Source: Roseibium sediminis (GTDB lineage Bacteria; Pseudomonadota; Alphaproteobacteria; Rhizobiales; Stappiaceae). Taken from it: DNA of 64,000 nucleotides. Within the stretch, counting starts at the first letter, position 1; each line of letters starts with the position of its first letter. Shown piece after piece: positions 1 to 64,000 of the stretch. The stretch spans positions 1-64,000 of the forward strand of contig NZ_VXDB01000019.1 in the NCBI RefSeq assembly GCF_008711325.1, read 5' to 3'. The notes below the pieces were generated by a model, which was given only the letters and a program-made list of their open reading frames with translations, ran no database searches and had not been told where the DNA came from. The position numbers and the translations under genes are program-made.

Positions 1-187
1 CCTCGCCCAAGAATTTCCCGCCTTGGAGATGCCCTGGCACTTCGTCACGGTGCCAGCTCTTCAGCTGACCGCTCGTCACCCCAAGCTCACACGCAAGGCT
101 GGCATATGTGACCCCGTCCTCGGATAAACGGGCCACCGCTTGCTCCTTGTACTCTGGGGTGAACCGTCGTCTCGTTTGCTTCGTCAT
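1..187 (-). CDS. IS3-family transposase OrfA, N-terminal part
   Basis: Sixty-two codons are visible from an ATG at 187, running off the left edge. The protein begins MTKQTRRRFTPEYKEQAV and continues into a helix-turn-helix pattern (GVTYASLACELGV, then LKSW). This is the usual N-terminus of the Transposase_8/HTH OrfA proteins of IS3 elements, which bind the inverted repeats and are joined to OrfB by programmed frameshifting. OrfB is not in view. Family assignment is good; the subgroup cannot be decided from this fragment. Confidence 0.8.
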   Translation of the reverse strand, partial: MTKQTRRRFTPEYKEQAVARLSEDGVTYASLACELGVTSGQLKSWHRDEVPGHLQGGKFLGE

Positions 188-247
188 AAGCATCTCCCGT
201 TCCAAAGGTTAATTTAACCCCTGGTCCGGGATCTCGGGGCAAGGTCA
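1..247 (-). mobile_element. IS3-family insertion sequence, one end (cut by the window edge)
   Basis: The stretch holds the start of an IS3-type transposase OrfA reading leftward, then about 60 bases of non-coding terminal sequence. On the minus strand the presumed outer end begins TGACCTTGCCCCGAG at position 247, which fits the TG-start usual for IS3-group inverted repeats. The rest of the element, the second inverted repeat and any target duplication lie outside the window. The boundary at 247 is inferred from the point where the neighbouring integrase frame stops. Confidence 0.7.
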
Positions 248-598
248 CTTGTAGGCATGCCCCATAGCCCGGTCCATTTGCCGAGCGTCTGAGCTACTCA
301 TTGTGCCAGACATTCGTTGACTATCGGCCAGAAGGTCGAGTTTTTCTTTATGCTTGAGAAAGCTTTTTCGAAACAGCTCTTCAAGCTGGCTTCTCGAGAT
401 GTGCTTTGTGTCTTCCATAAATACCTGTCGGGCAGTGGCGTTAAGCTGTGCGGCAAGAAACCTTGCTTCATCCGGTTCTCGGGTCTTCATACTCATCTTC
501 AGATGAGACAGACCAATCCGTGTTGCAAGGGCCGAAGGAATGCGGCACCGCCAATAGTAGACTGCGCCTCTTCGTGACAGGTTTATCGATATGCCCAT
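245..598 (-). pseudogene. Tyrosine-type site-specific integrase, truncated by the IS
   Basis: From ATG 598 the frame encodes about 117 residues starting MGISINLSRRGAVYYWRCRI. This is the short N-terminal domain (DUF6538 type) of many tyrosine recombinases. The core-binding and catalytic domains are missing, against a usual length of some 400 residues or more. The frame stops in a TGA at 245-247 that coincides with the presumed IS terminus, so the insertion probably supplied the stop. ATG 598 is preferred over the upstream TTG at 649 because AGAGG lies about 10 bases before it. The gene sits about 110 bases from the 3' end of a tRNA-Gln and reads away from it, the classic arrangement of an integrative element at its attachment site. 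It is very likely inactive. Confidence 0.7.
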
Positions 599-662
599 TT
601 GCCCACGACCTCTGGTGACCCATATGCGTGTCCCAGTCGTGTGTGCCAAATGGAAAATGTCG

Positions 663-694
663 CCCCAGCTGGGGTGATAAAGTCAATTAATTGA
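663..694. other. Two perfect 12-bp palindromes between integrase and tRNA
   Basis: CCCCAGCTGGGG (663-674) and TCAATTAATTGA (683-694) are perfect 12-base palindromes eight bases apart, in the gap between the tRNA 3' end and the integrase start. Such sites can be operators or recombinase/excisionase binding sites in an attachment region, or a weak terminator for the tRNA. The function is inferred from position only. Confidence 0.35.
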
Positions 695-710
695 GCGACT
701 TACAGAAATT

Positions 711-784
711 TGGCTGGGGAACCTGGATTCGAACCAGGACTAACGGAGTCAGAGTCCGCGGGTCTACCGTTAACCTATTCCCCA
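711..784 (-). tRNA. tRNA-Gln (anticodon CTG)
   Basis: The minus strand folds as a 74-base tRNA. The acceptor stem TGGGGAA pairs with TTCCCCA, followed by G and an encoded CCA. The anticodon arm has a 5-bp stem around loop CTCTGAC, giving anticodon CTG (Gln), and the T arm contains GGTTCGAATCC. No intron or mismatch disrupts the arms. The 3' end faces an integrase remnant, so it has probably served as an attachment site. Confidence 0.95.
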
Positions 785-850
785 AAAGCCAGTCCGGGTC
801 AGGAGGTGATCCTGAGACAGCGAAGCGCTGTGCCCGGTGAGGTGGGAGCG

Positions 851-878
851 TATATAGCTGGTTTGGCTGCAAACGCAA
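851..878 (-). promoter_or_regulatory. Candidate promoter of tRNA-Gln
   Basis: On the minus strand TTGCGT (878-873) and TATATA (856-851) are separated by 16 bases, a fair sigma-70-type promoter. It would give a transcript beginning about 60 bases before the mature tRNA. The assignment rests on hexamer similarity alone. Confidence 0.5.
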
Positions 879-1072
879 CTCCCGAGATAAAGATTTTTTT
901 GGAAAGGTTACTGCCCTTCGGCGTCGCAGCAAAAGTTTTGCCTTGTCAGCGTAGGTAGCGCTTTGCCGTGGTGGTTCTTGCTGTTACAGTTTGCCCAACG
1001 ACGAAAGAGCGCGAAGAACCGGCTGGATTCGGATAAGCGAAAGAAGCTGGCGCCGCGCTGAAAGGCATATAA

Positions 1073-2797
1073 GTGACTCAGTCAGGTCAGGAACCGCCCA
1101 CCAATGGGCGTCGGGCCCCTGATGTGTCCGCGACTAATCCTGCCGGTAAGGGGCAGGGCAAAGGCAAGCGGCGGAGACGCCGGCGAAACGGGAAGGGACA
1201 GGCGAGGCCAACAGCGACCTTTGCAACAGCAGCAGAGCAGCTATTGGACAGCCAGAATCCCGTGCCATTTGCGGATCAGCAGGGAAAAGGCGGTGGCAAG
1301 AGCTCCCGCCAGAAGAAACGACTGCGCAATGGCGGCGCTCATGAAGGTGCTCCCGCTGGCCGGGCTGCTGGTGATGCGGCAGCTGCTGTGCGATCTGGAT
1401 CTTCAGGCGAAACCAACAGTGAAACAGACAATTTAGCTGGCGCCGATCGGATCGATTCGATCTCTGCCAAGGGTCTGAAAGCTGGACGTCGACGCAATCG
1501 TCGTCGCCGCAAGAGACTTGCTGGACAAGAGTCTGATCAGGCCAATCCCGTCGCAGCCCATGCCGGGGACCAGATCAAGCCCGCAGGTGTGCGGTCAGCA
1601 GATGGGCGCAAGGGCAGGCAGAGCCAAAAGGCAAAGGTCCGCAGGGACGCTGATGTCGGTAGTCACCCGCGTCCTGCGCCGCTGCCGGCGGAGGCTTCTG
1701 CGGTTGTTTCTGCAGAAGCGGCTCCTGTTCGTATCCGGCACTCAGCCGGAGCAATCGATCCGCATGAACTCTATGCGGCGCTGGACCTTGGGACGAACAA
1801 TTGCCGCCTCCTGATCGCACGGCCCGAAGAACGCGGCTTTCGTGTGGTCGACGCCTATTCGCGCATTGTGCGGCTTGGAGAGGGTATCGGCGCCAACCGC
1901 CGTCTTGGCAACGATGCGATGGACAGGGCCGTGGATGCTCTTGCCAATTGCCATCGCAAACTGGCCGAACGCGGGGTAATGCGTTCGCGCCTCATTGCGA
2001 CAGAAGCCTGCCGGGCCGCCGAGAACGGTGTGGAATTCATTGACCGGGTGCGACGGGAAACCGGACTTGCGCTCGAAATCGTTGACCGGGAAACCGAGGC
2101 GCGTTTGGCCGTCGCAGGATGTGTCTCGCTGGTAGATCCGAACGCGGAAGGCGTGCTTCTTTTCGATATCGGTGGCGGTTCGTCCGAAATCGTCTGGCTG
2201 GACCTTCGTAACCGCTGCGGCGCGCGTGGGTATGCATTGACTCGTTTCATACGCTCGTGGATTTCACTGCCGGTTGGGGTGGTGAACCTTTCCGAACGCC
2301 ATGGAGGCGTTCATGTGACACCGCAGGTGTTTGAGGAAATGGTTCAGGACGTTGCTGGTCACTTGCAACATTTCAATCTGGCAGATGACCTCAGCCGTGC
2401 AATCGCCGAAGGCGAAGTGCATATGCTCGGCACTTCGGGAACCGTGACGACGCTTGCCGGTGTCCATCTGGGACTACGTCGTTATGACAGGCGCCGGGTC
2501 GATGGAACGTGGTTAACGGACGATCAGGTCTCATCCATGATTGATCAACTGCGCGATATGTCCTACGAGGAGCGCGTGGAAAACCCCTGTATCGGCGCGG
2601 ATCGCGCTGATCTGGTGCTGGCCGGCTGCGCGATCCTGGAAGCGATCCGCAGGCGCTGGACATGCTCAAAGCTGCGCGTGGCCGATCGCGGCCTGCGCGA
2701 GGGGATCCTTACCGAAATGATGGCAGCCGACGGGGTCTGGAACCGCAAGACCGGTCGATCCCGCAGGGCTGGAAGCCGGAACAGAGGCAGACAATGA
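1073..2797 (+). CDS. Ppx/GppA family phosphatase with long basic N-terminal extension
   Basis: The last ~340 of 574 residues form an exopolyphosphatase/guanosine-pentaphosphate phosphatase of the ASKHA fold: [12 protein letters not shown] near residue 235 is the first phosphate loop, and [11 protein letters not shown] is the second. Family members hydrolyse polyphosphate or pppGpp; which substrate applies here cannot be read from sequence. Residues 1-230 are low complexity and rich in Arg, Lys, Gly and Ala (runs such as [15 protein letters not shown]), probably disordered and nucleic-acid or polyanion binding. The start is GTG 1073 with AAAGG about 10 bases upstream. The stop overlaps the start of rlmE (ATGA), implying translational coupling. 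Confidence 0.88.
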
Positions 2798-3495
2798 GCC
2801 GAGAGAAAAAGGGCAGCGGGGACCGTGGCCTGCATGTGCGGGTGAAGACGGCAGCAGGACGACGGGAATCCTCCACGCGCTGGCTGGAGCGCCAACTCAA
2901 TGATCCGTACGTGCGACGGGCGAAGGCGGACGGCTACCGCTCGCGCGCGGCCTACAAGCTGTTGGAAATCGATGAAAAGCACCGGTTGCTCAAGCCGGGA
3001 TATCGCGTTGTGGACCTTGGCGCTGCTCCGGGTGGCTGGTGTCAGGTGGCCGTCGATAAGGTGAAATCGACCCAAGACGCTCCCAAGGTGGTGGGTATCG
3101 ACTACCTCGAAATGGACTTTCTGCCCGGTCTTGCATTCCTGCAGAAGGATTTTCTGGACGACGATGCGCCGGATGCAATCATGGCTGCACTCGGCGGCAA
3201 ACCGGATGTGGTCTTGTCCGATATGGCTGCGCCGACAACGGGGCATCGTCAGACGGACCATCTCAGGACAACGCATCTCTTCGAGGTCGCCATCGATTTT
3301 GCCCAGCAAAATCTTGTGCCCGGTGGGTCATTTCTTGCGAAGGTCTTTCGCGGCGGCACCGAAAACCAGCTCCTTACGGAACTGAAGCGGGATTTCAAGA
3401 CGGTTGCGCATATCAAACCGCCTGCAAGCCGCAAGGAAAGTCCCGAGCTCTACGTTATTGCGAAGGGATTTCGGGGGATAGACCCCGAAGAGTGA
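2794..3495 (+). CDS. rlmE: 23S rRNA (uridine-2'-O)-methyltransferase RlmE
   Basis: This 233-residue protein belongs to the RrmJ/FtsJ family, which methylates the 2'-OH of U2552 in the 23S rRNA A loop using SAM. Visible features are [11 protein letters not shown] with the first catalytic Lys, the SAM motif [18 protein letters not shown] with the catalytic Asp, FLAKVF with the second Lys, and [11 protein letters not shown] with the Glu. These complete the K-D-K-E tetrad. The ATG at 2794 overlaps the ppx stop; longer in-frame starts lie inside the ppx coding region and are not needed. The ~35 residues before the core are basic, as is common in alphaproteobacterial members. Confidence 0.93.
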
Positions 3496-3653
3496 GGGCG
3501 GCATTGGCCATGACGACCTGTTGAATATGTGTCAGGCCCTTTTCAATCCGTCACCTGCGTGTTAATGACCCGCGCCAACTTCTCCGGCAACGCCGAAGCG
3601 ACTCGACTGGATGCAAGACCACCTGGGTCCTGCGTCCCTGCAGCTATTTTTAA

Positions 3654-5171
<1,518 letters not shown>

Positions 5172-5187
5172 GTAACAAGTAACGCGG

Positions 5188-5205
5188 GGCCGCGGGGCGG
5201 CCTTT
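5188..5205 (+). terminator. Hairpin after guaB, possible weak terminator
   Basis: GGCCGC and GCGGCC (5188-5193, 5197-5202) form a 6-bp GC-only stem with a GGG loop, followed by only TTT. It lies between guaB and the next methyltransferase and just before that gene's GCGAGGAG ribosome site. It may attenuate read-through rather than end transcription fully. Confidence 0.5.
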
Positions 5206-5220
5206 CGCGAGGAGACATGC

Positions 5221-6513
5221 ATGAAAGACGGTGGACGTCTCGCAGCGGCGATCGAAGTACTCGATGATATCGAAAATCGCCACCGTCCTGCACAAATGGC
5301 CCTTAGGGACTGGGGCACTCAGCATCGTTTTGCCGGGTCGGGCGATCGGACGGCCATCGGCAATCTTGTCTTTGACGTTCTTCGTCACAAGGCGAGCCTC
5401 AGCGCGCGTCTCGGCACGTCCGATACGCGCCTGCTGGTTCTGGCCGTCTACATGTTTTCCTGGGACCATGGTCTTGGAAAGCTGGACGAAATACTGGGCA
5501 GTGATCGTCATTCCCCGGCTGTCTTGACTGATGAGGAGCGGGCCAAGCTGGAAGGATTGGCGTCTGCAGCCATTTCCGATCAGGCGGCTTCTGATGTGCC
5601 TGAGTGGATCTGGCCGCTGTTTCTCGAAGTTTTCGGGGAGGACGCCATCGTCGAAGGGCAGGGGCTTGCTGCCCGTGCGCCGGTTGACCTGCGCGCCAAC
5701 CTGCTGAAATCCGATCGGGCCAAACTGCTGGAGAAACTGTCTCACGTGCAGCCGCAGTCCACCGAGATCGCGGAAACCGGCATTCGCATACTGCCCAAGC
5801 CCGGTTCTCTGCGCATGCCGCATGTGCAGGCTGAGGAAGGCTACCGGAAAGGCTGGTTTGAGCTTCAGGATGAAGCAAGCCAGATTGTATCCGTGTTGTC
5901 CGGGGCCAAGCCGGGTCTTCAGGTCCTGGATTATTGCGCTGGTGGCGGCGGCAAGACCCTCGCCATGGCTGGCCAGATGCAGAACAAGGGTCAAATCTAT
6001 GCCTTTGATGCGGATCGGCTAAGGCTGGCTCCCATTCATGAGCGCCTGCAGCGGGCAGGGGCTCGCAATATTCAGGTTCGTGATCCAGCCTCGACAGACC
6101 TTGCAGACCTTGAAGGCGCAATGGATCTGGTTTTTGTGGATGCGCCGTGCACCGGGACTGGCGTTTGGCGCCGACGTCCGGATTCCAAGTGGCGTTTGAC
6201 GGAAAAAGCCTTGCAGGATCGCATTGAAGATCAACGCAATGTGCTTCAGCGGGCCGCCGCCTATGTGAAGCCGGGTGGGCGGCTCGTCTATGTCACCTGC
6301 TCGATCCTGCCCACGGAAAACGACAAGCAGATCGATTGGTTCCTGACAGAGCATTCCGATTTCAGTTCGGTTTCCGCTGCAGATGTGTGGGCTCAGTCCT
6401 TCCCGGGTCGGAAGGGCCCCAAATACGTCAATGCTCGTGGTGATGTGCTCGTGACGCCTGCTTCAACAGGTACGGACGGCTTTTTCTGCGCGTTGCTCGA
6501 AAAAACGGCCTGA
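5221..6513 (+). CDS. RsmB/NOP2-family RNA cytosine-C5 methyltransferase
   Basis: This 430-residue protein has an N-terminal NusB-like RNA-binding region and a C-terminal SAM methyltransferase domain. SAM binding is shown by VLDYCAGGGGKTLAMA. The two cysteines of the m5C mechanism are present, in DAPCTGTGVWRR (motif IV) and VTCSILPTEN (motif VI). The E. coli relative RsmB methylates C967 of 16S rRNA; the exact target here is inferred only at family level. The start ATG 5221 has GCGAGGAG 8-10 bases upstream. It lies 49 bases after guaB on the same strand, and the gene before guaB (rlmE) is also an rRNA methylase. Confidence 0.9.
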   Translation: MKDGGRLAAAIEVLDDIENRHRPAQMALRDWGTQHRFAGSGDRTAIGNLVFDVLRHKASLSARLGTSDTRLLVLAVYMFSWDHGLGKLDEILGSDRHSPAVLTDEERAKLEGLASAAISDQAASDVPEWIWPLFLEVFGEDAIVEGQGLAARAPVDLRANLLKSDRAKLLEKLSHVQPQSTEIAETGIRILPKPGSLRMPHVQAEEGYRKGWFELQDEASQIVSVLSGAKPGLQVLDYCAGGGGKTLAMAGQMQNKGQIYAFDADRLRLAPIHERLQRAGARNIQVRDPASTDLADLEGAMDLVFVDAPCTGTGVWRRRPDSKWRLTEKALQDRIEDQRNVLQRAAAYVKPGGRLVYVTCSILPTENDKQIDWFLTEHSDFSSVSAADVWAQSFPGRKGPKYVNARGDVLVTPASTGTDGFFCALLEKTA

Positions 6514-6522
6514 TTTCAGACG

Positions 6523-7635
6523 TCAGTTTTCGTCTTTCGATTCTGCGGCGGAGATTTCTGTATCTCCGTCGGCAGATTGCTCTGCAGTCTCATCCGCTTC
6601 TCGATCAGCCTCTGCGGCTTTCAAGGCGTCTTCAGCGTCCTTTGCCGCCTTTTGCTTGGCGCGGGAATTCTTCAGAAATTCGTCAATACGCTGCAAGGCA
6701 TCGTCATCAATCTGCTTGCCTTCAGCTGCAAGTTTCAAGACGTCACGCCCAACAGACCTGAGGCCAAGTGATGTCAGTGCGGTGCCGATTGCGCTGACAA
6801 CGGCCTTGTTCTTCGGGGCCTGCCGGTATCCTTCACGCGCCAGTGCCAAGGCCTCATCGAGGTTTTTCCGTTTTCTCTGGAGAGTGCTGAGACGCAGGAT
6901 CAGGTCAACGTCCTTTGGTGCGCGGGTGCGGGCCTTTTCATAGGCGTAATAGGCCTTGTCATGGTCGCCGTCGAATTGATAGGCGTCGCCCAGTATCCGG
7001 AAACCCGCCGGGTTTGATGCATCCAGTTCACAGGCGCGTTTTGCCAGCGCTACAGCTTCCTTCGCACGGTTGGATTTGGTCAGGAGGTCAGCCAAGCCAA
7101 GTAGGGCTGGGACATAGCGTTGGTCAAGGCTCAGTGCTTTTCTGAAGGCGGCGACAGCGGCCGATGACTGTTTGTCCCGTGCGCGCGTTTCAGCATAAAG
7201 CGTCAGGGCTTCAACGCTTTCCGGCATGAGCTGCAAAAGATGTTCTGCCGGATCGCGGGCCTCGTCTGCCTTGCCCAGTTTCATCCGCACACAGCCAAGC
7301 CCGAAAAGCGCATTGTGGTTGTCCGGAGAAGATTGCAGTACCTGTTGGAAATTCGCCTCGGCATTGTCCAGGTCGCCAAGAAGAAGCTGGCAATTCCCGA
7401 GATTGGCCCGTGCCGCCAAATGATCGGGAGCAATGAACACGATGCGCCTGAACTGGGACGCTGCCTCATCCAGATGCCCGTTGCGCAGCATGGAGGTTGC
7501 CGCTCGATACGAAATGTCCAGATTTTCCGGGTCGAGCTCCAGAGCTGTGAGATAGGCGGTCAGGGCAACATCCGACTTGCCCTCTTTTTCGAGGGCTTGC
7601 GCCTTGTCGAAATGTGAGCGCGCTTCGGGGTTCAT
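6523..7635 (-). CDS. Tetratricopeptide-repeat protein
   Basis: The protein (370 residues) consists of about eight to nine TPR units between residues 1 and 290, with recognisable A and D/N-P positions such as YLTALELDPEN and FQQVLQSSPDN. A highly charged tail rich in Glu, Ala and Lys follows. No signal peptide or membrane segment is seen, so it is probably a cytoplasmic scaffold. The start ATG 7635 has AGGAG seven bases upstream. It ends only ten bases from the convergent methyltransferase gene and is divergent from guaA. No catalytic domain is visible and no partner can be named. Confidence 0.85.
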   Translation of the reverse strand: MNPEARSHFDKAQALEKEGKSDVALTAYLTALELDPENLDISYRAATSMLRNGHLDEAASQFRRIVFIAPDHLAARANLGNCQLLLGDLDNAEANFQQVLQSSPDNHNALFGLGCVRMKLGKADEARDPAEHLLQLMPESVEALTLYAETRARDKQSSAAVAAFRKALSLDQRYVPALLGLADLLTKSNRAKEAVALAKRACELDASNPAGFRILGDAYQFDGDHDKAYYAYEKARTRAPKDVDLILRLSTLQRKRKNLDEALALAREGYRQAPKNKAVVSAIGTALTSLGLRSVGRDVLKLAAEGKQIDDDALQRIDEFLKNSRAKQKAAKDAEDALKAAEADREADETAEQSADGDTEISAAESKDEN

Positions 7636-7896
7636 GAACTGCTCCTACTCGACACGGGCACCGCTCTTGGAAGCGGATGCCGGGAGAGCGCGAATCGCGA
7701 TCGTAGATTGCCTCATCCCACCAACAATCTACGGAGCTTTCGGCAAAAGGTACAAGGGCAGGGCGGCCAGATGGCAAGAGAGTTGTGGGTAGCGGGCGTA
7801 TTGGCGCAGCGGCGATGGCCAGCCGCGCGGGCATTGGCTATGTCCAATGCGAAAAAACGGGTTCAAATTCTTCTGCGAAAGATATAGAAGCTCGCC

Positions 7897-9447
7897 ATGA
7901 CAGACCGCATTCTCATCATCGACTTCGGCTCCCAGGTTACACAGCTCATTGCGCGGCGCTTGCGCGAACTGAATGTGTACTGCGAGATTCACCCGTTCCA
8001 GAAAGTCACCGACGCGTTTTTGACGGATTATGCGCCCAAGGCGATCATCCTGTCGGGCGGTCCGGCTTCGGTCATTGATGATGGATCTCCTCGTCCTCCC
8101 TATTCCATTTTCGAAAAGGGCATTCCTGTTCTTGGCATTTGCTACGGCCAGCAGGTCATGATGCACATGCTGGGCGGCAAAGTGGAACGCGGTCACAAGA
8201 CGGCCGAGTTTGGCCGCGCCTATGTGAGCCCCGCCGTACACGACCTGCCTCTGCTTGATGGATGGTTCTCTGAAGGTCGGGAACAGGTCTGGATGAGCCA
8301 TGGCGATCACGTCAGTGCCATTGCTCCGGGCTTTGAGGTCTACGGAACTTCGCCCAACGCTCCCTTTGCGATAACGGCAGATGTCGAGCGGAACTTCTTT
8401 GCGGTTCAGTTCCATCCGGAAGTTCACCACACGCCGAACGGACGGAAGCTCTACGAGAACTTCATCGACATGGCCGGTTGCAAGCGCGACTGGACAATGG
8501 GCGCCTATCGTGAGGAAGCCATTGCCAAGATCCGTGAACAGGTTGGTGACAAGAAGGTTATCTGCGGACTGTCCGGTGGCGTCGACAGTTCAGTTGCCGC
8601 GGTCCTCATTCACGAAGCTATCGGGGATCAGCTGACCTGCGTTTTCGTGGATCATGGTCTTCTTCGTCTCGGCGAAGCGCAGGAAGTGGTGACCATGTTC
8701 CGTGATCACTACAACATGCAGCTGATCCATGCCGACGAACAGGAGCTGTTCCTTGGTGCGCTCGAAGGGTTGTCCGATCCCGAGGAAAAACGCAAGACAA
8801 TCGGCCGCCTGTTTATTGACGTGTTCCAGAAACACGCAAACGACATTGATGGCGCGGAATTTCTTGCGCAGGGAACACTTTATCCCGATGTGATCGAGAG
8901 CGTGAGCTTCTCTGGTGGTCCGTCCGTCACGATCAAGTCCCACCACAACGTGGGTGGCTTGCCGGAAAAAATGGGCCTGAAACTGGTCGAGCCTCTGCGT
9001 GAACTCTTCAAGGACGAAGTTCGCCGCCTTGGTGAGGAACTGGGTCTGCCGAAACATTTCATCGGCCGTCATCCGTTCCCGGGACCGGGCCTTGCGATCC
9101 GCTGCCCCGGTGAAATCACCCGCGAGAAGCTTGATATTCTGCGTCAGGCTGATGCGGTCTATATCGACCAGATCCGCAAGCACGGCCTCTATGATGATAT
9201 CTGGCAGGCATTTGTCGCGATCCTTCCTGTTCGCACGGTCGGGGTCATGGGCGATGGCCGGACTTACGATTATGCCTGTGCGCTTCGTGCGGTGACGTCC
9301 GTCGACGGCATGACGGCTGACTATTATCCGTTCAGTCACGAGTTCCTCGGTGAAACCGCGACGCGCATCATCAATGAAGTGCGTGGCATCAATCGGGTGA
9401 CCTACGACATCACCTCCAAGCCTCCGGGAACCATCGAGTGGGAATAA
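7897..9447 (+). CDS. guaA: GMP synthase (glutamine-hydrolysing) GuaA
   Basis: The 516-residue enzyme converts XMP to GMP using ATP and glutamine-derived ammonia. The N-terminal class I glutamine amidotransferase domain contains the nucleophile elbow GICYGQQ and the His/Glu pair in QFHPEVHH. The ATP pyrophosphatase domain has the PP-loop [12 protein letters not shown] at about residue 225. The C-terminal dimerisation domain ends [11 protein letters not shown], the usual terminus. Length is normal for the family. It completes the GMP branch begun by guaB in the same window. Confidence 0.97.
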
Positions 9448-9520
9448 GTCCCATTTGACTAAAGGCCGTGCGACATGCGGGGCGCGCGGCTGGAGGATAT
9501 CGTTCTATTGGGATTATTGA

Positions 9521-10306
9521 GTGAAAAAGCTCATCATTGATGTTTTGGCGAAGTTTGACATCGGGCTTACCCGCAAGTCCAAGCTTGATCATTTCGAAGC
9601 CAACAAGAAGTCGATTACCGATATCCGCTTTTTGAAAGCTGTGTGCGAGGCGCATCGCTCAAGATGCATTGATCTGCTCGAACGATCACAAGCCGAATTT
9701 CGCCAGGACCTCTTTGTGCTGTCTCAGCTGAATTTCCGGGAAAGCGGCTATTTCGTAGAGTTCGGAGCCACAAACGGCGTCGATTTTTCCAACACGCATC
9801 TTCTGGAAAAAGAATTCGGCTGGACGGGCATTCTGGCCGAGCCAGCACGTTCCTGGAGCACTGCTCTGGAACAGAACCGCACGGCCAAGATTGATACGCG
9901 CTGTGTTTGGAAGGAAAGCGGTGCGAAGCTTGCCTTTCGCGAGGCTCTGGTCGGCGAGCTATCAACCATGGAACATCTGGCGGACAAGGACCGGCATTCT
10001 CACGCGCGCCGGTTTGGCGGGACGACTTACGACGTTGAGACAGTATCTCTTAACGACCTTTTGAGGGATCACAACGCGCCACGTGAGATCGACTACCTTT
10101 CACTCGACACCGAAGGGTCCGAGCTAGATATCCTCAATGCCTTCGATTTTTCCAAGTACGACATTCGCCTGATCACGTGTGAGCATAATTTCACGGAAAA
10201 CAGGGAACGCATTCACAATCTTCTGGCCTCCAAGGGATACCGCCGGGTATTTGAAACCCTCGAGATCGTGGATGACTGGTATATTCATCAATCAGCGACC
10301 AGCTGA
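9521..10306 (+). CDS. FkbM family methyltransferase
   Basis: This 261-residue protein carries the FkbM-type SAM methyltransferase fold. FVEFGATNGVDFSNTHLLE is the SAM-binding region, GILAEPA the acidic second motif, and IDYLSLDTEGSELDIL the characteristic Methyltransf_21 motif. Family members commonly O-methylate sugars of surface glycans or natural products; the substrate here is unknown. The start is GTG 9521 with no strong ribosome site, so the N-terminus is uncertain. It follows guaA by about 73 bases and precedes two further small-molecule or glycan-modifying genes on the same strand, suggesting an accessory insertion beside guaA. Confidence 0.82.
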   Translation: MKKLIIDVLAKFDIGLTRKSKLDHFEANKKSITDIRFLKAVCEAHRSRCIDLLERSQAEFRQDLFVLSQLNFRESGYFVEFGATNGVDFSNTHLLEKEFGWTGILAEPARSWSTALEQNRTAKIDTRCVWKESGAKLAFREALVGELSTMEHLADKDRHSHARRFGGTTYDVETVSLNDLLRDHNAPREIDYLSLDTEGSELDILNAFDFSKYDIRLITCEHNFTENRERIHNLLASKGYRRVFETLEIVDDWYIHQSATS

Positions 10307-10477
10307 ACCTCCAATCCGCAACCCTTTCAAACCTCGGTGCTTCGATCTGTTGTGACTTAACGTCAAACGGTGCTCGATATCACGGTCATTCTCGTTAAGG
10401 TTGTTTCTGCTTGGCAGATTCGGATCGGTGAGCCGCTATGCCTTTTTTGCGATGACCTCATGTCGAAGGAGACCTGC

Positions 10478-11254
10478 ATGGCGGACAGCAGCCGACCGGA
10501 AAAAACCATCGACAATATAGAGACGAGCCGGAACACCGCTTCACAGTTGAGCTGGTATGAACAACGTCTCGACTATTTTGCGACTTGCGGTCTGTCACCT
10601 GACCGGTTCGTGGACACGTTTCCAGTGTTTTCGCCCCGACAGCGGGTGACGCGGTTTCTTGAAACCCTGCGCTACTGGGAACTGATCGAGGATATTCCGG
10701 GAGACATTTTCGAGTGCGGTGTCGCCGGTGGTGAGTTCCTCATGGCAATGGCGCATTTCTCGTCGATCTATGAGCCGCATCACTACACGCGCAAGATTGT
10801 TGGCTTCGATACGTTCGAGGGCTTTACCCCGCCATCCGAGCAGGACATGAGCTCCGGTGCAAAACACATGAAGGCGGGCGGACTGGCTTATGACAGCCAT
10901 GCCTATCTACAAGCTGCCATCGGGTTCTATGACCAGAACCGGATGATCGGCAACATTCCGAAGGTCTTTCTGGAGAAGGGCGACATCAGCCAGACGCTGC
11001 CTGCCTATCTGGAACGCAATCCGGCGACGGTCATCGGCCTCCTTCACATGGACCTTGACCTCTACAAGCCAACACTGGATGTGCTGAGGGCTGTTCGAAA
11101 ACGTATGGCCAAAGGCTCGATCATCATCTTCGACGAGCTGAATCATGCGGACTATCCGGGCGAAACCCTTGCTGTGATGGAAGCGATCGGGCTGGAGACG
11201 ATTGAGCTCCGCCGCGTGAAGGAAGCATCGATGGCCGCCTATGTGAGGCTTTAG
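10478..11254 (+). CDS. TylF/macrocin O-methyltransferase-like protein
   Basis: The 258-residue protein matches the TylF/NovP family of SAM- and metal-dependent sugar O-methyltransferases. DIFECGVAGGEFLMAMA is the SAM loop, KIVGFDTFEGFTPP is typical of the family, and LLHMDLDLYKPTLDVL followed by IIIFDELNH supplies the acidic metal-binding residues. Such enzymes act on deoxysugars in antibiotics or on surface polysaccharide sugars. ATG 10478 is chosen because GAAGGAG sits six bases upstream; a frame extension to 10370 lacks such a signal. It is 17 bases from the following oxygenase gene and probably co-transcribed with it. Confidence 0.82.
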   Translation: MADSSRPEKTIDNIETSRNTASQLSWYEQRLDYFATCGLSPDRFVDTFPVFSPRQRVTRFLETLRYWELIEDIPGDIFECGVAGGEFLMAMAHFSSIYEPHHYTRKIVGFDTFEGFTPPSEQDMSSGAKHMKAGGLAYDSHAYLQAAIGFYDQNRMIGNIPKVFLEKGDISQTLPAYLERNPATVIGLLHMDLDLYKPTLDVLRAVRKRMAKGSIIIFDELNHADYPGETLAVMEAIGLETIELRRVKEASMAAYVRL

Positions 11255-11271
11255 AAGAAGGAGTTTCGCGA

Positions 11272-11940
11272 ATGGAAATCCGTTCTTTTTCCGATCAGGA
11301 AGCTTTGCACGACCTGCAGGCGCTTGTGTTCTCCATGATGGACGCAGAGGACCACAAGGTCTTTTCAGAAAGATTGATGGCAGCTCAGTCCGGCGGGCGA
11401 AATGCAGCGGCCGAAATACAGGATGCGATTATCGCGTCTGACCGGTTCAAGGAGCTTGTCCAGCACGAAGGCTGGGTGTCCATGGCTGCTGAAAGCCTGC
11501 AAATTGAGCCCGATCAGGTCAAAATCGTCTTTCCACATTTTCGGGTCGACTTGCCGGATACGTTCAAGGAAGACAAGACGAAGATGCTTTTGCCGTGGCA
11601 TCAGGAACTGGATTACTGGTTGCCTAAAGGGGACTGCTCGGTCGAAAGCATTGTTCTCTCTACCTATCTCCACGATACGGCACCTGAAAACGGGGCGCTG
11701 GTTCTCTCCGCCGAGGCTGAAACGGAACCGATGCCCCATGCGTCGAGATATATGGATGAGGAGAACAAGCGTTTTTTCCGGGTGGAATGTCCGGAGCCTG
11801 AGGAAGTCGTTTATGGAGAGACGCGCTTCGGCGACACGGTTGTTTTCGACTTTCTGCGACGTCACAGATCCGGCATCAACAGTTCCAGTCTCGTTCGGCT
11901 GACCTTTCTCCTGAGAGCTTCCGACCGTCGCCTGATCTGA
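11272..11940 (+). CDS. Phytanoyl-CoA dioxygenase (PhyH)-like Fe(II)/2-oxoglutarate oxygenase
   Basis: The protein (222 residues) resembles the PhyH family of non-haem iron hydroxylases. WHQELDYW at residues 109-116 supplies an HxE-type pair (His110, Glu112). A distal His198 in FLRRHRSGINSS, followed by Arg209 in LVRLTFLLR, fits the second iron ligand and the 2-oxoglutarate anchor. The substrate is unknown. The gene has a clear AGAAGGAG site and follows the TylF-like gene by 17 bases, so hydroxylation and methylation of the same glycan or small molecule is plausible. The match is by motif spacing, not by close recognition of a named enzyme. Confidence 0.65.
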   Translation: MEIRSFSDQEALHDLQALVFSMMDAEDHKVFSERLMAAQSGGRNAAAEIQDAIIASDRFKELVQHEGWVSMAAESLQIEPDQVKIVFPHFRVDLPDTFKEDKTKMLLPWHQELDYWLPKGDCSVESIVLSTYLHDTAPENGALVLSAEAETEPMPHASRYMDEENKRFFRVECPEPEEVVYGETRFGDTVVFDFLRRHRSGINSSSLVRLTFLLRASDRRLI

Positions 11941-12070
11941 CGATTGCAGGTGCATTTCTCTTTCCACATGTGACGGAGACGGGTTAGAAACTTCGTTTCG
12001 CTGTTTCGGGGAGCAGGTCGCGATGCGTTGCTCGTTCCCGAAAAGCGCGGTGAACGGAGAGATTTGCGCC

Positions 12071-12499
12071 ATGCATGTGCGGATATTTGAAGAACGGGAT
12101 ACGGATGCGGTTGTTGGCCTTTGGCAGGCTTGCGGGTTGACCCGACCGTGGAATAATCCGCATCTCGATATCCAGCGCAAGGTGTCCTTTCAGCCGGATT
12201 TGTTCTTTGTGGGGGAGCTGGGCGGCGCAGTGATTTCATCTGCCATGTTCGGATACGACGGACACCGGGGTTGGCTGAATTATTTCGCGGTTCATCCAGA
12301 CCATCAGGGCAAGGGATATTCCAAGATCCTCCTGGAGCACGGAAAAACTGCACTTCTCGCCCTTGGATGTCCCAAGATCAACTTTCAGGTCCGCTCGGAC
12401 AATCACAAGGCCATCGCCTACTACCTTGCAAATGGCTATACGCAGGATGATGCGTTGAGTTATGGCAAACGGTTGATTGTGGATGGGCCAAAGGGATAG
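12071..12499 (+). CDS. ypeA: GNAT family N-acetyltransferase, YpeA type
   Basis: The 142-residue protein closely follows E. coli YpeA in layout: an N-terminal VRIFEERDTDAVVGLW, the RPWNNPHLDIQRK segment, GYDGHRGWLNYFAVHP, the acetyl-CoA loop HQGKGYSKILLEH, and the SYGKRLI ending. GNAT enzymes transfer acetyl from acetyl-CoA to an amine; the YpeA substrate is not known. ATG 12071 is preferred because it matches the family N-terminus and has GGAGAG nine bases upstream. It stands alone between the PhyH-like gene and a cysteine-rich gene. Confidence 0.9.
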   Translation: MHVRIFEERDTDAVVGLWQACGLTRPWNNPHLDIQRKVSFQPDLFFVGELGGAVISSAMFGYDGHRGWLNYFAVHPDHQGKGYSKILLEHGKTALLALGCPKINFQVRSDNHKAIAYYLANGYTQDDALSYGKRLIVDGPKG

Positions 12500-12531
12500 T
12501 CACATGCCAAATTCGTTCGCCGGTTAGTCTG

Positions 12532-13044
12532 GTGACAAATTCCTTGCCATCCCTGGAACCTGACTGTTCGAACTGCGCCGCCTTGTGTTGTGTGGTGTTC
12601 GCATTTGATCGCTCGGAATCCTTTGGGATCGACAAGGGAGCAGGCGAGGCCTGTCCCAACCTCATGGCCAACAATGGCTGCCGCATCTTTGATGGCCGCG
12701 CTGAACTCGGCTTCAAAGGTTGCATTTCCTACACGTGTCACGGGGCAGGGCAACGGGTGACGCAGGATGTTTTTGCAGGTCGTGACTGGCGAAATGATCC
12801 CTCGCTTGTCCATCGCATGGGAGCGGCGCTTTCCGTTCTGCGCCGTATCCACGAACAGCTGGTCCTTCTTCAAGCCGCCGGTCAGTTGCCGCTCGCTGGC
12901 GGGCATCGTGAACAGCTTGATGGCTTGATCGAGACCCTCAATCCTGCAGTCGACTGGACGGAAGACACGTTTGAGGCGTTTCCCATCGACCGGGTGTGCG
13001 GCGAAGTGGGCAGCTTTCTGAAATCGCTCAGAGGCTATGTCTGA
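12532..13044 (+). CDS. Cysteine-rich protein of unknown function (CxxC...CC type)
   Basis: The 170-residue protein has a striking N-terminal cysteine cluster: CSNCAALCC near residues 12-20, then CPNL, GCRIF and GCISYTCHGAGQ before residue 75. The second half is helical and lacks cysteines. Similar N-termini occur in some pentapeptide-repeat and YkgJ-like proteins, where the cysteines are thought to bind zinc or an iron-sulfur cluster. Here no pentapeptide repeats follow, so the cysteine module stands alone. The start is GTG 12532 with a weak ribosome site. It ends six bases from the convergent DksA/TraR gene. Metal binding is inferred. Confidence 0.75.
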   Translation: MTNSLPSLEPDCSNCAALCCVVFAFDRSESFGIDKGAGEACPNLMANNGCRIFDGRAELGFKGCISYTCHGAGQRVTQDVFAGRDWRNDPSLVHRMGAALSVLRRIHEQLVLLQAAGQLPLAGGHREQLDGLIETLNPAVDWTEDTFEAFPIDRVCGEVGSFLKSLRGYV

Positions 13045-13050
13045 GGTTCT

Positions 13051-13377
13051 CTAGCCGGCGCACCGGACGCAAAGCGCTGCGGCAGGATCGATATCCAGCC
13101 GCTTTTCCGGGATCTCCTCCTCGCACTCAAGGCAAAAGCCGTAGTCGCCCGTCTCGATGCGGCGGAGGGCATTTTCGATCCGAACCAGATCGGCTTGACG
13201 CTGGCGCTCTGTGGCCTCGGCCATGGCTTGCCCCTGCAAGGCGTCCATTCGGGACAACCGTCCGACCGATTGTTGATCGAGGATGACAGGTGCCCTCGCG
13301 TCTTCAGACATCTCCCGGAGGTCGTTCAGGTCTTCTTTCAGTTTCAACAGTTGGGTCTTGCGCTCTGCCAGTGTCAT
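13051..13377 (-). CDS. DksA/TraR-type zinc-finger protein
   Basis: From ATG 13377 (GGAGGA eight bases upstream) the gene encodes 108 residues: a coiled-coil N-terminal part (LLKLKEDLNDLREM) and a C4 zinc finger CLECEEEI...ALCVRC near the end. This is the short TraR-like form of the DksA family, which enters the RNA polymerase secondary channel and modulates transcription. The coiled-coil tip carries several Asp residues, but whether they match the DksA DxxDxA motif cannot be judged without alignment. A 20-residue upstream extension to 13437 is possible but lacks a ribosome site. Confidence 0.85.
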   Translation of the reverse strand: MTLAERKTQLLKLKEDLNDLREMSEDARAPVILDQQSVGRLSRMDALQGQAMAEATERQRQADLVRIENALRRIETGDYGFCLECEEEIPEKRLDIDPAAALCVRCAG

Positions 13378-13534
13378 GAGCTTGTCCTCCAGGACGCCAG
13401 TATGACTGCGCGGGAACTTGCTTGGCAAATCTGGCATTCTGGTTCACGTAACGAGCACGCTGACAGGCAAGTGATTGTCATGTCAGCGGCAAACTTGAGA
13501 AACTGACCTCAGACGATTTTTGGCGAGGGCAAAG

Positions 13535-13900
13535 ATGATTTCACGCAGTGTTGGAATGCTTGCAGCTTTGATGATCTCCACGGCGGGTGCGCTTGCCGGT
13601 GACGTCGAGATTGTCGGGGCCGAAGCGCAGCAGTCGGGAGAGACCTGGCGATTTGCGGTCACACTTCGTCACGGGGACACCGGATGGGATCACTATGCGG
13701 ATCTTTGGCAGGTTCTGGCCCCGGATGGCACGGTCTTGGGCGAGCGGGTTCTGGCCCACCCGCATGTGGACGAACAGCCATTTACACGGACACAGTCGGG
13801 TATTGTCATTCCGCAAGGGTTGGACCATGTGGTCATCCGCGCGAGGGACACAGTCCACGGTTTCGCACCGGAGACCTATCGCGTTGACCTCAACCGATAG
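13535..13900 (+). CDS. Small exported protein of unknown function
   Basis: From ATG 13535 (GAGGG upstream) the gene encodes 121 residues. Residues 1-21 form a signal peptide (MISRSVGMLAALMISTAG, cleavage near ALAG/DV). The mature part looks like an all-beta domain, with WRFAVTLRHGDTGWDHYADLW and a final HGFAPETYRVDLNR. Proteins of this kind are found as conserved hypotheticals in alphaproteobacteria. It ends 11 bases from the convergent marC gene. No function is proposed. Confidence 0.75.
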   Translation: MISRSVGMLAALMISTAGALAGDVEIVGAEAQQSGETWRFAVTLRHGDTGWDHYADLWQVLAPDGTVLGERVLAHPHVDEQPFTRTQSGIVIPQGLDHVVIRARDTVHGFAPETYRVDLNR

Positions 13901-13911
13901 CTTCTGGTTCT

Positions 13912-14556
13912 TCAGCCGCGAATAAGCGTCAGGACACCGTCAGCTACGAATTGCACGGACAGGGCCGCGAGGATGACGCCGAGAAGGCGGGTGATGATCA
14001 ATTGCGCGGTGTCACCCAGACGGCGTTCGATCTTGTCTGCAAGAAGGAATGATCCAAGGCAGGCCGCAACGATGGTCGCGATTACGAGGCCCAAGCCCGC
14101 ATAGGTGATGGTATCGGGAGCTTCGCCTGACAGCAGGATGATCGCCGAAATGGCCGCAGGGCCTGCGATGAGCGGGATGGCGAGTGGAAAGACGGCCAGT
14201 TCCTGGATTGAGCGATGTTCCTGTTCAGCGGTCTCGGCAGCTTTTTCTGCAGTCTGAGCCTTGCGTGCCTGACGCTTGCCGAACACCATTTCGACGGCGA
14301 TCAGGAAAAGCAGGATGCCGCCTGCGATCCGGAATGCAGAAACCGAGATGCCGAGCACGTTCAGGAACGTCTGCCCCGTGAGATAGAAAACGGCCAGAAT
14401 GGCGCCGCCTGTCAATGTTGCGCGAACCGCCACACGTCGTCTGTTGGCCTGCGACATGCCTGCTGTCAGGGCAAGGAACATGGGGGCCAGACCAACCGGA
14501 TCGATGGTAACGAACAGGGTCGCAAAGGCGTTTATGTAATAGTCGAACATGGCCAT
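13912..14556 (-). CDS. MarC/UPF0056 family integral membrane protein
   Basis: The 214-residue protein has about six hydrophobic helices and the MarC-family N-terminal motif FVTIDPVGLAPMFLALT. A charged loop of about 30 residues after FGKR separates the two halves, and the second half begins FPLAIPLIAGPAAIS. The function of the family is not settled despite its name. The start is taken at ATG 14556 (or 14550), which places the first helix at the N-terminus as in homologues. The 36-residue extension to 14664 is hydrophilic and enters the gyrA promoter region. It is divergent from gyrA. Confidence 0.88.
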   Translation of the reverse strand: MAMFDYYINAFATLFVTIDPVGLAPMFLALTAGMSQANRRRVAVRATLTGGAILAVFYLTGQTFLNVLGISVSAFRIAGGILLFLIAVEMVFGKRQARKAQTAEKAAETAEQEHRSIQELAVFPLAIPLIAGPAAISAIILLSGEAPDTITYAGLGLVIATIVAACLGSFLLADKIERRLGDTAQLIITRLLGVILAALSVQFVADGVLTLIRG

Positions 14557-14712
14557 ATCGCGGTCGCTTTCTCCAGCGTTTCTCTGCCGTTTTAACGGCT
14601 CCTTGGCGCTGGTCGAGCGAATTCGTCTGTGTACTTCTTTCAGTTCTGATATTTTCGATTTCAAGTAATTGAAAACGTTAAGGAAAAAAGCTTGTTTATT
14701 TCAGCTTCAAAT

Positions 14713-14741
14713 TTGGCTGAACGGGCTGAATCGGCTATAAA
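14713..14741 (+). promoter_or_regulatory. Candidate sigma-70-type promoter of gyrA
   Basis: TTGGCT (14713-14718) and TATAAA (14736-14741) are separated by exactly 17 bases. They lie 35 bases before the gyrA start in an otherwise AT-rich gap. Start of transcription would fall near 14748. Recognition is by consensus only. Confidence 0.65.
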
Positions 14742-14775
14742 TGCGGGCAGCTAGAACAAAGAATGAGTCGTCTCC

Positions 14776-17565
14776 TTGACCGATCAGGACAACAGCACGC
14801 CGACGGGTCGCCTACCGTCGGATATCAAGCCCATTTCGATCGTCGATGAAATGAAGAGCAGCTATCTCGATTACGCGATGAGCGTGATCGTGAGCCGTGC
14901 TCTTCCCGATGTTCGTGATGGTCTCAAACCAGTGCATCGCCGCATTCTCTACTCGATGCACGAGAATGGCTATGAGTGGAACAAGCCCTATCGCAAGTCG
15001 GCCCGCGTGGTCGGTGACGTCATGGGTAAATATCACCCTCATGGCGACAGCGCGATTTACGATGCCCTTGTGCGCATGGCGCAGGATTTCTCCCTGCGAC
15101 TGCCGCTGATTGACGGGCAGGGCAACTTCGGTTCCGTTGACGGTGATCGCGCGGCTGCGATGCGTTACACCGAATGTCGTCTGGAAAAGGTGGCGCACAA
15201 GCTGCTGGACGATATCGACAAGGATACGGTCGACTTTCAGGAGAACTACGATAACTCCGAAAGCGAACCGGTCGTTCTTCCCGCCAAGTTCCCGAACCTT
15301 CTGGTCAACGGGGCAGGCGGCATCGCCGTCGGTATGGCGACGAACATTCCGCCGCACAACCTGGGTGAAGTGATCGACGCAGCCATTGCGCTCATGGAAA
15401 ACCCGGCGATGACGATCGCCGAACTGATGGATATCGTTCCGGGACCGGATTTCCCGACCGGCGGTATCATTCTCGGTCGCTCCGGCATCCGCTCGGCGTT
15501 TGAAACCGGCCGTGGATCCATCGTCATGCGCGGCAAGGTCGAAGTTGAAGAGATCCGCAAGGATCGCAATGCGCTGATCGTTTCCGAGATCCCGTACCAG
15601 GTGAACAAGTCCACGATGATCGAGAAGATCGCCGAGGCTGTTCGCGACAAGCGGATTGAAGGCATCTCCGATATTCGCGATGAAAGCGACCGGTCCGGCA
15701 TGCGTGTCGTGATCGAACTCAAGCGCGATGCCGTTCCGGATGTCGTTCTCAATCAGCTGTTCCGCTATTCACAGCTGCAGACGTCTTTCGGGGCGAATAT
15801 CGTTGCTCTGAACGGCGGCAAGCCGGAACAGATGAACATTCAGGACGTCTTGAAGGCGTTTGTGAGCTTCCGCGAGGAAGTTGTTCAAAGAAGAACGAAA
15901 TTCCTTCTGAAGAAAGCTCGCGATCGCGCGCATATCTTGGTAGGCTTGGGCATTGCCGTCGCCAATATTGATGAAGTGATCCACCTGATCAGAACAGCTC
16001 CGGATCCATCGACGGCAAGAGCGCAGTTGATGGAACGGGATTGGCCGGCGCGCGACATTGAGCCGTTGATCCGCCTGATCGATGATCCAAGGCACATGGT
16101 TCAGGAGGATGGCACCTACAAGCTCTCCGAAGAGCAGGCTCGTGCGATCCTCGATTTGCGCCTGCAACGCCTGACGGCTCTTGGCCGCGACGAAATCGCG
16201 GACGAACTCAGCAAGATCGGCGCCGAGATTTCCGATTTCCTCGATATCCTGCGGTCACGCGCAAGGATCCAGGAAATCATTCGCACCGAGATGCTGGAGA
16301 TCAAGGAAGAGTTCGCGACACCGCGCAAGACCGAGATTGTCGATGGCGGCGCGGACTTTGATGACGAAGACCTGATCCAGCGCGAGGACATGGTCGTGAC
16401 CGTGTCCCATGGCGGCTATATCAAGCGCGTTCCGCTGGCGACCTATCGCGCGCAGCGCCGAGGCGGCAAGGGCCGTTCGGGCATGGCGACGAAGGACGAG
16501 GATTTTGTAACCCGTCTGTTTGTTGCCAATACCCACACGCCGGTGCTGTTCTTCTCGTCGCGTGGCATCTGCTACAAGATGAAGGTCTGGCGTCTGCCCC
16601 TGGGCGGACCGACCTCACGTGGCAAAGCACTCATCAACATGCTGCCGCTTGAGCAGGGTGAGCAGATTTCCTCCATCATGCCGTTGCCGGAGGATGAGGA
16701 CAGCTGGGCAAACCTCGATGTTATGTTCTCCACGGTGCGCGGCACCGTGCGTCGGAACAAGCTGTCCGATTTCACGCAGATCAACCGAAACGGCAAGATC
16801 GCGATGAAGCTGGAAGACGGCGACGGCATCGTTGGGGTCGATACGTGCTCTGAACATGACGACGTCATGCTGACGACAGCAGCGGGCCAGTGCATTCGCT
16901 TCCCGGTTGACGATGTCCGTGTCTTTGCGGGCCGGAACTCGGTTGGTGTTCGTGGCATCAGGCTGGCGGACGGAGACAAGATCATCTCCATGCAGATCCT
17001 CCACCACATCGATGTCAGTGCCGAGGAACGTGCAGCCTATCTGAAATACTCCCGTGCAATGCGCGGCGAGGCGGATGATGCGTCGACCGACGAGGAAGGT
17101 GTGACCGCAGGTGAACTGAGCCAGGAGCGTTATGCAGAGATGAGTGCTGCAGAGCAGATCATCCTGACTATCTCCGAGAATGGCTACGGCAAGCGGACAT
17201 CGTCGTTCGAGTACCGTGTCACCGGTCGTGGCGGCAAGGGCATCACGGCCATGGCGGTCAACGACCGAAACGGGCATCTGATCTCGTCCTTCCCGGTTGA
17301 TGAGAGCGACCAGATCATGCTGGTGACCGATGGTGGTCAGCTGATCCGTTGTCCGGTGGACGGCATTCGCATTGCCGGCCGCGCCACTCAGGGTGTCATT
17401 GTCTTCAAGACTGCAGATGACGAGAATGTCGTTGCCGTTGAGCGCATCAGCGAAGTCGATGAAGACGAGGACGAAGCTGCTGACGGTGAGATCACGGGCG
17501 AAGGCGAAGCCAATGGCGGTGAGGGCGATGCTCCAGAAGCCTCGGCTCCCGATGGTGACAGCTAA
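14776..17565 (+). CDS. gyrA: DNA gyrase subunit A
   Basis: The 929-residue protein is the breakage-reunion subunit of DNA gyrase, which with GyrB introduces negative supercoils. The catalytic tyrosine lies in [10 protein letters not shown] (about Tyr131). The quinolone-resistance region reads [18 protein letters not shown], with Ser92 and Asp96 at the positions of E. coli Ser83 and Asp87, the quinolone-sensitive state. The GyrA box QRRGGKG at the start of the C-terminal beta-pinwheel distinguishes it from ParC. The C-terminus has a long acidic tail. Translation starts at TTG 14776 with no strong ribosome site; an out-of-frame ATG lies 13 bases upstream. Confidence 0.97.
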
Positions 17566-17594
17566 GACCTCTCACTAAAGCAACGAGACAATTT

Positions 17595-17621
17595 GCGGCG
17601 CGGGGCACCCTGCGCCGCTTT
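17595..17621 (+). terminator. Rho-independent terminator after gyrA
   Basis: A long GC-rich stem pairs 17595-17605 with 17608-17618 (11 positions with one G-T pair, the innermost pairs opening to form the loop). It is followed by TTTCGT. It lies 30 bases after the gyrA stop and separates gyrA from coaD. Confidence 0.7.
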
Positions 17622-17710
17622 CGTATGAGACGGGTGGTCAGGTTCGGCGGCAGATTTTTGTTGTCGGTCACCGGGTTGCCGCTGCTTCAAGGCCGGAGTA
17701 TTGATTGGTC

Positions 17711-18211
17711 ATGACAAGAATTGCGCTTTATCCCGGTTCCTTTGATCCGGTCACGAATGGCCATCTGGACATTCTGGACCAGTCGCTAGCGCTTGCTGAC
17801 AAGGTCGTTGTGGCAATTGGCATTCATCCGGGCAAGGCGCCCCTGTTTTCCTTCGAGGAACGGGTGAAGTTGATCCATCAGGCAGCCCAAGGGGCCTTTG
17901 GTTCCAAGGAAGCCAACCGGATCGAGGTAATTTCCTTTTCAAATCTGGTGGTCGATATTGCGGCAGATCTTGGCGCTGCCTATCTGGTACGTGGCCTTCG
18001 TGATGGCACTGATCTCGATTACGAGATGCAGATGGCCGGAATGAACGGAACTTTGGGCCCCAGGATCAAGACTGTTTTTCTTCCCGCGTCTCCTTCGGTT
18101 CGTCATATTACGGCGACTCTGGTGCGGCAAATTGCGAAGATGGGTGGTGATATCACCGCCTTTGTTCCGCCATGCGTTGTCTCCCCCTTGCGGGAGCGGG
18201 CGTCCGCGTAG
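17711..18211 (+). CDS. coaD: Phosphopantetheine adenylyltransferase CoaD
   Basis: The 166-residue enzyme transfers AMP from ATP to 4'-phosphopantetheine, the penultimate step of coenzyme A synthesis. The nucleotidyltransferase motif TNGHLDI (Thr15 to His18) and the loop [16 protein letters not shown] near the C-terminus are both present; YPGSFDPVT is the normal start region. ATG 17711 is preferred to TTG 17705 because it gives the family N-terminus. It may form a unit with the two cyclophilin genes downstream. Confidence 0.95.
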
Positions 18212-18259
18212 TACGCGAGGCGCGGGGCATATAGGACTACACATATCAATGGAGTGACC

Positions 18260-18799
18260 ATGTCACGCATTTTTACTGTTTTGGCTATGCTGGCTGCGCT
18301 GCTTGTTGCGCCCATGTCTGCCAGTGCTGAAAATCTCGATCCGGAGAACACGATTTATCTGGATCTGAAAGATGGCCGGGTAACGATCAAGCTGCGTCCG
18401 GACCTTGCTCCGAACCATGTCGAGCGGATCAAGAAGCTGACTCGCCAAGGGTTCTATGACGGCATCATCTTTCATCGGGTCATCGACAATTTCATGGCCC
18501 AGACGGGCGATCCGACCGGAACGGGAATGGGCGGTTCCGACGAGCCCTACCTGAAAGCAGAATTCTCCAACGCTTCGTTCAAGCGCGGAGTGCTGGGTAT
18601 GGCCCGTGCGGGCGACCCGAACAGCGCGAATTCACAGTTCTTCATCATGTTTGCAGATGGAGGCTGGTTGAACGGACAATATACGGTTTGGGGTGAAGTG
18701 GTTGACGGCATGGAGCATATCGACGCCATTACCCGCGGCGAACCGCCGGCAAATCCGGACAAGATCATCAAGATGCAGGTTGCGGCAGACGCGAGCTGA
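18260..18799 (+). CDS. Exported cyclophilin-type peptidyl-prolyl isomerase
   Basis: The 179-residue protein has a signal peptide (residues 1-23, MSRIFTVLAMLAALLVAP, cleavage near SASA/EN) and then a complete short bacterial cyclophilin domain. FHRVIDNFMAQTGDP and GMARAGDPNSANSQFF carry the active-site Arg, Phe, Met and Gln. It would speed proline isomerisation during folding in the periplasm. ATG 18260 has GGAG just upstream. The next gene is a cytoplasmic paralogue, giving one isomerase per compartment. Confidence 0.92.
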   Translation: MSRIFTVLAMLAALLVAPMSASAENLDPENTIYLDLKDGRVTIKLRPDLAPNHVERIKKLTRQGFYDGIIFHRVIDNFMAQTGDPTGTGMGGSDEPYLKAEFSNASFKRGVLGMARAGDPNSANSQFFIMFADGGWLNGQYTVWGEVVDGMEHIDAITRGEPPANPDKIIKMQVAADAS

Positions 18800-18841
18800 T
18801 ATTCCAACTGCCGCTAGGCACAAATAAGACTGGGAGACCCC

Positions 18842-19315
18842 ATGGCTGATATCAAGGATCCAGAAAACACCTTGCTGATGGAAACCACGCAAGGTGCAGT
18901 GGTCATCGAAATGCGTCCGGACCTTGCTCCGAACCATGTTGCTCGCATCAAGGAGCTGGTTCGCGACGGGTTTTATGACGGCATCGTGTTCCACCGCGTC
19001 ATTGACGGCTTCATGGCTCAAACCGGCTGTCCGCACGGCACCGGCACTGGCGGTTCCGGCAAGAAGCTGAAGGCCGAGTTCAACAAGGAAAGCCATCAGC
19101 GCGGTGTGTGTTCCATGGCCCGTGCAATGGATCCGAATTCCGGTGACAGCCAGTTCTTCATCTGCTTCGGCGACGCTTCCTTCCTCGATGGCCAGTACAC
19201 GGTCTGGGGCAAGGTTCTTGAAGGCATGGAGCATGTCGACAAGATCAAGCGCGGCGAGCCGGTCTCCAATCCGGACAAGATCGTTTCCCTGAAAGTTGCG
19301 GCTGACGCAGCCTGA
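18842..19315 (+). CDS. ppiB: Cytoplasmic cyclophilin-type peptidyl-prolyl isomerase
   Basis: This 157-residue cyclophilin has no signal peptide. Active-site segments FHRVIDGFMAQTGCP and SMARAMDPNSGDSQFF match PpiB-type enzymes. It shares long identical stretches with the upstream exported paralogue (MRPDLAPNHV against LRPDLAPNHV, and the GFYDGI segment), consistent with an old duplication. The start ATG 18842 lies 42 bases after the paralogue's stop, with GGGAGA upstream. Confidence 0.94.
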   Translation: MADIKDPENTLLMETTQGAVVIEMRPDLAPNHVARIKELVRDGFYDGIVFHRVIDGFMAQTGCPHGTGTGGSGKKLKAEFNKESHQRGVCSMARAMDPNSGDSQFFICFGDASFLDGQYTVWGKVLEGMEHVDKIKRGEPVSNPDKIVSLKVAADAA

Positions 19316-19335
19316 TCGGCTTCGATTTCCTGATC

Positions 19336-19376
19336 CGGGCGCGGGTGCTTTGTGCATTCGCGCCCGTTTCTATTTT
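19336..19376 (+). terminator. Terminator after ppiB
   Basis: CGGGCGCG (19336-19343) pairs perfectly with CGCGCCCG (19359-19366) around a 15-base loop, followed by TTTCTATTTT. It sits 20 bases after the ppiB stop and isolates the coaD-cyclophilin unit from queA. Confidence 0.75.
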
Positions 19377-19483
19377 GGCACTTCCGCGAATTGACCCTGT
19401 CAGTGCAGAAGACTAAAAGCCTGCGAACCATCCGGCCACCTTGCCGACTTTCCTGACCCTCTCAATCGGACCCATATCAGCCA

Positions 19484-20551
19484 ATGCGCGTTGATGAATT
19501 TGACTTTGACCTGCCCAATGAACGGATAGCGCTCAGGCCAGCGCGCCCACGCGATGCCGCCCGTATGCTAGTCGTGCAACCGGGCGCGGGAGACCTTCTG
19601 GCTGATCGTGGCGTTCGGGATCTGCCCATGTTTCTGGAGCCCGGCGACGCGCTGGTGTTCAATGACACGAAGGTTATTCCAGCGCAGTTGGAAGGCAAAC
19701 GCGTGCGCGGGAACATTGAGGCCGGGATCAGTGCGACCCTTCACATGCGAACCGGCGGAGATCGCTGGAAGGCGTTTGTAAGACCCGGCAAGAAGGTCCA
19801 GCTTGGCGATACGCTGGTTTTTGAAAATGGCGATGCCCGCTTAACTGCGGTTGCGCAAGAAAAGTCGCCGCTTGGTGATGTTCTCCTCGTCTTTGATTGT
19901 TCTGGTGCGGACCTCGATGCAGCACTTGCGCTTGTCGGCCATGTTCCATTGCCGCCCTATATCGCCCAAAAGCGCGGTGAGGACGAGCAGGACAAGGCAG
20001 ACTACCAAACCATGTTTGCAGAAAAGGATGGGGCGGTTGCTGCTCCCACCGCTGGCCTGCATTTCACTCCTGAACTCCTGAAAGCGCTAGATGATCGCGG
20101 GATCGAGCAGCACCGGGTGACATTGCATGTCGGGGCCGGAACCTTTTTGCCGGTGAAGGTGGACGATACGGCTGATCACCAGATGCATGCGGAATGGGGT
20201 GAGGTGAGCGAGGCAACCGCCGCCGCACTGCAGGCTGTAAAGGCTCGGGGAAACAAGGTTGTCAGCGTTGGCACCACGTCCTTGCGCATTCTGGAAAGCG
20301 CCGCGCAGGGTCCGAAGGGTCTTGAGGCATTTTCCGGCGAGACATCGATCTTCATTACGCCGGGTTACAGGTTTCGGGCGATCGACGCGTTGATGACGAA
20401 TTTCCATCTGCCGCGCTCGACCTTGTTCATGCTGGTTTCGGCGCTCTCTGGGCTTGACGAAATGCGTCAGGCCTATGCTCATGCAATTGAAAAAGAATAC
20501 CGGTTCTACAGCTACGGCGACGCGTCCTTGCTTTTCCCGAAAACTGTGTAG
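19484..20551 (+). CDS. queA: S-adenosylmethionine:tRNA ribosyltransferase-isomerase QueA
   Basis: The 355-residue enzyme moves the ribosyl part of SAM onto preQ1 in tRNA, forming epoxyqueuosine. Family signatures include the start [43 protein letters not shown] and [13 protein letters not shown]. It precedes tgt by 17 bases on the same strand. The two act on the same tRNA wobble position, QueA after Tgt, so the pair is a natural operon. Confidence 0.96.
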
Positions 20552-20568
20552 CCGCTGAAGGAAATTCC

Positions 20569-21720
20569 ATGTCCACCGAAACACCGAAGTTCGCATTCAA
20601 GCTGAAGACCACGGACGGGATGGCTCGCCGCGGCGAAATCACCACGCCGCACGGAACCGTTCAGACACCGGCCTTCATGCCAGTTGGGACGCAGGCAACC
20701 GTCAAGGCCATGTATCCTGAACAGGTGCGCGAACTTGGTGCTGAAGTGGTGCTCGGCAACACCTATCACCTGATGTTGCGCCCAGGCGCGGAACGTGTTG
20801 CCCGCCTCGGCGGTTTGCACAAGTTCATGAATTGGCCGCATACGATCCTGACCGATAGCGGTGGGTTTCAGGTCATGTCCCTTGCGCAGCTTCGCAAGCT
20901 GGACGAGGACGGCGTCCGTTTTCAAAGCCATATCGATGGCCAGAAATATCACCTGACACCGGAACGCTCCGTCGAAATCCAGGGGCTTTTGGGCTCGGAC
21001 ATTCAGATGCAGCTGGACGAGTGCATCAAATTGCCGTCACCGCCGGAAGAAGTTCGCAGGGCCATGGAGCTTTCCTTGCGGTGGGCGGAGCGCTCGCGGG
21101 TGCAGTTCGAAAAAATGGACGGGCCGTCAAAGGGGCAGGGGCTTTATGGCATTGTTCAGGGCGGCGACGTTCCCGAACTGCGGGTTCAGTCAGCAGAACG
21201 CCTGCGCGAGATGCCGTTTGAAGGTTTTTCCGTTGGCGGACTGGCGGTCGGGGAACCGCAGGAGGTTATGCTGCGGATGCTGGAAGTCACCACACCGGTG
21301 ATGCCAACCGACAAGCCGCGGTATCTGATGGGCGTCGGGACACCAGATGATCTGCTGGAAAGCGTCGCGCGCGGGATCGACCAGTTTGACTGCGTGATGC
21401 CGACGCGGGCCGGGCGGCACGGACTGGCCTATACCCGCTTTGGCAAGGTGAACCTGAAGAATGCCCGTCATGCGGAGGATCATCGTCCGCTTGACGAGGA
21501 GAGCGATTGCCCGGCAACGAGCACATATTCCCGCGCGTATTTGCACCATCTGGTGCGGGCCGGCGAAGGTCTGGCTGGCATGCTGCTCACCTGGAACAAT
21601 CTGGCCTATTACCAGTTCCTGATGAAAGGCATGCGAGATGCCATCGAAGCCGGAACCTTTGAGGACTTCCGGCTCAAGACCAAGGCGGACTGGGCAAAGG
21701 GGGATATCGACGCGCTCTGA
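20569..21720 (+). CDS. tgt: tRNA-guanine transglycosylase Tgt, zinc site degenerate
   Basis: The 383-residue enzyme exchanges guanine 34 for preQ1 in tRNAs with GUN anticodons. The catalytic aspartates lie in [11 protein letters not shown] and QFDCVMPTR, and the barrel is full length. The C-terminal zinc site is altered. The usual CxCxxC before SRAYLHHL reads S-D-C-P-A-T, keeping only Cys314 (Ser312 and Thr317 replace the other cysteines). The His ligand 26 residues on is Asn343 (TWNNLAYYQ). The rest of the subdomain is well conserved, so the protein is probably active without zinc. The gene is coupled to queA. Confidence 0.94.
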
Positions 21721-21723
21721 TCG

Positions 21724-22176
21724 TCAGGCGCTGAACCCCTCGTCCTTCTTCAGGTAGCACCCGGAGATGCGCCAGCTGTCATCCGGCTGGCGTTCGAAGC
21801 TGTAGACGGCAAGCCAGCTGGCCCCATCCTGATCCGTCACATAGACTTCCTGCATCGGTCCATGCGGGGTTTCCCGTGAAAGCCCGAATGTCACGCTGTT
21901 TGGTTTGTAGACCGGCTTGTAGCCGTTCTTCACCATGTGAATGAAGATTTCCGGCGTCTGAAAACGCTTTTGCAGTGTGGGGGTGGCAAGGGAAAACGCC
22001 TTTGCTGCGTCACCAGACTGGAAAGCCTTTATCTGACTGCTGATAAGGGACCGGAAAGCCTGCCCATCCAGCGCGTCGGCCTGAGCTGCCTGAGGCCATA
22101 AAGTAGCTGGAGCGGAAACGCCCGTTGCCAGCAATAGCCCGAAACCCAACGCGGAAAAGAACCTTGAGATCTGCAT
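21724..22176 (-). CDS. Exported DUF4864-type protein
   Basis: The protein (150 residues) has a signal peptide (about 33 residues, ending near AAQADA) followed by a small NTF2-like domain. The segments IKAFQSGDAAKAFSLATP, WLAVYSFERQPDDSWRISGC and a Leu-Lys-Lys ending are typical of the DUF4864 family. No function is established. It converges on tgt with only three bases between stops and has no terminator in between. Confidence 0.8.
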   Translation of the reverse strand: MQISRFFSALGFGLLLATGVSAPATLWPQAAQADALDGQAFRSLISSQIKAFQSGDAAKAFSLATPTLQKRFQTPEIFIHMVKNGYKPVYKPNSVTFGLSRETPHGPMQEVYVTDQDGASWLAVYSFERQPDDSWRISGCYLKKDEGFSA

Positions 22177-22272
22177 CCATGCACTCCATCGGTCGTGGCT
22201 GTCAGATCAGTATACGTTGAAATATTCAAAAAGGATTGATGCGAAAAATCGCAATGATCTTGTTTTACACTT

Positions 22273-23574
22273 TTAGAGCCGCCACAAGATGATGCTGTCG
22301 GGCTTGGTCTCGCGCGGAAGAAGGGCCGGTATGTCGGCGACCAAACCCTTGCCGTCCTTCAAAAATGACAGGGGGATGGACCATGGGTCGCTTCCGGCCA
22401 AAAGCTGATCATGGGGGACTGCGAGAACCACCGCGTCAGCGTCGAATAAGTCTTCTTTTACAGACATTTGCACGCCATATTCGGCGAGCACTTCGCTTGA
22501 TTGCGCAAAGGGGTCGTAAGCCTTCACGTCAGCACCAAAGTCCTGCAACTCCTTGATGAGGTCGAAGACTTTGGAGTTGCGAATGTCGGGTACATTTGCC
22601 TTGTAGGTCACGCCCAATATCGCGACTTTCGGCGGCATTCTGCCTCCGAGTTTCACGCAGGCTTGAATGATTTTTCCTGCGATAAAGGCGGGCATGGCTT
22701 CATTCGTGCCGCGACCGGCCAGAATCACCTGCGGCGTAAGGCCGATTTCATGCGCCTTGTGTGTCAGGTAATAGGGATCAACGCCGATACAGTGTCCGCC
22801 AACCAGACCGGGCTGAAAGGGAAGGAAGTTCCATTTGGTAGAGGCGCCTGCCAAGACATCGCGAGTGTCGATCCCCATTGCATGGAACAAAATGGACAAT
22901 TCGTTCATGAGGGCAATGTTCAGATCCCTCTGCGTGTTCTCTATCACCTTTGAAGCTTCGGCGGCCTTTATCGACGGGGCAATGTGAATACCGGCCGTTA
23001 CCACGCTCCCATAAAGGTCGGCGAGCAAGCGGGTGGTTTCCGGTGAGCTGCCGGATACGATTTTCGTGATCGTGGCAAACTCGTTGACCTTGTCGCCGGG
23101 GTTGATGCGTTCCGGCGAATACCCAACCTCGAAGTCTTGCCCGAGTTTGAAACCGGATTTTTCTTCCAAAATAGGCACGGCAACGTCTTCTGTTGCGCCG
23201 GGAAACACGGTGCTTTCAAAGACGACGACTGCGCCACGCTTCATGTGGGCGCCCACAGTTTCTGCCGCTTTTGAAAAGGGGGTTAGATCGGGGCGCTTTG
23301 CCTTGTCGACGGGGGTTGGAACCGCGACGATCAACACATCAGCCTCAGATAGGCTGCGTGGATCGTCAGACAGAATGAGATTTTCCGAAGCAAGGTCAGC
23401 AGAAGTGACGGATCCCGTCTCGTCGTGGCCTGCTTTCAGACTGTTCAATCGTGCCGCGTTGATATCAAAGCCAGTTACCCGATACCCTGCCTTTGCAAAT
23501 GCGCAGGCGACAGGAAGCCCGACATACCCAAGTCCAATAATTGCAAGAGAGAGCTTCGACGGGGAGGTGGGCAT
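22273..23574 (-). CDS. Nucleotide-sugar dehydrogenase (UDP-HexNAc 6-dehydrogenase, TviB/WecC group)
   Basis: The 433-residue enzyme belongs to the UDP-glucose/GDP-mannose dehydrogenase family, which oxidises C6 of a nucleotide sugar to the acid in two NAD-dependent steps. The NAD-binding N-terminus reads AIIGLGYVGLPVACAFA. The catalytic cysteine lies in LVGGHCIGVDPYYL and the C-terminal domain begins ILGVTYKANVPDIRNS. The PTPVDKAKRPDL segment and GGHCIGVDPYYL favour the TviB/WecC group acting on UDP-N-acetyl sugars; the exact substrate is inferred. It supplies a uronic acid for surface polysaccharide and follows galU on the same strand, separated by a terminator. Confidence 0.88.
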   Translation of the reverse strand: MPTSPSKLSLAIIGLGYVGLPVACAFAKAGYRVTGFDINAARLNSLKAGHDETGSVTSADLASENLILSDDPRSLSEADVLIVAVPTPVDKAKRPDLTPFSKAAETVGAHMKRGAVVVFESTVFPGATEDVAVPILEEKSGFKLGQDFEVGYSPERINPGDKVNEFATITKIVSGSSPETTRLLADLYGSVVTAGIHIAPSIKAAEASKVIENTQRDLNIALMNELSILFHAMGIDTRDVLAGASTKWNFLPFQPGLVGGHCIGVDPYYLTHKAHEIGLTPQVILAGRGTNEAMPAFIAGKIIQACVKLGGRMPPKVAILGVTYKANVPDIRNSKVFDLIKELQDFGADVKAYDPFAQSSEVLAEYGVQMSVKEDLFDADAVVLAVPHDQLLAGSDPWSIPLSFLKDGKGLVADIPALLPRETKPDSIILWRL

Positions 23575-23590
23575 GAACTGTCCTGAAATG

Positions 23591-23617
23591 CAAAAAGGTT
23601 GGCCGTTCGGCCAACCT
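23591..23617 (-). terminator. Terminator between galU and the nucleotide-sugar dehydrogenase
   Basis: On the minus strand AGGTTGGCC pairs with GGCCAACCT (23617-23596, 9 bp, four-base loop), then comes a run of five T. It ends the galU message 40 bases after its stop and just before the dehydrogenase start. Confidence 0.8.
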
Positions 23618-23656
23618 CATCCTTGTTTGGTTTGCCAAGCGCCTGTGCGCCCCGTT

Positions 23657-24550
23657 CTACTCCGCAGCGAGGGGATGTTTCAACATGTCATTGAGAAGCG
23701 GGATCAATTCGCTGGCCAGTTTGCTGTCGTCAAGCGCATAGGCGATGTTGGCGCTGAGGAAACCCGCCTTTGAACCGCAGTCGTAGCTTTTGCCCTCATA
23801 TTTCAGGGAAGCGAACGGCTGGGTTTCCAGAAGTTTCAGCATGCTGTCGGTCAGCTGGATCTCGCCACCGGCACCTTGTCCCTGTTCGGACAGAAGATCG
23901 AAGATCTCCGGCTGGAGAATATAGCGACCGGTGATCTGCAGATTGGACGGTGCTGTTCCGCGAGCGGGCTTTTCGACCATGTTGGCAATCTGGCTGGCCC
24001 GATCATCGATCTTGTCACCCAGCGCAACGATCCCGTAATTCTGTGTCTGGTCATCGGGAACCTCTTCCACGGCGATGATGTTGCCGCCGATCCGGTCATA
24101 GAGGTCGACCATCTGCTTCAGACAGCTCGTGTGGGATTTGATGATCACGTCAGGGAGCAGAATCGCAAATGGTTCACGGCCAATGATGTCGCGGGCGCAC
24201 CAGATTGCATGGCCCAGACCAAGCGGATCCTGCTGACGGGTGAAGCTGGTCGCTCCCGGCGTGGGACGGATCTTTTCCAGGAGCTCTAGCGCTTCCTTCT
24301 TGGACCGGGACTGGAGCGTATCTTCCAGCTCATAGGCACGATCGAAATGATCCTCGATCACCTGCTTGTTGCGGCCCGTAACAAAGACGATGTGTTCGAT
24401 CCCGGCAGCTCGCGCCTCGTCCACTACATACTGTACGATTGGGCGGTCGACGATTGTCAGCATTTCCTTCGGAACAGCCTTGGTAGCCGGCAGGAAGCGG
24501 GTTCCAAGACCTGCGACGGGCAAAATGGCTTTTCTGATCGGCTTGTTCAT
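23657..24550 (-). CDS. galU: UTP-glucose-1-phosphate uridylyltransferase GalU
   Basis: The 297-residue enzyme makes UDP-glucose from UTP and glucose-1-phosphate. The nucleotide-binding start is AILPVAGLGTRFLPATKAVPKEM. FVTGRNKQVIEDHFD, FAILLPDVII and MVEKPARG are in order, as in bacterial GalU. It feeds exopolysaccharide, glucan and lipopolysaccharide synthesis and lies next to a nucleotide-sugar dehydrogenase. The start ATG 24550 is followed by a normal N-terminus. A candidate promoter with an embedded inverted repeat lies about 80-110 bases upstream. Confidence 0.96.
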   Translation of the reverse strand: MNKPIRKAILPVAGLGTRFLPATKAVPKEMLTIVDRPIVQYVVDEARAAGIEHIVFVTGRNKQVIEDHFDRAYELEDTLQSRSKKEALELLEKIRPTPGATSFTRQQDPLGLGHAIWCARDIIGREPFAILLPDVIIKSHTSCLKQMVDLYDRIGGNIIAVEEVPDDQTQNYGIVALGDKIDDRASQIANMVEKPARGTAPSNLQITGRYILQPEIFDLLSEQGQGAGGEIQLTDSMLKLLETQPFASLKYEGKSYDCGSKAGFLSANIAYALDDSKLASELIPLLNDMLKHPLAAE

Positions 24551-24872
24551 TGGAAGTTCTGCCTCAATTGTCTGGCGTTACGGTCCTGCATATCCATGAC
24601 AGGTGTGCTTGCCAAGACTAATCAAGTAGAATTGTAAATATTACGTAGATATTTGATAAAGTTCTTTTGCATGCACCGCAATATGGAGTGCGCCCGTGTC
24701 AGCGGGACGGACAGGTTGCGACCCATGCATTTGATGCGCGACTGAAATGTCCTTCGCCAGTTGCGAACGGGTCAAAAGGGGGCTAATGACTGGGCGCGTC
24801 AGATGGCGGGGCGATTTTGCCCCTTACCATGTGCCTTCAATGTCTTTTTCTATTCCGGAAGGTGGTTTCAGA
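24551..24872. other. Intergenic region between divergent galU and kdsA
   Basis: About 320 bases without a supported gene. The galU-proximal part is unusually AT-rich and carries the candidate galU promoter. The kdsA-proximal part is GC-rich. An in-frame extension of kdsA to 24747 exists, but GGAAGGTGG just before ATG 24873 marks that as the real start. No second promoter was clear. Confidence 0.6.
24631..24659 (-). promoter_or_regulatory. Candidate galU promoter with inverted repeat in the spacer
   Basis: On the minus strand TTATCA (24659-24654) and TACAAT (24636-24631) are 17 bases apart. A perfect inverted repeat, AAATAT and ATATTT separated by seven bases (24636-24654), fills almost exactly the spacer. 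A protein bound there would block polymerase, so an operator is plausible. Both promoter and operator are inferred from pattern. Confidence 0.5.
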
Positions 24873-25721
24873 ATGTCTCAGCCGAACTCTGTGGTGCAGG
24901 TCGGAAATGTCACGTTCTCCAATTCCCGTCCTTTCAGTCTGATTGCAGGCCCCTGTCAGATGGAAAGCCGCGAGCATGCGCTGGAATGCGCGGCTGCGGT
25001 GAAGGAAATTGCGGGCGGTCTGGATATTCAGGTCGTCTTCAAGGCGTCCTTTGACAAGGCAAACCGGACTTCACTCTCTGGCAAACGCGGCGTTGGTCTG
25101 TCCGATGCATTGCCGGTTTTCGCCGAAATCAAGGAAAAGTACGGTTTGCCGGTCCTGACAGATATCCATTCAGCCGAGCAATGTGCGCCAGTGGCAGAAG
25201 TGGTTGATATCCTGCAGATCCCAGCTTTCCTCTGCCGTCAGACGGATCTGCTGATTGCCGCAGCAAATACTGGCGCAGTTGTGAACGTGAAAAAAGGTCA
25301 GTTCCTTGCTCCTTGGGATATGAAGAATGTCATGGAGAAGGTGACGCAATCGGGCAACCCGAATGTGTTGCTAACGGAACGTGGTGCCAGCTTTGGCTAC
25401 AACACGCTTGTAAGCGATATGCGGTCTTTGCCGATCATGGCAGCGACGGGAGCGCCAGTCGTATTCGACGCCACTCACTCGGTCCAGCAACCAGGTGGGC
25501 AGGGGGCTTCCAGCGGCGGTGACCGCACCATGGTTCCGGTTCTCAGCCGTGCTGCAGTGGCAGTCGGTGTTGCGGGGCTTTTCATCGAAACCCATCCGGA
25601 CCCCGACAATGCTCCGTCAGATGGTCCCAACATGGTGCCTCTGAAAGACCTTGGCGCATTGCTGGCTCAATTGAAGGCGCTGGACGCTGTTGTAAAATCT
25701 TCTGTGGCTCCGGCCGCGTGA
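24873..25721 (+). CDS. kdsA: 3-deoxy-8-phosphooctulonate synthase KdsA
   Basis: The 282-residue enzyme condenses phosphoenolpyruvate and arabinose-5-phosphate to KDO-8-phosphate for lipid A-core synthesis. Signatures include [32 protein letters not shown] and [13 protein letters not shown]. Cys28 in IAGPCQMES is the residue found in the metal-dependent class of KdsA, where E. coli has Asn. The start ATG 24873 is set by GGAAGGTGG upstream. It is followed by a terminator and then eno, a common alphaproteobacterial order. Confidence 0.95.
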
Positions 25722-25726
25722 CGGAG

Positions 25727-25746
25727 GGCCGCTTTTGCGGCCTTTT
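25727..25746 (+). terminator. Terminator after kdsA
   Basis: GGCCGC (25727-25732) pairs with GCGGCC (25737-25742) around TTTT, followed by TTTT. It begins six bases after the kdsA stop. Confidence 0.8.
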
Positions 25747-25837
25747 CGTTGTTCGGACGCGAGTTCGAAATTCTGCACCGGCCTCCCCGGTGCGCAACTG
25801 AAAATGGGGCGCTGCGATCGCCCATCCGAAGGAGTGA

Positions 25838-27118
<1,281 letters not shown>

Positions 27119-27148
27119 TCCGGCTTTCTGCTAGAAAAGAAAAAATGA

Positions 27149-27184
27149 AAAGGCCTGCCGATCGGTGCTGATCGGCAGGCCTTT
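27149..27184. terminator. Bidirectional terminator between eno and the DsbA-like gene
   Basis: A perfect 15-bp stem pairs 27149-27163 with 27170-27184 around GGTGCT. It carries AAA/TTT on the outer ends, so it works in either direction. It lies 30 bases after eno and 21 bases after the convergent DsbA-like gene. Confidence 0.9.
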
Positions 27185-27205
27185 GTATTTGAAATTGAGT
27201 CTGTC

Positions 27206-27868
27206 TCAGGCCGTTTCGTTGGTCTTTGTTTCCACGGCATGCAAAATGGCTGCGGCCAACGTTTCCGGCTTTTCTGCGCCCGAGAGAGCAAATCTCTGAT
27301 CGACGATAAAACAGGGTACGCCGGTGACACCCATCTCCTGTGCCTGTTCGATCTGTTTGACCATCTTCTGCATATCGGAATCCGTTTCGAGTAACTGCTC
27401 CACCAGATCGGATTGCATGCCGGCATCGGCGGAGATCCGCACAAGCGTCTCGGCTTTCGTGAGGTCTTCGCCGTCAATGAAATACGCCTTGAACAGGCGC
27501 TCCACCACATCGTCCTGAACATCGTCGGATTTGGACCAGAGGATCAGGCGGTGGCAATCGAGCGTGTTCGGTGACAGCTTGATCTTGTCAAAGGCAAATG
27601 GAATCCCCGCAGCTTTTCCGGCCGCCTCGATATTCGCGTAGATCTCGCGTGCCTTTTCGATGCCGCCGAACTTGTCAGACAGATATTGCGTGCGGTCCTT
27701 GCCTTCGCGCGGCAGCGTCGGATCAAGCTGATAGGGATGCCATCTTACATCCACAGGTACATCAGGAATAGTCTTTAGCGCGGCTTCCAGATGACGTTTG
27801 CCGATATAGCACCACGGGCACATGACATCTGAAATGACGTCTACCGTGATTGCTGTCTCTTCTGCCAT
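27206..27868 (-). CDS. DsbA family (FrnE-like) oxidoreductase
   Basis: The 220-residue protein has a thioredoxin fold with inserted helical domain. VISDVMCPWCYIGKRHLE near the N-terminus supplies a CxxC pair (CPWC), and GVTGVPCFIVDQRFALSGA gives the cis-proline region near the end. This is the FrnE/2-hydroxychromene isomerase branch, without signal peptide, so it is probably cytoplasmic. Family roles include disulfide exchange under oxidative stress and polyketide tailoring. ATG 27868 with AAAGGA upstream is preferred over 27883. Confidence 0.88.
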   Translation of the reverse strand: MAEETAITVDVISDVMCPWCYIGKRHLEAALKTIPDVPVDVRWHPYQLDPTLPREGKDRTQYLSDKFGGIEKAREIYANIEAAGKAAGIPFAFDKIKLSPNTLDCHRLILWSKSDDVQDDVVERLFKAYFIDGEDLTKAETLVRISADAGMQSDLVEQLLETDSDMQKMVKQIEQAQEMGVTGVPCFIVDQRFALSGAEKPETLAAAILHAVETKTNETA

Positions 27869-27963
27869 TCCGGTTCCTTTCACCGCCTCAGTTTACTTTG
27901 TTCAAGCCTAGGGGAATTGATTTGCTAAAGCAAATAAACCGCTGGCACATAAGCTTTGCCTGT

Positions 27964-29145
27964 TTACAAGATGGTGTGCGAGAGAATTGCGTTGATCCGG
28001 GCCTTCAAAGTGGCCTTGCCCTGCTCATTTTTCAACACGGCTACAGGACCTAGTCCGTCCACGACGCAAATGAGATCTTCTTCCCGGCTTGCCGCATTGG
28101 CGATGGAAAGGACTGTTGTCCAGATATTGTCAGATGCATTGAAGGCAAGTGGGGAGGAGGTGAATTCCTGTGGCAGAAGTCGAAGCTCGTGAATATCCAG
28201 GCCCCGCTGTTTCAGGAACGAACGGGCGCGGTCCAGATAGCGATCATACAGGTCTCTCGTAATGCCGCCTGACGGGTTTGCCTCCACCAGCCAGCGGTGA
28301 CTTTCGGCGAGATAGCTGTCGGTGATGCGGCGTCGTTCCCCCGTGCGAACGGCCGTGCTGATCCGGTATTTCAGGTTTTCCGGCGTGATGTCGGGCGACA
28401 GTACATCCGTTGCTCCCAAATCAAACAGGGTTGGGCGATCAACAGGGTGATCTGCAAAGACAAGTGCAGGCAAGGTCGCAAATCTTGCATCCATGCGCAG
28501 TTCGCGGAGGTTTTCCAGATTGTCTGCGAGATGGGCGTCCAGAATGACCGCGTCAAATCCCTTGCTGGTCAGGAAATCCTCGGCAATGTTCTGATTGAAC
28601 GCGCCAATAACGTCGACCTGGTCTGAACTCAGGTTCTGGATTTCAAGGAACCGTTCGCCAAGCCCGATGATCAGCAGGCTGCTTGGTCCTTCGCGATGGG
28701 GCACCGTGCCGTAATTTTCCACGCGCCCAAAGACAGACTGGCGGATTTCGGCTTCTTCCGTGCGCAGCATCGTCCGCTGCAGATCGCACATGATCTGGAA
28801 AAGATGCAAGGGAGTGATGTTGTCGCTTACCACCGCATGGGGCAATGGTTCATTCGGAAACGTGCTATGCGGCCCGGCGAGAAACACGAGCGGCACTTCA
28901 CACGGCAAGTCCTTCATAAGGTCAGCAAGCGCCGACCAGAAGGGAGATTGCTGACTTTCAACATCGTCCACCTTCACCAAAATGGCCGATGGCAGAGGTG
29001 TCTGCGGCAGGGCGAATGCGCTGTCGCGAACAAGTGGCGACAGGTCGACAACGTTTGAAAACAGAGAGCCGGGCACCTGAGCAGGTGGCTCTACGCCTAG
29101 GCTCCAAACGGGCCCGTGCCACATCAATGAACTGACAAATTCCAT
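27964..29145 (-). CDS. Degenerate response-regulator/GGDEF-like protein
   Basis: The 393-residue protein has no signal peptide. Residues 150-275 resemble a receiver domain (LLIIGLGERFLEI, then FDAVILDAHLADNLENL with the phosphoacceptor-like Asp, then LPALVFADH). The N-terminal acidic pair and the C-terminal Lys of true receivers are not evident. Residues 1-145 may be a second, more eroded receiver. Residues 275-393 have the shape of a GGDEF domain, but the signature is replaced by VVDGLGPVAVL. It looks like a PleD-type architecture in which every catalytic site has decayed, so a binding or scaffold role is more likely than signalling chemistry. It is the last gene of a three-gene unit, 13 bases after the adenylate-forming enzyme. 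Confidence 0.6.
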   Translation of the reverse strand: MEFVSSLMWHGPVWSLGVEPPAQVPGSLFSNVVDLSPLVRDSAFALPQTPLPSAILVKVDDVESQQSPFWSALADLMKDLPCEVPLVFLAGPHSTFPNEPLPHAVVSDNITPLHLFQIMCDLQRTMLRTEEAEIRQSVFGRVENYGTVPHREGPSSLLIIGLGERFLEIQNLSSDQVDVIGAFNQNIAEDFLTSKGFDAVILDAHLADNLENLRELRMDARFATLPALVFADHPVDRPTLFDLGATDVLSPDITPENLKYRISTAVRTGERRRITDSYLAESHRWLVEANPSGGITRDLYDRYLDRARSFLKQRGLDIHELRLLPQEFTSSPLAFNASDNIWTTVLSIANAASREEDLICVVDGLGPVAVLKNEQGKATLKARINAILSHTIL

Positions 29146-29158
29146 ACTATATGCCGTT

Positions 29159-30787
29159 TCAGGCGACCGCAGCGGGTAGCCTTTGTGTTCTTAGGGTCAA
29201 TCGTTCCCGGTTGACGGTACCATCTTCATTACGCGGAAGCGATTGCAAGACGAGAACCCGGTGCGGGATTTTGGCAAGGTCCACTCCGGATGCATCCAGA
29301 TAGGCAAAAAAGGCCTTTGCATCAGGGACAGTTCCGACATCGGGAACAAGCGCTGCATAAAGCCGCGCACCGAGAAGAGGGTCCTCCACCAGAAAGGCTG
29401 CGGCTTCTCTTACGCCTTCATAGGTTGAATAGATCTCGTCGACAGAGGTCAGCGGGCCTACGCCATGGGCTGCTGTGCCGGGAATACCAAAACCCGATAT
29501 TCCGCCCTGAATTTCCTCAACCGGAATGCCGGTATCCAGAAAACCTTCGGTGTCGGTTTCCAGCGGGGGAGCAGCCATTGTGCGCCAACCGATATCTGGA
29601 ACGGACGGGCCGCGGACAAGAAGGAGCTTTTCTTCTCCGTTCTCCTTGTGGGACTTGGTTTTCAATTCCAGTAGGGCTGGCCCGCTTTCGCACCCGTTTG
29701 ACCCGTTATACTCCCCCACGGCGACCGGGAGCGCTTTGGCCGAGGGACCTCGCGCCTTGGCAACCAGAGAGAATTCGTCGGCGACGTGAAGATCCACAAT
29801 ACGGTGGGTTGGAGCGAACGCACCTGGAGATGGAGAGGCGATGTTCCATGCGGCGAGGATCGTGGTTTTCTTGCCGCTGAGACGCCGGTCTACCAGTGGG
29901 GCCAGCGGACCCGGTGTCAGGATGCAATTGGCCTTCACGTCATTGGCGTGCTTGGTCAGGCTGTTCAGGGATGTCGGATGATGCAAGTGCAACGTTCCGG
30001 CAGCCAGAAGCCACGGCGCAAGACCACCGCCAAGACCGGTAAGACCGCCCAGAGAATAGGGCATCACCAGCCGACATCCGTCCTCAAGCTCCGCTTCTGC
30101 TTGAACCAGCCGGGCTGTTGCGAGCCAATGGTTATGCGTTCTCACCACGGGCACGATTTCACCGCTGCTGCGGCTCCAGCTGATGGTTGCCGTATGATCA
30201 GCAGCTTCAGCACGCCGGTCTTCGAGCGGCGGCAGTTCGTCGCCCATTTCCTGTAGCATGGGCCCAAGATCAATCAGGCCGTCCGGGATGTCCTTGCCGA
30301 GCCCGAAAACGAAACGCAGGCTGAACAGTTCCGCAGCAACATCGCGAGCCGTTTCCGCAATGGCGCGCGTTTCCAATCGGTCGGCGGACACAAGGGCCTT
30401 GGCCCCAACCTGATTGAGGGACTCCAGAACGTTTGCCTGTCGCCAGTGAAGCGGCAACGGTGAGACAACGAGATCGGCTCTCAGACCTGCAAGGAGAGCG
30501 ATGACCGCATCAACGGTGTTCGGCGCCTGCAACCCAAGAACATGATCTGCGGCCAAACCCAGTGTACGGAAAAAGGCAGCCAGTTTCTCGACTTCGGCGT
30601 TGACCTCGGCATAGGTCAGGGATCGCGGTGAACCGCTGGTCCAGCCATCCCGGTTTGGGGCGTCTACAAGGGCGATACGATCAGGATGGGTCTGGGCATG
30701 AGACGCCAGCAGACTGTCCAGAGTGTCATCGCCCCACGCGCCGGCTTCACGATAGCCGGCCACAAGGGTCTCGGGTGTTGTCTTCAT
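29159..30787 (-). CDS. Adenylate-forming (AMP-binding) superfamily protein, degenerate active site
   Basis: The 542-residue protein has the overall shape of an acyl-CoA synthetase-type enzyme: YAEVNAEVEKLAAFF and LGLQAPNTVDAVIALLAGL near the N-terminus, and HRVLVLQSLPRN near the C-terminus. The key motifs are eroded. The phosphate loop reads ISWSRSSGEIVPVV with no Lys, the ATP-ribose Asp of the TGD motif is Ile (LDTGIPVEE), and the C-terminal catalytic Lys is Thr (NEDGTVNRE). It is therefore unlikely to activate carboxylates normally. It lies 20 bases after the oligopeptide-binding gene and 13 before the receiver/GGDEF-like gene. Confidence 0.75.
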   Translation of the reverse strand: MKTTPETLVAGYREAGAWGDDTLDSLLASHAQTHPDRIALVDAPNRDGWTSGSPRSLTYAEVNAEVEKLAAFFRTLGLAADHVLGLQAPNTVDAVIALLAGLRADLVVSPLPLHWRQANVLESLNQVGAKALVSADRLETRAIAETARDVAAELFSLRFVFGLGKDIPDGLIDLGPMLQEMGDELPPLEDRRAEAADHTATISWSRSSGEIVPVVRTHNHWLATARLVQAEAELEDGCRLVMPYSLGGLTGLGGGLAPWLLAAGTLHLHHPTSLNSLTKHANDVKANCILTPGPLAPLVDRRLSGKKTTILAAWNIASPSPGAFAPTHRIVDLHVADEFSLVAKARGPSAKALPVAVGEYNGSNGCESGPALLELKTKSHKENGEEKLLLVRGPSVPDIGWRTMAAPPLETDTEGFLDTGIPVEEIQGGISGFGIPGTAAHGVGPLTSVDEIYSTYEGVREAAAFLVEDPLLGARLYAALVPDVGTVPDAKAFFAYLDASGVDLAKIPHRVLVLQSLPRNEDGTVNRERLTLRTQRLPAAVA

Positions 30788-30807
30788 CTGTTGTTCCGTT
30801 GCACCGG

Positions 30808-32670
30808 TTATTTTTCAGCTGACCACCACACATCGAATTGGTGCCCGTAAAGGGAATGCTGGGCCGGGGGCACGATACGCTCCCAATGGGCGACCCAGTC
30901 GTCAGGCAGATGATAAAGGGGAACGACGTACGAGCCAGAAATCAGCACCCGGTCAAGGGCTCGAACGGCAGCGGTAAAGTCTTCCTTGGTGCGGGCGCCG
31001 ACGATCGAATCGATCATTGCGTCGATGGCAGGTTCCTTTGCCCCGACAACGTTCCACGATCCTTCGGCGTCTGCAGATTTGGTGGACCAGCGGCCATATT
31101 GTTCGGCTCCCGGAGAAAGGGAGGCGTACCAGGTGTTGAACACCATGTCGAATTCGCGCTTGATCCGGCGATCCTCGAACTGGGACGGGTCGACGGTACG
31201 CACAGAAACGTCGATCCCGAGAAGTTCGAGGGTACGCACATAGTTGAGGGCGACTTTCTCTTCGTCCTCATTTTTGGTCATGATCTCAAAGGCCAGCGGG
31301 GCACCTGTGGCGGTGTTCACCAGCTTGCGGTCCTTGAGGTCATATCCGGCCTTCTTGAACTCTTCGAGGGCAGCCTTGAGGATCTTTCTGTCCCGGCCGG
31401 AGCCGTCGGCTTGCGCCGGGAACCATTCGCCATTCATGACGTCGTCACGCACGATGCCCGGGAAGTTCGCAAGTAGGTTTTTTTCAGCTTCTGTTGCAGG
31501 TTGTCCGATGGAAGACAGGACGGAGTTGTCCCAGTATCCGGCGGTCCGCTTGTAGAGCCCGAAGTAAAGGTTCTTGTTGATCCACTCGAAATCAAACAGC
31601 ATTGCCAGAGCACGGCGTACGGAAGCATCCTTGAATGCGTCACGGCGCGTGTTGAAGGCAATGCCTTGAGCAGGCGCGGGTATTCCCTTCGTGATGGCAA
31701 GTTTCTTGACCTTGCCTTCCTGAGCTGCCGGGAAGTCAAAGCCAGTCGACCAACGAGCCGGATCTCCGAATTTCAAGGCGTCAATCAGGCCCTTCTTGAA
31801 GGCTTCCTGCAAGGTTGTTTCATCGCGGAAGTACTCGATCCGGATCTCATCGAAATTGTCGAAACCGGCCTTGATCGGCAGGTCCTTTGCCCAATAGTCG
31901 GGGTTTTTCTTGTAGATGACCCGGCGTCCCGGTTCGATCGTGTCAAAGACATAAGGTCCGGAACCGACCGGCGGTGTGAGTGTCGACTTGTCGAAATTCT
32001 CCGCGTCGGTGTGTTTCTTTGACAAGATGGGGGCAAGGGCAATCAGGAGCGGAAGCTCGCGGTTTTCGCCATTCTTGAAGGTCAGCTTCAAGCGGTTTTC
32101 GCCGGTGACTTCCTTCTTGACGATTTCGCCATACCAGTTGCTGAAAGGTGGGCGTCCCTTGTCGCGGATGATTTCCAGCGAGAAGATAACGTCTTCCACT
32201 GTCAGTGGCGTTCCGTCCGAGAACTTCGCGTTCGGATTGAGCTCGAACTCGATCCATTCGCGGCTATCCGGCATGCGAACACGTTGGGCGACATGGGTGT
32301 ATAGGCTGAAGGGTTCGGCATAGGAGCGGGCCAGCAGGCTTTCAAAGATATTGCTGCCGAAATCACGCTCGCGCATCCCACGGGCAGACGTCCAGCCACC
32401 CTGGACGATGAACTGGTTGAGACTGTCGAAGGTGCCCTGAACGCCAAGGGTCAGGACACCGCCCTTGGGTGCGTCCGGATTTGCGTAAGGGAGGGAAACA
32501 TAATCCTCAGGGAGCGCAGGTTCTCCATGCATAGCAATCCCGTGCTTCCACGGCACATTGTCGTCATTTGCATTGACAGCGCCTGATGCAGAAAAAAGAG
32601 AAACTGCAACAAGTGCACTGAAGACGATGCAAGACCTCGAAATGGCGGTCGGGATACGGAACAAGCGCAT
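30808..32670 (-). CDS. Periplasmic oligopeptide-binding protein, YejA-like (SBP family 5)
   Basis: The 620-residue protein has a signal peptide (about 34 residues, ending near GAVNA) and the family 5 extracellular solute-binding fold. KHGIAMHGEPALPEDY and LPYANPDAPKGGVLTLG at the N-terminus are typical of the YejA group. FDSLNQFIVQGGW, then RVRMPDSREWIEFELN and KFSDGTPLTVEDVIFSLE, belong to the lobe interface. YejA-type proteins deliver peptides or microcin C to YejBEF. No permease or ATPase gene follows here; instead two degenerate cytoplasmic proteins do. It is divergent from the IalB gene. Confidence 0.88.
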   Translation of the reverse strand: MRLFRIPTAISRSCIVFSALVAVSLFSASGAVNANDDNVPWKHGIAMHGEPALPEDYVSLPYANPDAPKGGVLTLGVQGTFDSLNQFIVQGGWTSARGMRERDFGSNIFESLLARSYAEPFSLYTHVAQRVRMPDSREWIEFELNPNAKFSDGTPLTVEDVIFSLEIIRDKGRPPFSNWYGEIVKKEVTGENRLKLTFKNGENRELPLLIALAPILSKKHTDAENFDKSTLTPPVGSGPYVFDTIEPGRRVIYKKNPDYWAKDLPIKAGFDNFDEIRIEYFRDETTLQEAFKKGLIDALKFGDPARWSTGFDFPAAQEGKVKKLAITKGIPAPAQGIAFNTRRDAFKDASVRRALAMLFDFEWINKNLYFGLYKRTAGYWDNSVLSSIGQPATEAEKNLLANFPGIVRDDVMNGEWFPAQADGSGRDRKILKAALEEFKKAGYDLKDRKLVNTATGAPLAFEIMTKNEDEEKVALNYVRTLELLGIDVSVRTVDPSQFEDRRIKREFDMVFNTWYASLSPGAEQYGRWSTKSADAEGSWNVVGAKEPAIDAMIDSIVGARTKEDFTAAVRALDRVLISGSYVVPLYHLPDDWVAHWERIVPPAQHSLYGHQFDVWWSAEK

Positions 32671-32761
32671 GGAACAACTGGCCCTGAAAGTTGATTCTTG
32701 ACAAGAAGACTAACACAAGGTCACGCGTTTCGCTTGGGATGCAGTAGAAATCGGACCGATA

Positions 32762-32785
32762 TTCAGGATTCAATTCAGGATTGAA
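32762..32785. repeat. Imperfect tandem 12-bp repeat in a divergent promoter region
   Basis: TTCAGGATTCAA (32762-32773) is followed directly by TTCAGGATTGAA (32774-32785), eleven of twelve bases alike. It lies between the divergent yejA-like and IalB-type genes, 92 bases from the former start. Tandem sites of this size with about one helical turn spacing can be regulator binding sites, but none is recognised. Confidence 0.6.
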
Positions 32786-32933
32786 AAGCGTTGCATTATG
32801 GCCACCCTCTCGCCGCAATCGACGTGTTACGTCACGAGCATTGGATTCGGAGCGTCTCAGGCCTTGAGTTTCTTTCAGGTTTGACGCAGAACAGCGCCAA
32901 ATAGCTGCCGTCGCATGATTGAGGAAGTTACGA

Positions 32934-33539
32934 ATGTTTGATGTGTTGAAAAGAGGACTGATGGGCTGTGCGTTTGCGGCGCTGGCACTGTCCTCTTCCG
33001 CTCTTGGGGTCAATGCGCAAGAGCAGGAATCTCCGTGGATCAAGGTCTGCAACAAGGACCCGAAGGCAAACAAGCAGGTTTGCCTGATCACACAGGAATT
33101 GCGGACCTCCACCGGTCAGTTCCTGTCGTCGGTTGCAGTTCGTGAAATCGAGGGTGAAGCCCGCAAGACCCTTCTCATGGCCGTTCCGACCGGCATGCTG
33201 ATCCAGCCGGGTCTGCGCGTACAGGTCGATGCTGGCAAGCAGACAGAAGCCAAATACGGCATTTGTTTCCCGAATGCCTGCTATTCCGAACTGGTCATCG
33301 ACGACACCTTTGTCGCCGGCATGAAGCAAGGTGGAAAGCTGATCGTCACCGCTCTGAACCAGCAGGCGAAAGCCGTGCCGTTCGAGCTGACGCTGATTGG
33401 TTTCACCAAGATCTATGATGGCGAGCCGATGGACGTCGCCCAGATCGAGGAAAAGCAGAAGCAGCTTCAGGATGAGCTGCAGCGCCGTGCTGACGAGGCA
33501 CGCCAGAAGCTGATCGAAGCTCAAAAGGCCAGCCAGTAA
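32934..33539 (+). CDS. Invasion-associated locus B (IalB) family protein
   Basis: The 201-residue protein has a signal peptide (about 28 residues, cleavage near VNAQ/EQ) and the IalB domain. Features are WIKVCNKDPKANKQVCLITQE with its paired cysteines, PTGMLIQPGLRVQVD, and YGICFPNACYSELVID with another cysteine pair. IalB family proteins are periplasmic or surface proteins in alphaproteobacteria, named from Bartonella, with no known enzyme activity. A C-terminal coiled coil of Gln, Glu and Lys (about residues 165-201) is extra. ATG 32934 has GAGGAAG seven bases upstream. Confidence 0.88.
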   Translation: MFDVLKRGLMGCAFAALALSSSALGVNAQEQESPWIKVCNKDPKANKQVCLITQELRTSTGQFLSSVAVREIEGEARKTLLMAVPTGMLIQPGLRVQVDAGKQTEAKYGICFPNACYSELVIDDTFVAGMKQGGKLIVTALNQQAKAVPFELTLIGFTKIYDGEPMDVAQIEEKQKQLQDELQRRADEARQKLIEAQKASQ

Positions 33540-33569
33540 CCAATCTGACTGCCCAATCGCCAAAACCAG

Positions 33570-33597
33570 AAAAGGCCGCGAAATTCGCGGCCTTTTT
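33570..33597. terminator. Bidirectional terminator between the IalB gene and hspQ
   Basis: AAAAGGCCGCGAA pairs with TTCGCGGCCTTTTT across a short centre (33570-33597). The T run works for the plus-strand gene and the A run for the convergent minus-strand gene. Confidence 0.88.
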
Positions 33598-33613
33598 CAT
33601 GACTAAATCAAGA

Positions 33614-33937
33614 TCAGTGAAGTTCAACGTCTCGCGGCAGATAGGAGCCGTCGGACTGCTCCTCGAAGATCTCATCAACCTGAGGATGGCGGATTGGTTC
33701 GCCGGTCGTATCCAACTCCAGGTTCTGCTCGCTCACATAGGCAACGTATTCGGTTTCCTCGTTTTCCGCGAGCAAGTGATAGAAGGGCTGGTCACGCACC
33801 GGACGCACATCTTCCGGAATGGCTTCCCACCATTCTTCAGTATTCGAAAATGTGGGGTCGACATCAAAAATCACACCCCTGAACGGGTAAATTCGATGCC
33901 GAACCACCTGACCGATGTTGAATTTTGCCGTCCGCAT
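33614..33937 (-). CDS. hspQ: Heat-shock protein HspQ (YccV family)
   Basis: From ATG 33937 the gene encodes 107 residues, the normal size. The domain reads AKFNIGQVVRHRIYPFRGVI, then EEWWEAIPEDVRP, RDQPFYHLLAE and YVAYVSEQNL. HspQ binds hemimethylated DNA in vitro and serves as a specificity factor for the Lon protease in enterobacteria. The open frame extends to 34150, and an ATG at 34015 would add 26 residues unlike the family; a TATATA element next to it suggests that this stretch is promoter and leader. No heat-shock element was identified. Confidence 0.9.
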   Translation of the reverse strand: MRTAKFNIGQVVRHRIYPFRGVIFDVDPTFSNTEEWWEAIPEDVRPVRDQPFYHLLAENEETEYVAYVSEQNLELDTTGEPIRHPQVDEIFEEQSDGSYLPRDVELH

Positions 33938-34040
33938 ATTAGTTGGTCCGATTGGCTCTTGAACGGCTGAAATAACGCTTGGGTTATAGTCTTGCAAGAG
34001 TTCGTCTTTTCTCATCGAACCACTATATATCAGGGTTCGT

Positions 34041-35081
34041 CTAAAGACCGTAAACTTCTGCGAGATCACGGTCTTTGGCTGCAACCTGACGCGCAAGGTC
34101 AACAATGACCTTGGCCTGTTTCCAGGTTGCGTCGTCCTGCATCTTTCCATCGATCATCACAGCCCCGGTTCCATCCGGCATTGCGTCCAGGATCTTGCGC
34201 GCAAAGGCGACTTCTCCCGGTTCCGGGCTGAAGACTTGCTTGGCGATTTCAATTTGTGTCGGATGCAGAGACCAGGCGCCAAGGCATCCCATCAGGAAGG
34301 CGTTGCGAAACTGAGCTTCGCACGCTGCCGGATCAGAGAAGTCGCCAAAGGGACCATAGAACGGCTTAAGTCCGTAAGACAGGCAAGCATCCACCATCTT
34401 GGCGACCGTATAGTGCCAGAGATCCTGCTGGTACCCAGTGCGGGGTTCGTTCTCACGGGCGTCAGCCAGGACCACATAATCTGGATGACCACCGCCGACA
34501 CGGGTCGTCTTCATGCCACGGGAGGCTGCAAGATCTGCCGGTCCAAGGCTCATGCCGTGCATGCGCGGGCTTGCAGCTGCAATGTCCTCGACGTTCTTCA
34601 CGCCTTCAGCGGTTTCAAGGATTGCGTGGATCTGGATCGGCTTGGAAATGCCGGCCTTGGCCTCCAGCTGTGCCAGAAGCTGGTCAAGGTAATGAATGTC
34701 CCACAGCCCTTCGACCTTGGGGAGCATGATCACATCGAGCTTGTTGCCGACAGCGGGTACGATCTCCAGAAGATCATCCAGGAACCATGGGCTGTTTAGG
34801 CAGTTCACGCGGGTCCACAGGCCGGTATCACCGAAACTGTTTTCCTGGGCCATCTGGATAAAGCCGCGACGGGCATCGATCTTTGCGTCGGCGGGGATGG
34901 CGTCTTCAAGATTGCCCAGCACAACATCAACTTGCGAGATGAGAGCTGGAACCTTCTGGCGCATCTTTTCGATATGCGGCGGAACGAAGTGGATCATCCG
35001 CTCCAGCTTGATCGGCGGTTCACGAAACGGGGCAGGGGCGCCAATAGCAAGAGGTTGATAAAAGGCGCGCGGCGTTTTCAT
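34041..35081 (-). CDS. HpcH/HpaI aldolase / malyl-CoA lyase-like CoA ester lyase
   Basis: The 346-residue protein belongs to the citrate lyase beta/malyl-CoA lyase group, which cleaves or forms 3-hydroxyacyl-CoA esters such as malyl-CoA. Visible are [15 protein letters not shown] (acidic Mg2+ site), [26 protein letters not shown] (second metal Glu) and [31 protein letters not shown] is near the C-terminus. ATG 35081 is preferred over 35108 because AAGGG lies eight bases upstream. Its exact substrate is uncertain; no glyoxylate or ethylmalonyl-CoA genes are nearby. Confidence 0.85.
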
Positions 35082-35180
35082 GAAGAGACCCTTTCGTGCT
35101 GATGGCATCCGAAGGCTTCATGCTATACCGGCTTTGCTGCAGTGCAACCATTCTCCGATAGGCCAATCGTCTAAATGCAA

Positions 35181-36071
35181 TCAGTCCCACTTGCGGTGGA
35201 TCCACATCCACTGTTCGGGATGTTCACGAATCCATTCTTCGAAGACGTCGTGGATAGATTGGGTCGTCGCGGCGATATCCGCCTTTCGATCATCCGTGGT
35301 TACAGGCGTCAGAATACGCCCTTCAACCCTGAAATTGCAGCCGTTCTTGCGGATCACCCGCCCCAGAACAATAGGAACATCGGCAGAGCGGGCGAGAGAG
35401 GCGGGAACCGGTGTTGCAAAGGCCGATTGACCGAAGAAACTGACCTCGACACCCCGGCGTTCGCGCAGGTCGCCCATCATGGCGACGGTTCCGCCGCGCC
35501 GCAGCGTAGCCAACAGCAATCGCGCGGTCTGGTGGCTCTTGGAGTGAAGCCCACCCTTGTAGAGCGACAGGCGCATGTTCTTCAGGATTGTCTCGGCGCT
35601 CGGGTTCTTGAGGGCTTGATAAACTCCGGCGATCTCGATGTCTTTTGCGACCGCTGGCTGGACAGTAAGCTCCCAGCAGCCGGAGTGCAGGGAAACAAAC
35701 AGACTGGGTAGGTTCTTGTCCAGAATTTCCCGTGCGCCCTCATCTGCAACCACCTCAAATCGTTCGTCCTGCTGCAACAGGCGATCAATGAAGAACGTTT
35801 CAGCGGCAACGCGGCCAAGGTTTTCCCACATGCTTCGCAGGATTTTCTCCCGCTCTTCAAGCGACTTTTCCGGAAAGGCCTTTTCCAGATGTCGCAGGGC
35901 GCGGCCATGTCTCAATGTCCAGGGGGCAATCGTGCGCCACAAAAAGCCCATCATTGCGGATGCCGCATCTACCGGGATGAGACGGAACAGGAAGATGACC
36001 GACGAAAGGAGAATTGCTTCCAGCCGGTATTGAAGGGATTTGAGAAAAGAGAGCTTTGGCCTGTCTGACAT
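35181..36071 (-). CDS. LpxL/HtrB-family lipid A (lysophospholipid) acyltransferase
   Basis: The 296-residue protein has one N-terminal membrane anchor (about residues 18-45, including the run AILLSSVIFLFRLIP) and the LpxL-family HX4E catalytic motif, HSGCWE at His129/Glu134. TVAMMGDLRERRGVEVSFFG and EQWMWIHRKWD are also family-typical. Members transfer a secondary acyl chain to lipid A or a related lipid at the inner membrane. Here it stands alone, divergent from an AEC transporter, so it may be one of several acyltransferases of the strain. Confidence 0.88.
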   Translation of the reverse strand: MSDRPKLSFLKSLQYRLEAILLSSVIFLFRLIPVDAASAMMGFLWRTIAPWTLRHGRALRHLEKAFPEKSLEEREKILRSMWENLGRVAAETFFIDRLLQQDERFEVVADEGAREILDKNLPSLFVSLHSGCWELTVQPAVAKDIEIAGVYQALKNPSAETILKNMRLSLYKGGLHSKSHQTARLLLATLRRGGTVAMMGDLRERRGVEVSFFGQSAFATPVPASLARSADVPIVLGRVIRKNGCNFRVEGRILTPVTTDDRKADIAATTQSIHDVFEEWIREHPEQWMWIHRKWD

Positions 36072-36385
36072 CTAAATCTGGCGCGGCGTTGGTCCGTGTT
36101 CGGCTTGGGCGGAATTGTTTGGTGCAACCGTACCGTTTGGGTCGGGTGGTTGATTGACCGAAGTACAATTCCAAGCTAGGCGTCAGTATCCAAGGTCGAC
36201 GCATGATGCAAGTGATTGCTTTGAATGGCAAACACATTGCCGTGTGCGAACAAGGCCGATATTGCTCTCAAGGGTGCCCGTCAGAAGTGGTTCGAATATC
36301 GAGCCGTCATCATCAGCGCGGGCAAGTCGTCAACGTCAATCCGGATGCACAGCCGGTTGCAGCCTTAACTGGAATTGCGCTCTAG
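36072..36385. other. Intergenic region between the acyltransferase and AEC transporter genes
   Basis: About 314 bases separate divergent genes. A TACAAT hexamer lies near 36162-36167, without a convincing -35 box. The only gene-like content is the small frame at 36203-36385, described separately. No terminator or repeat is seen. Confidence 0.5.
36203..36385 (+). CDS. Possible 60-residue leader ORF before the AEC transporter
   Basis: An ATG at 36203 with AAGG seven bases upstream opens a 60-codon frame beginning MMQVIALNGKHIAVC. Its TAG stop touches the ATG of the transporter gene (TAGATG). The transporter itself lacks a strong ribosome site, so translational coupling is possible. Codon use is not clearly coding and no family is recognised, so it may be chance. 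Confidence 0.25.
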   Translation: MMQVIALNGKHIAVCEQGRYCSQGCPSEVVRISSRHHQRGQVVNVNPDAQPVAALTGIAL

Positions 36386-37330
36386 ATGCAGGACGTCATT
36401 TCGCTCGCATTTCCGTTCTTCGGATTGATATTTCTCGGCTTTCTGGCCGGGAAGTTGAAGAATATCCCTGAAAGCGGTCTGGCGTGGATGAATTTTTTCA
36501 TCGTCTATATCGCACTTCCATCCATGTTCTTCCGGCTGCTTTCAGAAACGCCAATCGAAGAGCTCACAAATCTCAGCTTTATCTCGGCAACGACATTCGC
36601 GACCTACTCGGTCTTTGCGATCGCGTTCTGTATCGGTGTCGTGGCGACACGGGGCAGCATCTCGGAATCAACAATCCTTGGAATCGCTGGAGCCTATTCA
36701 AATGTCGGCTACATGGGGCCGGGTTTGACGCTCGCCGTTCTTGGACCTGCGGCAACTGTACCGACAGCGTTGATCTTGTGTTTCGACAACGCGCTGTTTT
36801 TCATTCTTGCGCCGTTGATGATGGCGCTTGGGGGAACGGACAAGGAGCCGATAGGCCGAACACTTCTGCGCATCCTCTGGCGCGTCTTCAGCCATCCGTT
36901 CATTCTGGCAACCATTGCCGGAGTAACGGCGGCCGCATTCCAGTTTGAGCCGCCACAGGCGATTGACAAGATGCTGACCTATTTGAGCGGAGCTGCCGCG
37001 CCCTGCGCGTTGTTTGCAATGGGGGTGACCGTTGCGCTGCGCCCGGTGGGCCGCGTTCCATTCGAACTACCTGCCGTTCTTGTCGTGAAGCTGATCGTTC
37101 ACCCGGTGCTGATCTACATGCTTTTGATCTGGATCGGCGGCTTCGATCCGATCTGGATCGCGACGGCCGTTTTGATGGCCTGTCTTCCGCCTGCGACGAA
37201 TGTTTTTGTCATCGCGCAGCAGTATGGAGTCTATGTCCAGCGTGCCGCCAGTTTCGTACTGATCGGGACTATCGCGTCTGTATTGACCGTGACGGGCTTT
37301 ATCTGGGCGATCACCCACGGCTTGATATGA
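36386..37330 (+). CDS. AEC family transporter (auxin-efflux-carrier type permease)
   Basis: The 314-residue protein has about ten membrane helices arranged as two five-helix bundles. The start is FPFFGLIFLGFLAGKL, and the SNVGYMGPGLTLAVLG and LMACLPPATNVFVIAQQY segments carry the helix-breaking Gly/Pro/Asn motifs of each half. Family members include malonate, malate and other organic-acid permeases; the substrate is not predictable. The ATG 36386 directly follows a small upstream frame and has a poor ribosome site. Confidence 0.88.
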   Translation: MQDVISLAFPFFGLIFLGFLAGKLKNIPESGLAWMNFFIVYIALPSMFFRLLSETPIEELTNLSFISATTFATYSVFAIAFCIGVVATRGSISESTILGIAGAYSNVGYMGPGLTLAVLGPAATVPTALILCFDNALFFILAPLMMALGGTDKEPIGRTLLRILWRVFSHPFILATIAGVTAAAFQFEPPQAIDKMLTYLSGAAAPCALFAMGVTVALRPVGRVPFELPAVLVVKLIVHPVLIYMLLIWIGGFDPIWIATAVLMACLPPATNVFVIAQQYGVYVQRAASFVLIGTIASVLTVTGFIWAITHGLI

Positions 37331-37334
37331 AAAA

Positions 37335-37356
37335 GGGACGCTCTGGAGCGTCCCCT
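37335..37356. terminator. Terminator between the AEC transporter and FAD monooxygenase genes
   Basis: GGGACGCTC pairs with GAGCGTCCC (9 bp). The A run before it becomes a five-T run for the minus-strand gene, so it mainly ends the monooxygenase message. It may also stop read-through from the transporter. Confidence 0.8.
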
Positions 37357-37385
37357 TGGTTCTCAGTCTTCGATACACAAGCGGT

Positions 37386-38600
37386 TCACCTGAATGGGAC
37401 CGGCAATAATCCGGTCAGATGGGGGGTTACCCCTTCCTTCATCAGGAACTTGCGGAAGGGCGATACCTTGCTGGCAAGGTGCATGCCCGCGCTGCGCGCC
37501 ATCTGCACAGGAACCAGTTCGCTCAGGAGCGAGCGATTCAACAGGTGGACTGCATTTGTGCGCGTCACGATATCCGGCTGGCGCTTGCGATCATATTTTT
37601 GAAGAACGGACGCGCTGCCAACGTCCTCGCCCAGCGCATGGGCACTGCTGACAACGTCCAGAAGGCTGGCAACGTCGCGAAGAGAGAGGTTGAGACCCTG
37701 CGCGCCGATTGGCGGAAACACATGCGCTGTTTCGCCGATCAGCATCACGCGCCGGGCGGCAAAGCTCTTGGCCATCATGCCTGCCAACGGATACATCTGG
37801 CGGCGTGTTTCAACCTTCATGCGCCCGTAGATCGAGTGAACACGTCGCTCAATTTCCGCTCCAAGGGCTTCGTCGCTCATTTCGCCAAGGCGAAGCGCAC
37901 CTTCCGGCGTTTCAACACAGACGAGGGAGGAGTTTCGACCCGGCAACGGTACCAATGCAGTTGGACCGGTTTTCTTGTGGAACTCCGTCGAAACCTGATC
38001 GTGCGGGCGCTCATGGGACAGGTTCAGGACAACGGCGACCTGCGGATAAGTCCAGCGCTCGACGGGTATACCGGCCTGTTCGCGAAGCTTCGAGTTTCGC
38101 CCGTCCGCTGCGACTGCCAAGCGAACCTCATGCACGGAGCCAGAAGTTGTCGTAACTCGAACCTTGTCCTCACCCAGATCATAGCTCTCAGCCATATCGT
38201 GAATGATTGTAAGGCCCGCTGTTTCCCGCGCGGTCTTGTCGAGGGCCGCGTTCAGATCCTTGTTCAGGATGTTGTATCCGAACGCGTCGAGATCGATTTC
38301 CGCACTTTCAAAGGTGACCTCAGGTGCGCGAATAAGACGCCCTGTATCGTCGATCATCCGAAGGCGTGAAATCGGAGCGGTCAATGGCTTGAGATCGTCC
38401 CAGATGCTGGTGCGTTCCAACATGCTGATGGAATCTTCCCAAAGAGCGGTTGTTCGCCCATCTGAAAGGTTCACTTCCGGGGTGATCAGGACAGTCGCAA
38501 GACCCTGGCGCGCGAGCAAAATGGCCGCCGTCAGGCCGGAGGGACCGCCGCCGATCACGGCGACTTCGTGTGATTGAACCTTGGTCTGTTGCTTGGCCAT
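37386..38600 (-). CDS. FAD-dependent UbiH/UbiF/COQ6-type monooxygenase
   Basis: The 404-residue flavoprotein has the FAD dinucleotide motif VAVIGGGPSGLTAAILLARQG near residue 12, an AVAADGRNSKLRE motif near the middle and the second FAD motif LIGETAHVFPPIGAQGLNLSL near 290. The family hydroxylates the aromatic ring of ubiquinone precursors, and alphaproteobacteria often have one broad-range member (UbiL/UbiM types). Which ring carbon is used here cannot be told. ATG 38600 gives the normal N-terminus; the frame extends to 38666. Confidence 0.85.
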   Translation of the reverse strand: MAKQQTKVQSHEVAVIGGGPSGLTAAILLARQGLATVLITPEVNLSDGRTTALWEDSISMLERTSIWDDLKPLTAPISRLRMIDDTGRLIRAPEVTFESAEIDLDAFGYNILNKDLNAALDKTARETAGLTIIHDMAESYDLGEDKVRVTTTSGSVHEVRLAVAADGRNSKLREQAGIPVERWTYPQVAVVLNLSHERPHDQVSTEFHKKTGPTALVPLPGRNSSLVCVETPEGALRLGEMSDEALGAEIERRVHSIYGRMKVETRRQMYPLAGMMAKSFAARRVMLIGETAHVFPPIGAQGLNLSLRDVASLLDVVSSAHALGEDVGSASVLQKYDRKRQPDIVTRTNAVHLLNRSLLSELVPVQMARSAGMHLASKVSPFRKFLMKEGVTPHLTGLLPVPFR

Positions 38601-38797
38601 TGCATTCTCGCATTCGTGACGCTTGCTGTTTAATTGTATCATTTGGTCATGTTTGCAAGGCGGCATGTCGCCTCATGAACCGCAATCGGTTCGACATTTC
38701 AGGCTTTTGCCATGCCCGGCCATGCGCCAGATCAAATCGGGGTTCAAATGAAACTGCTACAAGGGCGAGCGAGAACTCAGCAGGAAACCTGTATTTC

Positions 38798-39748
38798 ATG
38801 GGAAGAGATACCGCTGACCCTGTCGGTGCAGACATCTTGATGTCGCAAGGTGCAAAAGACACCCTGACTGTTGATCAGACCACCCAGCGGGGGTGGCCGT
38901 TGGTCGTTGCCTGCCTTGCAGCCTTGTGCCTGTCTGGCTGGATCTATCTGGGTCTGATGGTTGCCGACATGGTGCCGGTCATGGATATGACCGAGGCGGG
39001 CCCCGGGATGGGGCTGTTCAATCTGTTCAATGATTTCGCAGGATTACCCGCGGAGGCTCGTGCTGCTCTGGCGGCCCTTTGCCTTCCAACGTCTGTTGCC
39101 ACTTTCGGAATGCCGGGCGCTGAATGGGGGCTTGTCGATCTAGGGCTTGTGTTCTGGATGTGGCTGATGATGGCCCTTGCGATGATGCTGCCGAGTGCCG
39201 TCCCAATGTTGCGGGCCTATTTTGTCAAGGCAGGGTCGCAAATCGATACTCCTGTCCTGTCGACGCTGCTTGTCGCCGTTGGATACCTCGTCATTTGGGT
39301 GGCCTATTCTGTCGTGGCGACGCTGGCTCAATGGGGATTGTCGAAGCTTGGGCTTTTAGGGGGGATGATGGCCCCGGTGCATCTTGCCTTAACGGCAAGT
39401 GTCCTTGTTGTTGCCGGTCTTTACCAGTTTACGCCCGCAAAGCAGGCTTGCCTCTATCGCTGTTGGTATCCGAGATGGTTGTTCCTGAATTTGCGACACG
39501 AAGAAAAAGAGACAGGCGCGGCATTCAGGGAAGGGCTCATGCAGGGAATGGCATGCCTTGGCTGTTGCTGGGCGATGATGACCCTCATGTTCGCCGTCGG
39601 CCTGATGAATGTCCTTTGGGTCGCAGCTCTTGGTGTATTGATGGCGCTTGAAAAGACGTTTCCGTCCCGCTGGTTCTCCCGAGCGCTTGGGATACTGTTG
39701 CTGGCCTGGGGCGGTGCGCTCAGCTATCTTTTGATGGTTCAGTCCTGA
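38798..39748 (+). CDS. DUF2182 family integral membrane protein
   Basis: The 316-residue protein has about seven membrane helices. Family marks are FWMWLMMALAMMLPSAVPML, the later YQFTPAKQACLYRCWYPRW and FREGLMQGMACLGCCWAMM, which carry conserved cysteines and methionines. DUF2182 proteins are described only as predicted metal-binding membrane proteins. ATG 38798 is preferred; an alternative ATG is 38840, and the frame extension to 38570 overlaps the divergent monooxygenase. The next gene, pcs, is 237 bases downstream and probably independent. Confidence 0.8.
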   Translation: MGRDTADPVGADILMSQGAKDTLTVDQTTQRGWPLVVACLAALCLSGWIYLGLMVADMVPVMDMTEAGPGMGLFNLFNDFAGLPAEARAALAALCLPTSVATFGMPGAEWGLVDLGLVFWMWLMMALAMMLPSAVPMLRAYFVKAGSQIDTPVLSTLLVAVGYLVIWVAYSVVATLAQWGLSKLGLLGGMMAPVHLALTASVLVVAGLYQFTPAKQACLYRCWYPRWLFLNLRHEEKETGAAFREGLMQGMACLGCCWAMMTLMFAVGLMNVLWVAALGVLMALEKTFPSRWFSRALGILLLAWGGALSYLLMVQS

Positions 39749-39851
39749 GCTACCCGACTGTTGTGCAATTTTGTTTCCGCCACATAATTGGCCGGGGACA
39801 GGCCTACAATCTTGACCTGCGGACAAATAGGGCGCAAAAGCACTGTTCAGC

Positions 39852-39869
39852 CTGTCACAAAACTGAAAT
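39852..39869 (+). promoter_or_regulatory. Candidate Pho box (PhoB site) upstream of pcs
   Basis: CTGTCACAAAACTGAAAT matches the 18-base PhoB consensus CTGTCAYAWAWCTGTMAY at 17 of 18 positions, the one difference being A for T at position 15. The two CTG triplets are 11 bases apart, as required. It lies 116 bases before the pcs start in a 237-base intergenic gap. PhoB control of pcs is inferred. Confidence 0.6.
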
Positions 39870-39985
39870 AGTGACGGATGGCAGCGTGCCCCGAACCATT
39901 CGCCAGGTCAAACCACCGGTAATACGGGTCGGCGTTGGTATGAGCTGTATCGCGCGTAATTGACATTTAGGGATCCGGAAGCCCC

Positions 39986-40702
39986 GTGACCGACATTACC
40001 CCAGAGAAGGACAGCAAGGAATCTGCGCTGTTCCTAATCCATATCCTGACCGCGTCAGGCGCTCCGATTGCGCTCATTGCGCTTCTTGCCGGTGCGCAGG
40101 GGAAATGGGGTGAAATGTTCGCCTGGCTGGGACTGGCGCTGGTCGTCGACGGAATAGACGGACCGCTTGCCCGCAAGTTCAACGTTGCCGAACGACTGCC
40201 ACGATGGTCGGGTGCATCGCTCGATTTTGTCATCGACTATGCCACTTACGTTTTTCTGCCTGCCTTTGCATTGTCAGCAAGCGGGATGCTTGGCCAGCCG
40301 TGGAACTGGATTTGCGGCGGTCTTGTCGTGTTTACCGGAGCGCTGTATTTCGCCGATAACGGCATGAAGACGCCGGACGGGTCATTCAAGGGCTTTCCTG
40401 CGGTCTGGAACATGGTGATCTTTGGACTGATGGTGCTCTCGCCATCTCAGGCCTTCACGATCTTCTTCGTGCTTTTCTGCTGTGTTCTGACATTTCTGCC
40501 GATCCGTTTCAGTCACCCGGTGCGTGTGAAACGCTGGCGCGCGGTGACGTTGCCGATCACATTTGTCTGGCTCGGGCTCGCCGGTGTAGCTGTCTCGCAC
40601 GGGATGGTTCTGGAGGGAATGGCGGCAAGTGTCTTTACTGCTGCGAGCCTTTATCTCTTCAGTGTGTCTGCCGTTCAGCAGTTTCTTGAGCGCTACCTCT
40701 GA
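39986..40702 (+). CDS. pcs: Phosphatidylcholine synthase
   Basis: The 238-residue membrane protein condenses CDP-diacylglycerol with choline to phosphatidylcholine, a pathway found mainly in bacteria living with eukaryotes and in many alphaproteobacteria. The CDP-alcohol phosphotransferase motif appears in its Pcs form, DGIDGPLAR, with downstream Gly76, Asp80 and Asp84. About seven to eight helices are present. HPVRVKRWR before the last helices is typical of Pcs. The start is GTG 39986 with GGAAG upstream. A Pho-box-like site lies in the upstream gap, and a tandem repeat overlaps the stop codon. Confidence 0.93.
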   Translation: MTDITPEKDSKESALFLIHILTASGAPIALIALLAGAQGKWGEMFAWLGLALVVDGIDGPLARKFNVAERLPRWSGASLDFVIDYATYVFLPAFALSASGMLGQPWNWICGGLVVFTGALYFADNGMKTPDGSFKGFPAVWNMVIFGLMVLSPSQAFTIFFVLFCCVLTFLPIRFSHPVRVKRWRAVTLPITFVWLGLAGVAVSHGMVLEGMAASVFTAASLYLFSVSAVQQFLERYL

Positions 40703-40747
40703 TCAGGTATTCTATCTGACAATCTGATCAGGTATTCTATCTGACAA
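40698..40747 (+). repeat. Perfect 25-bp tandem duplication over the pcs stop codon
   Basis: The 25 bases at 40698-40722 are repeated exactly at 40723-40747. The first copy includes the last codon and TGA stop of pcs; the second lies wholly in the 3' untranslated region just before the terminator. Exactness implies a recent slippage or selected duplication. Confidence 0.95.
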
Positions 40748-40766
40748 AATGACAGTGTTTTTGCTG

Positions 40767-40791
40767 AAGGCTCCCTTGTCGGAGCCTTTTT
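40767..40791 (+). terminator. Terminator after pcs
   Basis: AAGGCTCC (40767-40774) pairs with GGAGCCTT (40781-40788) around CTTGTC, with the T run extending to 40791. It closes the pcs transcript after the tandem repeat and precedes the quinone oxidoreductase gene. Confidence 0.88.
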
Positions 40792-40835
40792 CGTGTGCCT
40801 AATCTTGTCGCAAAGACAAGCATGAGGCGGAAGAC

Positions 40836-41813
40836 ATGGTTCACGCAATTCGCGTTCACAAGACTGGCGGGCCCGAGGTTCTGACTTGGGAAACCGTCGA
40901 TGTTCCGGCTCCCGCAGCGGGCGAAATCCGGATCCGGCACACCGCCATCGGTCTCAATTTCATAGATACCTATTTTCGCACCGGGCTCTATCCGGCGCCG
41001 AACGGGCTTCCATTCATCCCAGGCAACGAAGGTGCAGGGGAAGTCGTTGCTGTCGGTGAAGGTGTATCTGGCCTGAGGGAAGGAGATCGGGTCGCTTATG
41101 CAGGGCCGATCGGGTCTTACAGTGAGGAACGGGTCATCGCAGCTGATCGCGTGGTCAAGGTTCCTGAGGGTATTGATGACAAGAGCGCCGCGGCAATGAT
41201 GCTGAAGGGCATGACGGCCCAATATCTTCTCAGGCAGACCTACAAGGTCGGGCCTGAAACAACGCTTCTGTTTCACGCCGCTGCGGGAGGCGTCGGCCTT
41301 ATTGCCGGTCAATGGGCGGCGCATTTGGGCGCGACGGTGATCGGCACTGTCGGCTCGGAAGAAAAGGCGGAGTTGGCGCGGGCGAACGGCTATGCCCATG
41401 TCATCAATTATCGGACCGAGAACTTTGTTGAACGGGTGAAGGAGATTACCGGCGGCAAGGGGTGCGATGTTGTCTACGATTCCGTGGGCAAAGACACTTA
41501 TCCCGGCAGTCTGGACTGCCTGAAACCGCTTGGTTTGTGGGCAAGTTTTGGCCAGTCCTCCGGACCGATCCAGGATTTCAATCTCGGCCTTCTCGCTCAG
41601 AAGGGGTCGCTCTTTGCAACCCGCCCGACACTGTTCACCTATATCGCGACGCATGAAAAGCTCGAACAGACGGCTTCCGATCTGTTCTCCGTGGTTCGCT
41701 CCGGCGCGGTGAATATTGCGATCAATCAGGAATATGGACTTTCTGACGCTGCCAGATCCCACGAGGAACTGGAAGGGCGGAAGACTACAGGCGCTTCGGT
41801 TCTGGTCCCGTAA
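40836..41813 (+). CDS. NADPH:quinone oxidoreductase (zinc-free MDR, Qor type)
   Basis: The 325-residue protein matches E. coli Qor in length and motifs: VHKTGGPEVL at the start, GLNFIDTYFRTGLYP, PFIPGNEGAGEV, and the nucleotide-binding loop AAAGGVGLIAGQWA. It lacks the catalytic zinc ligands of alcohol dehydrogenases. The family reduces quinones with NADPH. It lies five bases before a LysR regulator on the same strand. Confidence 0.9.
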   Translation: MVHAIRVHKTGGPEVLTWETVDVPAPAAGEIRIRHTAIGLNFIDTYFRTGLYPAPNGLPFIPGNEGAGEVVAVGEGVSGLREGDRVAYAGPIGSYSEERVIAADRVVKVPEGIDDKSAAAMMLKGMTAQYLLRQTYKVGPETTLLFHAAAGGVGLIAGQWAAHLGATVIGTVGSEEKAELARANGYAHVINYRTENFVERVKEITGGKGCDVVYDSVGKDTYPGSLDCLKPLGLWASFGQSSGPIQDFNLGLLAQKGSLFATRPTLFTYIATHEKLEQTASDLFSVVRSGAVNIAINQEYGLSDAARSHEELEGRKTTGASVLVP

Positions 41814-41818
41814 GCGAT

Positions 41819-42775
41819 ATGGCATCTCCCAGAAGCGGGCAGGACAAGGCCCGCAACCTCTATGCGCCCGCGATGCGGTACTTCGCGAAAGTGGCGGAGG
41901 CCGGATCCATACGGGCGGCGTCCCGTGAGCTGAATGTCGCCTCGTCTGCCGTCAACCGGCAAGTGTTGTGGCTGGAAGATTCCCTTGGGCTGCAGTTGTT
42001 TGAACGTGTCGGCCGCCGATTGAAACTGTCTGAGGCAGGCGAAGTTCTGCTTGCCCATGTCAGGCGAACCTATTCCGACTTCGACGGGACCATGGCAGAG
42101 CTTGAGGCGCTCAAGGGACTGCGCCGGGGCACGGTGACAATTGCCACGGTCGAAAGCGTGTCAGAGGTTCTTCTGCCAAGGGTGATAAACAGCTTTCGCG
42201 ACCAGTTTCCCGACATCCATCTGAAGGTGGTCATGTCCTCTTCTCATGGGGCAGCAAAGCTTGTGGAAGCCGGGGAGGCGGATGTCGGCTTTACATTCGA
42301 CCCTCCGGAAACCTCCAGTCTTTCAGTTGCGTTTCGGCATGACCTGGTTATCGGCGCCCTGATGCGTCCGGATCATCCGCTCGCTGCGTCGAAGAAGCTC
42401 TCGCTGGCACAATGCCTTGACTATCCCATCGCCCTGCCTTCCAAGGGCTTGTCGCTGAGAAGTCGGCTTGATGCTGCTCGCCGGTCCCAGTCCCATGATC
42501 CGGCCGTGTATGTGGAGGCGGATTCTCTCAAGTTTCTGAGGACCCTCGTGCGGTCCGGCGAAGTGATCGGGTTTCAGACGAGAGTGGGCTGCGAAGAGGA
42601 TCTGGCTTCAGGTATTCTTGTCTTCAAACCGCTTGAAGACGAACCCTTACAGGCGGACCGGCTCTGCATTGTAACGTCTTCCCTTCGGGCATTGGGTCTT
42701 GCTCCTGCGCGATTCTTTGAGCACGCTGTGGAGACATTGAGCGCTCACTTGTCCGGGCTTGATGCCGAAAAGTGA
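41819..42775 (+). CDS. LysR-family transcriptional regulator
   Basis: The 318-residue protein has an N-terminal winged helix-turn-helix (YFAKVAEAGSIRAASRELNVAS, about residues 20-45, then FERVGRRLKLSEAGE) and a periplasmic-binding-like effector domain starting TVTIATVESVSEV. It is translated in the same direction as the Qor gene just upstream and as the purine-catabolism operon 214 bases downstream, so it could regulate either. No classical divergent target is present. The effector is unknown. Confidence 0.9.
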   Translation: MASPRSGQDKARNLYAPAMRYFAKVAEAGSIRAASRELNVASSAVNRQVLWLEDSLGLQLFERVGRRLKLSEAGEVLLAHVRRTYSDFDGTMAELEALKGLRRGTVTIATVESVSEVLLPRVINSFRDQFPDIHLKVVMSSSHGAAKLVEAGEADVGFTFDPPETSSLSVAFRHDLVIGALMRPDHPLAASKKLSLAQCLDYPIALPSKGLSLRSRLDAARRSQSHDPAVYVEADSLKFLRTLVRSGEVIGFQTRVGCEEDLASGILVFKPLEDEPLQADRLCIVTSSLRALGLAPARFFEHAVETLSAHLSGLDAEK

Positions 42776-42989
42776 TCAATGCTGGCGCAAATCGGCGCTA
42801 TCGATCCTTTTTGTTTGGTGCAATCATTTTTGACAAGGGGAAGGTATGGGCACTTCTGTACTTTCCTAGATCAGCGGGCGCTACATGAGAATCGATTGAG
42901 CGCCCAAAGCTGATCGCTCCAGCAGTGAACGAGCATCTTTGGGCGTTTCCAGCAAAACGCCCGATGCTTCAAGGGAGAGGAAGTTACCC

Positions 42990-43340
42990 ATGGGGCGTTT
43001 GACCACCCACGTTCTGGATACGGCACTTGGCCGTCCGGCTCAGGGACTGAAGATCGAACTTTGGTCGGTTGAGGGAACCGGAGAACGGGTTTCAACCCAT
43101 GTGACCAATGATGACGGGCGTGTAGACGCGCCGATCCTTGAAGGATCAGCTCTCAAGCGCGGCGTTTATGAGCTTCGGTTCCATGCTGGTGACTATCTGA
43201 AGGCCAGCGGGCAGGCACTTCCCGATCCATTATTTCTGGACATTGTGCCGATCCGCTTTGGCATAGCAGACGAAGGCGCCCATTATCATGTTCCATTGCT
43301 TTTATCCGCCTTTGGCTATTCGACCTATCGGGGGAGTTGA
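42990..43340 (+). CDS. uraH: 5-hydroxyisourate hydrolase
   Basis: The 116-residue protein is the transthyretin-like enzyme that hydrolyses 5-hydroxyisourate, the product of urate oxidation. Signatures are the start [20 protein letters not shown], the central [32 protein letters not shown], and the C-terminal YRGS that closes the active site. ATG 42990 has GAGAGGAAG upstream; the frame's extension to 42939 is not needed. It is the first gene of the purine operon and lies three bases before xdhA. Confidence 0.95.
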
Positions 43341-43343
43341 TTG

Positions 43344-44825
43344 ATGCGTGAAACCATCCGGTTTCTCCAGAACGGACAGGTAGTCGAGCTGACAGACGTC
43401 AAGCCGACAGAAACGGTGCTGGATTATCTGCGCCTCAGAAAACGCAAGACCGGCACCAAGGAAGGTTGCGGCGAGGGAGATTGTGGTGCCTGCACCGTTG
43501 CTCTTGGCCGCCTGTCCGGTGACCGGGTGGTCTACCAGCCCGTTAACAGCTGCATTTTGTTGCTTGGCATGATTGATGGCGCTGAGCTGGTAACGGTCGA
43601 AGACCTTGCCGAGGATAATCGCCTTCATCCGGTCCAACAGGCTCTGGTTGATTTGCATGGCTCGCAATGCGGGTTCTGCACTCCCGGCTTTGTCATGTCC
43701 ATGTTCACGCTTTACCATTCCAATGGAGCGGAAAAGAGCCGCAAGGCTGTCACCGACTGGCTTGCCGGAAACTTGTGTCGCTGCACGGGGTATCGTCCGA
43801 TTATCGAGGCCGCACTGACCAGCTGTTTTGAAACGGCAGATGACTGCTTTTCCCGCCGCAGTTCGCAGACGGCCGAGTTGCTGCAGTCGCTCGATGATGA
43901 CCGGGACGTTTATCTTCCCTATGGGGATGGTTTTTTTGCGTCGCCAGCTTCAATCGAAGGACTTGCGGCCATCTATGCGCAGCATCCCGACGCGACTTTG
44001 GTCGGCGGTGCGACCGATGTTGGCCTTTGGATTACCAAACACCTGCGCTCTCTTCCCAAAGTCATCTGGCTTGGCCGGGTCGAGGCGCTTGACCGGGTAG
44101 AAGAAACTGCATCCGGCCTTTTGATTGGTGCGACAGCGACCTATCAGGCAAGCCATGATGCTGTGACTTCCTTGTCACCGGATTTGGGCGAACTCTGGCG
44201 GCGCATCGGATCCAAACAGGTCCGTGCTTCGGGCACCATTGGCGGCAATATCGCTAACGGGTCTCCAATTGGCGATACTCCGCCGGCCCTGATAGCCCTT
44301 GGCGCGACTTTGGAACTGCAAAACGGTGGCACGTCGCGGACCTTGCCGCTTGAAGATTTCTTCATGGAATATGGTCGGCAGGACAGGCAGGTTGGTGAAT
44401 TCGTAACCGGCGTGTTCGTTCCCAGACCAACCATCAATCAGGTTTTCCGCTGCTACAAGATTTCCAAGCGCTTCGATCAGGACATCTCGTCGGTCATGGG
44501 TGCATTCCGCTTCACCTTGTCAGATGGCGTGATTACGGAAGCGCGGATCGCCTTTGGCGGCATGGCCGGCACGCCGAAACGGGCAATGGAAACCGAGAGG
44601 GCCCTGATTGGCGCGCGGGTTGAGGATGCATCCTCGTGGGCGTCTGCCTTGCAGGTCCTTCAATCGGACTACACTCCCATGACGGATATGCGAGCCTCCA
44701 ATGAATACCGGCAGGAAACGGCCCGGGCACTTCTGGTGAAGGCGCTGATGGAGGCTGACGGCACTGATCCGGCTGGGCTCAATGTTCTCAAGCGGCGGGA
44801 GGCTGAAAATGACCGCGCCGCATAA
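43344..44825 (+). CDS. xdhA: Xanthine dehydrogenase small subunit XdhA
   Basis: The 493-residue subunit carries the electron-transfer centres. A plant-type [2Fe-2S] domain has Cys42, Cys47 and Cys50 in GCGEGDCGACTV. A second [2Fe-2S] domain has CGFCTPGF and LCRCTGYRPI. The FAD domain begins near residue 195, with LVGGATDVGLW and GGNIANGSPIGDTPPALIAL. Electrons pass from the molybdenum site of XdhB to NAD here. ATG 43344 has GGGGGAG upstream. It overlaps xdhB by 17 bases. Confidence 0.95.
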   Translation: MRETIRFLQNGQVVELTDVKPTETVLDYLRLRKRKTGTKEGCGEGDCGACTVALGRLSGDRVVYQPVNSCILLLGMIDGAELVTVEDLAEDNRLHPVQQALVDLHGSQCGFCTPGFVMSMFTLYHSNGAEKSRKAVTDWLAGNLCRCTGYRPIIEAALTSCFETADDCFSRRSSQTAELLQSLDDDRDVYLPYGDGFFASPASIEGLAAIYAQHPDATLVGGATDVGLWITKHLRSLPKVIWLGRVEALDRVEETASGLLIGATATYQASHDAVTSLSPDLGELWRRIGSKQVRASGTIGGNIANGSPIGDTPPALIALGATLELQNGGTSRTLPLEDFFMEYGRQDRQVGEFVTGVFVPRPTINQVFRCYKISKRFDQDISSVMGAFRFTLSDGVITEARIAFGGMAGTPKRAMETERALIGARVEDASSWASALQVLQSDYTPMTDMRASNEYRQETARALLVKALMEADGTDPAGLNVLKRREAENDRAA

Positions 44826-47169
44826 CATGACCGCTTCGGATGAAAACCTAGCCCATGTGCGCAAATCGCTGAAACACGATAGCGCTGACAAGCATGTTGC
44901 GGGAACAGCGACCTATATCGATGATATTCCCGAGCCGGAAGGAACGCTTCATGTTGTTCCGGTTTGGTCGAAAAAGGCGATACGCGCCAATATCTTGTCG
45001 GTAAATGTTGAGAAGGCGATTCAGGTTCCGGGCGTGGTCGCCATCCTGACGAAGGACGACATTCCCGGTATCAACGATTGCTCTGCTGCTATGGGAGATG
45101 ATCCTGTGTTGGCGGAGGGCGAGATCCAGTTCTTTGGTCAGGCCGTTTGTGCCATCGTCGCCGAGACGCGGGACATCGCACGGCGCGCCGCGCTTCTGGT
45201 CGACATCGCGTTCGAACCAATGACGCCGATCTTGACCCAGGAAGATGCCGTAGCTGCAGACACGACCGTGTTGCCGGACTATCAGTTCCGTCGCGGGTCT
45301 CCGGAAACCGGTTTGACCGGAGCCGAGCACAATCTCTCCGGAGTGATGCGGATTGGCGGTCAGGAGCACTTCTACCTGGAGGGCCAGATTGCCATGGCCA
45401 TTCCTCAGGAAGATGGCGGTATGTTCGTCCATACTTCCACCCAGCATCCGACCGAAGTTCAGCATACGGTGGCCAAGGTTCTTGGCGTTCCCGACGCGGC
45501 CGTCACTGCCGAAGTGCGCCGTATGGGCGGCGGGTTTGGGGGCAAGGAATCCCAGGCAAATCAGTGGGCTGCGCTGGCATCGCTCGCCGCGGCGAAAACT
45601 GGCCGGGCCTGCAAGATGCGCCTTGATCGTGATGACGATATGATCATGACCGGCAAGCGGCACGATTTCCGGGTTGAATGGCAGGTCGGGCATGACCGTG
45701 AAGGGCGCATTCGCGCTGTTGACCTCAATTTCCTGTCTCGATGCGGATATTCTGCGGACCTGTCTCTCGGAGTGAATGATCGGACGCTGTTTCACGCAGA
45801 TTCCAGCTATTTCTATCCCGACGCCTCAATTCGCAGCCGCCGTCTGAAAACGGACACCTGTTCGAACACGGCGTTCCGGGGTTTTGGCGGTCCGCAAGGC
45901 ATGCTCGCAGCTGAACGGTTGATCGATGCCATTGCGATCACGCTTGGCAAGGACCCGCTGGATGTTCGCAAGCTCAATTTCTATGATGGCGAGCGCAACG
46001 TCACGCCTTACGGCATGCCGGTGGAAGAGCATGAGGTCATGCATGACCTCATCGACAAGCTTGAGGCAAGTTCCGATTACCGGGCGCGCCGCGAGGCCGT
46101 GAAAGCGTTCAACGCCAATAGTCCGGTTCTGAAGAAAGGGCTGGCGCTTACACCGGTCAAATTCGGTATTTCATTCACGCTGAAGCATCTCAATCAGGCG
46201 GGCGCGCTCGTTCATCTCTACACGGATGGGTCGATTCACCTGAACCACGGCGGCACCGAGATGGGGCAGGGCCTTTACCAGAAGGTTGCCCAGGTCGTTG
46301 CAGATGAGTTCGGTGTCACGTTGGACAAGGTGCGGATCACCGCGACCAACACGTCCAAGGTGCCGAACACCGGTCCGACAGCTGCGTCCTCCGGAACCGA
46401 TCTCAATGCCATGGCGGCAAAAAAGGCCGCAGAAGTGATCAAGGGGCGTCTGGTCGAGTTCCTGTGCGCTGAGCACAAAGTCACGCCAGATCTGGTGCGT
46501 TTTGAAAACAACAAGGTGATTGTGGGCGAAAAGTCCTTCCGCCTGGCGGAAGTGGCAAAGGCTGCTCATATGGCGCGCATCCAGATGTCCCATGCGGGGT
46601 TCTATGCGACGCCGGGGATCACCTGGGATCGTGAGACGATTACCGGGCGCCCATTCTATTACTTTGCGTTTGGCGGAGCCTGCGCCGAGGTCACCATCGA
46701 CACGATGACCGGCGAAATGACGGTGGATCGTGTCGACATCCTGCATGACGTCGGACATTCGCTGAACCCGGCCATCGACATTGGGCAGATTGAAGGCGGC
46801 TTTGTGCAGGGTATGGGCTGGCTGACCACCGAGGAACTGTGGTGGGACGAGCAGGGGCGTTTGCGCACCCACGCGCCGTCTACCTACAAGATCCCGACGG
46901 CATCGGACATACCTGCAGACTTCAATGTCAATCTCTATCAGGGACGCGGAAATCCGCAGGAGACGATCTATCGGTCCAAGGCAGTCGGGGAACCGCCGGT
47001 CATGCTGGCCAACGCGGTCTTCTGCGCCATCAACGATGCTGTCGCCAGCCTCAAACCCGGTGTTGTGCCGGACCTCAATGCACCTGCCACTCCGGAAGCC
47101 ATCATGAAGGCCGTTCGCTACATGAGGACTGCCAAGGTATCTGCTCATGCCGAAGGTGGAGCCGAGTGA
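44809..47169 (+). CDS. xdhB: Xanthine dehydrogenase molybdenum-binding subunit XdhB
   Basis: The 786-residue subunit hydroxylates hypoxanthine and xanthine to urate at the molybdopterin site. GGGFGGKESQ, FRGFGGPQGML, HGGTEMGQGLYQK and the catalytic Glu in KAVGEPPVMLANA are present. It has the bacterial two-subunit size and arrangement with XdhA. ATG 44809 is set by GGGAGG seven bases upstream, inside the end of xdhA. Its stop overlaps the xdhC start. Confidence 0.95.
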   Translation: MTAPHNMTASDENLAHVRKSLKHDSADKHVAGTATYIDDIPEPEGTLHVVPVWSKKAIRANILSVNVEKAIQVPGVVAILTKDDIPGINDCSAAMGDDPVLAEGEIQFFGQAVCAIVAETRDIARRAALLVDIAFEPMTPILTQEDAVAADTTVLPDYQFRRGSPETGLTGAEHNLSGVMRIGGQEHFYLEGQIAMAIPQEDGGMFVHTSTQHPTEVQHTVAKVLGVPDAAVTAEVRRMGGGFGGKESQANQWAALASLAAAKTGRACKMRLDRDDDMIMTGKRHDFRVEWQVGHDREGRIRAVDLNFLSRCGYSADLSLGVNDRTLFHADSSYFYPDASIRSRRLKTDTCSNTAFRGFGGPQGMLAAERLIDAIAITLGKDPLDVRKLNFYDGERNVTPYGMPVEEHEVMHDLIDKLEASSDYRARREAVKAFNANSPVLKKGLALTPVKFGISFTLKHLNQAGALVHLYTDGSIHLNHGGTEMGQGLYQKVAQVVADEFGVTLDKVRITATNTSKVPNTGPTAASSGTDLNAMAAKKAAEVIKGRLVEFLCAEHKVTPDLVRFENNKVIVGEKSFRLAEVAKAAHMARIQMSHAGFYATPGITWDRETITGRPFYYFAFGGACAEVTIDTMTGEMTVDRVDILHDVGHSLNPAIDIGQIEGGFVQGMGWLTTEELWWDEQGRLRTHAPSTYKIPTASDIPADFNVNLYQGRGNPQETIYRSKAVGEPPVMLANAVFCAINDAVASLKPGVVPDLNAPATPEAIMKAVRYMRTAKVSAHAEGGAE

Positions 47170-48161
47170 TGATCGTTTGGGGACACATTGCCAGACTTCT
47201 TGAGCAGCAACCGGCGTGTGTCCTCGTAACCGTTGCCTCTGTCGCGGGGTCTACGCCGCGCGAAGTCGGGGCCCGCATGATTGTGCGGGAAGACGGTGGC
47301 TATCACGGCACGATCGGCGGCGGAACACTGGAGTTCGAAGCAATCCGCATCGCACGGGAAGCCTTGCGGCAGCAGGAAACGGGACTGCGGATCAGACGTA
47401 TGTCCCTTGGACCGGATCTTGGCCAATGTTGTGGCGGCTCCGTGGAGATGGCCTTCGAAGTTGTGAAGGCTTCTCAGCTGGAAGCTGCACGCCAATTTGC
47501 AGAGCTTGAATATCTGGGCGGCGAGTTCTCGACCGTCGCCAAGGTGGCAGATGGACCACTTATCCGAGGCCTTGTAGCTGAAACGGGAACGAAATCCCGG
47601 TTTACGCTCAAGGACGGTGATCTGACTGAAACCTTTGGGCAAAAACGTCAGTCGGTGTTTCTGTTTGGTGCAGGGCATGTCGGCAAGGCTGTGGTCCTCG
47701 CGCTCGCTCCCTTGCCGTTTCGGGTGACCTGGATCGATTCCCGGATAGAGATCTTTCCGGCTGCTGTGCCTGCAAATGTACAAATGGTCCATCAGTCTCG
47801 TCCGGAATGCGCGCTGGAGAGCGCTCCGGATGGTGCTTTCGTACTGGCCATGACCCATTGCCACGCCATGGATGAGGAGATCATGGCGGCGGCGTTGATG
47901 CAGCAGCGCTTCGCGTTATGCGGGGTCATTGGCAGCAAGACAAAACGTGCGCGGTTCAGAAAACGTCTGAAACAGCGCGGACTTTCCGACAGTCTTCTGT
48001 CCGAAATGGTCTGCCCGATCGGGGTGCCAACGATCAGATCCAAGCATCCGGCGGCGATAGCAGCAGGCATTGCGGTCGATTTGTTGCAACGGGAGGAAAC
48101 CGCTCATCAACAGGCGGACCAACCAGAGGGACTTGAAAACATAAGAACTTTCAGCCGATAA
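47169..48161 (+). CDS. xdhC: Xanthine dehydrogenase accessory factor XdhC
   Basis: The 330-residue protein belongs to the XdhC/CoxI family, which binds the molybdenum cofactor, has it sulfurated and inserts it into XdhB. VTVASVAGSTPREVGARMIV and GTIGGGTLE mark the N-terminal domain; VFLFGAGHVGKAVVLAL is the Rossmann-like C-terminal domain; LCGVIGSKTKRARF is also conserved. ATG 47169 shares one base with the xdhB stop. A longer frame back to 46839 lies within xdhB and is rejected. Confidence 0.93.
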   Translation: MIVWGHIARLLEQQPACVLVTVASVAGSTPREVGARMIVREDGGYHGTIGGGTLEFEAIRIAREALRQQETGLRIRRMSLGPDLGQCCGGSVEMAFEVVKASQLEAARQFAELEYLGGEFSTVAKVADGPLIRGLVAETGTKSRFTLKDGDLTETFGQKRQSVFLFGAGHVGKAVVLALAPLPFRVTWIDSRIEIFPAAVPANVQMVHQSRPECALESAPDGAFVLAMTHCHAMDEEIMAAALMQQRFALCGVIGSKTKRARFRKRLKQRGLSDSLLSEMVCPIGVPTIRSKHPAAIAAGIAVDLLQREETAHQQADQPEGLENIRTFSR

Positions 48162-48187
48162 CTCGGCAAACAATTGGGGGTGACCAG

Positions 48188-49771
48188 GTGACAGACATGT
48201 CAATGGCGGGGGAGGAGAACCGCGCCGAGGTCCGGAAGCGTTCTGAAACGGGAACGTTGCTCGATGCGCGCGGGTTGACCAAGCGCTTCGGGGACATTCT
48301 GGCGAATGACCTTGTAGATCTTGCGATCAACAAGGGGGAAATACATGCCTTGCTCGGTGAAAACGGGGCGGGCAAATCGACCTTGGTCAAAATGTTTTAC
48401 GGATCCCTTGAGCCTGATGCCGGTGCAATCAACTGGCAAGGGGAAAGGGTCACGATCACCAGTCCCGCCGTCGCACGATCGCTCGGCATTGGCATGGTGT
48501 TTCAGCACTTCTCGTTGTTTGAAGCCCTCACCGTGGTCGAGAATATTGCGTTGGCGCTCGAAGGCGCTGGCGACATGAAGGCACTGGCGCAACGTATCGA
48601 GGATGTCTCTACGGAATATGGCCTGCCTCTCGACCCGAACGCGGTTGTTGCCGACTTGCCCGTGGGCATTCGTCAACGTATTGAAATCGTACGGTGTCTT
48701 CTTCAAGAACCGCGCCTCATCATCATGGATGAACCGACATCGGTTCTGACACCGCAAGAAGCCGACAAGCTCTTTCTGACCTTGCAGCGGCTTGCGAGCG
48801 AGGGCTGTGCGGTCCTCTACATTTCTCACCGTTTGGAAGAAGTTCAACGGATTTGCCATCACGCGACAATCCTGCGCCATGGCAAGGTCGTTCGCGAATG
48901 CGATCCGTCCAAGGAAACACCGGCATCGCTTGCGCGCATGATGGTTGGTACCGAGGTCATGGGCGTTTCGCTAGGGGCGCATCAGGCCTCCGGTGGTGCC
49001 GTTCGCCTTGGAATTTCCAACCTCAGTGCAAAACCCGGTACTCCTTTTGCGACCGAGCTTCGCAGCATTAACCTCGGCGTTCGCGCTGGTGAAGTGATTG
49101 CGATTGCAGGTGTTGCTGGCAATGGACAGGGCGAATTGTTTGATGCCATATCCGGCGAAATGCCGGTGGGCCGCGACATGATCCGACTTGATGACGAAGC
49201 TTGTGGCCATCGTGGAGTTAATTGGCGGCGGCGCAAGAACGCTGCTTTTGTGCCCGAGGAGCGTCTGGGGCATGGTGCCGTACCCGGCATGAAACTTTCG
49301 GAGAACATTGTCCTGACCCGCCACGGGACTGGTGACGGACTTGCCAGCGGAGGCTTCGTCTCCACGGCCAAGGCCGGCGAAATGGAACAGCGGATCAAGG
49401 CCAAATACGACGTGCGTATGAGCCATGATGATCCGGAAGCGCGCTCCCTTTCCGGCGGCAACCTGCAGAAGTTTGTGGTCGGCCGAGAGCTCGATCGAAA
49501 GCCGGGTGTTCTGGTTGTAAACCAGCCGACATGGGGCGTGGACGCTGGTGCGGCTGCACTGATCCGTCAGGCGTTGATCGATCTCGCCCGGTCCGGTTCA
49601 GCCGTCCTTGTCATCAGTCAGGATCTGGATGAGATCTTTGAGATTGCCGACCGGATTGCCGTGATATCGCGCGGCTATCTTTCGGAACCGGAAGACGCCA
49701 GAAAAATGACCCGCGAACGCATCGGCCTTTTGATGGCCGGTGGGGCGGAAACGACAGCGGGGGCAGCGTGA
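48188..49771 (+). CDS. ABC transporter ATP-binding protein (two-domain, nucleoside/purine BMP type)
   Basis: The 527-residue protein contains two fused ABC ATPase domains. The first has Walker A LLGENGAGKSTLVKM (about residue 57) and Walker B LIIMDEPTSVLTPQEA. The second has the atypical loop IAGVAGNGQGELFDAI and SLSGGNLQKFVVGREL as its signature; the weaker second site is normal for RbsA/NupA-type proteins. With the two permeases and the BMP-type binding protein downstream it forms a complete nucleoside or purine importer. The start is GTG 48188, or ATG 48197, 26 bases after xdhC. Confidence 0.93.
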   Translation: MTDMSMAGEENRAEVRKRSETGTLLDARGLTKRFGDILANDLVDLAINKGEIHALLGENGAGKSTLVKMFYGSLEPDAGAINWQGERVTITSPAVARSLGIGMVFQHFSLFEALTVVENIALALEGAGDMKALAQRIEDVSTEYGLPLDPNAVVADLPVGIRQRIEIVRCLLQEPRLIIMDEPTSVLTPQEADKLFLTLQRLASEGCAVLYISHRLEEVQRICHHATILRHGKVVRECDPSKETPASLARMMVGTEVMGVSLGAHQASGGAVRLGISNLSAKPGTPFATELRSINLGVRAGEVIAIAGVAGNGQGELFDAISGEMPVGRDMIRLDDEACGHRGVNWRRRKNAAFVPEERLGHGAVPGMKLSENIVLTRHGTGDGLASGGFVSTAKAGEMEQRIKAKYDVRMSHDDPEARSLSGGNLQKFVVGRELDRKPGVLVVNQPTWGVDAGAAALIRQALIDLARSGSAVLVISQDLDEIFEIADRIAVISRGYLSEPEDARKMTRERIGLLMAGGAETTAGAA

Positions 49772-50865
49772 TGCGTATCGAACTCGTCAAACGCAAGGAA
49801 CACAGTTCGCTGATGACCTTGCTCTCGCCGCTGGTGGCTGTTGGGCTCACGCTTGTCGCTGCCGCAATACTCTTCACCATCAGCGGCAAGGATCCGTTGC
49901 TCGGTCTCTACAAGTTCTTCATCGAGCCGCTGACAGATACGTGGTCCCTGCAGGAAATCATCGTCAAGGCGACACCCCTTGTGCTGATCGCCTGTGGTCT
50001 TTCGGTCTGCTACCTGTCCAACAACTGGAACATTGGAGCGGAAGGCCAATTCGTCTTCGGAGCGCTTTGCGGTTCCTTCCTTCCGGTGATCTTTCCGGAG
50101 TTTGCCAATGGCGCAACCCTGCCGATGATGTTGCTCTTCGGAGCGGCGGGCGGTGCGGCGTGGGCGATGATCCCGGCACTCTTGAAGACGCGATTCAACA
50201 CCAACGAGATCCTGACAAGCCTGATGCTTGTGTATGTGGCCGGGTTGCTACTTGATTATCTGGTGCGTGGTCCGTGGCGTGATCCGGGTGGCTACAACTT
50301 CCCGGAATCGCGGATCTTCTCCGATGCGGCAACGCTTCCGGTAATCGGTGACGGACGTATGAGCATCTCCGCTCCGATCGCCGTTATCGTGGTGATCGTG
50401 TTGGCGGTGGTCCTTGCCAAGACCTTGAAGGGTTTCGAAATCCGCGTCATGGGTGAAAGCCCGCGTGCGGGTAGTTTCGCCGGGTTTTCTGCCAAGCGAC
50501 TGACCATTTTCGCCTTTGCGCTTTCCGGCGCGCTGGCCGGGGTTGCCGGAACAATGGAAGTCTCCGGGTCGCTGAACCAGCTGTTGCCGTCGATCTCGCC
50601 GGGGTATGGCTTCACAGCGATCATCGTTGCCTTCCTCGGACGGTTGAATCCGGTCGGTATCCTGATTGCCGGGTTTGTTCTGGCGCTGTCCTATATCGGC
50701 GGCGAAGCCGTGCAGGCGTCGATGGGCGTGTCCGACAAAATCGCGAGCGTCATTCAGGGGCTGCTGCTGTTCTTCGTGCTCGCCTGTGACACGTTCATTC
50801 TTTACAAGCTTCGCTTCGTCAAGAAGCGCAAGGCTGTTGCAATCGGGGAGGCGTCCCATGTTTGA
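49771..50865 (+). CDS. ABC transporter permease (BMP/nucleoside type, first)
   Basis: The 364-residue membrane protein has about ten helices and belongs to the BPD_transp_2 permeases. VLIACGLSVCYLSNNWNIGAEGQF is the hallmark N-terminal stretch of the NupB/YufP group, and IRVMGESPRAGSFAGF is the coupling loop facing the ATPase. ATG 49771 overlaps the ATPase stop (TGATG). It overlaps the next permease by eight bases, so the set is translationally coupled. Confidence 0.92.
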   Translation: MRIELVKRKEHSSLMTLLSPLVAVGLTLVAAAILFTISGKDPLLGLYKFFIEPLTDTWSLQEIIVKATPLVLIACGLSVCYLSNNWNIGAEGQFVFGALCGSFLPVIFPEFANGATLPMMLLFGAAGGAAWAMIPALLKTRFNTNEILTSLMLVYVAGLLLDYLVRGPWRDPGGYNFPESRIFSDAATLPVIGDGRMSISAPIAVIVVIVLAVVLAKTLKGFEIRVMGESPRAGSFAGFSAKRLTIFAFALSGALAGVAGTMEVSGSLNQLLPSISPGYGFTAIIVAFLGRLNPVGILIAGFVLALSYIGGEAVQASMGVSDKIASVIQGLLLFFVLACDTFILYKLRFVKKRKAVAIGEASHV

Positions 50866-51772
50866 AGCTGTTCTTCTGACGGTCATCACCGCTGCCACGC
50901 CGCTCCTGATCGCTGCGATCGGCGAGCTGGTGGTTGAACGCTCCGGCGTACTCAATCTCGGTGTTGAGGGCATGATGATCATGGGGGCTGTCGTCGGCTT
51001 TGCCGTCGCCAACCAGACTGGATCTGGAACCCTTGGCGTCGTTGCTGCAATCATAGCCGGAATGGCGATGTCAGCCCTGTTCGGGTTTCTGGTTCTGGTG
51101 CTTGTCACCAATCAGGTGGCCAGCGGCCTGTCCTTGACGATCCTTGGTCTTGGCCTTTCGGGCATGATCGGTGAGGCCTTCATCGGTGTTCCGGGGCTGA
51201 GATTGCCGGAACTCTATATTCCGGTCCTCTCGGAAATTCCGTTCATCGGGCCAGTGTTTTTCCAGCAGGATGCGGTGGTGTATCTTGGCTTCGCGCTGGT
51301 GTTTGCCGTCAGCTACGTGTTGTTCAAGACAAGGGCAGGGCTGGTGCTACGCGCTGTCGGAGACAACCACACCTCCGCCCATGCGCTCGGCTACTCGGTT
51401 GTGCGAGTTCGCTTCCTTGCCATCCTGTTTGGCGGAGCCTGCGCAGGGTTGGCCGGAGCGTATATGTCTCTGGCTTATACGCCGCAGTGGGTTGAAAACA
51501 TGACGGCAGGACGAGGCTGGATCGCGTTGGCGCTGGTGGTGTTTGCGTCCTGGTTGCCGTTCCGCGTTGTGGCTGGTGCCTATCTGTTCGGCGCCGTGAC
51601 CGTGCTTACCTTCCATGCGCAGGCACAGGGGCTTGGAATACCGTCCCAGTTCCTCTCAAGCTTGCCATATCTTGCAACTATCGCTGTCTTGGTGTTGATT
51701 TCAGCTAACCGCAGGCTGACTCTCGTCAATACGCCGGCTTGTCTCGGCAAGCCTTTCGTTCCGGATCGTTAA
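50858..51772 (+). CDS. ABC transporter permease (BMP/nucleoside type, second)
   Basis: The 304-residue protein has about eight helices. TAATPLLIAAIGELVVERSG, VLNLGVEGMMIMGA and LRAVGDNHTSAHALG are typical of NupC/YufQ-type permeases, which pair with the first permease. ATG 50858 has CGGGGAG upstream and lies inside the end of the first permease gene. The 59 bases to the binding-protein gene may hold a processing or attenuation site, but no clear hairpin is seen. Confidence 0.92.
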   Translation: MFEAVLLTVITAATPLLIAAIGELVVERSGVLNLGVEGMMIMGAVVGFAVANQTGSGTLGVVAAIIAGMAMSALFGFLVLVLVTNQVASGLSLTILGLGLSGMIGEAFIGVPGLRLPELYIPVLSEIPFIGPVFFQQDAVVYLGFALVFAVSYVLFKTRAGLVLRAVGDNHTSAHALGYSVVRVRFLAILFGGACAGLAGAYMSLAYTPQWVENMTAGRGWIALALVVFASWLPFRVVAGAYLFGAVTVLTFHAQAQGLGIPSQFLSSLPYLATIAVLVLISANRRLTLVNTPACLGKPFVPDR

Positions 51773-51831
51773 CTTCAACCTCGGTCGGCTTTTGGCCGGT
51801 GTAGTGAAAGTACTAAAAGGGGAATGACGTC

Positions 51832-52896
51832 ATGAAATCTATCCTGAAATCCGCTGTTGCAGCGCTCGCGCTTGCTGCCGCAGGTTCAGCGGCACAGGCC
51901 GCAGACCTCAAGGCCTGTTTCGTCTATGTTGGCCCGGTGGGCGACTTCGGCTGGTCCTACCAGCATGATCAGGGCCGTCTGGCAGTCGAAAAGCACTTCG
52001 GTGATCGTGTCGAGACAGCCTATCTGGAAAGCGTGCCGGAAGGCCCGGATGCGGAACGTGCGATCGAGCGTTTTGCCCGTGAAGGCTGTGGCCTCATCTT
52101 CACGACGTCCTTCGGCTACATGAACCCGACCATCAAGGTCGCCAAGAAGTTCCCGGATGTGAAGTTTGAGCATGCAACCGGTTACAAGACCGCCGACAAC
52201 GTTGCGACCTATAACTCCAAGTTCCATGAAGGCCGCTACATCATCGGTCAGATCGCCGGCAAGCAGTCCAAGTCAGGTGTGGCTGGTTACATCGCGTCTT
52301 TCCCGATCCCGGAAGTCGTGTCCGGCATCAACGCTTTCATGCTCGGAGCGCAGTCCGTCAATCCTGACTTCAAATTGAAAGTGGTGTGGGTCAACTCCTG
52401 GTTCGACCCGGGCAAGGAAGCTGATGCTGCCAAGGCTCTTATCGATCAGGGCGCGGACATCATTACCCAGCACACGGACTCCACGGCGCCGCTTCAGGTG
52501 GCTCAGGAGCGCGGCGTGCATGGCTTTGGTCAGGCCTCCGACATGATCAACTTCGCCAAGGATGCCCAGCTGACCGCAATCATTGACGATTGGGCACCGT
52601 ACTACATCGAACGCGTTCAGGCGGTTCTTGATGGCAAGTGGCATTCGGAAAGCACGTGGCAGGGTATCTCCCACGGCCACGTCGTCATGGCTCCGTACAC
52701 CAACCTGCCGGATGACGTTGTCGCCATGGCAAAGGAAACCGAAGCCAAGATTTCCGGCGGCTGGGAGCCTTTCACCGGGCCGATCACCAAGCAGGACGGA
52801 ACCGAGGCTGCGGCTGATGGCGTCCGTCTGGAAGACGGCGCAATTCTTGGCATGAACTGGTACGTCAAGGGCGTTGACGACAAGCTGCCGCAGTAA
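51832..52896 (+). CDS. BMP family (PnrA-like) periplasmic nucleoside/purine-binding protein
   Basis: The 354-residue protein has a signal peptide (about 23 residues, cleavage at AQA/AD) and the basic membrane protein domain. VGPVGDFGWSYQHDQGR, FTTSFGYMNPTIKVA and IITQHTDSTAPLQVAQE line the ligand pocket of PnrA-type proteins. Unlike many members there is no lipobox cysteine, so it is a free periplasmic protein. Next to xanthine dehydrogenase, the likely cargo is a purine base or nucleoside. It is the last gene before a strong terminator. Confidence 0.93.
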   Translation: MKSILKSAVAALALAAAGSAAQAADLKACFVYVGPVGDFGWSYQHDQGRLAVEKHFGDRVETAYLESVPEGPDAERAIERFAREGCGLIFTTSFGYMNPTIKVAKKFPDVKFEHATGYKTADNVATYNSKFHEGRYIIGQIAGKQSKSGVAGYIASFPIPEVVSGINAFMLGAQSVNPDFKLKVVWVNSWFDPGKEADAAKALIDQGADIITQHTDSTAPLQVAQERGVHGFGQASDMINFAKDAQLTAIIDDWAPYYIERVQAVLDGKWHSESTWQGISHGHVVMAPYTNLPDDVVAMAKETEAKISGGWEPFTGPITKQDGTEAAADGVRLEDGAILGMNWYVKGVDDKLPQ

Positions 52897-52924
52897 GCGT
52901 CAGTAAAACTCGTTAACAAGTCGA

Positions 52925-52965
52925 GGCTCCGAACCCAAGCGGTTCGGAGCCATTTTTATTTTGTT
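52925..52965 (+). terminator. Strong terminator at the end of the purine operon
   Basis: GGCTCCGAACC (52925-52935) pairs perfectly with GGTTCGGAGCC (52941-52951) around CAAGC, followed by ATTTTTATTTT. It closes the uraH-xdh-ABC unit. Confidence 0.93.
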
Positions 52966-53133
52966 CGATGCCTGCAAAAATCAATCTCTTCAAAAAATAT
53001 CAATTAAAACATATGCTTGTGTTGGGGTTTTTCGGGTTACCGTAAGATTTGCTGACATTACTTCCCGCTACGCCAGTTATCCGTTGTGATTAATGATAAT
53101 CCCTTCTCGATCATGTTCTGTGAGGAGACCAGG

Positions 53134-53619
53134 ATGGGTGGACTGGCAAAAACTGTCTTCGCCTTGTTTGTTTGCCTTCTCATGGCAGGGGGTGGGGCAT
53201 TTGCGCAGGGAAGCACCATTCTTTCTGTCTTTCGTGACTGTGACGGCCCCCAACCTCACGAGTTCAACAGAAGCGGACTGTCCTCCCTGGACCAGGTAAC
53301 AATCGAAACCTCAACGCCCTGGATCAGTGGCCGAACCCGGTTCGAAGGGCCGCTTCTTTTGGATGTTCTGGATCTAACAGGTGGTTGCGGCGAGGAGCTG
53401 GAAGTCATCGCGTTAAACGGATTTCGGGCGCGGATACCTGTTTCCGACATCCATAACTACAAACCCATTCTTGCTCTCAAGGAAAACGGCCGGTTCATGA
53501 AGGTCAGAAACCGTGGCCCGCTGTTCATCGTCTTTCCCTTTGATGATTACCCGTCGATCAATAACGAGATTTATTTCTCCCGCTCTGTATGGCAGGTGAG
53601 GGAAATTCACGTGCACTAG
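53134..53619 (+). CDS. Small periplasmic protein with sulfite-oxidase-like (molybdopterin-binding-type) fold
   Basis: The 161-residue protein has a signal peptide (about 24 residues, ending GGGAFA/QG) and a short Oxidored_molyb-like domain. LSSLDQVTIETSTPWISG, FEGPLLLDVLDL, VIALNGFRARIPVSDI and PLFIVFPFDDYP match small homologues seen next to GGDEF/EAL genes. Where true sulfite oxidases have the molybdenum-ligating Cys (CxGN type), this protein has STPW, so cofactor binding is unlikely and a ligand-binding or sensor role is more plausible. ATG 53134 with GAGGAGA upstream is preferred over upstream starts. The next gene, a membrane GGDEF/EAL protein, begins within 19 bases. Confidence 0.75.
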   Translation: MGGLAKTVFALFVCLLMAGGGAFAQGSTILSVFRDCDGPQPHEFNRSGLSSLDQVTIETSTPWISGRTRFEGPLLLDVLDLTGGCGEELEVIALNGFRARIPVSDIHNYKPILALKENGRFMKVRNRGPLFIVFPFDDYPSINNEIYFSRSVWQVREIHVH

Positions 53620-53637
53620 GTGCAACTGGATACCGTG

Positions 53638-55590
53638 ATGAAAAAACGTCCATTTTGGCAGCTGTCTGCCATCGTCGCCCTGATGTTTGTCGGATTTTTA
53701 TACGGCATACACGTGATGATCGAAGAAGCTTCCGGCGACGCGATGGAGCGGTCGTTGCGCCACGAGGCTGCATGGTCTTCTTCAAATGGACGCGCCGAAA
53801 TCTACAGTTTTTATGTTTCTCTGAACCAATACGCCGAAACTCCGGACCAGGATCATCAAAACAAGGTCGAGATTGCCTACGAAATATTTCTGGGCCGCAT
53901 CTATATGTGGGACATGGCCTGGTTCCGCCAGTATCTGGACAAGGACCCGAAGCTGGTGCGCGTCTTCAACCGGCTGAAGGTCAATGCGGAGAGCCTGGAG
54001 CAGCTGGTCATGGAGCTGAAGGATGAGACTTCGGCCCGAATCCTTCTTGCGAAAGTGGACACCCTTCTTGCTGATGTGGACCGGATCGCCATCGAGATCT
54101 ACCAGCACAATATCAGCGAAAGCGCCCTTATTCGCTCCGATATCCAGAATACCCAGCTGCAGGAAAAGATTTTCATCGTCGTCCTTGTCATGGTGTCGGC
54201 CGGACTTCTGTTCGGGGCATTGTTGCAGAACCGTTCGCTGCTGCAGGCAAACCGCGAAATCGAAGCGAAGGCCGGCGAATTGGCGCGGCTTGCGAACCAC
54301 GACAGCCTGACCGGGTTACCCAATCGGGCCAGCTTCGACGATCATCTCAAGCTCGTCACGAGACGGTTGAGCGACCGCGAGAGCGTTGCTGTCATGGCGC
54401 TTGATCTGGACGGTTTCAAATCCATCAATGATGCATTGGGCCATGCTGGTGGAGATGCGTTGCTTTTGTCCGTAGCGGATCGGCTAACCAGGTTCATGGC
54501 CCAATCTGATCAGAGAAATATGGTAGCCCGTGTCGGCGGTGATGAATTTCTCATTCTGGCTATTTCCCGCGGGAGTTCGCTCGAATTCGAAAGGCTGGGG
54601 AGGGCCTTGTTGCTCGAGTTCGAACGTCCCTTCGAAACTGACTACGGAAGCCTTACCGTCGGTGTTTCCATCGGAATTGCCCCCGTGGCAGGGCGGGAAA
54701 TCGGGCTGCAGAAAGCCGTTACCAATTCCGACCTGGCCCTGATAGCGGCCAAAAGGGAAGGCAAGGGGACGGTCGTCAGTTTCGAACGGGGAATGCGCGA
54801 GAACCTTGAAGCCCGGCTGCGGATTGAAAACGAACTGAAACGCGCCCGCGGGACCGGACAGATCAAGCCGTTCTATCAACCACAGTTTGACCTTGAAACC
54901 GGGGAGATCGTCGGATACGAAGCGCTCGCTCGCTGGGAGCATCCGCAGCTTGGATTCATGATCCCCGAGAACTTCATTCCTATCGCGGAATGCAATGGCG
55001 ATATTTCCTGGATCGGGGAGGAAGTTCTCGCCACCGCCTGCCGGGATGTTCAGCGTTTCTCCAGATCAGCCCGCGTTGCCGTGAACCTCTCCGTGGCCCA
55101 GTTGCTCAGTGACAGGTTGGTACGAAAGGTCGAGCAGGTCTTGCGGGAAAGTGGTCTGAATCCGGCTCGGTTGACGCTGGAGGTCACTGAGAGTCTCGTC
55201 ATGAGCGATCCCAACAAGGTCCTGCAGAATCTTGGTGAGCTTCAGCGACTGGGAGTCTCGATCTCCTTGGACGACTTTGGAACGGGCTATTCTGCGCTGT
55301 CACAGCTCAGCCGTTTCCGATGGGATGAATTGAAGATCGACAAGTTTTTCGTCGAGAATTGCGAAGCGGATGATCTCACGCTAGCGATCGTCGATCTGGT
55401 GCAAAGCGTCTCGGGAAAGCTTAACGCACGCCTTGTTGCCGAAGGGCTGGAGACGCACCGTCAGGAGAGCATCTTCTGGAGCAGAGGCTGCCAGATCGGG
55501 CAGGGCTACCTCTTCGGTCGACCGATGTCTGCCGACGCGATTCTGGAGATCTATCATGGTGGGTCTCTCCGCCGCCTTTACGCGGTTTAG
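53638..55590 (+). CDS. Membrane-bound diguanylate cyclase/phosphodiesterase (GGDEF-EAL), both sites intact
   Basis: The 650-residue protein has helices at about residues 9-27 and 177-197 enclosing a ~150-residue helical periplasmic domain, then GGDEF (VARVGGDEFLIL, about residue 300) and EAL (YEALARWEHP, about 428) domains. GGDEF is canonical; the upstream inhibitory RxxD site is absent (DQRN). The EAL side keeps VAVNLSVAQLL, LEVTESLV, SLDDFGTGYS (Asp pair near 545) and QGYLFG. It could both make and degrade c-di-GMP. GTG 53620, touching the previous stop, is an alternative start. The coupled periplasmic protein upstream is a likely sensory partner. Confidence 0.92.
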   Translation: MKKRPFWQLSAIVALMFVGFLYGIHVMIEEASGDAMERSLRHEAAWSSSNGRAEIYSFYVSLNQYAETPDQDHQNKVEIAYEIFLGRIYMWDMAWFRQYLDKDPKLVRVFNRLKVNAESLEQLVMELKDETSARILLAKVDTLLADVDRIAIEIYQHNISESALIRSDIQNTQLQEKIFIVVLVMVSAGLLFGALLQNRSLLQANREIEAKAGELARLANHDSLTGLPNRASFDDHLKLVTRRLSDRESVAVMALDLDGFKSINDALGHAGGDALLLSVADRLTRFMAQSDQRNMVARVGGDEFLILAISRGSSLEFERLGRALLLEFERPFETDYGSLTVGVSIGIAPVAGREIGLQKAVTNSDLALIAAKREGKGTVVSFERGMRENLEARLRIENELKRARGTGQIKPFYQPQFDLETGEIVGYEALARWEHPQLGFMIPENFIPIAECNGDISWIGEEVLATACRDVQRFSRSARVAVNLSVAQLLSDRLVRKVEQVLRESGLNPARLTLEVTESLVMSDPNKVLQNLGELQRLGVSISLDDFGTGYSALSQLSRFRWDELKIDKFFVENCEADDLTLAIVDLVQSVSGKLNARLVAEGLETHRQESIFWSRGCQIGQGYLFGRPMSADAILEIYHGGSLRRLYAV

Positions 55591-55821
55591 TGAAACTGCC
55601 AAGGCATTGAAATATTTTCACATACTGGAATTACGTAACGGCAAATCACCGTAATCAGCTTGTGAAGGCCCTCGGGCGCGATGTTAACTATAACTCGATC
55701 CACGGGGCCTCCCGCTCCCGCGTTATGATTTTCATTTTACAATTGTTTCTGGTGGGTGGGTTTCGGCTCATTGTGGTCGGTTCGTTTAACTGGGCCTTCG
55801 TGGCGGAGCGAAAGTTATTTC

Positions 55822-57732
55822 ATGATGGAACGAACAAGCTCCTGGAACTTGATTGCCAGTTTGGGACTTGTTTTCGTTGTGGTCACGTTCCTTGTCCACT
55901 CGATCCTTGATCGCTCCGAGGAAGATGCGCTTGATAATCTGATTGGCGTTGCCCAGGAGACAGGGGCTCCATTCTTCATTCGACTGACTGATGAAGTTTT
56001 GTCCGGAACAATGAGGGTTCTGGATCCTGCAGACCCCCAGCCGTCAACGGCGAATGACGAGCTGATGGCGACCCTGGAAACATGGAATTTGGGGTCACGG
56101 ATCTTTTCATCCTCCGCAGAGACTGTGTCACCGCTTCTTGAGGATATATCGCCGATCATCGAAAGGGTCGGAACGCGGGAAGGCGAGGTTCTAAAAAATG
56201 AACCTCTCACGAGCCCGGAAGTGCGTTCTCTTCAGTCTGCCTTCAAGGAAATTCGCTCTGAACTGGAGACCAGCGGTGTCCAGCGGCTCGCCGAGGTTAG
56301 ATCCGATTTCGTTTCGCGCGGGCAAGCAAAGAATGCAATTTTCTTCGTCATCCTGACCGTTGCGTCCGGCTTGATCGTGATGACGCTGCTGCAGAACAAT
56401 TGGCTGTTGGCGGCGAATGCGAAAATAACCGAAAACGCTCAAATGTATTCTCGGCTTGCGCGGCGGGATTCTCTTACGGGTTTGGCAAATCGGCTGCATT
56501 TTGAGGAAATTCTGTCGTCTGCGCTGATTGCTTGGGACGAAGACGAGACCCTCGTGGTTCTTGCGCTTGATCTCGACGGGTTCAAGGCAGTGAATGATAC
56601 ACTCGGTCATGATGGCGGAGATGCCCTGCTGAAATCGATTGCCGGGCGCCTGAAGAACATAGTCAGGAACCTGGATAGCCGAAACATCGTCGCTAGAACC
56701 GGTGGCGATGAATTCGTCATTCTGCTTCATCTTCAGACCGGCGTTGCAGACCCGCGCCGCATTGCATCTCGACTGTGTTCAGAATTGCAAAGGCCATTTG
56801 AGACCGAATTCGGTCACATCAAGGCGGGAGGGTCTGTCGGATATACGGTCGTAAGCTCTGAACATCGCGAACCTGCCGTTCTGCTCACCGAGGCGGACCT
56901 TGCTTTGATGGATGCCAAACGCTCCGGTACGGGAGCTGCGCGTGCGTTTCATCCAACCATGATGGAGGGATTAAAGCGGCGGCTAAAAATTGAGTCCGAT
57001 CTCGAAATCGCAATTGAACACAGGCATATCCTGCCATTTTATCAGCCCCAGTTTGACCTCGCCACGGGACGCCTCATTGGCGCTGAAGCTCTGGCTCGAT
57101 GGAACCATCCCGACTTCGGACAGGTGGCGGCTGAGGAGTTTATTCCGGTCGCGGAAGCAAGTGGCGACATCGTCAAGCTTGGGAAGCTTATTCTGGAACA
57201 GGCCTGCGCTGATGCTGCACAGATGCGCCCAGACCTCGTGATGACGGTGAATGTTTCATTTGCCCAGCTCATGGAAAGCGACTTTGTCAGCGTCGTACGT
57301 GATGCTCTTGTCCGGAACGGTTTGCCCGCTTCCCGCCTGACGCTGGAAATTCAGGAACAGTCGTTGCTGAGTGATCCGTTCAATGCGCGCCATGTGCTGT
57401 CATCTCTTCAGGCCCTTGGGGTTCAGATTTCGCTTGGGGATTTTGGAACCGGGGCTGGACGGATAAGAGATATCCTGCAGATCCGTTGGAATGAAATAAA
57501 AGTCGACAAGAGCTTGTCCATGTTCGACGGGACGTCGGGCGCGATTGAGCCAATCGTCAATGTCATTCAACAGATCGGATCAAACTTCAAATCCAATCTC
57601 ATCGTTGAGGGGATCGAGACCGAGAAGCAGAAGAACTGGTTTTCCTCTGCGGGGTTTTCCATCGGGCAGGGGTATTTCTATTCTGAAGCGCTCCCTCGCG
57701 AAGATTTTGAGAACACCTTCCTGGCGTCCTGA
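55822..57732 (+). CDS. Membrane-bound GGDEF-EAL protein, EAL metal site altered
   Basis: The 636-residue protein is a paralogue of the preceding gene: two helices (about 8-26 and 175-195) around a periplasmic domain, then GGDEF at about 294 (VARTGGDEFVIL) and EAL at about 422 (GAEALARWNHP). GGDEF is intact; the RxxD inhibitory site is DSRN. In the EAL domain the usual DDFGTG reads GDFGTG (Gly539), losing one metal-binding Asp, and LEVTE is LEIQE. It probably favours c-di-GMP synthesis or binding over breakdown. ATG 55822 has GGAG about 14 bases upstream; the extension to 55756 is doubtful. Confidence 0.88.
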   Translation: MMERTSSWNLIASLGLVFVVVTFLVHSILDRSEEDALDNLIGVAQETGAPFFIRLTDEVLSGTMRVLDPADPQPSTANDELMATLETWNLGSRIFSSSAETVSPLLEDISPIIERVGTREGEVLKNEPLTSPEVRSLQSAFKEIRSELETSGVQRLAEVRSDFVSRGQAKNAIFFVILTVASGLIVMTLLQNNWLLAANAKITENAQMYSRLARRDSLTGLANRLHFEEILSSALIAWDEDETLVVLALDLDGFKAVNDTLGHDGGDALLKSIAGRLKNIVRNLDSRNIVARTGGDEFVILLHLQTGVADPRRIASRLCSELQRPFETEFGHIKAGGSVGYTVVSSEHREPAVLLTEADLALMDAKRSGTGAARAFHPTMMEGLKRRLKIESDLEIAIEHRHILPFYQPQFDLATGRLIGAEALARWNHPDFGQVAAEEFIPVAEASGDIVKLGKLILEQACADAAQMRPDLVMTVNVSFAQLMESDFVSVVRDALVRNGLPASRLTLEIQEQSLLSDPFNARHVLSSLQALGVQISLGDFGTGAGRIRDILQIRWNEIKVDKSLSMFDGTSGAIEPIVNVIQQIGSNFKSNLIVEGIETEKQKNWFSSAGFSIGQGYFYSEALPREDFENTFLAS

Positions 57733-57981
57733 GGGGGGTGTTCAGACACCAAAGGGAATTTACTTTCAGTTTTACTAAAGTTTTAACCTAGCAATTTCGC
57801 CCTATTTAAAATCGACCGTCTAGACTTCGCACGAGTGTATGAACTTGGGTGCTGACGACGGAACTGTTCGCCGGTTAGCCCATGAACCGTGCGGAGCACG
57901 CATTTGGTCAGGTATCGGTTCAAAGTTGCTCGAACGAGGTTGTCCGGCGGTTGGGGCGTCTTCGGCAAACGAAGTCCAAAC

Positions 57982-59514
57982 ATGGGTCTGACGACAATTC
58001 TCGCCCTGTCGTTCACTGTGTGCTTTTCCCTTGAAAGCGCCGCGGCTGCGGTTTTGATGCCCGGAGAACTGCATGTCAGTTCATTGGCAATCTATGTTCT
58101 GTGCGGACTGCTTGTCGGCGGCAGTGCGGTTGTCGTTGCACTTGTGTGGCACCTCAGGCGCTGCCATGCGGAAATTTCCGAACAAAGGCGGGAAATTGCT
58201 CTTCTCGGGTCTACCGATCAGTCAACGGGACTGCCCAACGAATATGGCTTGTTGCAATCCCTGGAGGACAATCAAGATTCCGCCAGACGGTCCGGGCGAC
58301 TGGTCGTTCTTGCCATCGACTGCGAAGTGAGAGGCCGTGCTGCCTCCCTGAATTCCATTGCGGCAATTGAAGACAGCCTTGCAGACGCCGTTGCGAGACT
58401 GCGATCCGCTCTGGCGCTTTTTGATCCCGCTGCCCGTATAGCAAGGGGGGATGACGGGTGTTTTCTCGGGGTTCTGGGTCTTGAATCCGGCATTGAGCCG
58501 GGGGATCTGGCAAAAACCATCATTCAGGTTCTGGCACGCAATTCCGAGCAGGCATCCAGCTGGACTGGAATTGAGTGTGTTGTTGGTGTTGCTGTTTCCG
58601 AAACTCAGGATGCGGATATCCCTTCGCTATTGGATGAGGCTCGGTTGGCTTTGCGGGAGGCATCCGGCAGTGCCGTCTCGGGGCCGTCCTGTGTCTACTC
58701 TTCAGGTTTGAAGGCGGTTCTGTTTCGCAGGCATACGGTTGAAGCGGAAATATTCGCCGCGCTCAAGGAGGGGACTATCGAGCCGCATTTCCTGCCTAAA
58801 TTTGATCTTGCATCAGGTGGCATCACGGGCGTGGAGGCGCTTGCCCGCTGGCACAATGAAAAGCTCGGTTGGATTTCCCCACGCGAGTTTTTGTCTGCTG
58901 CGCGCTCCATGGGCGTTATGGTTGAATTGGACAATGCAATTCTTCTGTCGGCCTGTGAAAAGGCCTGCGGGTTGCCCGATCACGTCACGATATCGGTCAA
59001 CATTTCTGCTGCGCGCCTTTTTGCCGATAACTTCGCTGAAGTTGTTCGCAAGTCCCTGCGGGTGACAGGGCTGCGTCCAAGTCGCTTGTTCATCGAAGTG
59101 TCAGAACCAACCTTGTTTGAAAGGCCTGTACAGGTTCTGAAGGTTCTGCGCGATCTGAAAGCGATTGGAGTGCGTGTTGCCCTGGACGAGTTTGGGCGGG
59201 AAGGGCTGGCTGCGCTGCCTTACCTTAGCCAGTTCGACTGGGATGAACTCAAGATCGATCGCAATCTCGCCGATCAGGCCTTGGGCGATTCAATTTCGCA
59301 CGACATGGTCAGCGTCGTTCTGTCCTACATGACGCGCGGTGGGGTGCTGATCACCGGTAAAGGCATCGAAACCGCGGATCAACGTGAATATCTGGAAAGC
59401 CTTGGCTGCATGGCGGCGCAGGGGTATCTGTTCTGCGGCCCCCTACCGGCGAGCGATGTCGAAAAGCTGTTCTTCTCACTCGTCGAACAGCCTTATGCGC
59501 GTTATTCGGCCTGA
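57982..59514 (+). CDS. Degenerate GGDEF-EAL protein (probable c-di-GMP effector or inactive EAL)
   Basis: From ATG 57982 the gene encodes 510 residues; the frame reaches back to 57889, so the start is unsure. A signal-like segment (residues 1-20) and a second helix near 35-55 anchor it. The GGDEF domain is shrunken and its signature reads ARGDDGC (156-160), certainly without cyclase activity. The EAL motif is kept (GVEALARW, Glu285) along with ISVNISAARL. The Asp pair is changed to DEFGREG (Asp402, Glu403) and LEVTE to IEVSE. QGYLFCGPL is conserved. Phosphodiesterase activity is doubtful. It is the third of a tandem set and overlaps the convergent M81 gene by 13 bases. Confidence 0.85.
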   Translation: MGLTTILALSFTVCFSLESAAAAVLMPGELHVSSLAIYVLCGLLVGGSAVVVALVWHLRRCHAEISEQRREIALLGSTDQSTGLPNEYGLLQSLEDNQDSARRSGRLVVLAIDCEVRGRAASLNSIAAIEDSLADAVARLRSALALFDPAARIARGDDGCFLGVLGLESGIEPGDLAKTIIQVLARNSEQASSWTGIECVVGVAVSETQDADIPSLLDEARLALREASGSAVSGPSCVYSSGLKAVLFRRHTVEAEIFAALKEGTIEPHFLPKFDLASGGITGVEALARWHNEKLGWISPREFLSAARSMGVMVELDNAILLSACEKACGLPDHVTISVNISAARLFADNFAEVVRKSLRVTGLRPSRLFIEVSEPTLFERPVQVLKVLRDLKAIGVRVALDEFGREGLAALPYLSQFDWDELKIDRNLADQALGDSISHDMVSVVLSYMTRGGVLITGKGIETADQREYLESLGCMAAQGYLFCGPLPASDVEKLFFSLVEQPYARYSA

Positions 59515-60953
59515 CGTGTGGTTCCTGCACGCGCAGAGGGTCTGGCTTTCGGCAGGTAGTCAAAATCGCGTTGAAACGGAAACGTCGGCTTCGAGCGTTT
59601 GGTGTTGTTCAGGCTTGTAATGTCCTGCGAGACCGCACCATCAGTGAGAGCCATGATCGCCGGATTTGCCAAGGCGGCAATCTCGGACACCAGATAACCC
59701 GCCTTGACGATCAGAACGTCGTAATCCCTTGGGTTGATCCCGAATTTGTCGATATCGCGGACTTGATGAAACGGTCGGCGTTTTTGAGTAACGAGCACCG
59801 TGTTTCCGTGAATGTCCAGCGCAACTTCAAGCGTTCCGTCCTCAGTCATGCCGTGGATCGAAAGCACCTTCGCCTGACATGATACTTGCGGGCATGCGCT
59901 CCCCAAGGCACCTCCCAAGGTCAGGTGTACGGTATTGCCCTGACCGCGGTCTTTTGCAGCGCGAGCGGCTGGCTCATCAGCGATCCCGGCAAATAGCGCG
60001 TTTGTTCGTCCTGACGCCAGCCATGCTGACAGCACATCACTTCGGTCGCCTATGCCACCACCTGTCGGATTGTCGCCGCTGTCGGCCAGAACAACGGGCT
60101 TGGTCTCCAGTTTGGAAATATGGTCCAGCGCTGTGGCAAGGTCGATTGTCGGCACGCCGAATTTGAACTCGTTGCGGGCATCCCAGTAGGCGGTTGCTAT
60201 CCGCTCAGCAGATTGGATGATCGCCTGCGGATCTGTGCCCGTTACCACGGCAGCTGCCGTTGCGCGCTCCACGTCCGCCCAGACATAACCCACCATCAAA
60301 TTGGCGTCAGTAACCCCGGAAAGCCGGTCTTCCTGCGGGAGTTGGAGATAGAGGCGTGCAGCAGGTTCATCCACCGTGCTGGTTTTTTCGCCCGGCAGAA
60401 GGAGCGGGATAGGAGCCCAGGCCACCATGCGCCGCCCGATGCCAGAAATCATCTGCGTGAGTTCGCGCAACGCCCGTGCATGAGTTTGGGCAACATCGAT
60501 ATGCGGAGCTGTCCGGTAAGCACAGAATATATCAATTGCATCAATGATCTTCTGGGTGACATTGCCGTGGAGATCATAGCTGACGGCGATCGAAACGCTC
60601 TCGCCAACCAACTCGCGAACGCCGGAAATCCAGTCTCCCTCGACATCGGAGAGACCATCCACATGCATGGCCCCGTGCATGATGAGCAGAACACCCTCAA
60701 CGGGTCCTTCTGCGGCCAGCTCTGCAAGGAATGCCGTCTTGAAGGCAGCGTAACAGTCCGGTGAAACCGGACCGCCCGGTATGGAGCGGGCATGAAACAG
60801 CGGCCGGAGATCCAGATCACCGGGAAGTCCATCTTGCCGGGGAATCTGATCCAGCAAATCAGCACCCCGTGCCACCTTGAAGTCCTCTCTTGTCTGGACA
60901 AGAGAGGAATAGGTGCTGCACTCGGTATGGATACCTCCGACCGCGATTTTCAA
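59502..60953 (-). CDS. M81 family metallopeptidase (MlrC type)
   Basis: The 483-residue protein matches the microcystin-degradation MlrC family: start VGGIHTECSTYS, LLIMHGAMHVDGL, VSYDLHGNVTQ, DSGDNPTGGGIGD and KAGYLVSEI. These supply the zinc ligands and basic pocket residues. Beyond MlrC itself the family is widespread with unknown substrates, probably amide or peptide hydrolysis. Translation starts at TTG 60953, which gives the standard N-terminus. It is the last gene of the minus-strand operon, 13 bases after the GH20 gene. Confidence 0.88.
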   Translation of the reverse strand: MKIAVGGIHTECSTYSSLVQTREDFKVARGADLLDQIPRQDGLPGDLDLRPLFHARSIPGGPVSPDCYAAFKTAFLAELAAEGPVEGVLLIMHGAMHVDGLSDVEGDWISGVRELVGESVSIAVSYDLHGNVTQKIIDAIDIFCAYRTAPHIDVAQTHARALRELTQMISGIGRRMVAWAPIPLLLPGEKTSTVDEPAARLYLQLPQEDRLSGVTDANLMVGYVWADVERATAAAVVTGTDPQAIIQSAERIATAYWDARNEFKFGVPTIDLATALDHISKLETKPVVLADSGDNPTGGGIGDRSDVLSAWLASGRTNALFAGIADEPAARAAKDRGQGNTVHLTLGGALGSACPQVSCQAKVLSIHGMTEDGTLEVALDIHGNTVLVTQKRRPFHQVRDIDKFGINPRDYDVLIVKAGYLVSEIAALANPAIMALTDGAVSQDITSLNNTKRSKPTFPFQRDFDYLPKARPSARAGTTRQAE

Positions 60954-60966
60954 GGTTCAGCCTGCC

Positions 60967-62877
60967 CTAGAGCTTGGGGAAGTGGTGGCTGAGGGCGGCA
61001 AACCGCTGCCAGTTCTTGTTTTGCGGATCAGTCCACCCAGCTTCGGCAACCGCAAATAGGCGCGGAAACACCATGTGGTTGAAGATCGCCTTGTTGGTGA
61101 TGTGTTCGCACCAGATGCAGGCCTGAACCCCCTTGAGGCGATTGGCAACGCCATCATCAAGCCCGGACGCCGCTTCAAACTGGTAGGATGTTTCCGGAGA
61201 CGTAACACCCGCCCAGCCTGCACCGGGCTCTTCCCAGCCCGTAGCCTGAGCCATGTCCAAGTAGTAGGCCTGTCCGGGGCTGCAAACCACCTCATAGCCT
61301 TCCTCGATCAGCTTGCGGGTGAGCTCCGGCTTTTGCCAGGCAACCAGAAGCGAACCTTCGGCATCAATCCCGCCGCCATGGGAGACTTCGTCCCAGCCGG
61401 CGATCTTGCGGTCAAGCTTGCGAAGCATGGCCTGAACCTTGCGTAGGAAATATGCCTGCAGCTCCATGGTGTCTTTGAGGTTTTCCTCGGCCATGAGAGC
61501 TTGCGCCTTCGGCGACTCCAGCCAGGATTTCACGTCGACTTCATCCCCGCCGACATGAATGTATTCGCTCGGGAACAACTCCGCGACTTCCGCAAATACG
61601 GCCTCAAGGAACGTGTAGGTTTCCGGAATGGCCGGGTTGAGGGCGTTATTGGCGTAGCCCTGAATGGAATGATAGGACGCGTCCGGCTCATCCGGGTCCA
61701 CAAGGTTCGGATAGGCTTTCAGGACGGCTGTGCAATGGCCGGGAATGTCGATTTCCGGCACGATGGTGATGTTGAGGCTCTGGCCGTGGGCGACCACGTC
61801 ACGCACTTCTTCCTGCGTATAGAAGCCGCCATAGGTTTCCGATCCGTAGCCATGCTGGGACACAAGCGGCAGGCCCGGTCCGCGGAAAGCACCTGTCATG
61901 GTGAGTTCCGGATAGGCGTTGATTTCCAGACGCCAGCCCTCGTCGTCGGTCAGGTGCCACTGGAAAACGTTCATCCGGCTCCAAGCGAGAATGTCGAGGA
62001 AGCGCAGGATGTCTTCCGTTGGCCAGAAGTGGCGGGAAACGTCGAGATGCGACCCGCGCCAGCCAAAACGCGGCACATCGGTGATCACGCCCCTGGTCGG
62101 TGTCTGGAACGTCTCCGGATCGCTTTCAGCGCCGTAGACGATCTGCGCCAAAAGGGTCAGGCCATAGTCACGACCCGTTGCAGACGAAAAGGATAGCTCT
62201 GCTGCGTCTCCATCAAAGCGAATGGAATAGCCGTCGTTCTCAAAACTGTCCTTTTGGGCAAACGCAAGGGCAATGCCATTGCGCGCAGGTGCAAGGCGGA
62301 ACGGATCAGCACTATCTGGAAACAGACGCTTCGCGAGAGCCGCAATTTTCAGCATGGCTGCCTTGTCGGCGTCGCTTGCTGTCGCTGCTGGATAGAAGCG
62401 GATCAGTCCGGCTTTGTATTCCTTGACCGAGACCTGTTGCGGGAAGGGCACAGCGTATATCGGCATGTCCACCTGTCCCTTGGGGATATGCCGAAGCTCG
62501 CCGGTATCCTTGTCTTCCGGCCCCTGAAGGTCCGAGCATTGGACGGGGGTGACTTCGCCGTCTACCGTCACGAAGGCGGATTTAGGTCCGTCAACACGGT
62601 GACGGGATGGCATTTCCAGCTGGCGTATCTTGAACTGCCAGCTTTCTCCCGGCTGAAGGACAAGCCCTTCCGGGGGAGCGATTTCGTGGAAATTCGCCAC
62701 CCTGCGCAGCAAGGTGCCATTGTCGACGCCAGAACCCCGCACGCACCGTGACATTGCCGAATAGGCAAGGGTGAAGTTTGAAAGCGGTTTGTCTGTATAG
62801 TTCGAAAAGGAAAGTTCAAAAGAGTTCGCTGTGGTGTCCGTCGCGGGGAGATACCGCGCTTCGAGGCTAAGCGTCAT
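60967..62877 (-). CDS. Beta-N-acetylhexosaminidase, glycoside hydrolase family 20
   Basis: The 636-residue enzyme has an N-terminal non-catalytic region (about 1-260) and the GH20 barrel: RFGWRGSHLDVSRHFW, FQWHLTDDEGWRLEI, EIDIPGHCTAVLKAYP, and HVGGDEVDVKSW with the catalytic Asp-Glu pair. It removes terminal N-acetylglucosamine or N-acetylgalactosamine from oligosaccharides, for example chitin fragments. No signal peptide is seen, so it probably acts on imported oligomers. AGGA lies eight bases before ATG 62877. It is followed closely by the M81 gene and preceded by an SDR gene. Confidence 0.93.
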   Translation of the reverse strand: MTLSLEARYLPATDTTANSFELSFSNYTDKPLSNFTLAYSAMSRCVRGSGVDNGTLLRRVANFHEIAPPEGLVLQPGESWQFKIRQLEMPSRHRVDGPKSAFVTVDGEVTPVQCSDLQGPEDKDTGELRHIPKGQVDMPIYAVPFPQQVSVKEYKAGLIRFYPAATASDADKAAMLKIAALAKRLFPDSADPFRLAPARNGIALAFAQKDSFENDGYSIRFDGDAAELSFSSATGRDYGLTLLAQIVYGAESDPETFQTPTRGVITDVPRFGWRGSHLDVSRHFWPTEDILRFLDILAWSRMNVFQWHLTDDEGWRLEINAYPELTMTGAFRGPGLPLVSQHGYGSETYGGFYTQEEVRDVVAHGQSLNITIVPEIDIPGHCTAVLKAYPNLVDPDEPDASYHSIQGYANNALNPAIPETYTFLEAVFAEVAELFPSEYIHVGGDEVDVKSWLESPKAQALMAEENLKDTMELQAYFLRKVQAMLRKLDRKIAGWDEVSHGGGIDAEGSLLVAWQKPELTRKLIEEGYEVVCSPGQAYYLDMAQATGWEEPGAGWAGVTSPETSYQFEAASGLDDGVANRLKGVQACIWCEHITNKAIFNHMVFPRLFAVAEAGWTDPQNKNWQRFAALSHHFPKL

Positions 62878-62895
62878 CGAGAGATCCTGTGCAAA

Positions 62896-63684
62896 TCAGT
62901 AGTCGGCTGATTGGGTAAAGGTTCGTGGCAAAGAAGGGGAACCTGCCGAGAGGCCACAGTCTATGGGCAGGCAGACGCCCGTAATGCTACGGGCATGAGG
63001 CGAGGTCAGAAAGACCACCGCCTGAGCTATGTCATCCGGTGTCGGCAAGTGCTTGAGAGGATACCACGCAAGGGCATCATCAAAGACATTCGGGTTTTTG
63101 GCAGCGCGGTCTTCCCACGCCTGCGTGCGCACAGTGCCCGGTGCGATCGCGTTTGCCCGCATGCCGAACTTGCCATATTCGACGGCCATCATCTGAGTTG
63201 CGTGAATGAGACCGGCCTTGGCGGCGCTATAGGCTGGATGGCCAAATGCACCCATGCCGTTGACGGATGCAATGTTGATCACGCAACCGTTGTCTTTGAG
63301 ATCGTGTTCAAGCGCCTTGAAACAGGAGAGGGCAGCTTTCAGGTTCAGATCAAGGTCGATCTGGAGATCGTCATTGGTCATAGACTGCAGACTGGTCACC
63401 ATGGCCCGTCCGGCATTGTTCACAAGAACACGCGTCTTGCCCCAGGCGGCCAGTTCTGACGCAAGTTGTGCAAGGTCGGCAGGGTTCGTCAGATCGATCC
63501 GGAAACTGCGAACGTCGCGACCTGCATCTTCGAGTTCCGCCTGCGCCTTGCAAAGCGCGGGCTCGTTGATGTCGACCAGCGCAATTCGGTGGGTGGCGCG
63601 AAGCGCACGTGCAATGGCGCGGCCGATGTCACCGGCTCCGCCAGTAACGACCGCAATCGGTCCTGTGTTGTCCTGATCAGTCAC
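62896..63684 (-). CDS. Short-chain dehydrogenase/reductase
   Basis: The 262-residue protein has the SDR NAD(P) motif VVTGGAGDIGRAIARAL, LVNNAGRAM, the catalytic Ser in INIASVNGMG and the Tyr-x-x-x-Lys in YSAAKAG. The second-motif Asp in ALVDINEP suggests NAD preference. The start GTG 63684 is chosen because AAGGAGG lies six bases upstream and the gene then overlaps the regulator by eight bases; the ATG starts at 63702 and 63717 lack this. In its operon it may oxidise an amino sugar or derived polyol, but the substrate is unknown. Confidence 0.9.
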   Translation of the reverse strand: MTDQDNTGPIAVVTGGAGDIGRAIARALRATHRIALVDINEPALCKAQAELEDAGRDVRSFRIDLTNPADLAQLASELAAWGKTRVLVNNAGRAMVTSLQSMTNDDLQIDLDLNLKAALSCFKALEHDLKDNGCVINIASVNGMGAFGHPAYSAAKAGLIHATQMMAVEYGKFGMRANAIAPGTVRTQAWEDRAAKNPNVFDDALAWYPLKHLPTPDDIAQAVVFLTSPHARSITGVCLPIDCGLSAGSPSLPRTFTQSADY

Positions 63685-64000
63685 CAAGGGCCTCCTTGTC
63701 ATTCTCATCGCGCGCATTTGTAAGCTGGTGCTTGACGCGTCTCAGGCTCTCCCGCGCAGGCTCCTGCCGGGAGGTCGCCACGAGTGTCGCGATCAGGTCC
63801 ACCGTATAGAGAAAGGCATATCGGCTTCCGCTTGGCCGCAGAATGTCGCCGTGCTCGGGCAGATCGATCTCGATCGTGATATCCGCGACATCGCTCACCG
63901 GCCGGTTGGGACGGGTCAGGGCAATGACCGTGGCCCCATAGGTTTTGGCGGCTTCCAGCGCTTGCACCAGCGGGGAATTGCGTCCAGAGACGGAAGAGGC
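63677..64000 (-). CDS. MurR/RpiR-family regulator with SIS domain, C-terminal part
   Basis: The last 108 codons are in view; the N-terminus is beyond the right edge. SVSGRNSPLVQALEAAKTYGATVIALT is a sugar-isomerase (SIS) phosphosugar-binding segment of RpiR regulators (positions about 63910-63990). The N-terminal HTH is outside the window. Such regulators sense a sugar phosphate and control the adjoining catabolic operon, here SDR-GH20-M81. The stop overlaps the SDR start. Confidence 0.82.
   Translation of the reverse strand, partial: ASSVSGRNSPLVQALEAAKTYGATVIALTRPNRPVSDVADITIEIDLPEHGDILRPSGSRYAFLYTVDLIATLVATSRQEPARESLRRVKHQLTNARDENDKEALGD

Follow-up and report, generated by a model that had tools for sequence, protein, structure and literature searches.

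Known PruR systems and the locus under study

The closest described counterpart of the locus studied here is the PruR-DcpA system of Agrobacterium tumefaciens, as presented in the portion of PMC13259868 that was available, where Greenwich 2024 and Feirer 2015 are cited for it. In this system, PruR is a periplasmic protein with a sulfite oxidase fold that lacks the Cys ligand of the molybdenum, its gene is located directly upstream of dcpA, and the protein prefers tetrahydromonapterin, the type of reduced pterin made by PruA, with no evidence for a reaction between pterin and protein. Contact between PruR and the periplasmic domain of DcpA biases the latter towards phosphodiesterase activity. 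The same portion of PMC13259868 describes a conserved W-x7-E motif in the receptors, a PruR pocket that includes Trp160 and Tyr104 (the latter replaced by Phe in some representatives), a variant of the system with a sensor kinase (DTB), the presence of several PruR systems in one genome, the structures of PruR from A. tumefaciens (7KOS) and V. cholerae (7KP2), and the motifs TGX3RXG and YX3K of PruA-type SDRs.

The window, i.e., the whole stretch of 64,000 nucleotides of Roseibium sediminis DNA that was analysed, contains a gene pair (Table 1) that a sequence-only reading had interpreted as a repurposed cofactor fold acting as a ligand or redox sensor for c-di-GMP control. The idea of a repurposed fold controlling c-di-GMP is correct, the redox role being no more than possible; its testable features are present and it fits PruR-DcpA, for which it is already published in Agrobacterium according to the accessible text of PMC13259868. 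We consider it highly probable that the pair is the PruR-DcpA pterin-sensing switch for biofilm formation in a marine, Roseibium-type alphaproteobacterium, operating by the mechanism outlined below.

Table 1. Features of the window and related loci referred to in the text
Feature	Position	Strand	Details
Purine catabolism and uptake genes	42981..52896	+	HIU hydrolase, XdhA, XdhB, XdhC, ABC transporter, PnrA-like Bmp binding protein (Pfam)
Terminator-like hairpin	52925..52951	+	11 pairs; between purine-transporter gene and pruR
pruR	53134..53619	+	161 aa; ATG 53134, stop TAG 53617-53619
DcpA-type receptor gene (D1)	53638..55590	+	ATG 53638; alternative start GTG 53620
D2 (GGDEF-EAL gene)	55822..57732	+	
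D3 (GGDEF-EAL gene)	57979..59514	+	
Second PruR-GGDEF-EAL pair of the same genome (L033)	G000:C40:146055-148709		
PruA candidate (L134)	G000:C84:116291-117010		
PruR followed by an intact cyclase gene	L066:2055-4810		
D3-clade loci besides the window			L192-L196, L198, L206, L207, L213-L215, L217-L219, L226

A predicted pterin-binding protein in place of a molybdoenzyme

The small gene is predicted to encode a PruR-type periplasmic pterin-binding protein. In phmmer searches against the PDB, its product matched 7RKB ('Pterin Binding Protein', E 7.8e-32), 7KOS ('Pterin Binding Protein', E 1.9e-31) and 7KP2 ('Putative Pterin Binding Protein', E 4.9e-24) as well as 7KOM ('Oxidored_molyb domain-containing protein'), the four structures spanning E 7.8e-32 to 5.1e-20, while the 'putative sulfite oxidase' entries 5WA0 and 4PW3 appeared at E about 0.3; none of the NCBIfam models matched it at E<=1. 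Its 161 aa compare with about 170 aa expected of a PruR, and the N-terminal secretion signal is present: the N-terminus is hydrophobic, is the sole segment over the threshold used and ends in ...GGGAFA-QG, with a signal peptide placed by eye at about residues 1-24. These features agree with the proposed secretion of the protein.

The loss of the Mo-ligand Cys, also claimed beforehand, is equally apparent, since in the motif IETSTPW the Cys position is taken by Thr59. This register is anchored on the Trp common to IETSTPW and to IHCVTKW of L133, a Cys-containing molybdopterin-domain homologue in the same genome (138 bits to Pfam Oxidored_molyb), and was chosen by eye, as these residues of L133 fell into an insertion of the profile alignment. 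Might the small protein nonetheless be a true molybdenum- or heme-linked oxidoreductase subunit, with the GGDEF-EAL neighbour being incidental? A weak match to Pfam Oxidored_molyb (16.7 bits, sub-threshold for a cut-off of 24) speaks in favour of this, but Cys occurs in the Thr59 column of 0/81 PruR loci (E<=1e-40), the solved pterin-binding proteins are far closer, and a signalling gene lies downstream in 77 of those 81 loci, so that we give this explanation almost no credence. A molybdoenzyme identity was rejected on the missing Cys and the matches to pterin-binding proteins.

The pocket was mapped through the alignment with 7KOS using an inferred offset of 19, by which Trp141 and Tyr85 of the chain correspond to Trp160 and Tyr104 (both residues fit). 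The window PruR has Trp153 and Phe97 at these positions. The Trp is kept in 79/81 loci at E<=1e-40, in which the Tyr104 position is occupied by Tyr in 78 and by Phe in three; given its Phe, the ligand preference of the window PruR may differ. A pattern scan of the genome contigs with this PruR as the single query gave 118 pattern matches, none of which was confirmed.

The DcpA-type receptor and the proposed mechanism

By its domain content, the gene after pruR (D1) is a predicted DcpA-type GGDEF-EAL receptor. It starts 0 bases (GTG 53620) or 18 bases (ATG 53638, the start aligned with those of most homologues) after the pruR stop; the sequence-only reading had put it within 19 bases. Its order is TM, helical periplasmic sensor, TM, GGDEF and EAL (the last two from Pfam), and the two TM segments enclose about 150 residues, matching the sensor size given by the sequence-only reading. 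That reading had also called the enzyme dual-active; the GGDEF motif and every EAL residue inspected are intact, and the term holds as a statement at the level of motifs. The sensor carries W-x7-E as WSSSNGRAE, and its W52 and E60 (numbered from GTG 53620) are invariant across 10 aligned DcpA-type sensors. The model of the N-terminal region is all-helical (pLDDT 83.9, pTM 0.59), and the best PDB matches of the sensor model are the periplasmic domains of sensor kinases 4K0D (E 7.9e-04) and 3VA9 (E 7.5e-03), a weak fold match that covers a common helical bundle; the binding-protein-to-sensor pair XylFII-LytSN gave E 0.04.

Regarding the source of the ligand, a PruA candidate (L134) carries TGATSRIG and YTLSK. 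It scores 103.8 bits against a FolM-type model, under the cut-off of 249 bits, and this model finds matches in 13/14 control genomes, above the cut-off in one. The motif check covered 8/33 and 8/25 short-chain reductase matches, the two sets overlapping, and the pteridine-reductase model TIGR02685 gave 33 matches, none above cut-off and with no discrimination among them. Both motifs of L134 fit TGX3RXG and YX3K as defined in the part of PMC13259868 at hand.

Based on the above and on the analogy with Agrobacterium, the system would work as follows. A reduced pterin would be produced by a PruA-type pteridine reductase, whose gene lies away from this locus, reach the periplasm and, if the ligand is that of Agrobacterium, bind PruR in the small remnant of the molybdopterin site. 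The pterin-loaded PruR would then dock, as its Agrobacterium counterpart does, on the helical periplasmic sensor of D1, in our view probably around the W-x7-E region, and this docking would bias D1 towards c-di-GMP breakdown, assuming the same direction of output. When the reduced pterin is missing, the cyclase side would gain and attachment would be favoured, again by extension from Agrobacterium.

Partners of PruR across relatives and the class

Searches for PruR-like genes gave matches in 22 of 61 genomes (the own genome and 60 relatives, E<=1e-5) and in 88 of the 385 genomes of a class sample (E<=1e-8), the weak tail of which includes Cys-type enzymes such as L133. From these, 20 of the 24 places in relatives (the own place was already in, and G048, G013 and G036 were omitted) and 80 class-sample places, fewer than all those listed, were taken, giving with the window a set of 101 loci, of which 81 reach E<=1e-40. 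Partners were called downstream and on the same strand by means of home-made profiles, which are fallible: L047, scored as a kinase, shows just a response-regulator domain in Pfam.

The 81 loci were scored as 60 with a kinase, 14 with a GGDEF/EAL protein and seven with none. In the window and relatives (n=21) the count was 13 GGDEF/EAL and 8 kinase, and in the class sample (n=60) it was one GGDEF/EAL, 52 kinase and 7 none. In three of the seven loci scored as partnerless, the downstream gene encodes a PAS-class III cyclase, identified by Pfam in L061 and L066 and by similarity in L062. L087 ends 425 bases downstream, and no same-strand partner was seen in L055, L073 and L089. Hence a same-strand downstream signalling gene is present in 77/81 loci, adding three cyclases to the kinase and GGDEF/EAL partners. 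Of the 74 kinase or GGDEF/EAL partners, 66 have their start between -60 and 150 bases from the PruR gene, 72 have a hydrophobic segment, and 53 show W-x7-E in their first 140 residues versus 9.9 expected in shuffled sequences (43/60 kinases, with 7.1 expected, and 10/14 GGDEF/EAL proteins, with 2.8 expected). The 20 weaker loci, short of E<=1e-40, were scored as 8 kinase, one GGDEF and 11 none.

PruR is thus mostly paired with kinases, the c-di-GMP pairing is a minority, and the pairing with GGDEF/EAL is rare beyond the sampled relatives (1/60 class-sample loci). This bears on the sequence-only reading in two ways. Its co-occurrence check succeeds for a downstream signalling gene in general and fails for a GGDEF/EAL neighbour in particular, found in just 14/81 loci, the small gene usually having a sensor kinase instead. 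A small gene often found without a GGDEF/EAL neighbour had been named as what would refute the proposal, and formally this is what was found; its effect is to widen the module more than to disprove it, given that 77/81 loci keep a same-strand downstream signalling gene and the kinase form is already in PMC13259868, as far as its available text goes.

Separately, L125, L129 and L131 encode more distant PruR-like secreted proteins for which no signalling neighbour was seen; they adjoin other enzyme-like ORFs, whose labels were guessed.

PruR upstream of nucleotide cyclases

In 3/81 loci (L061, L062 and L066), PruR is followed by a protein with the order sensor-PAS-class III nucleotide cyclase, whose gene is intact in L066, has an apparent frameshift in L061 and contains a run of N in L062. 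These loci share the motifs F[AS]D[MI][VI]GF, DKY[LI]GDG and V[VL]G[DE]T[IV]NVASR, which we take to be typical of class III cyclases. W-x7-E is present in the L062 and L066 proteins and, for L061, in an open frame upstream of its ORF. The L066 protein was matched in 3/5 genomes of the family of G443 (E<=1e-60); these include the genomes of L061 and L062, and in the remaining one the match is confined to the cyclase end. In a phylum-wide search at E<=1e-80, with two candidates per genome scored among the matches listed, the cyclase receptor was found in 0/398, a result of little weight at this depth. A cyclase partner for PruR is not mentioned in the accessible part of PMC13259868, and a literature search on PruR with adenylate cyclase and pterin, in which the original PruR papers were covered in part, gave nothing beyond that source.

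Two diverged paralogues downstream

D2 and D3 are, by predicted relationship, diverged DcpA paralogues. D2 has an intact GGDEF motif and a change from DDFG to GDFG in its EAL domain; its sensor lacks W-x7-E, is predicted to be helical with lower confidence (pLDDT 76.7) and, when searched in the 61 genomes, matched the own genome and, weakly, the DcpA region of one relative (E 7e-5). D3 has lost GGDEF (GDDGCF), shows the EAL changes DDFG to DEFG and EG to KG, and has no periplasmic sensor domain; the one W-x7-E among its first 230 residues, at 57-65, is located just past the last TM segment. In an EAL tree, D1, D2, D3 and the DcpA genes of relatives form one clade (99/97, 24 rows), also recovered (93/96) in a 40-row tree including the 27 EAL matches of the genome, in which the bootstrap had not settled.

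Within it, a D3 clade comprises 16 genes (window, G035 and 14 relatives) with a support of 90/84, not starred. Its genes share the strand of the purine-transport Bmp gene and have their start at most about 6.2 kb downstream of it. Counting the window, 16/37 genus genomes have a D3-type gene in this place; in three of those lacking one (G022, G024 and G001), the contig runs out in about 3 kb or less. GGDEF is lost in 16/16 of these genes and DDFG is kept in 10/16, while W-x7-E is absent from the aligned sensor position in all 16 and occurs once in their first 230 residues, in D3 itself. In seven of the 14 relatives that carry a D3-type gene, PruR gave no match (E<=1e-5, window protein as query), and the dependence of D3 on PruR was therefore rejected. 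In L192 and L206, an ORF of 454-475 aa and another of 137-146 aa, presumably Rrf2-like (a label guessed from the N-terminus), lie between Bmp and the GGDEF-dead genes.

Do the three tandem GGDEF-EAL proteins form one multi-enzyme complex served by PruR? Their tandem order and common EAL clade are what such a complex would predict, but D2 lacks W-x7-E, D3 lacks a periplasmic sensor, the genes are separated by gaps of about 230-250 bases, and the D3-type genes in PruR-match-free genomes point the same way, which makes the complex very unlikely. As conserved PruR partners, D2 and D3 were discarded, the D2 sensor being nearly confined to its own genome and D3-type genes occurring where PruR has no match. 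D2 may be a pterin-independent sister of D1 biased towards cyclase activity; D3, largely non-catalytic, may be a relic or may bind c-di-GMP.

Taken with the cyclase loci, these paralogues suggest a wider proposal that we hold tentatively, at somewhat less than even chances: PruR may serve generally as a periplasmic input module for pterins, with PAS-class III cyclases among its outputs, so that pterins would set cAMP or cGMP in some alphaproteobacteria, and the Roseibium receptors may have split into the PruR-dependent DcpA and a PruR-free, GGDEF-dead clade at the purine-catabolism locus.

The purine neighbourhood

The genes upstream of pruR raise a further question: might the ligand of PruR be purine-related or an oxidised pterin, linked to the adjoining xdh and purine-uptake genes, rather than tetrahydromonapterin? 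Besides this adjacency and the Phe of the pocket, PruR-DcpA follows the Bmp gene in five further genus genomes (G006, G011, G012, G020 and G035), in four of which PuuD and OHCU decarboxylase lie in between. Yet four of the 10 DcpA-type loci of the genus are away from a Bmp gene, and seven purine query proteins (E<1e-10) found none of these genes at the 80 class-sample loci within the fetched stretches, which reach at most about 8 kb on each side and less at contig ends. Moreover, much of the synteny is explicable by shared descent, and a terminator-like hairpin parts the two units; over the region there are 11 such sites, where shuffles gave 9.5 on average, this one having the longest stem of the 11. 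A scan for sigma-70-type promoters, with one found against 4.4 in shuffles, was uninformative. The purine genes are thus probably on a transcript separate from pruR, and their position beside PruR-DcpA is provisionally treated as inherited gene order. Because the purine linkage is confined to the genus, the purine-related ligand is kept just as a rival, and an unlikely one, to a reduced pterin. No literature linking c-di-GMP with xanthine dehydrogenase, purine and pterin was found.

Significance and comparison with known systems

The locus extends the PruR-DcpA record to Roseibium and illustrates how raw sequence can reveal a cofactor-binding fold that accompanies a c-di-GMP enzyme as its signal-binding partner. 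Testable cases of one sensor rewired to different second messengers, and of the fate of a receptor whose periplasmic partner is absent, are offered by the tandem paralogues together with the PruR-cyclase loci. Most worth the attention of specialists are the clade of paralogues and the coupling of PruR to cyclases.

With MsrP/YedY and other molybdoenzymes of the sulfite oxidase fold, the window PruR shares a weak fold-family similarity (PDB E about 0.3; Pfam sub-threshold), but it lacks the Cys ligand and has about 160 aa. LapD-type proteins are degenerate GGDEF-EAL receptors. D3 resembles them in the degeneration of both its domains and differs in having no LapD-like sensor and in scoring 45.8 bits against a LapD model with a cut-off of 1020. 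The PruR-DTB systems, as described in the available part of PMC13259868, also place a membrane receptor, related in its periplasmic domain, after PruR, although their output is a histidine kinase, and they are commoner than GGDEF/EAL pairs in the present sample (60/81). Closest of all is PruR-DcpA of Agrobacterium: as far as the consulted text of PMC13259868 allows the comparison, the window has the same gene order, PruR family, missing Mo-ligand Cys, W-x7-E sensor and GGDEF-EAL output, together with a candidate PruA in the genome, and it differs in the Phe that replaces the pocket Tyr104, in the two extra diverged paralogues and the adjoining purine-catabolism genes, and in the second PruR-GGDEF-EAL pair (L033) of its genome, whose PruR is 36% identical to that of the window and whose receptor has no W-x7-E.
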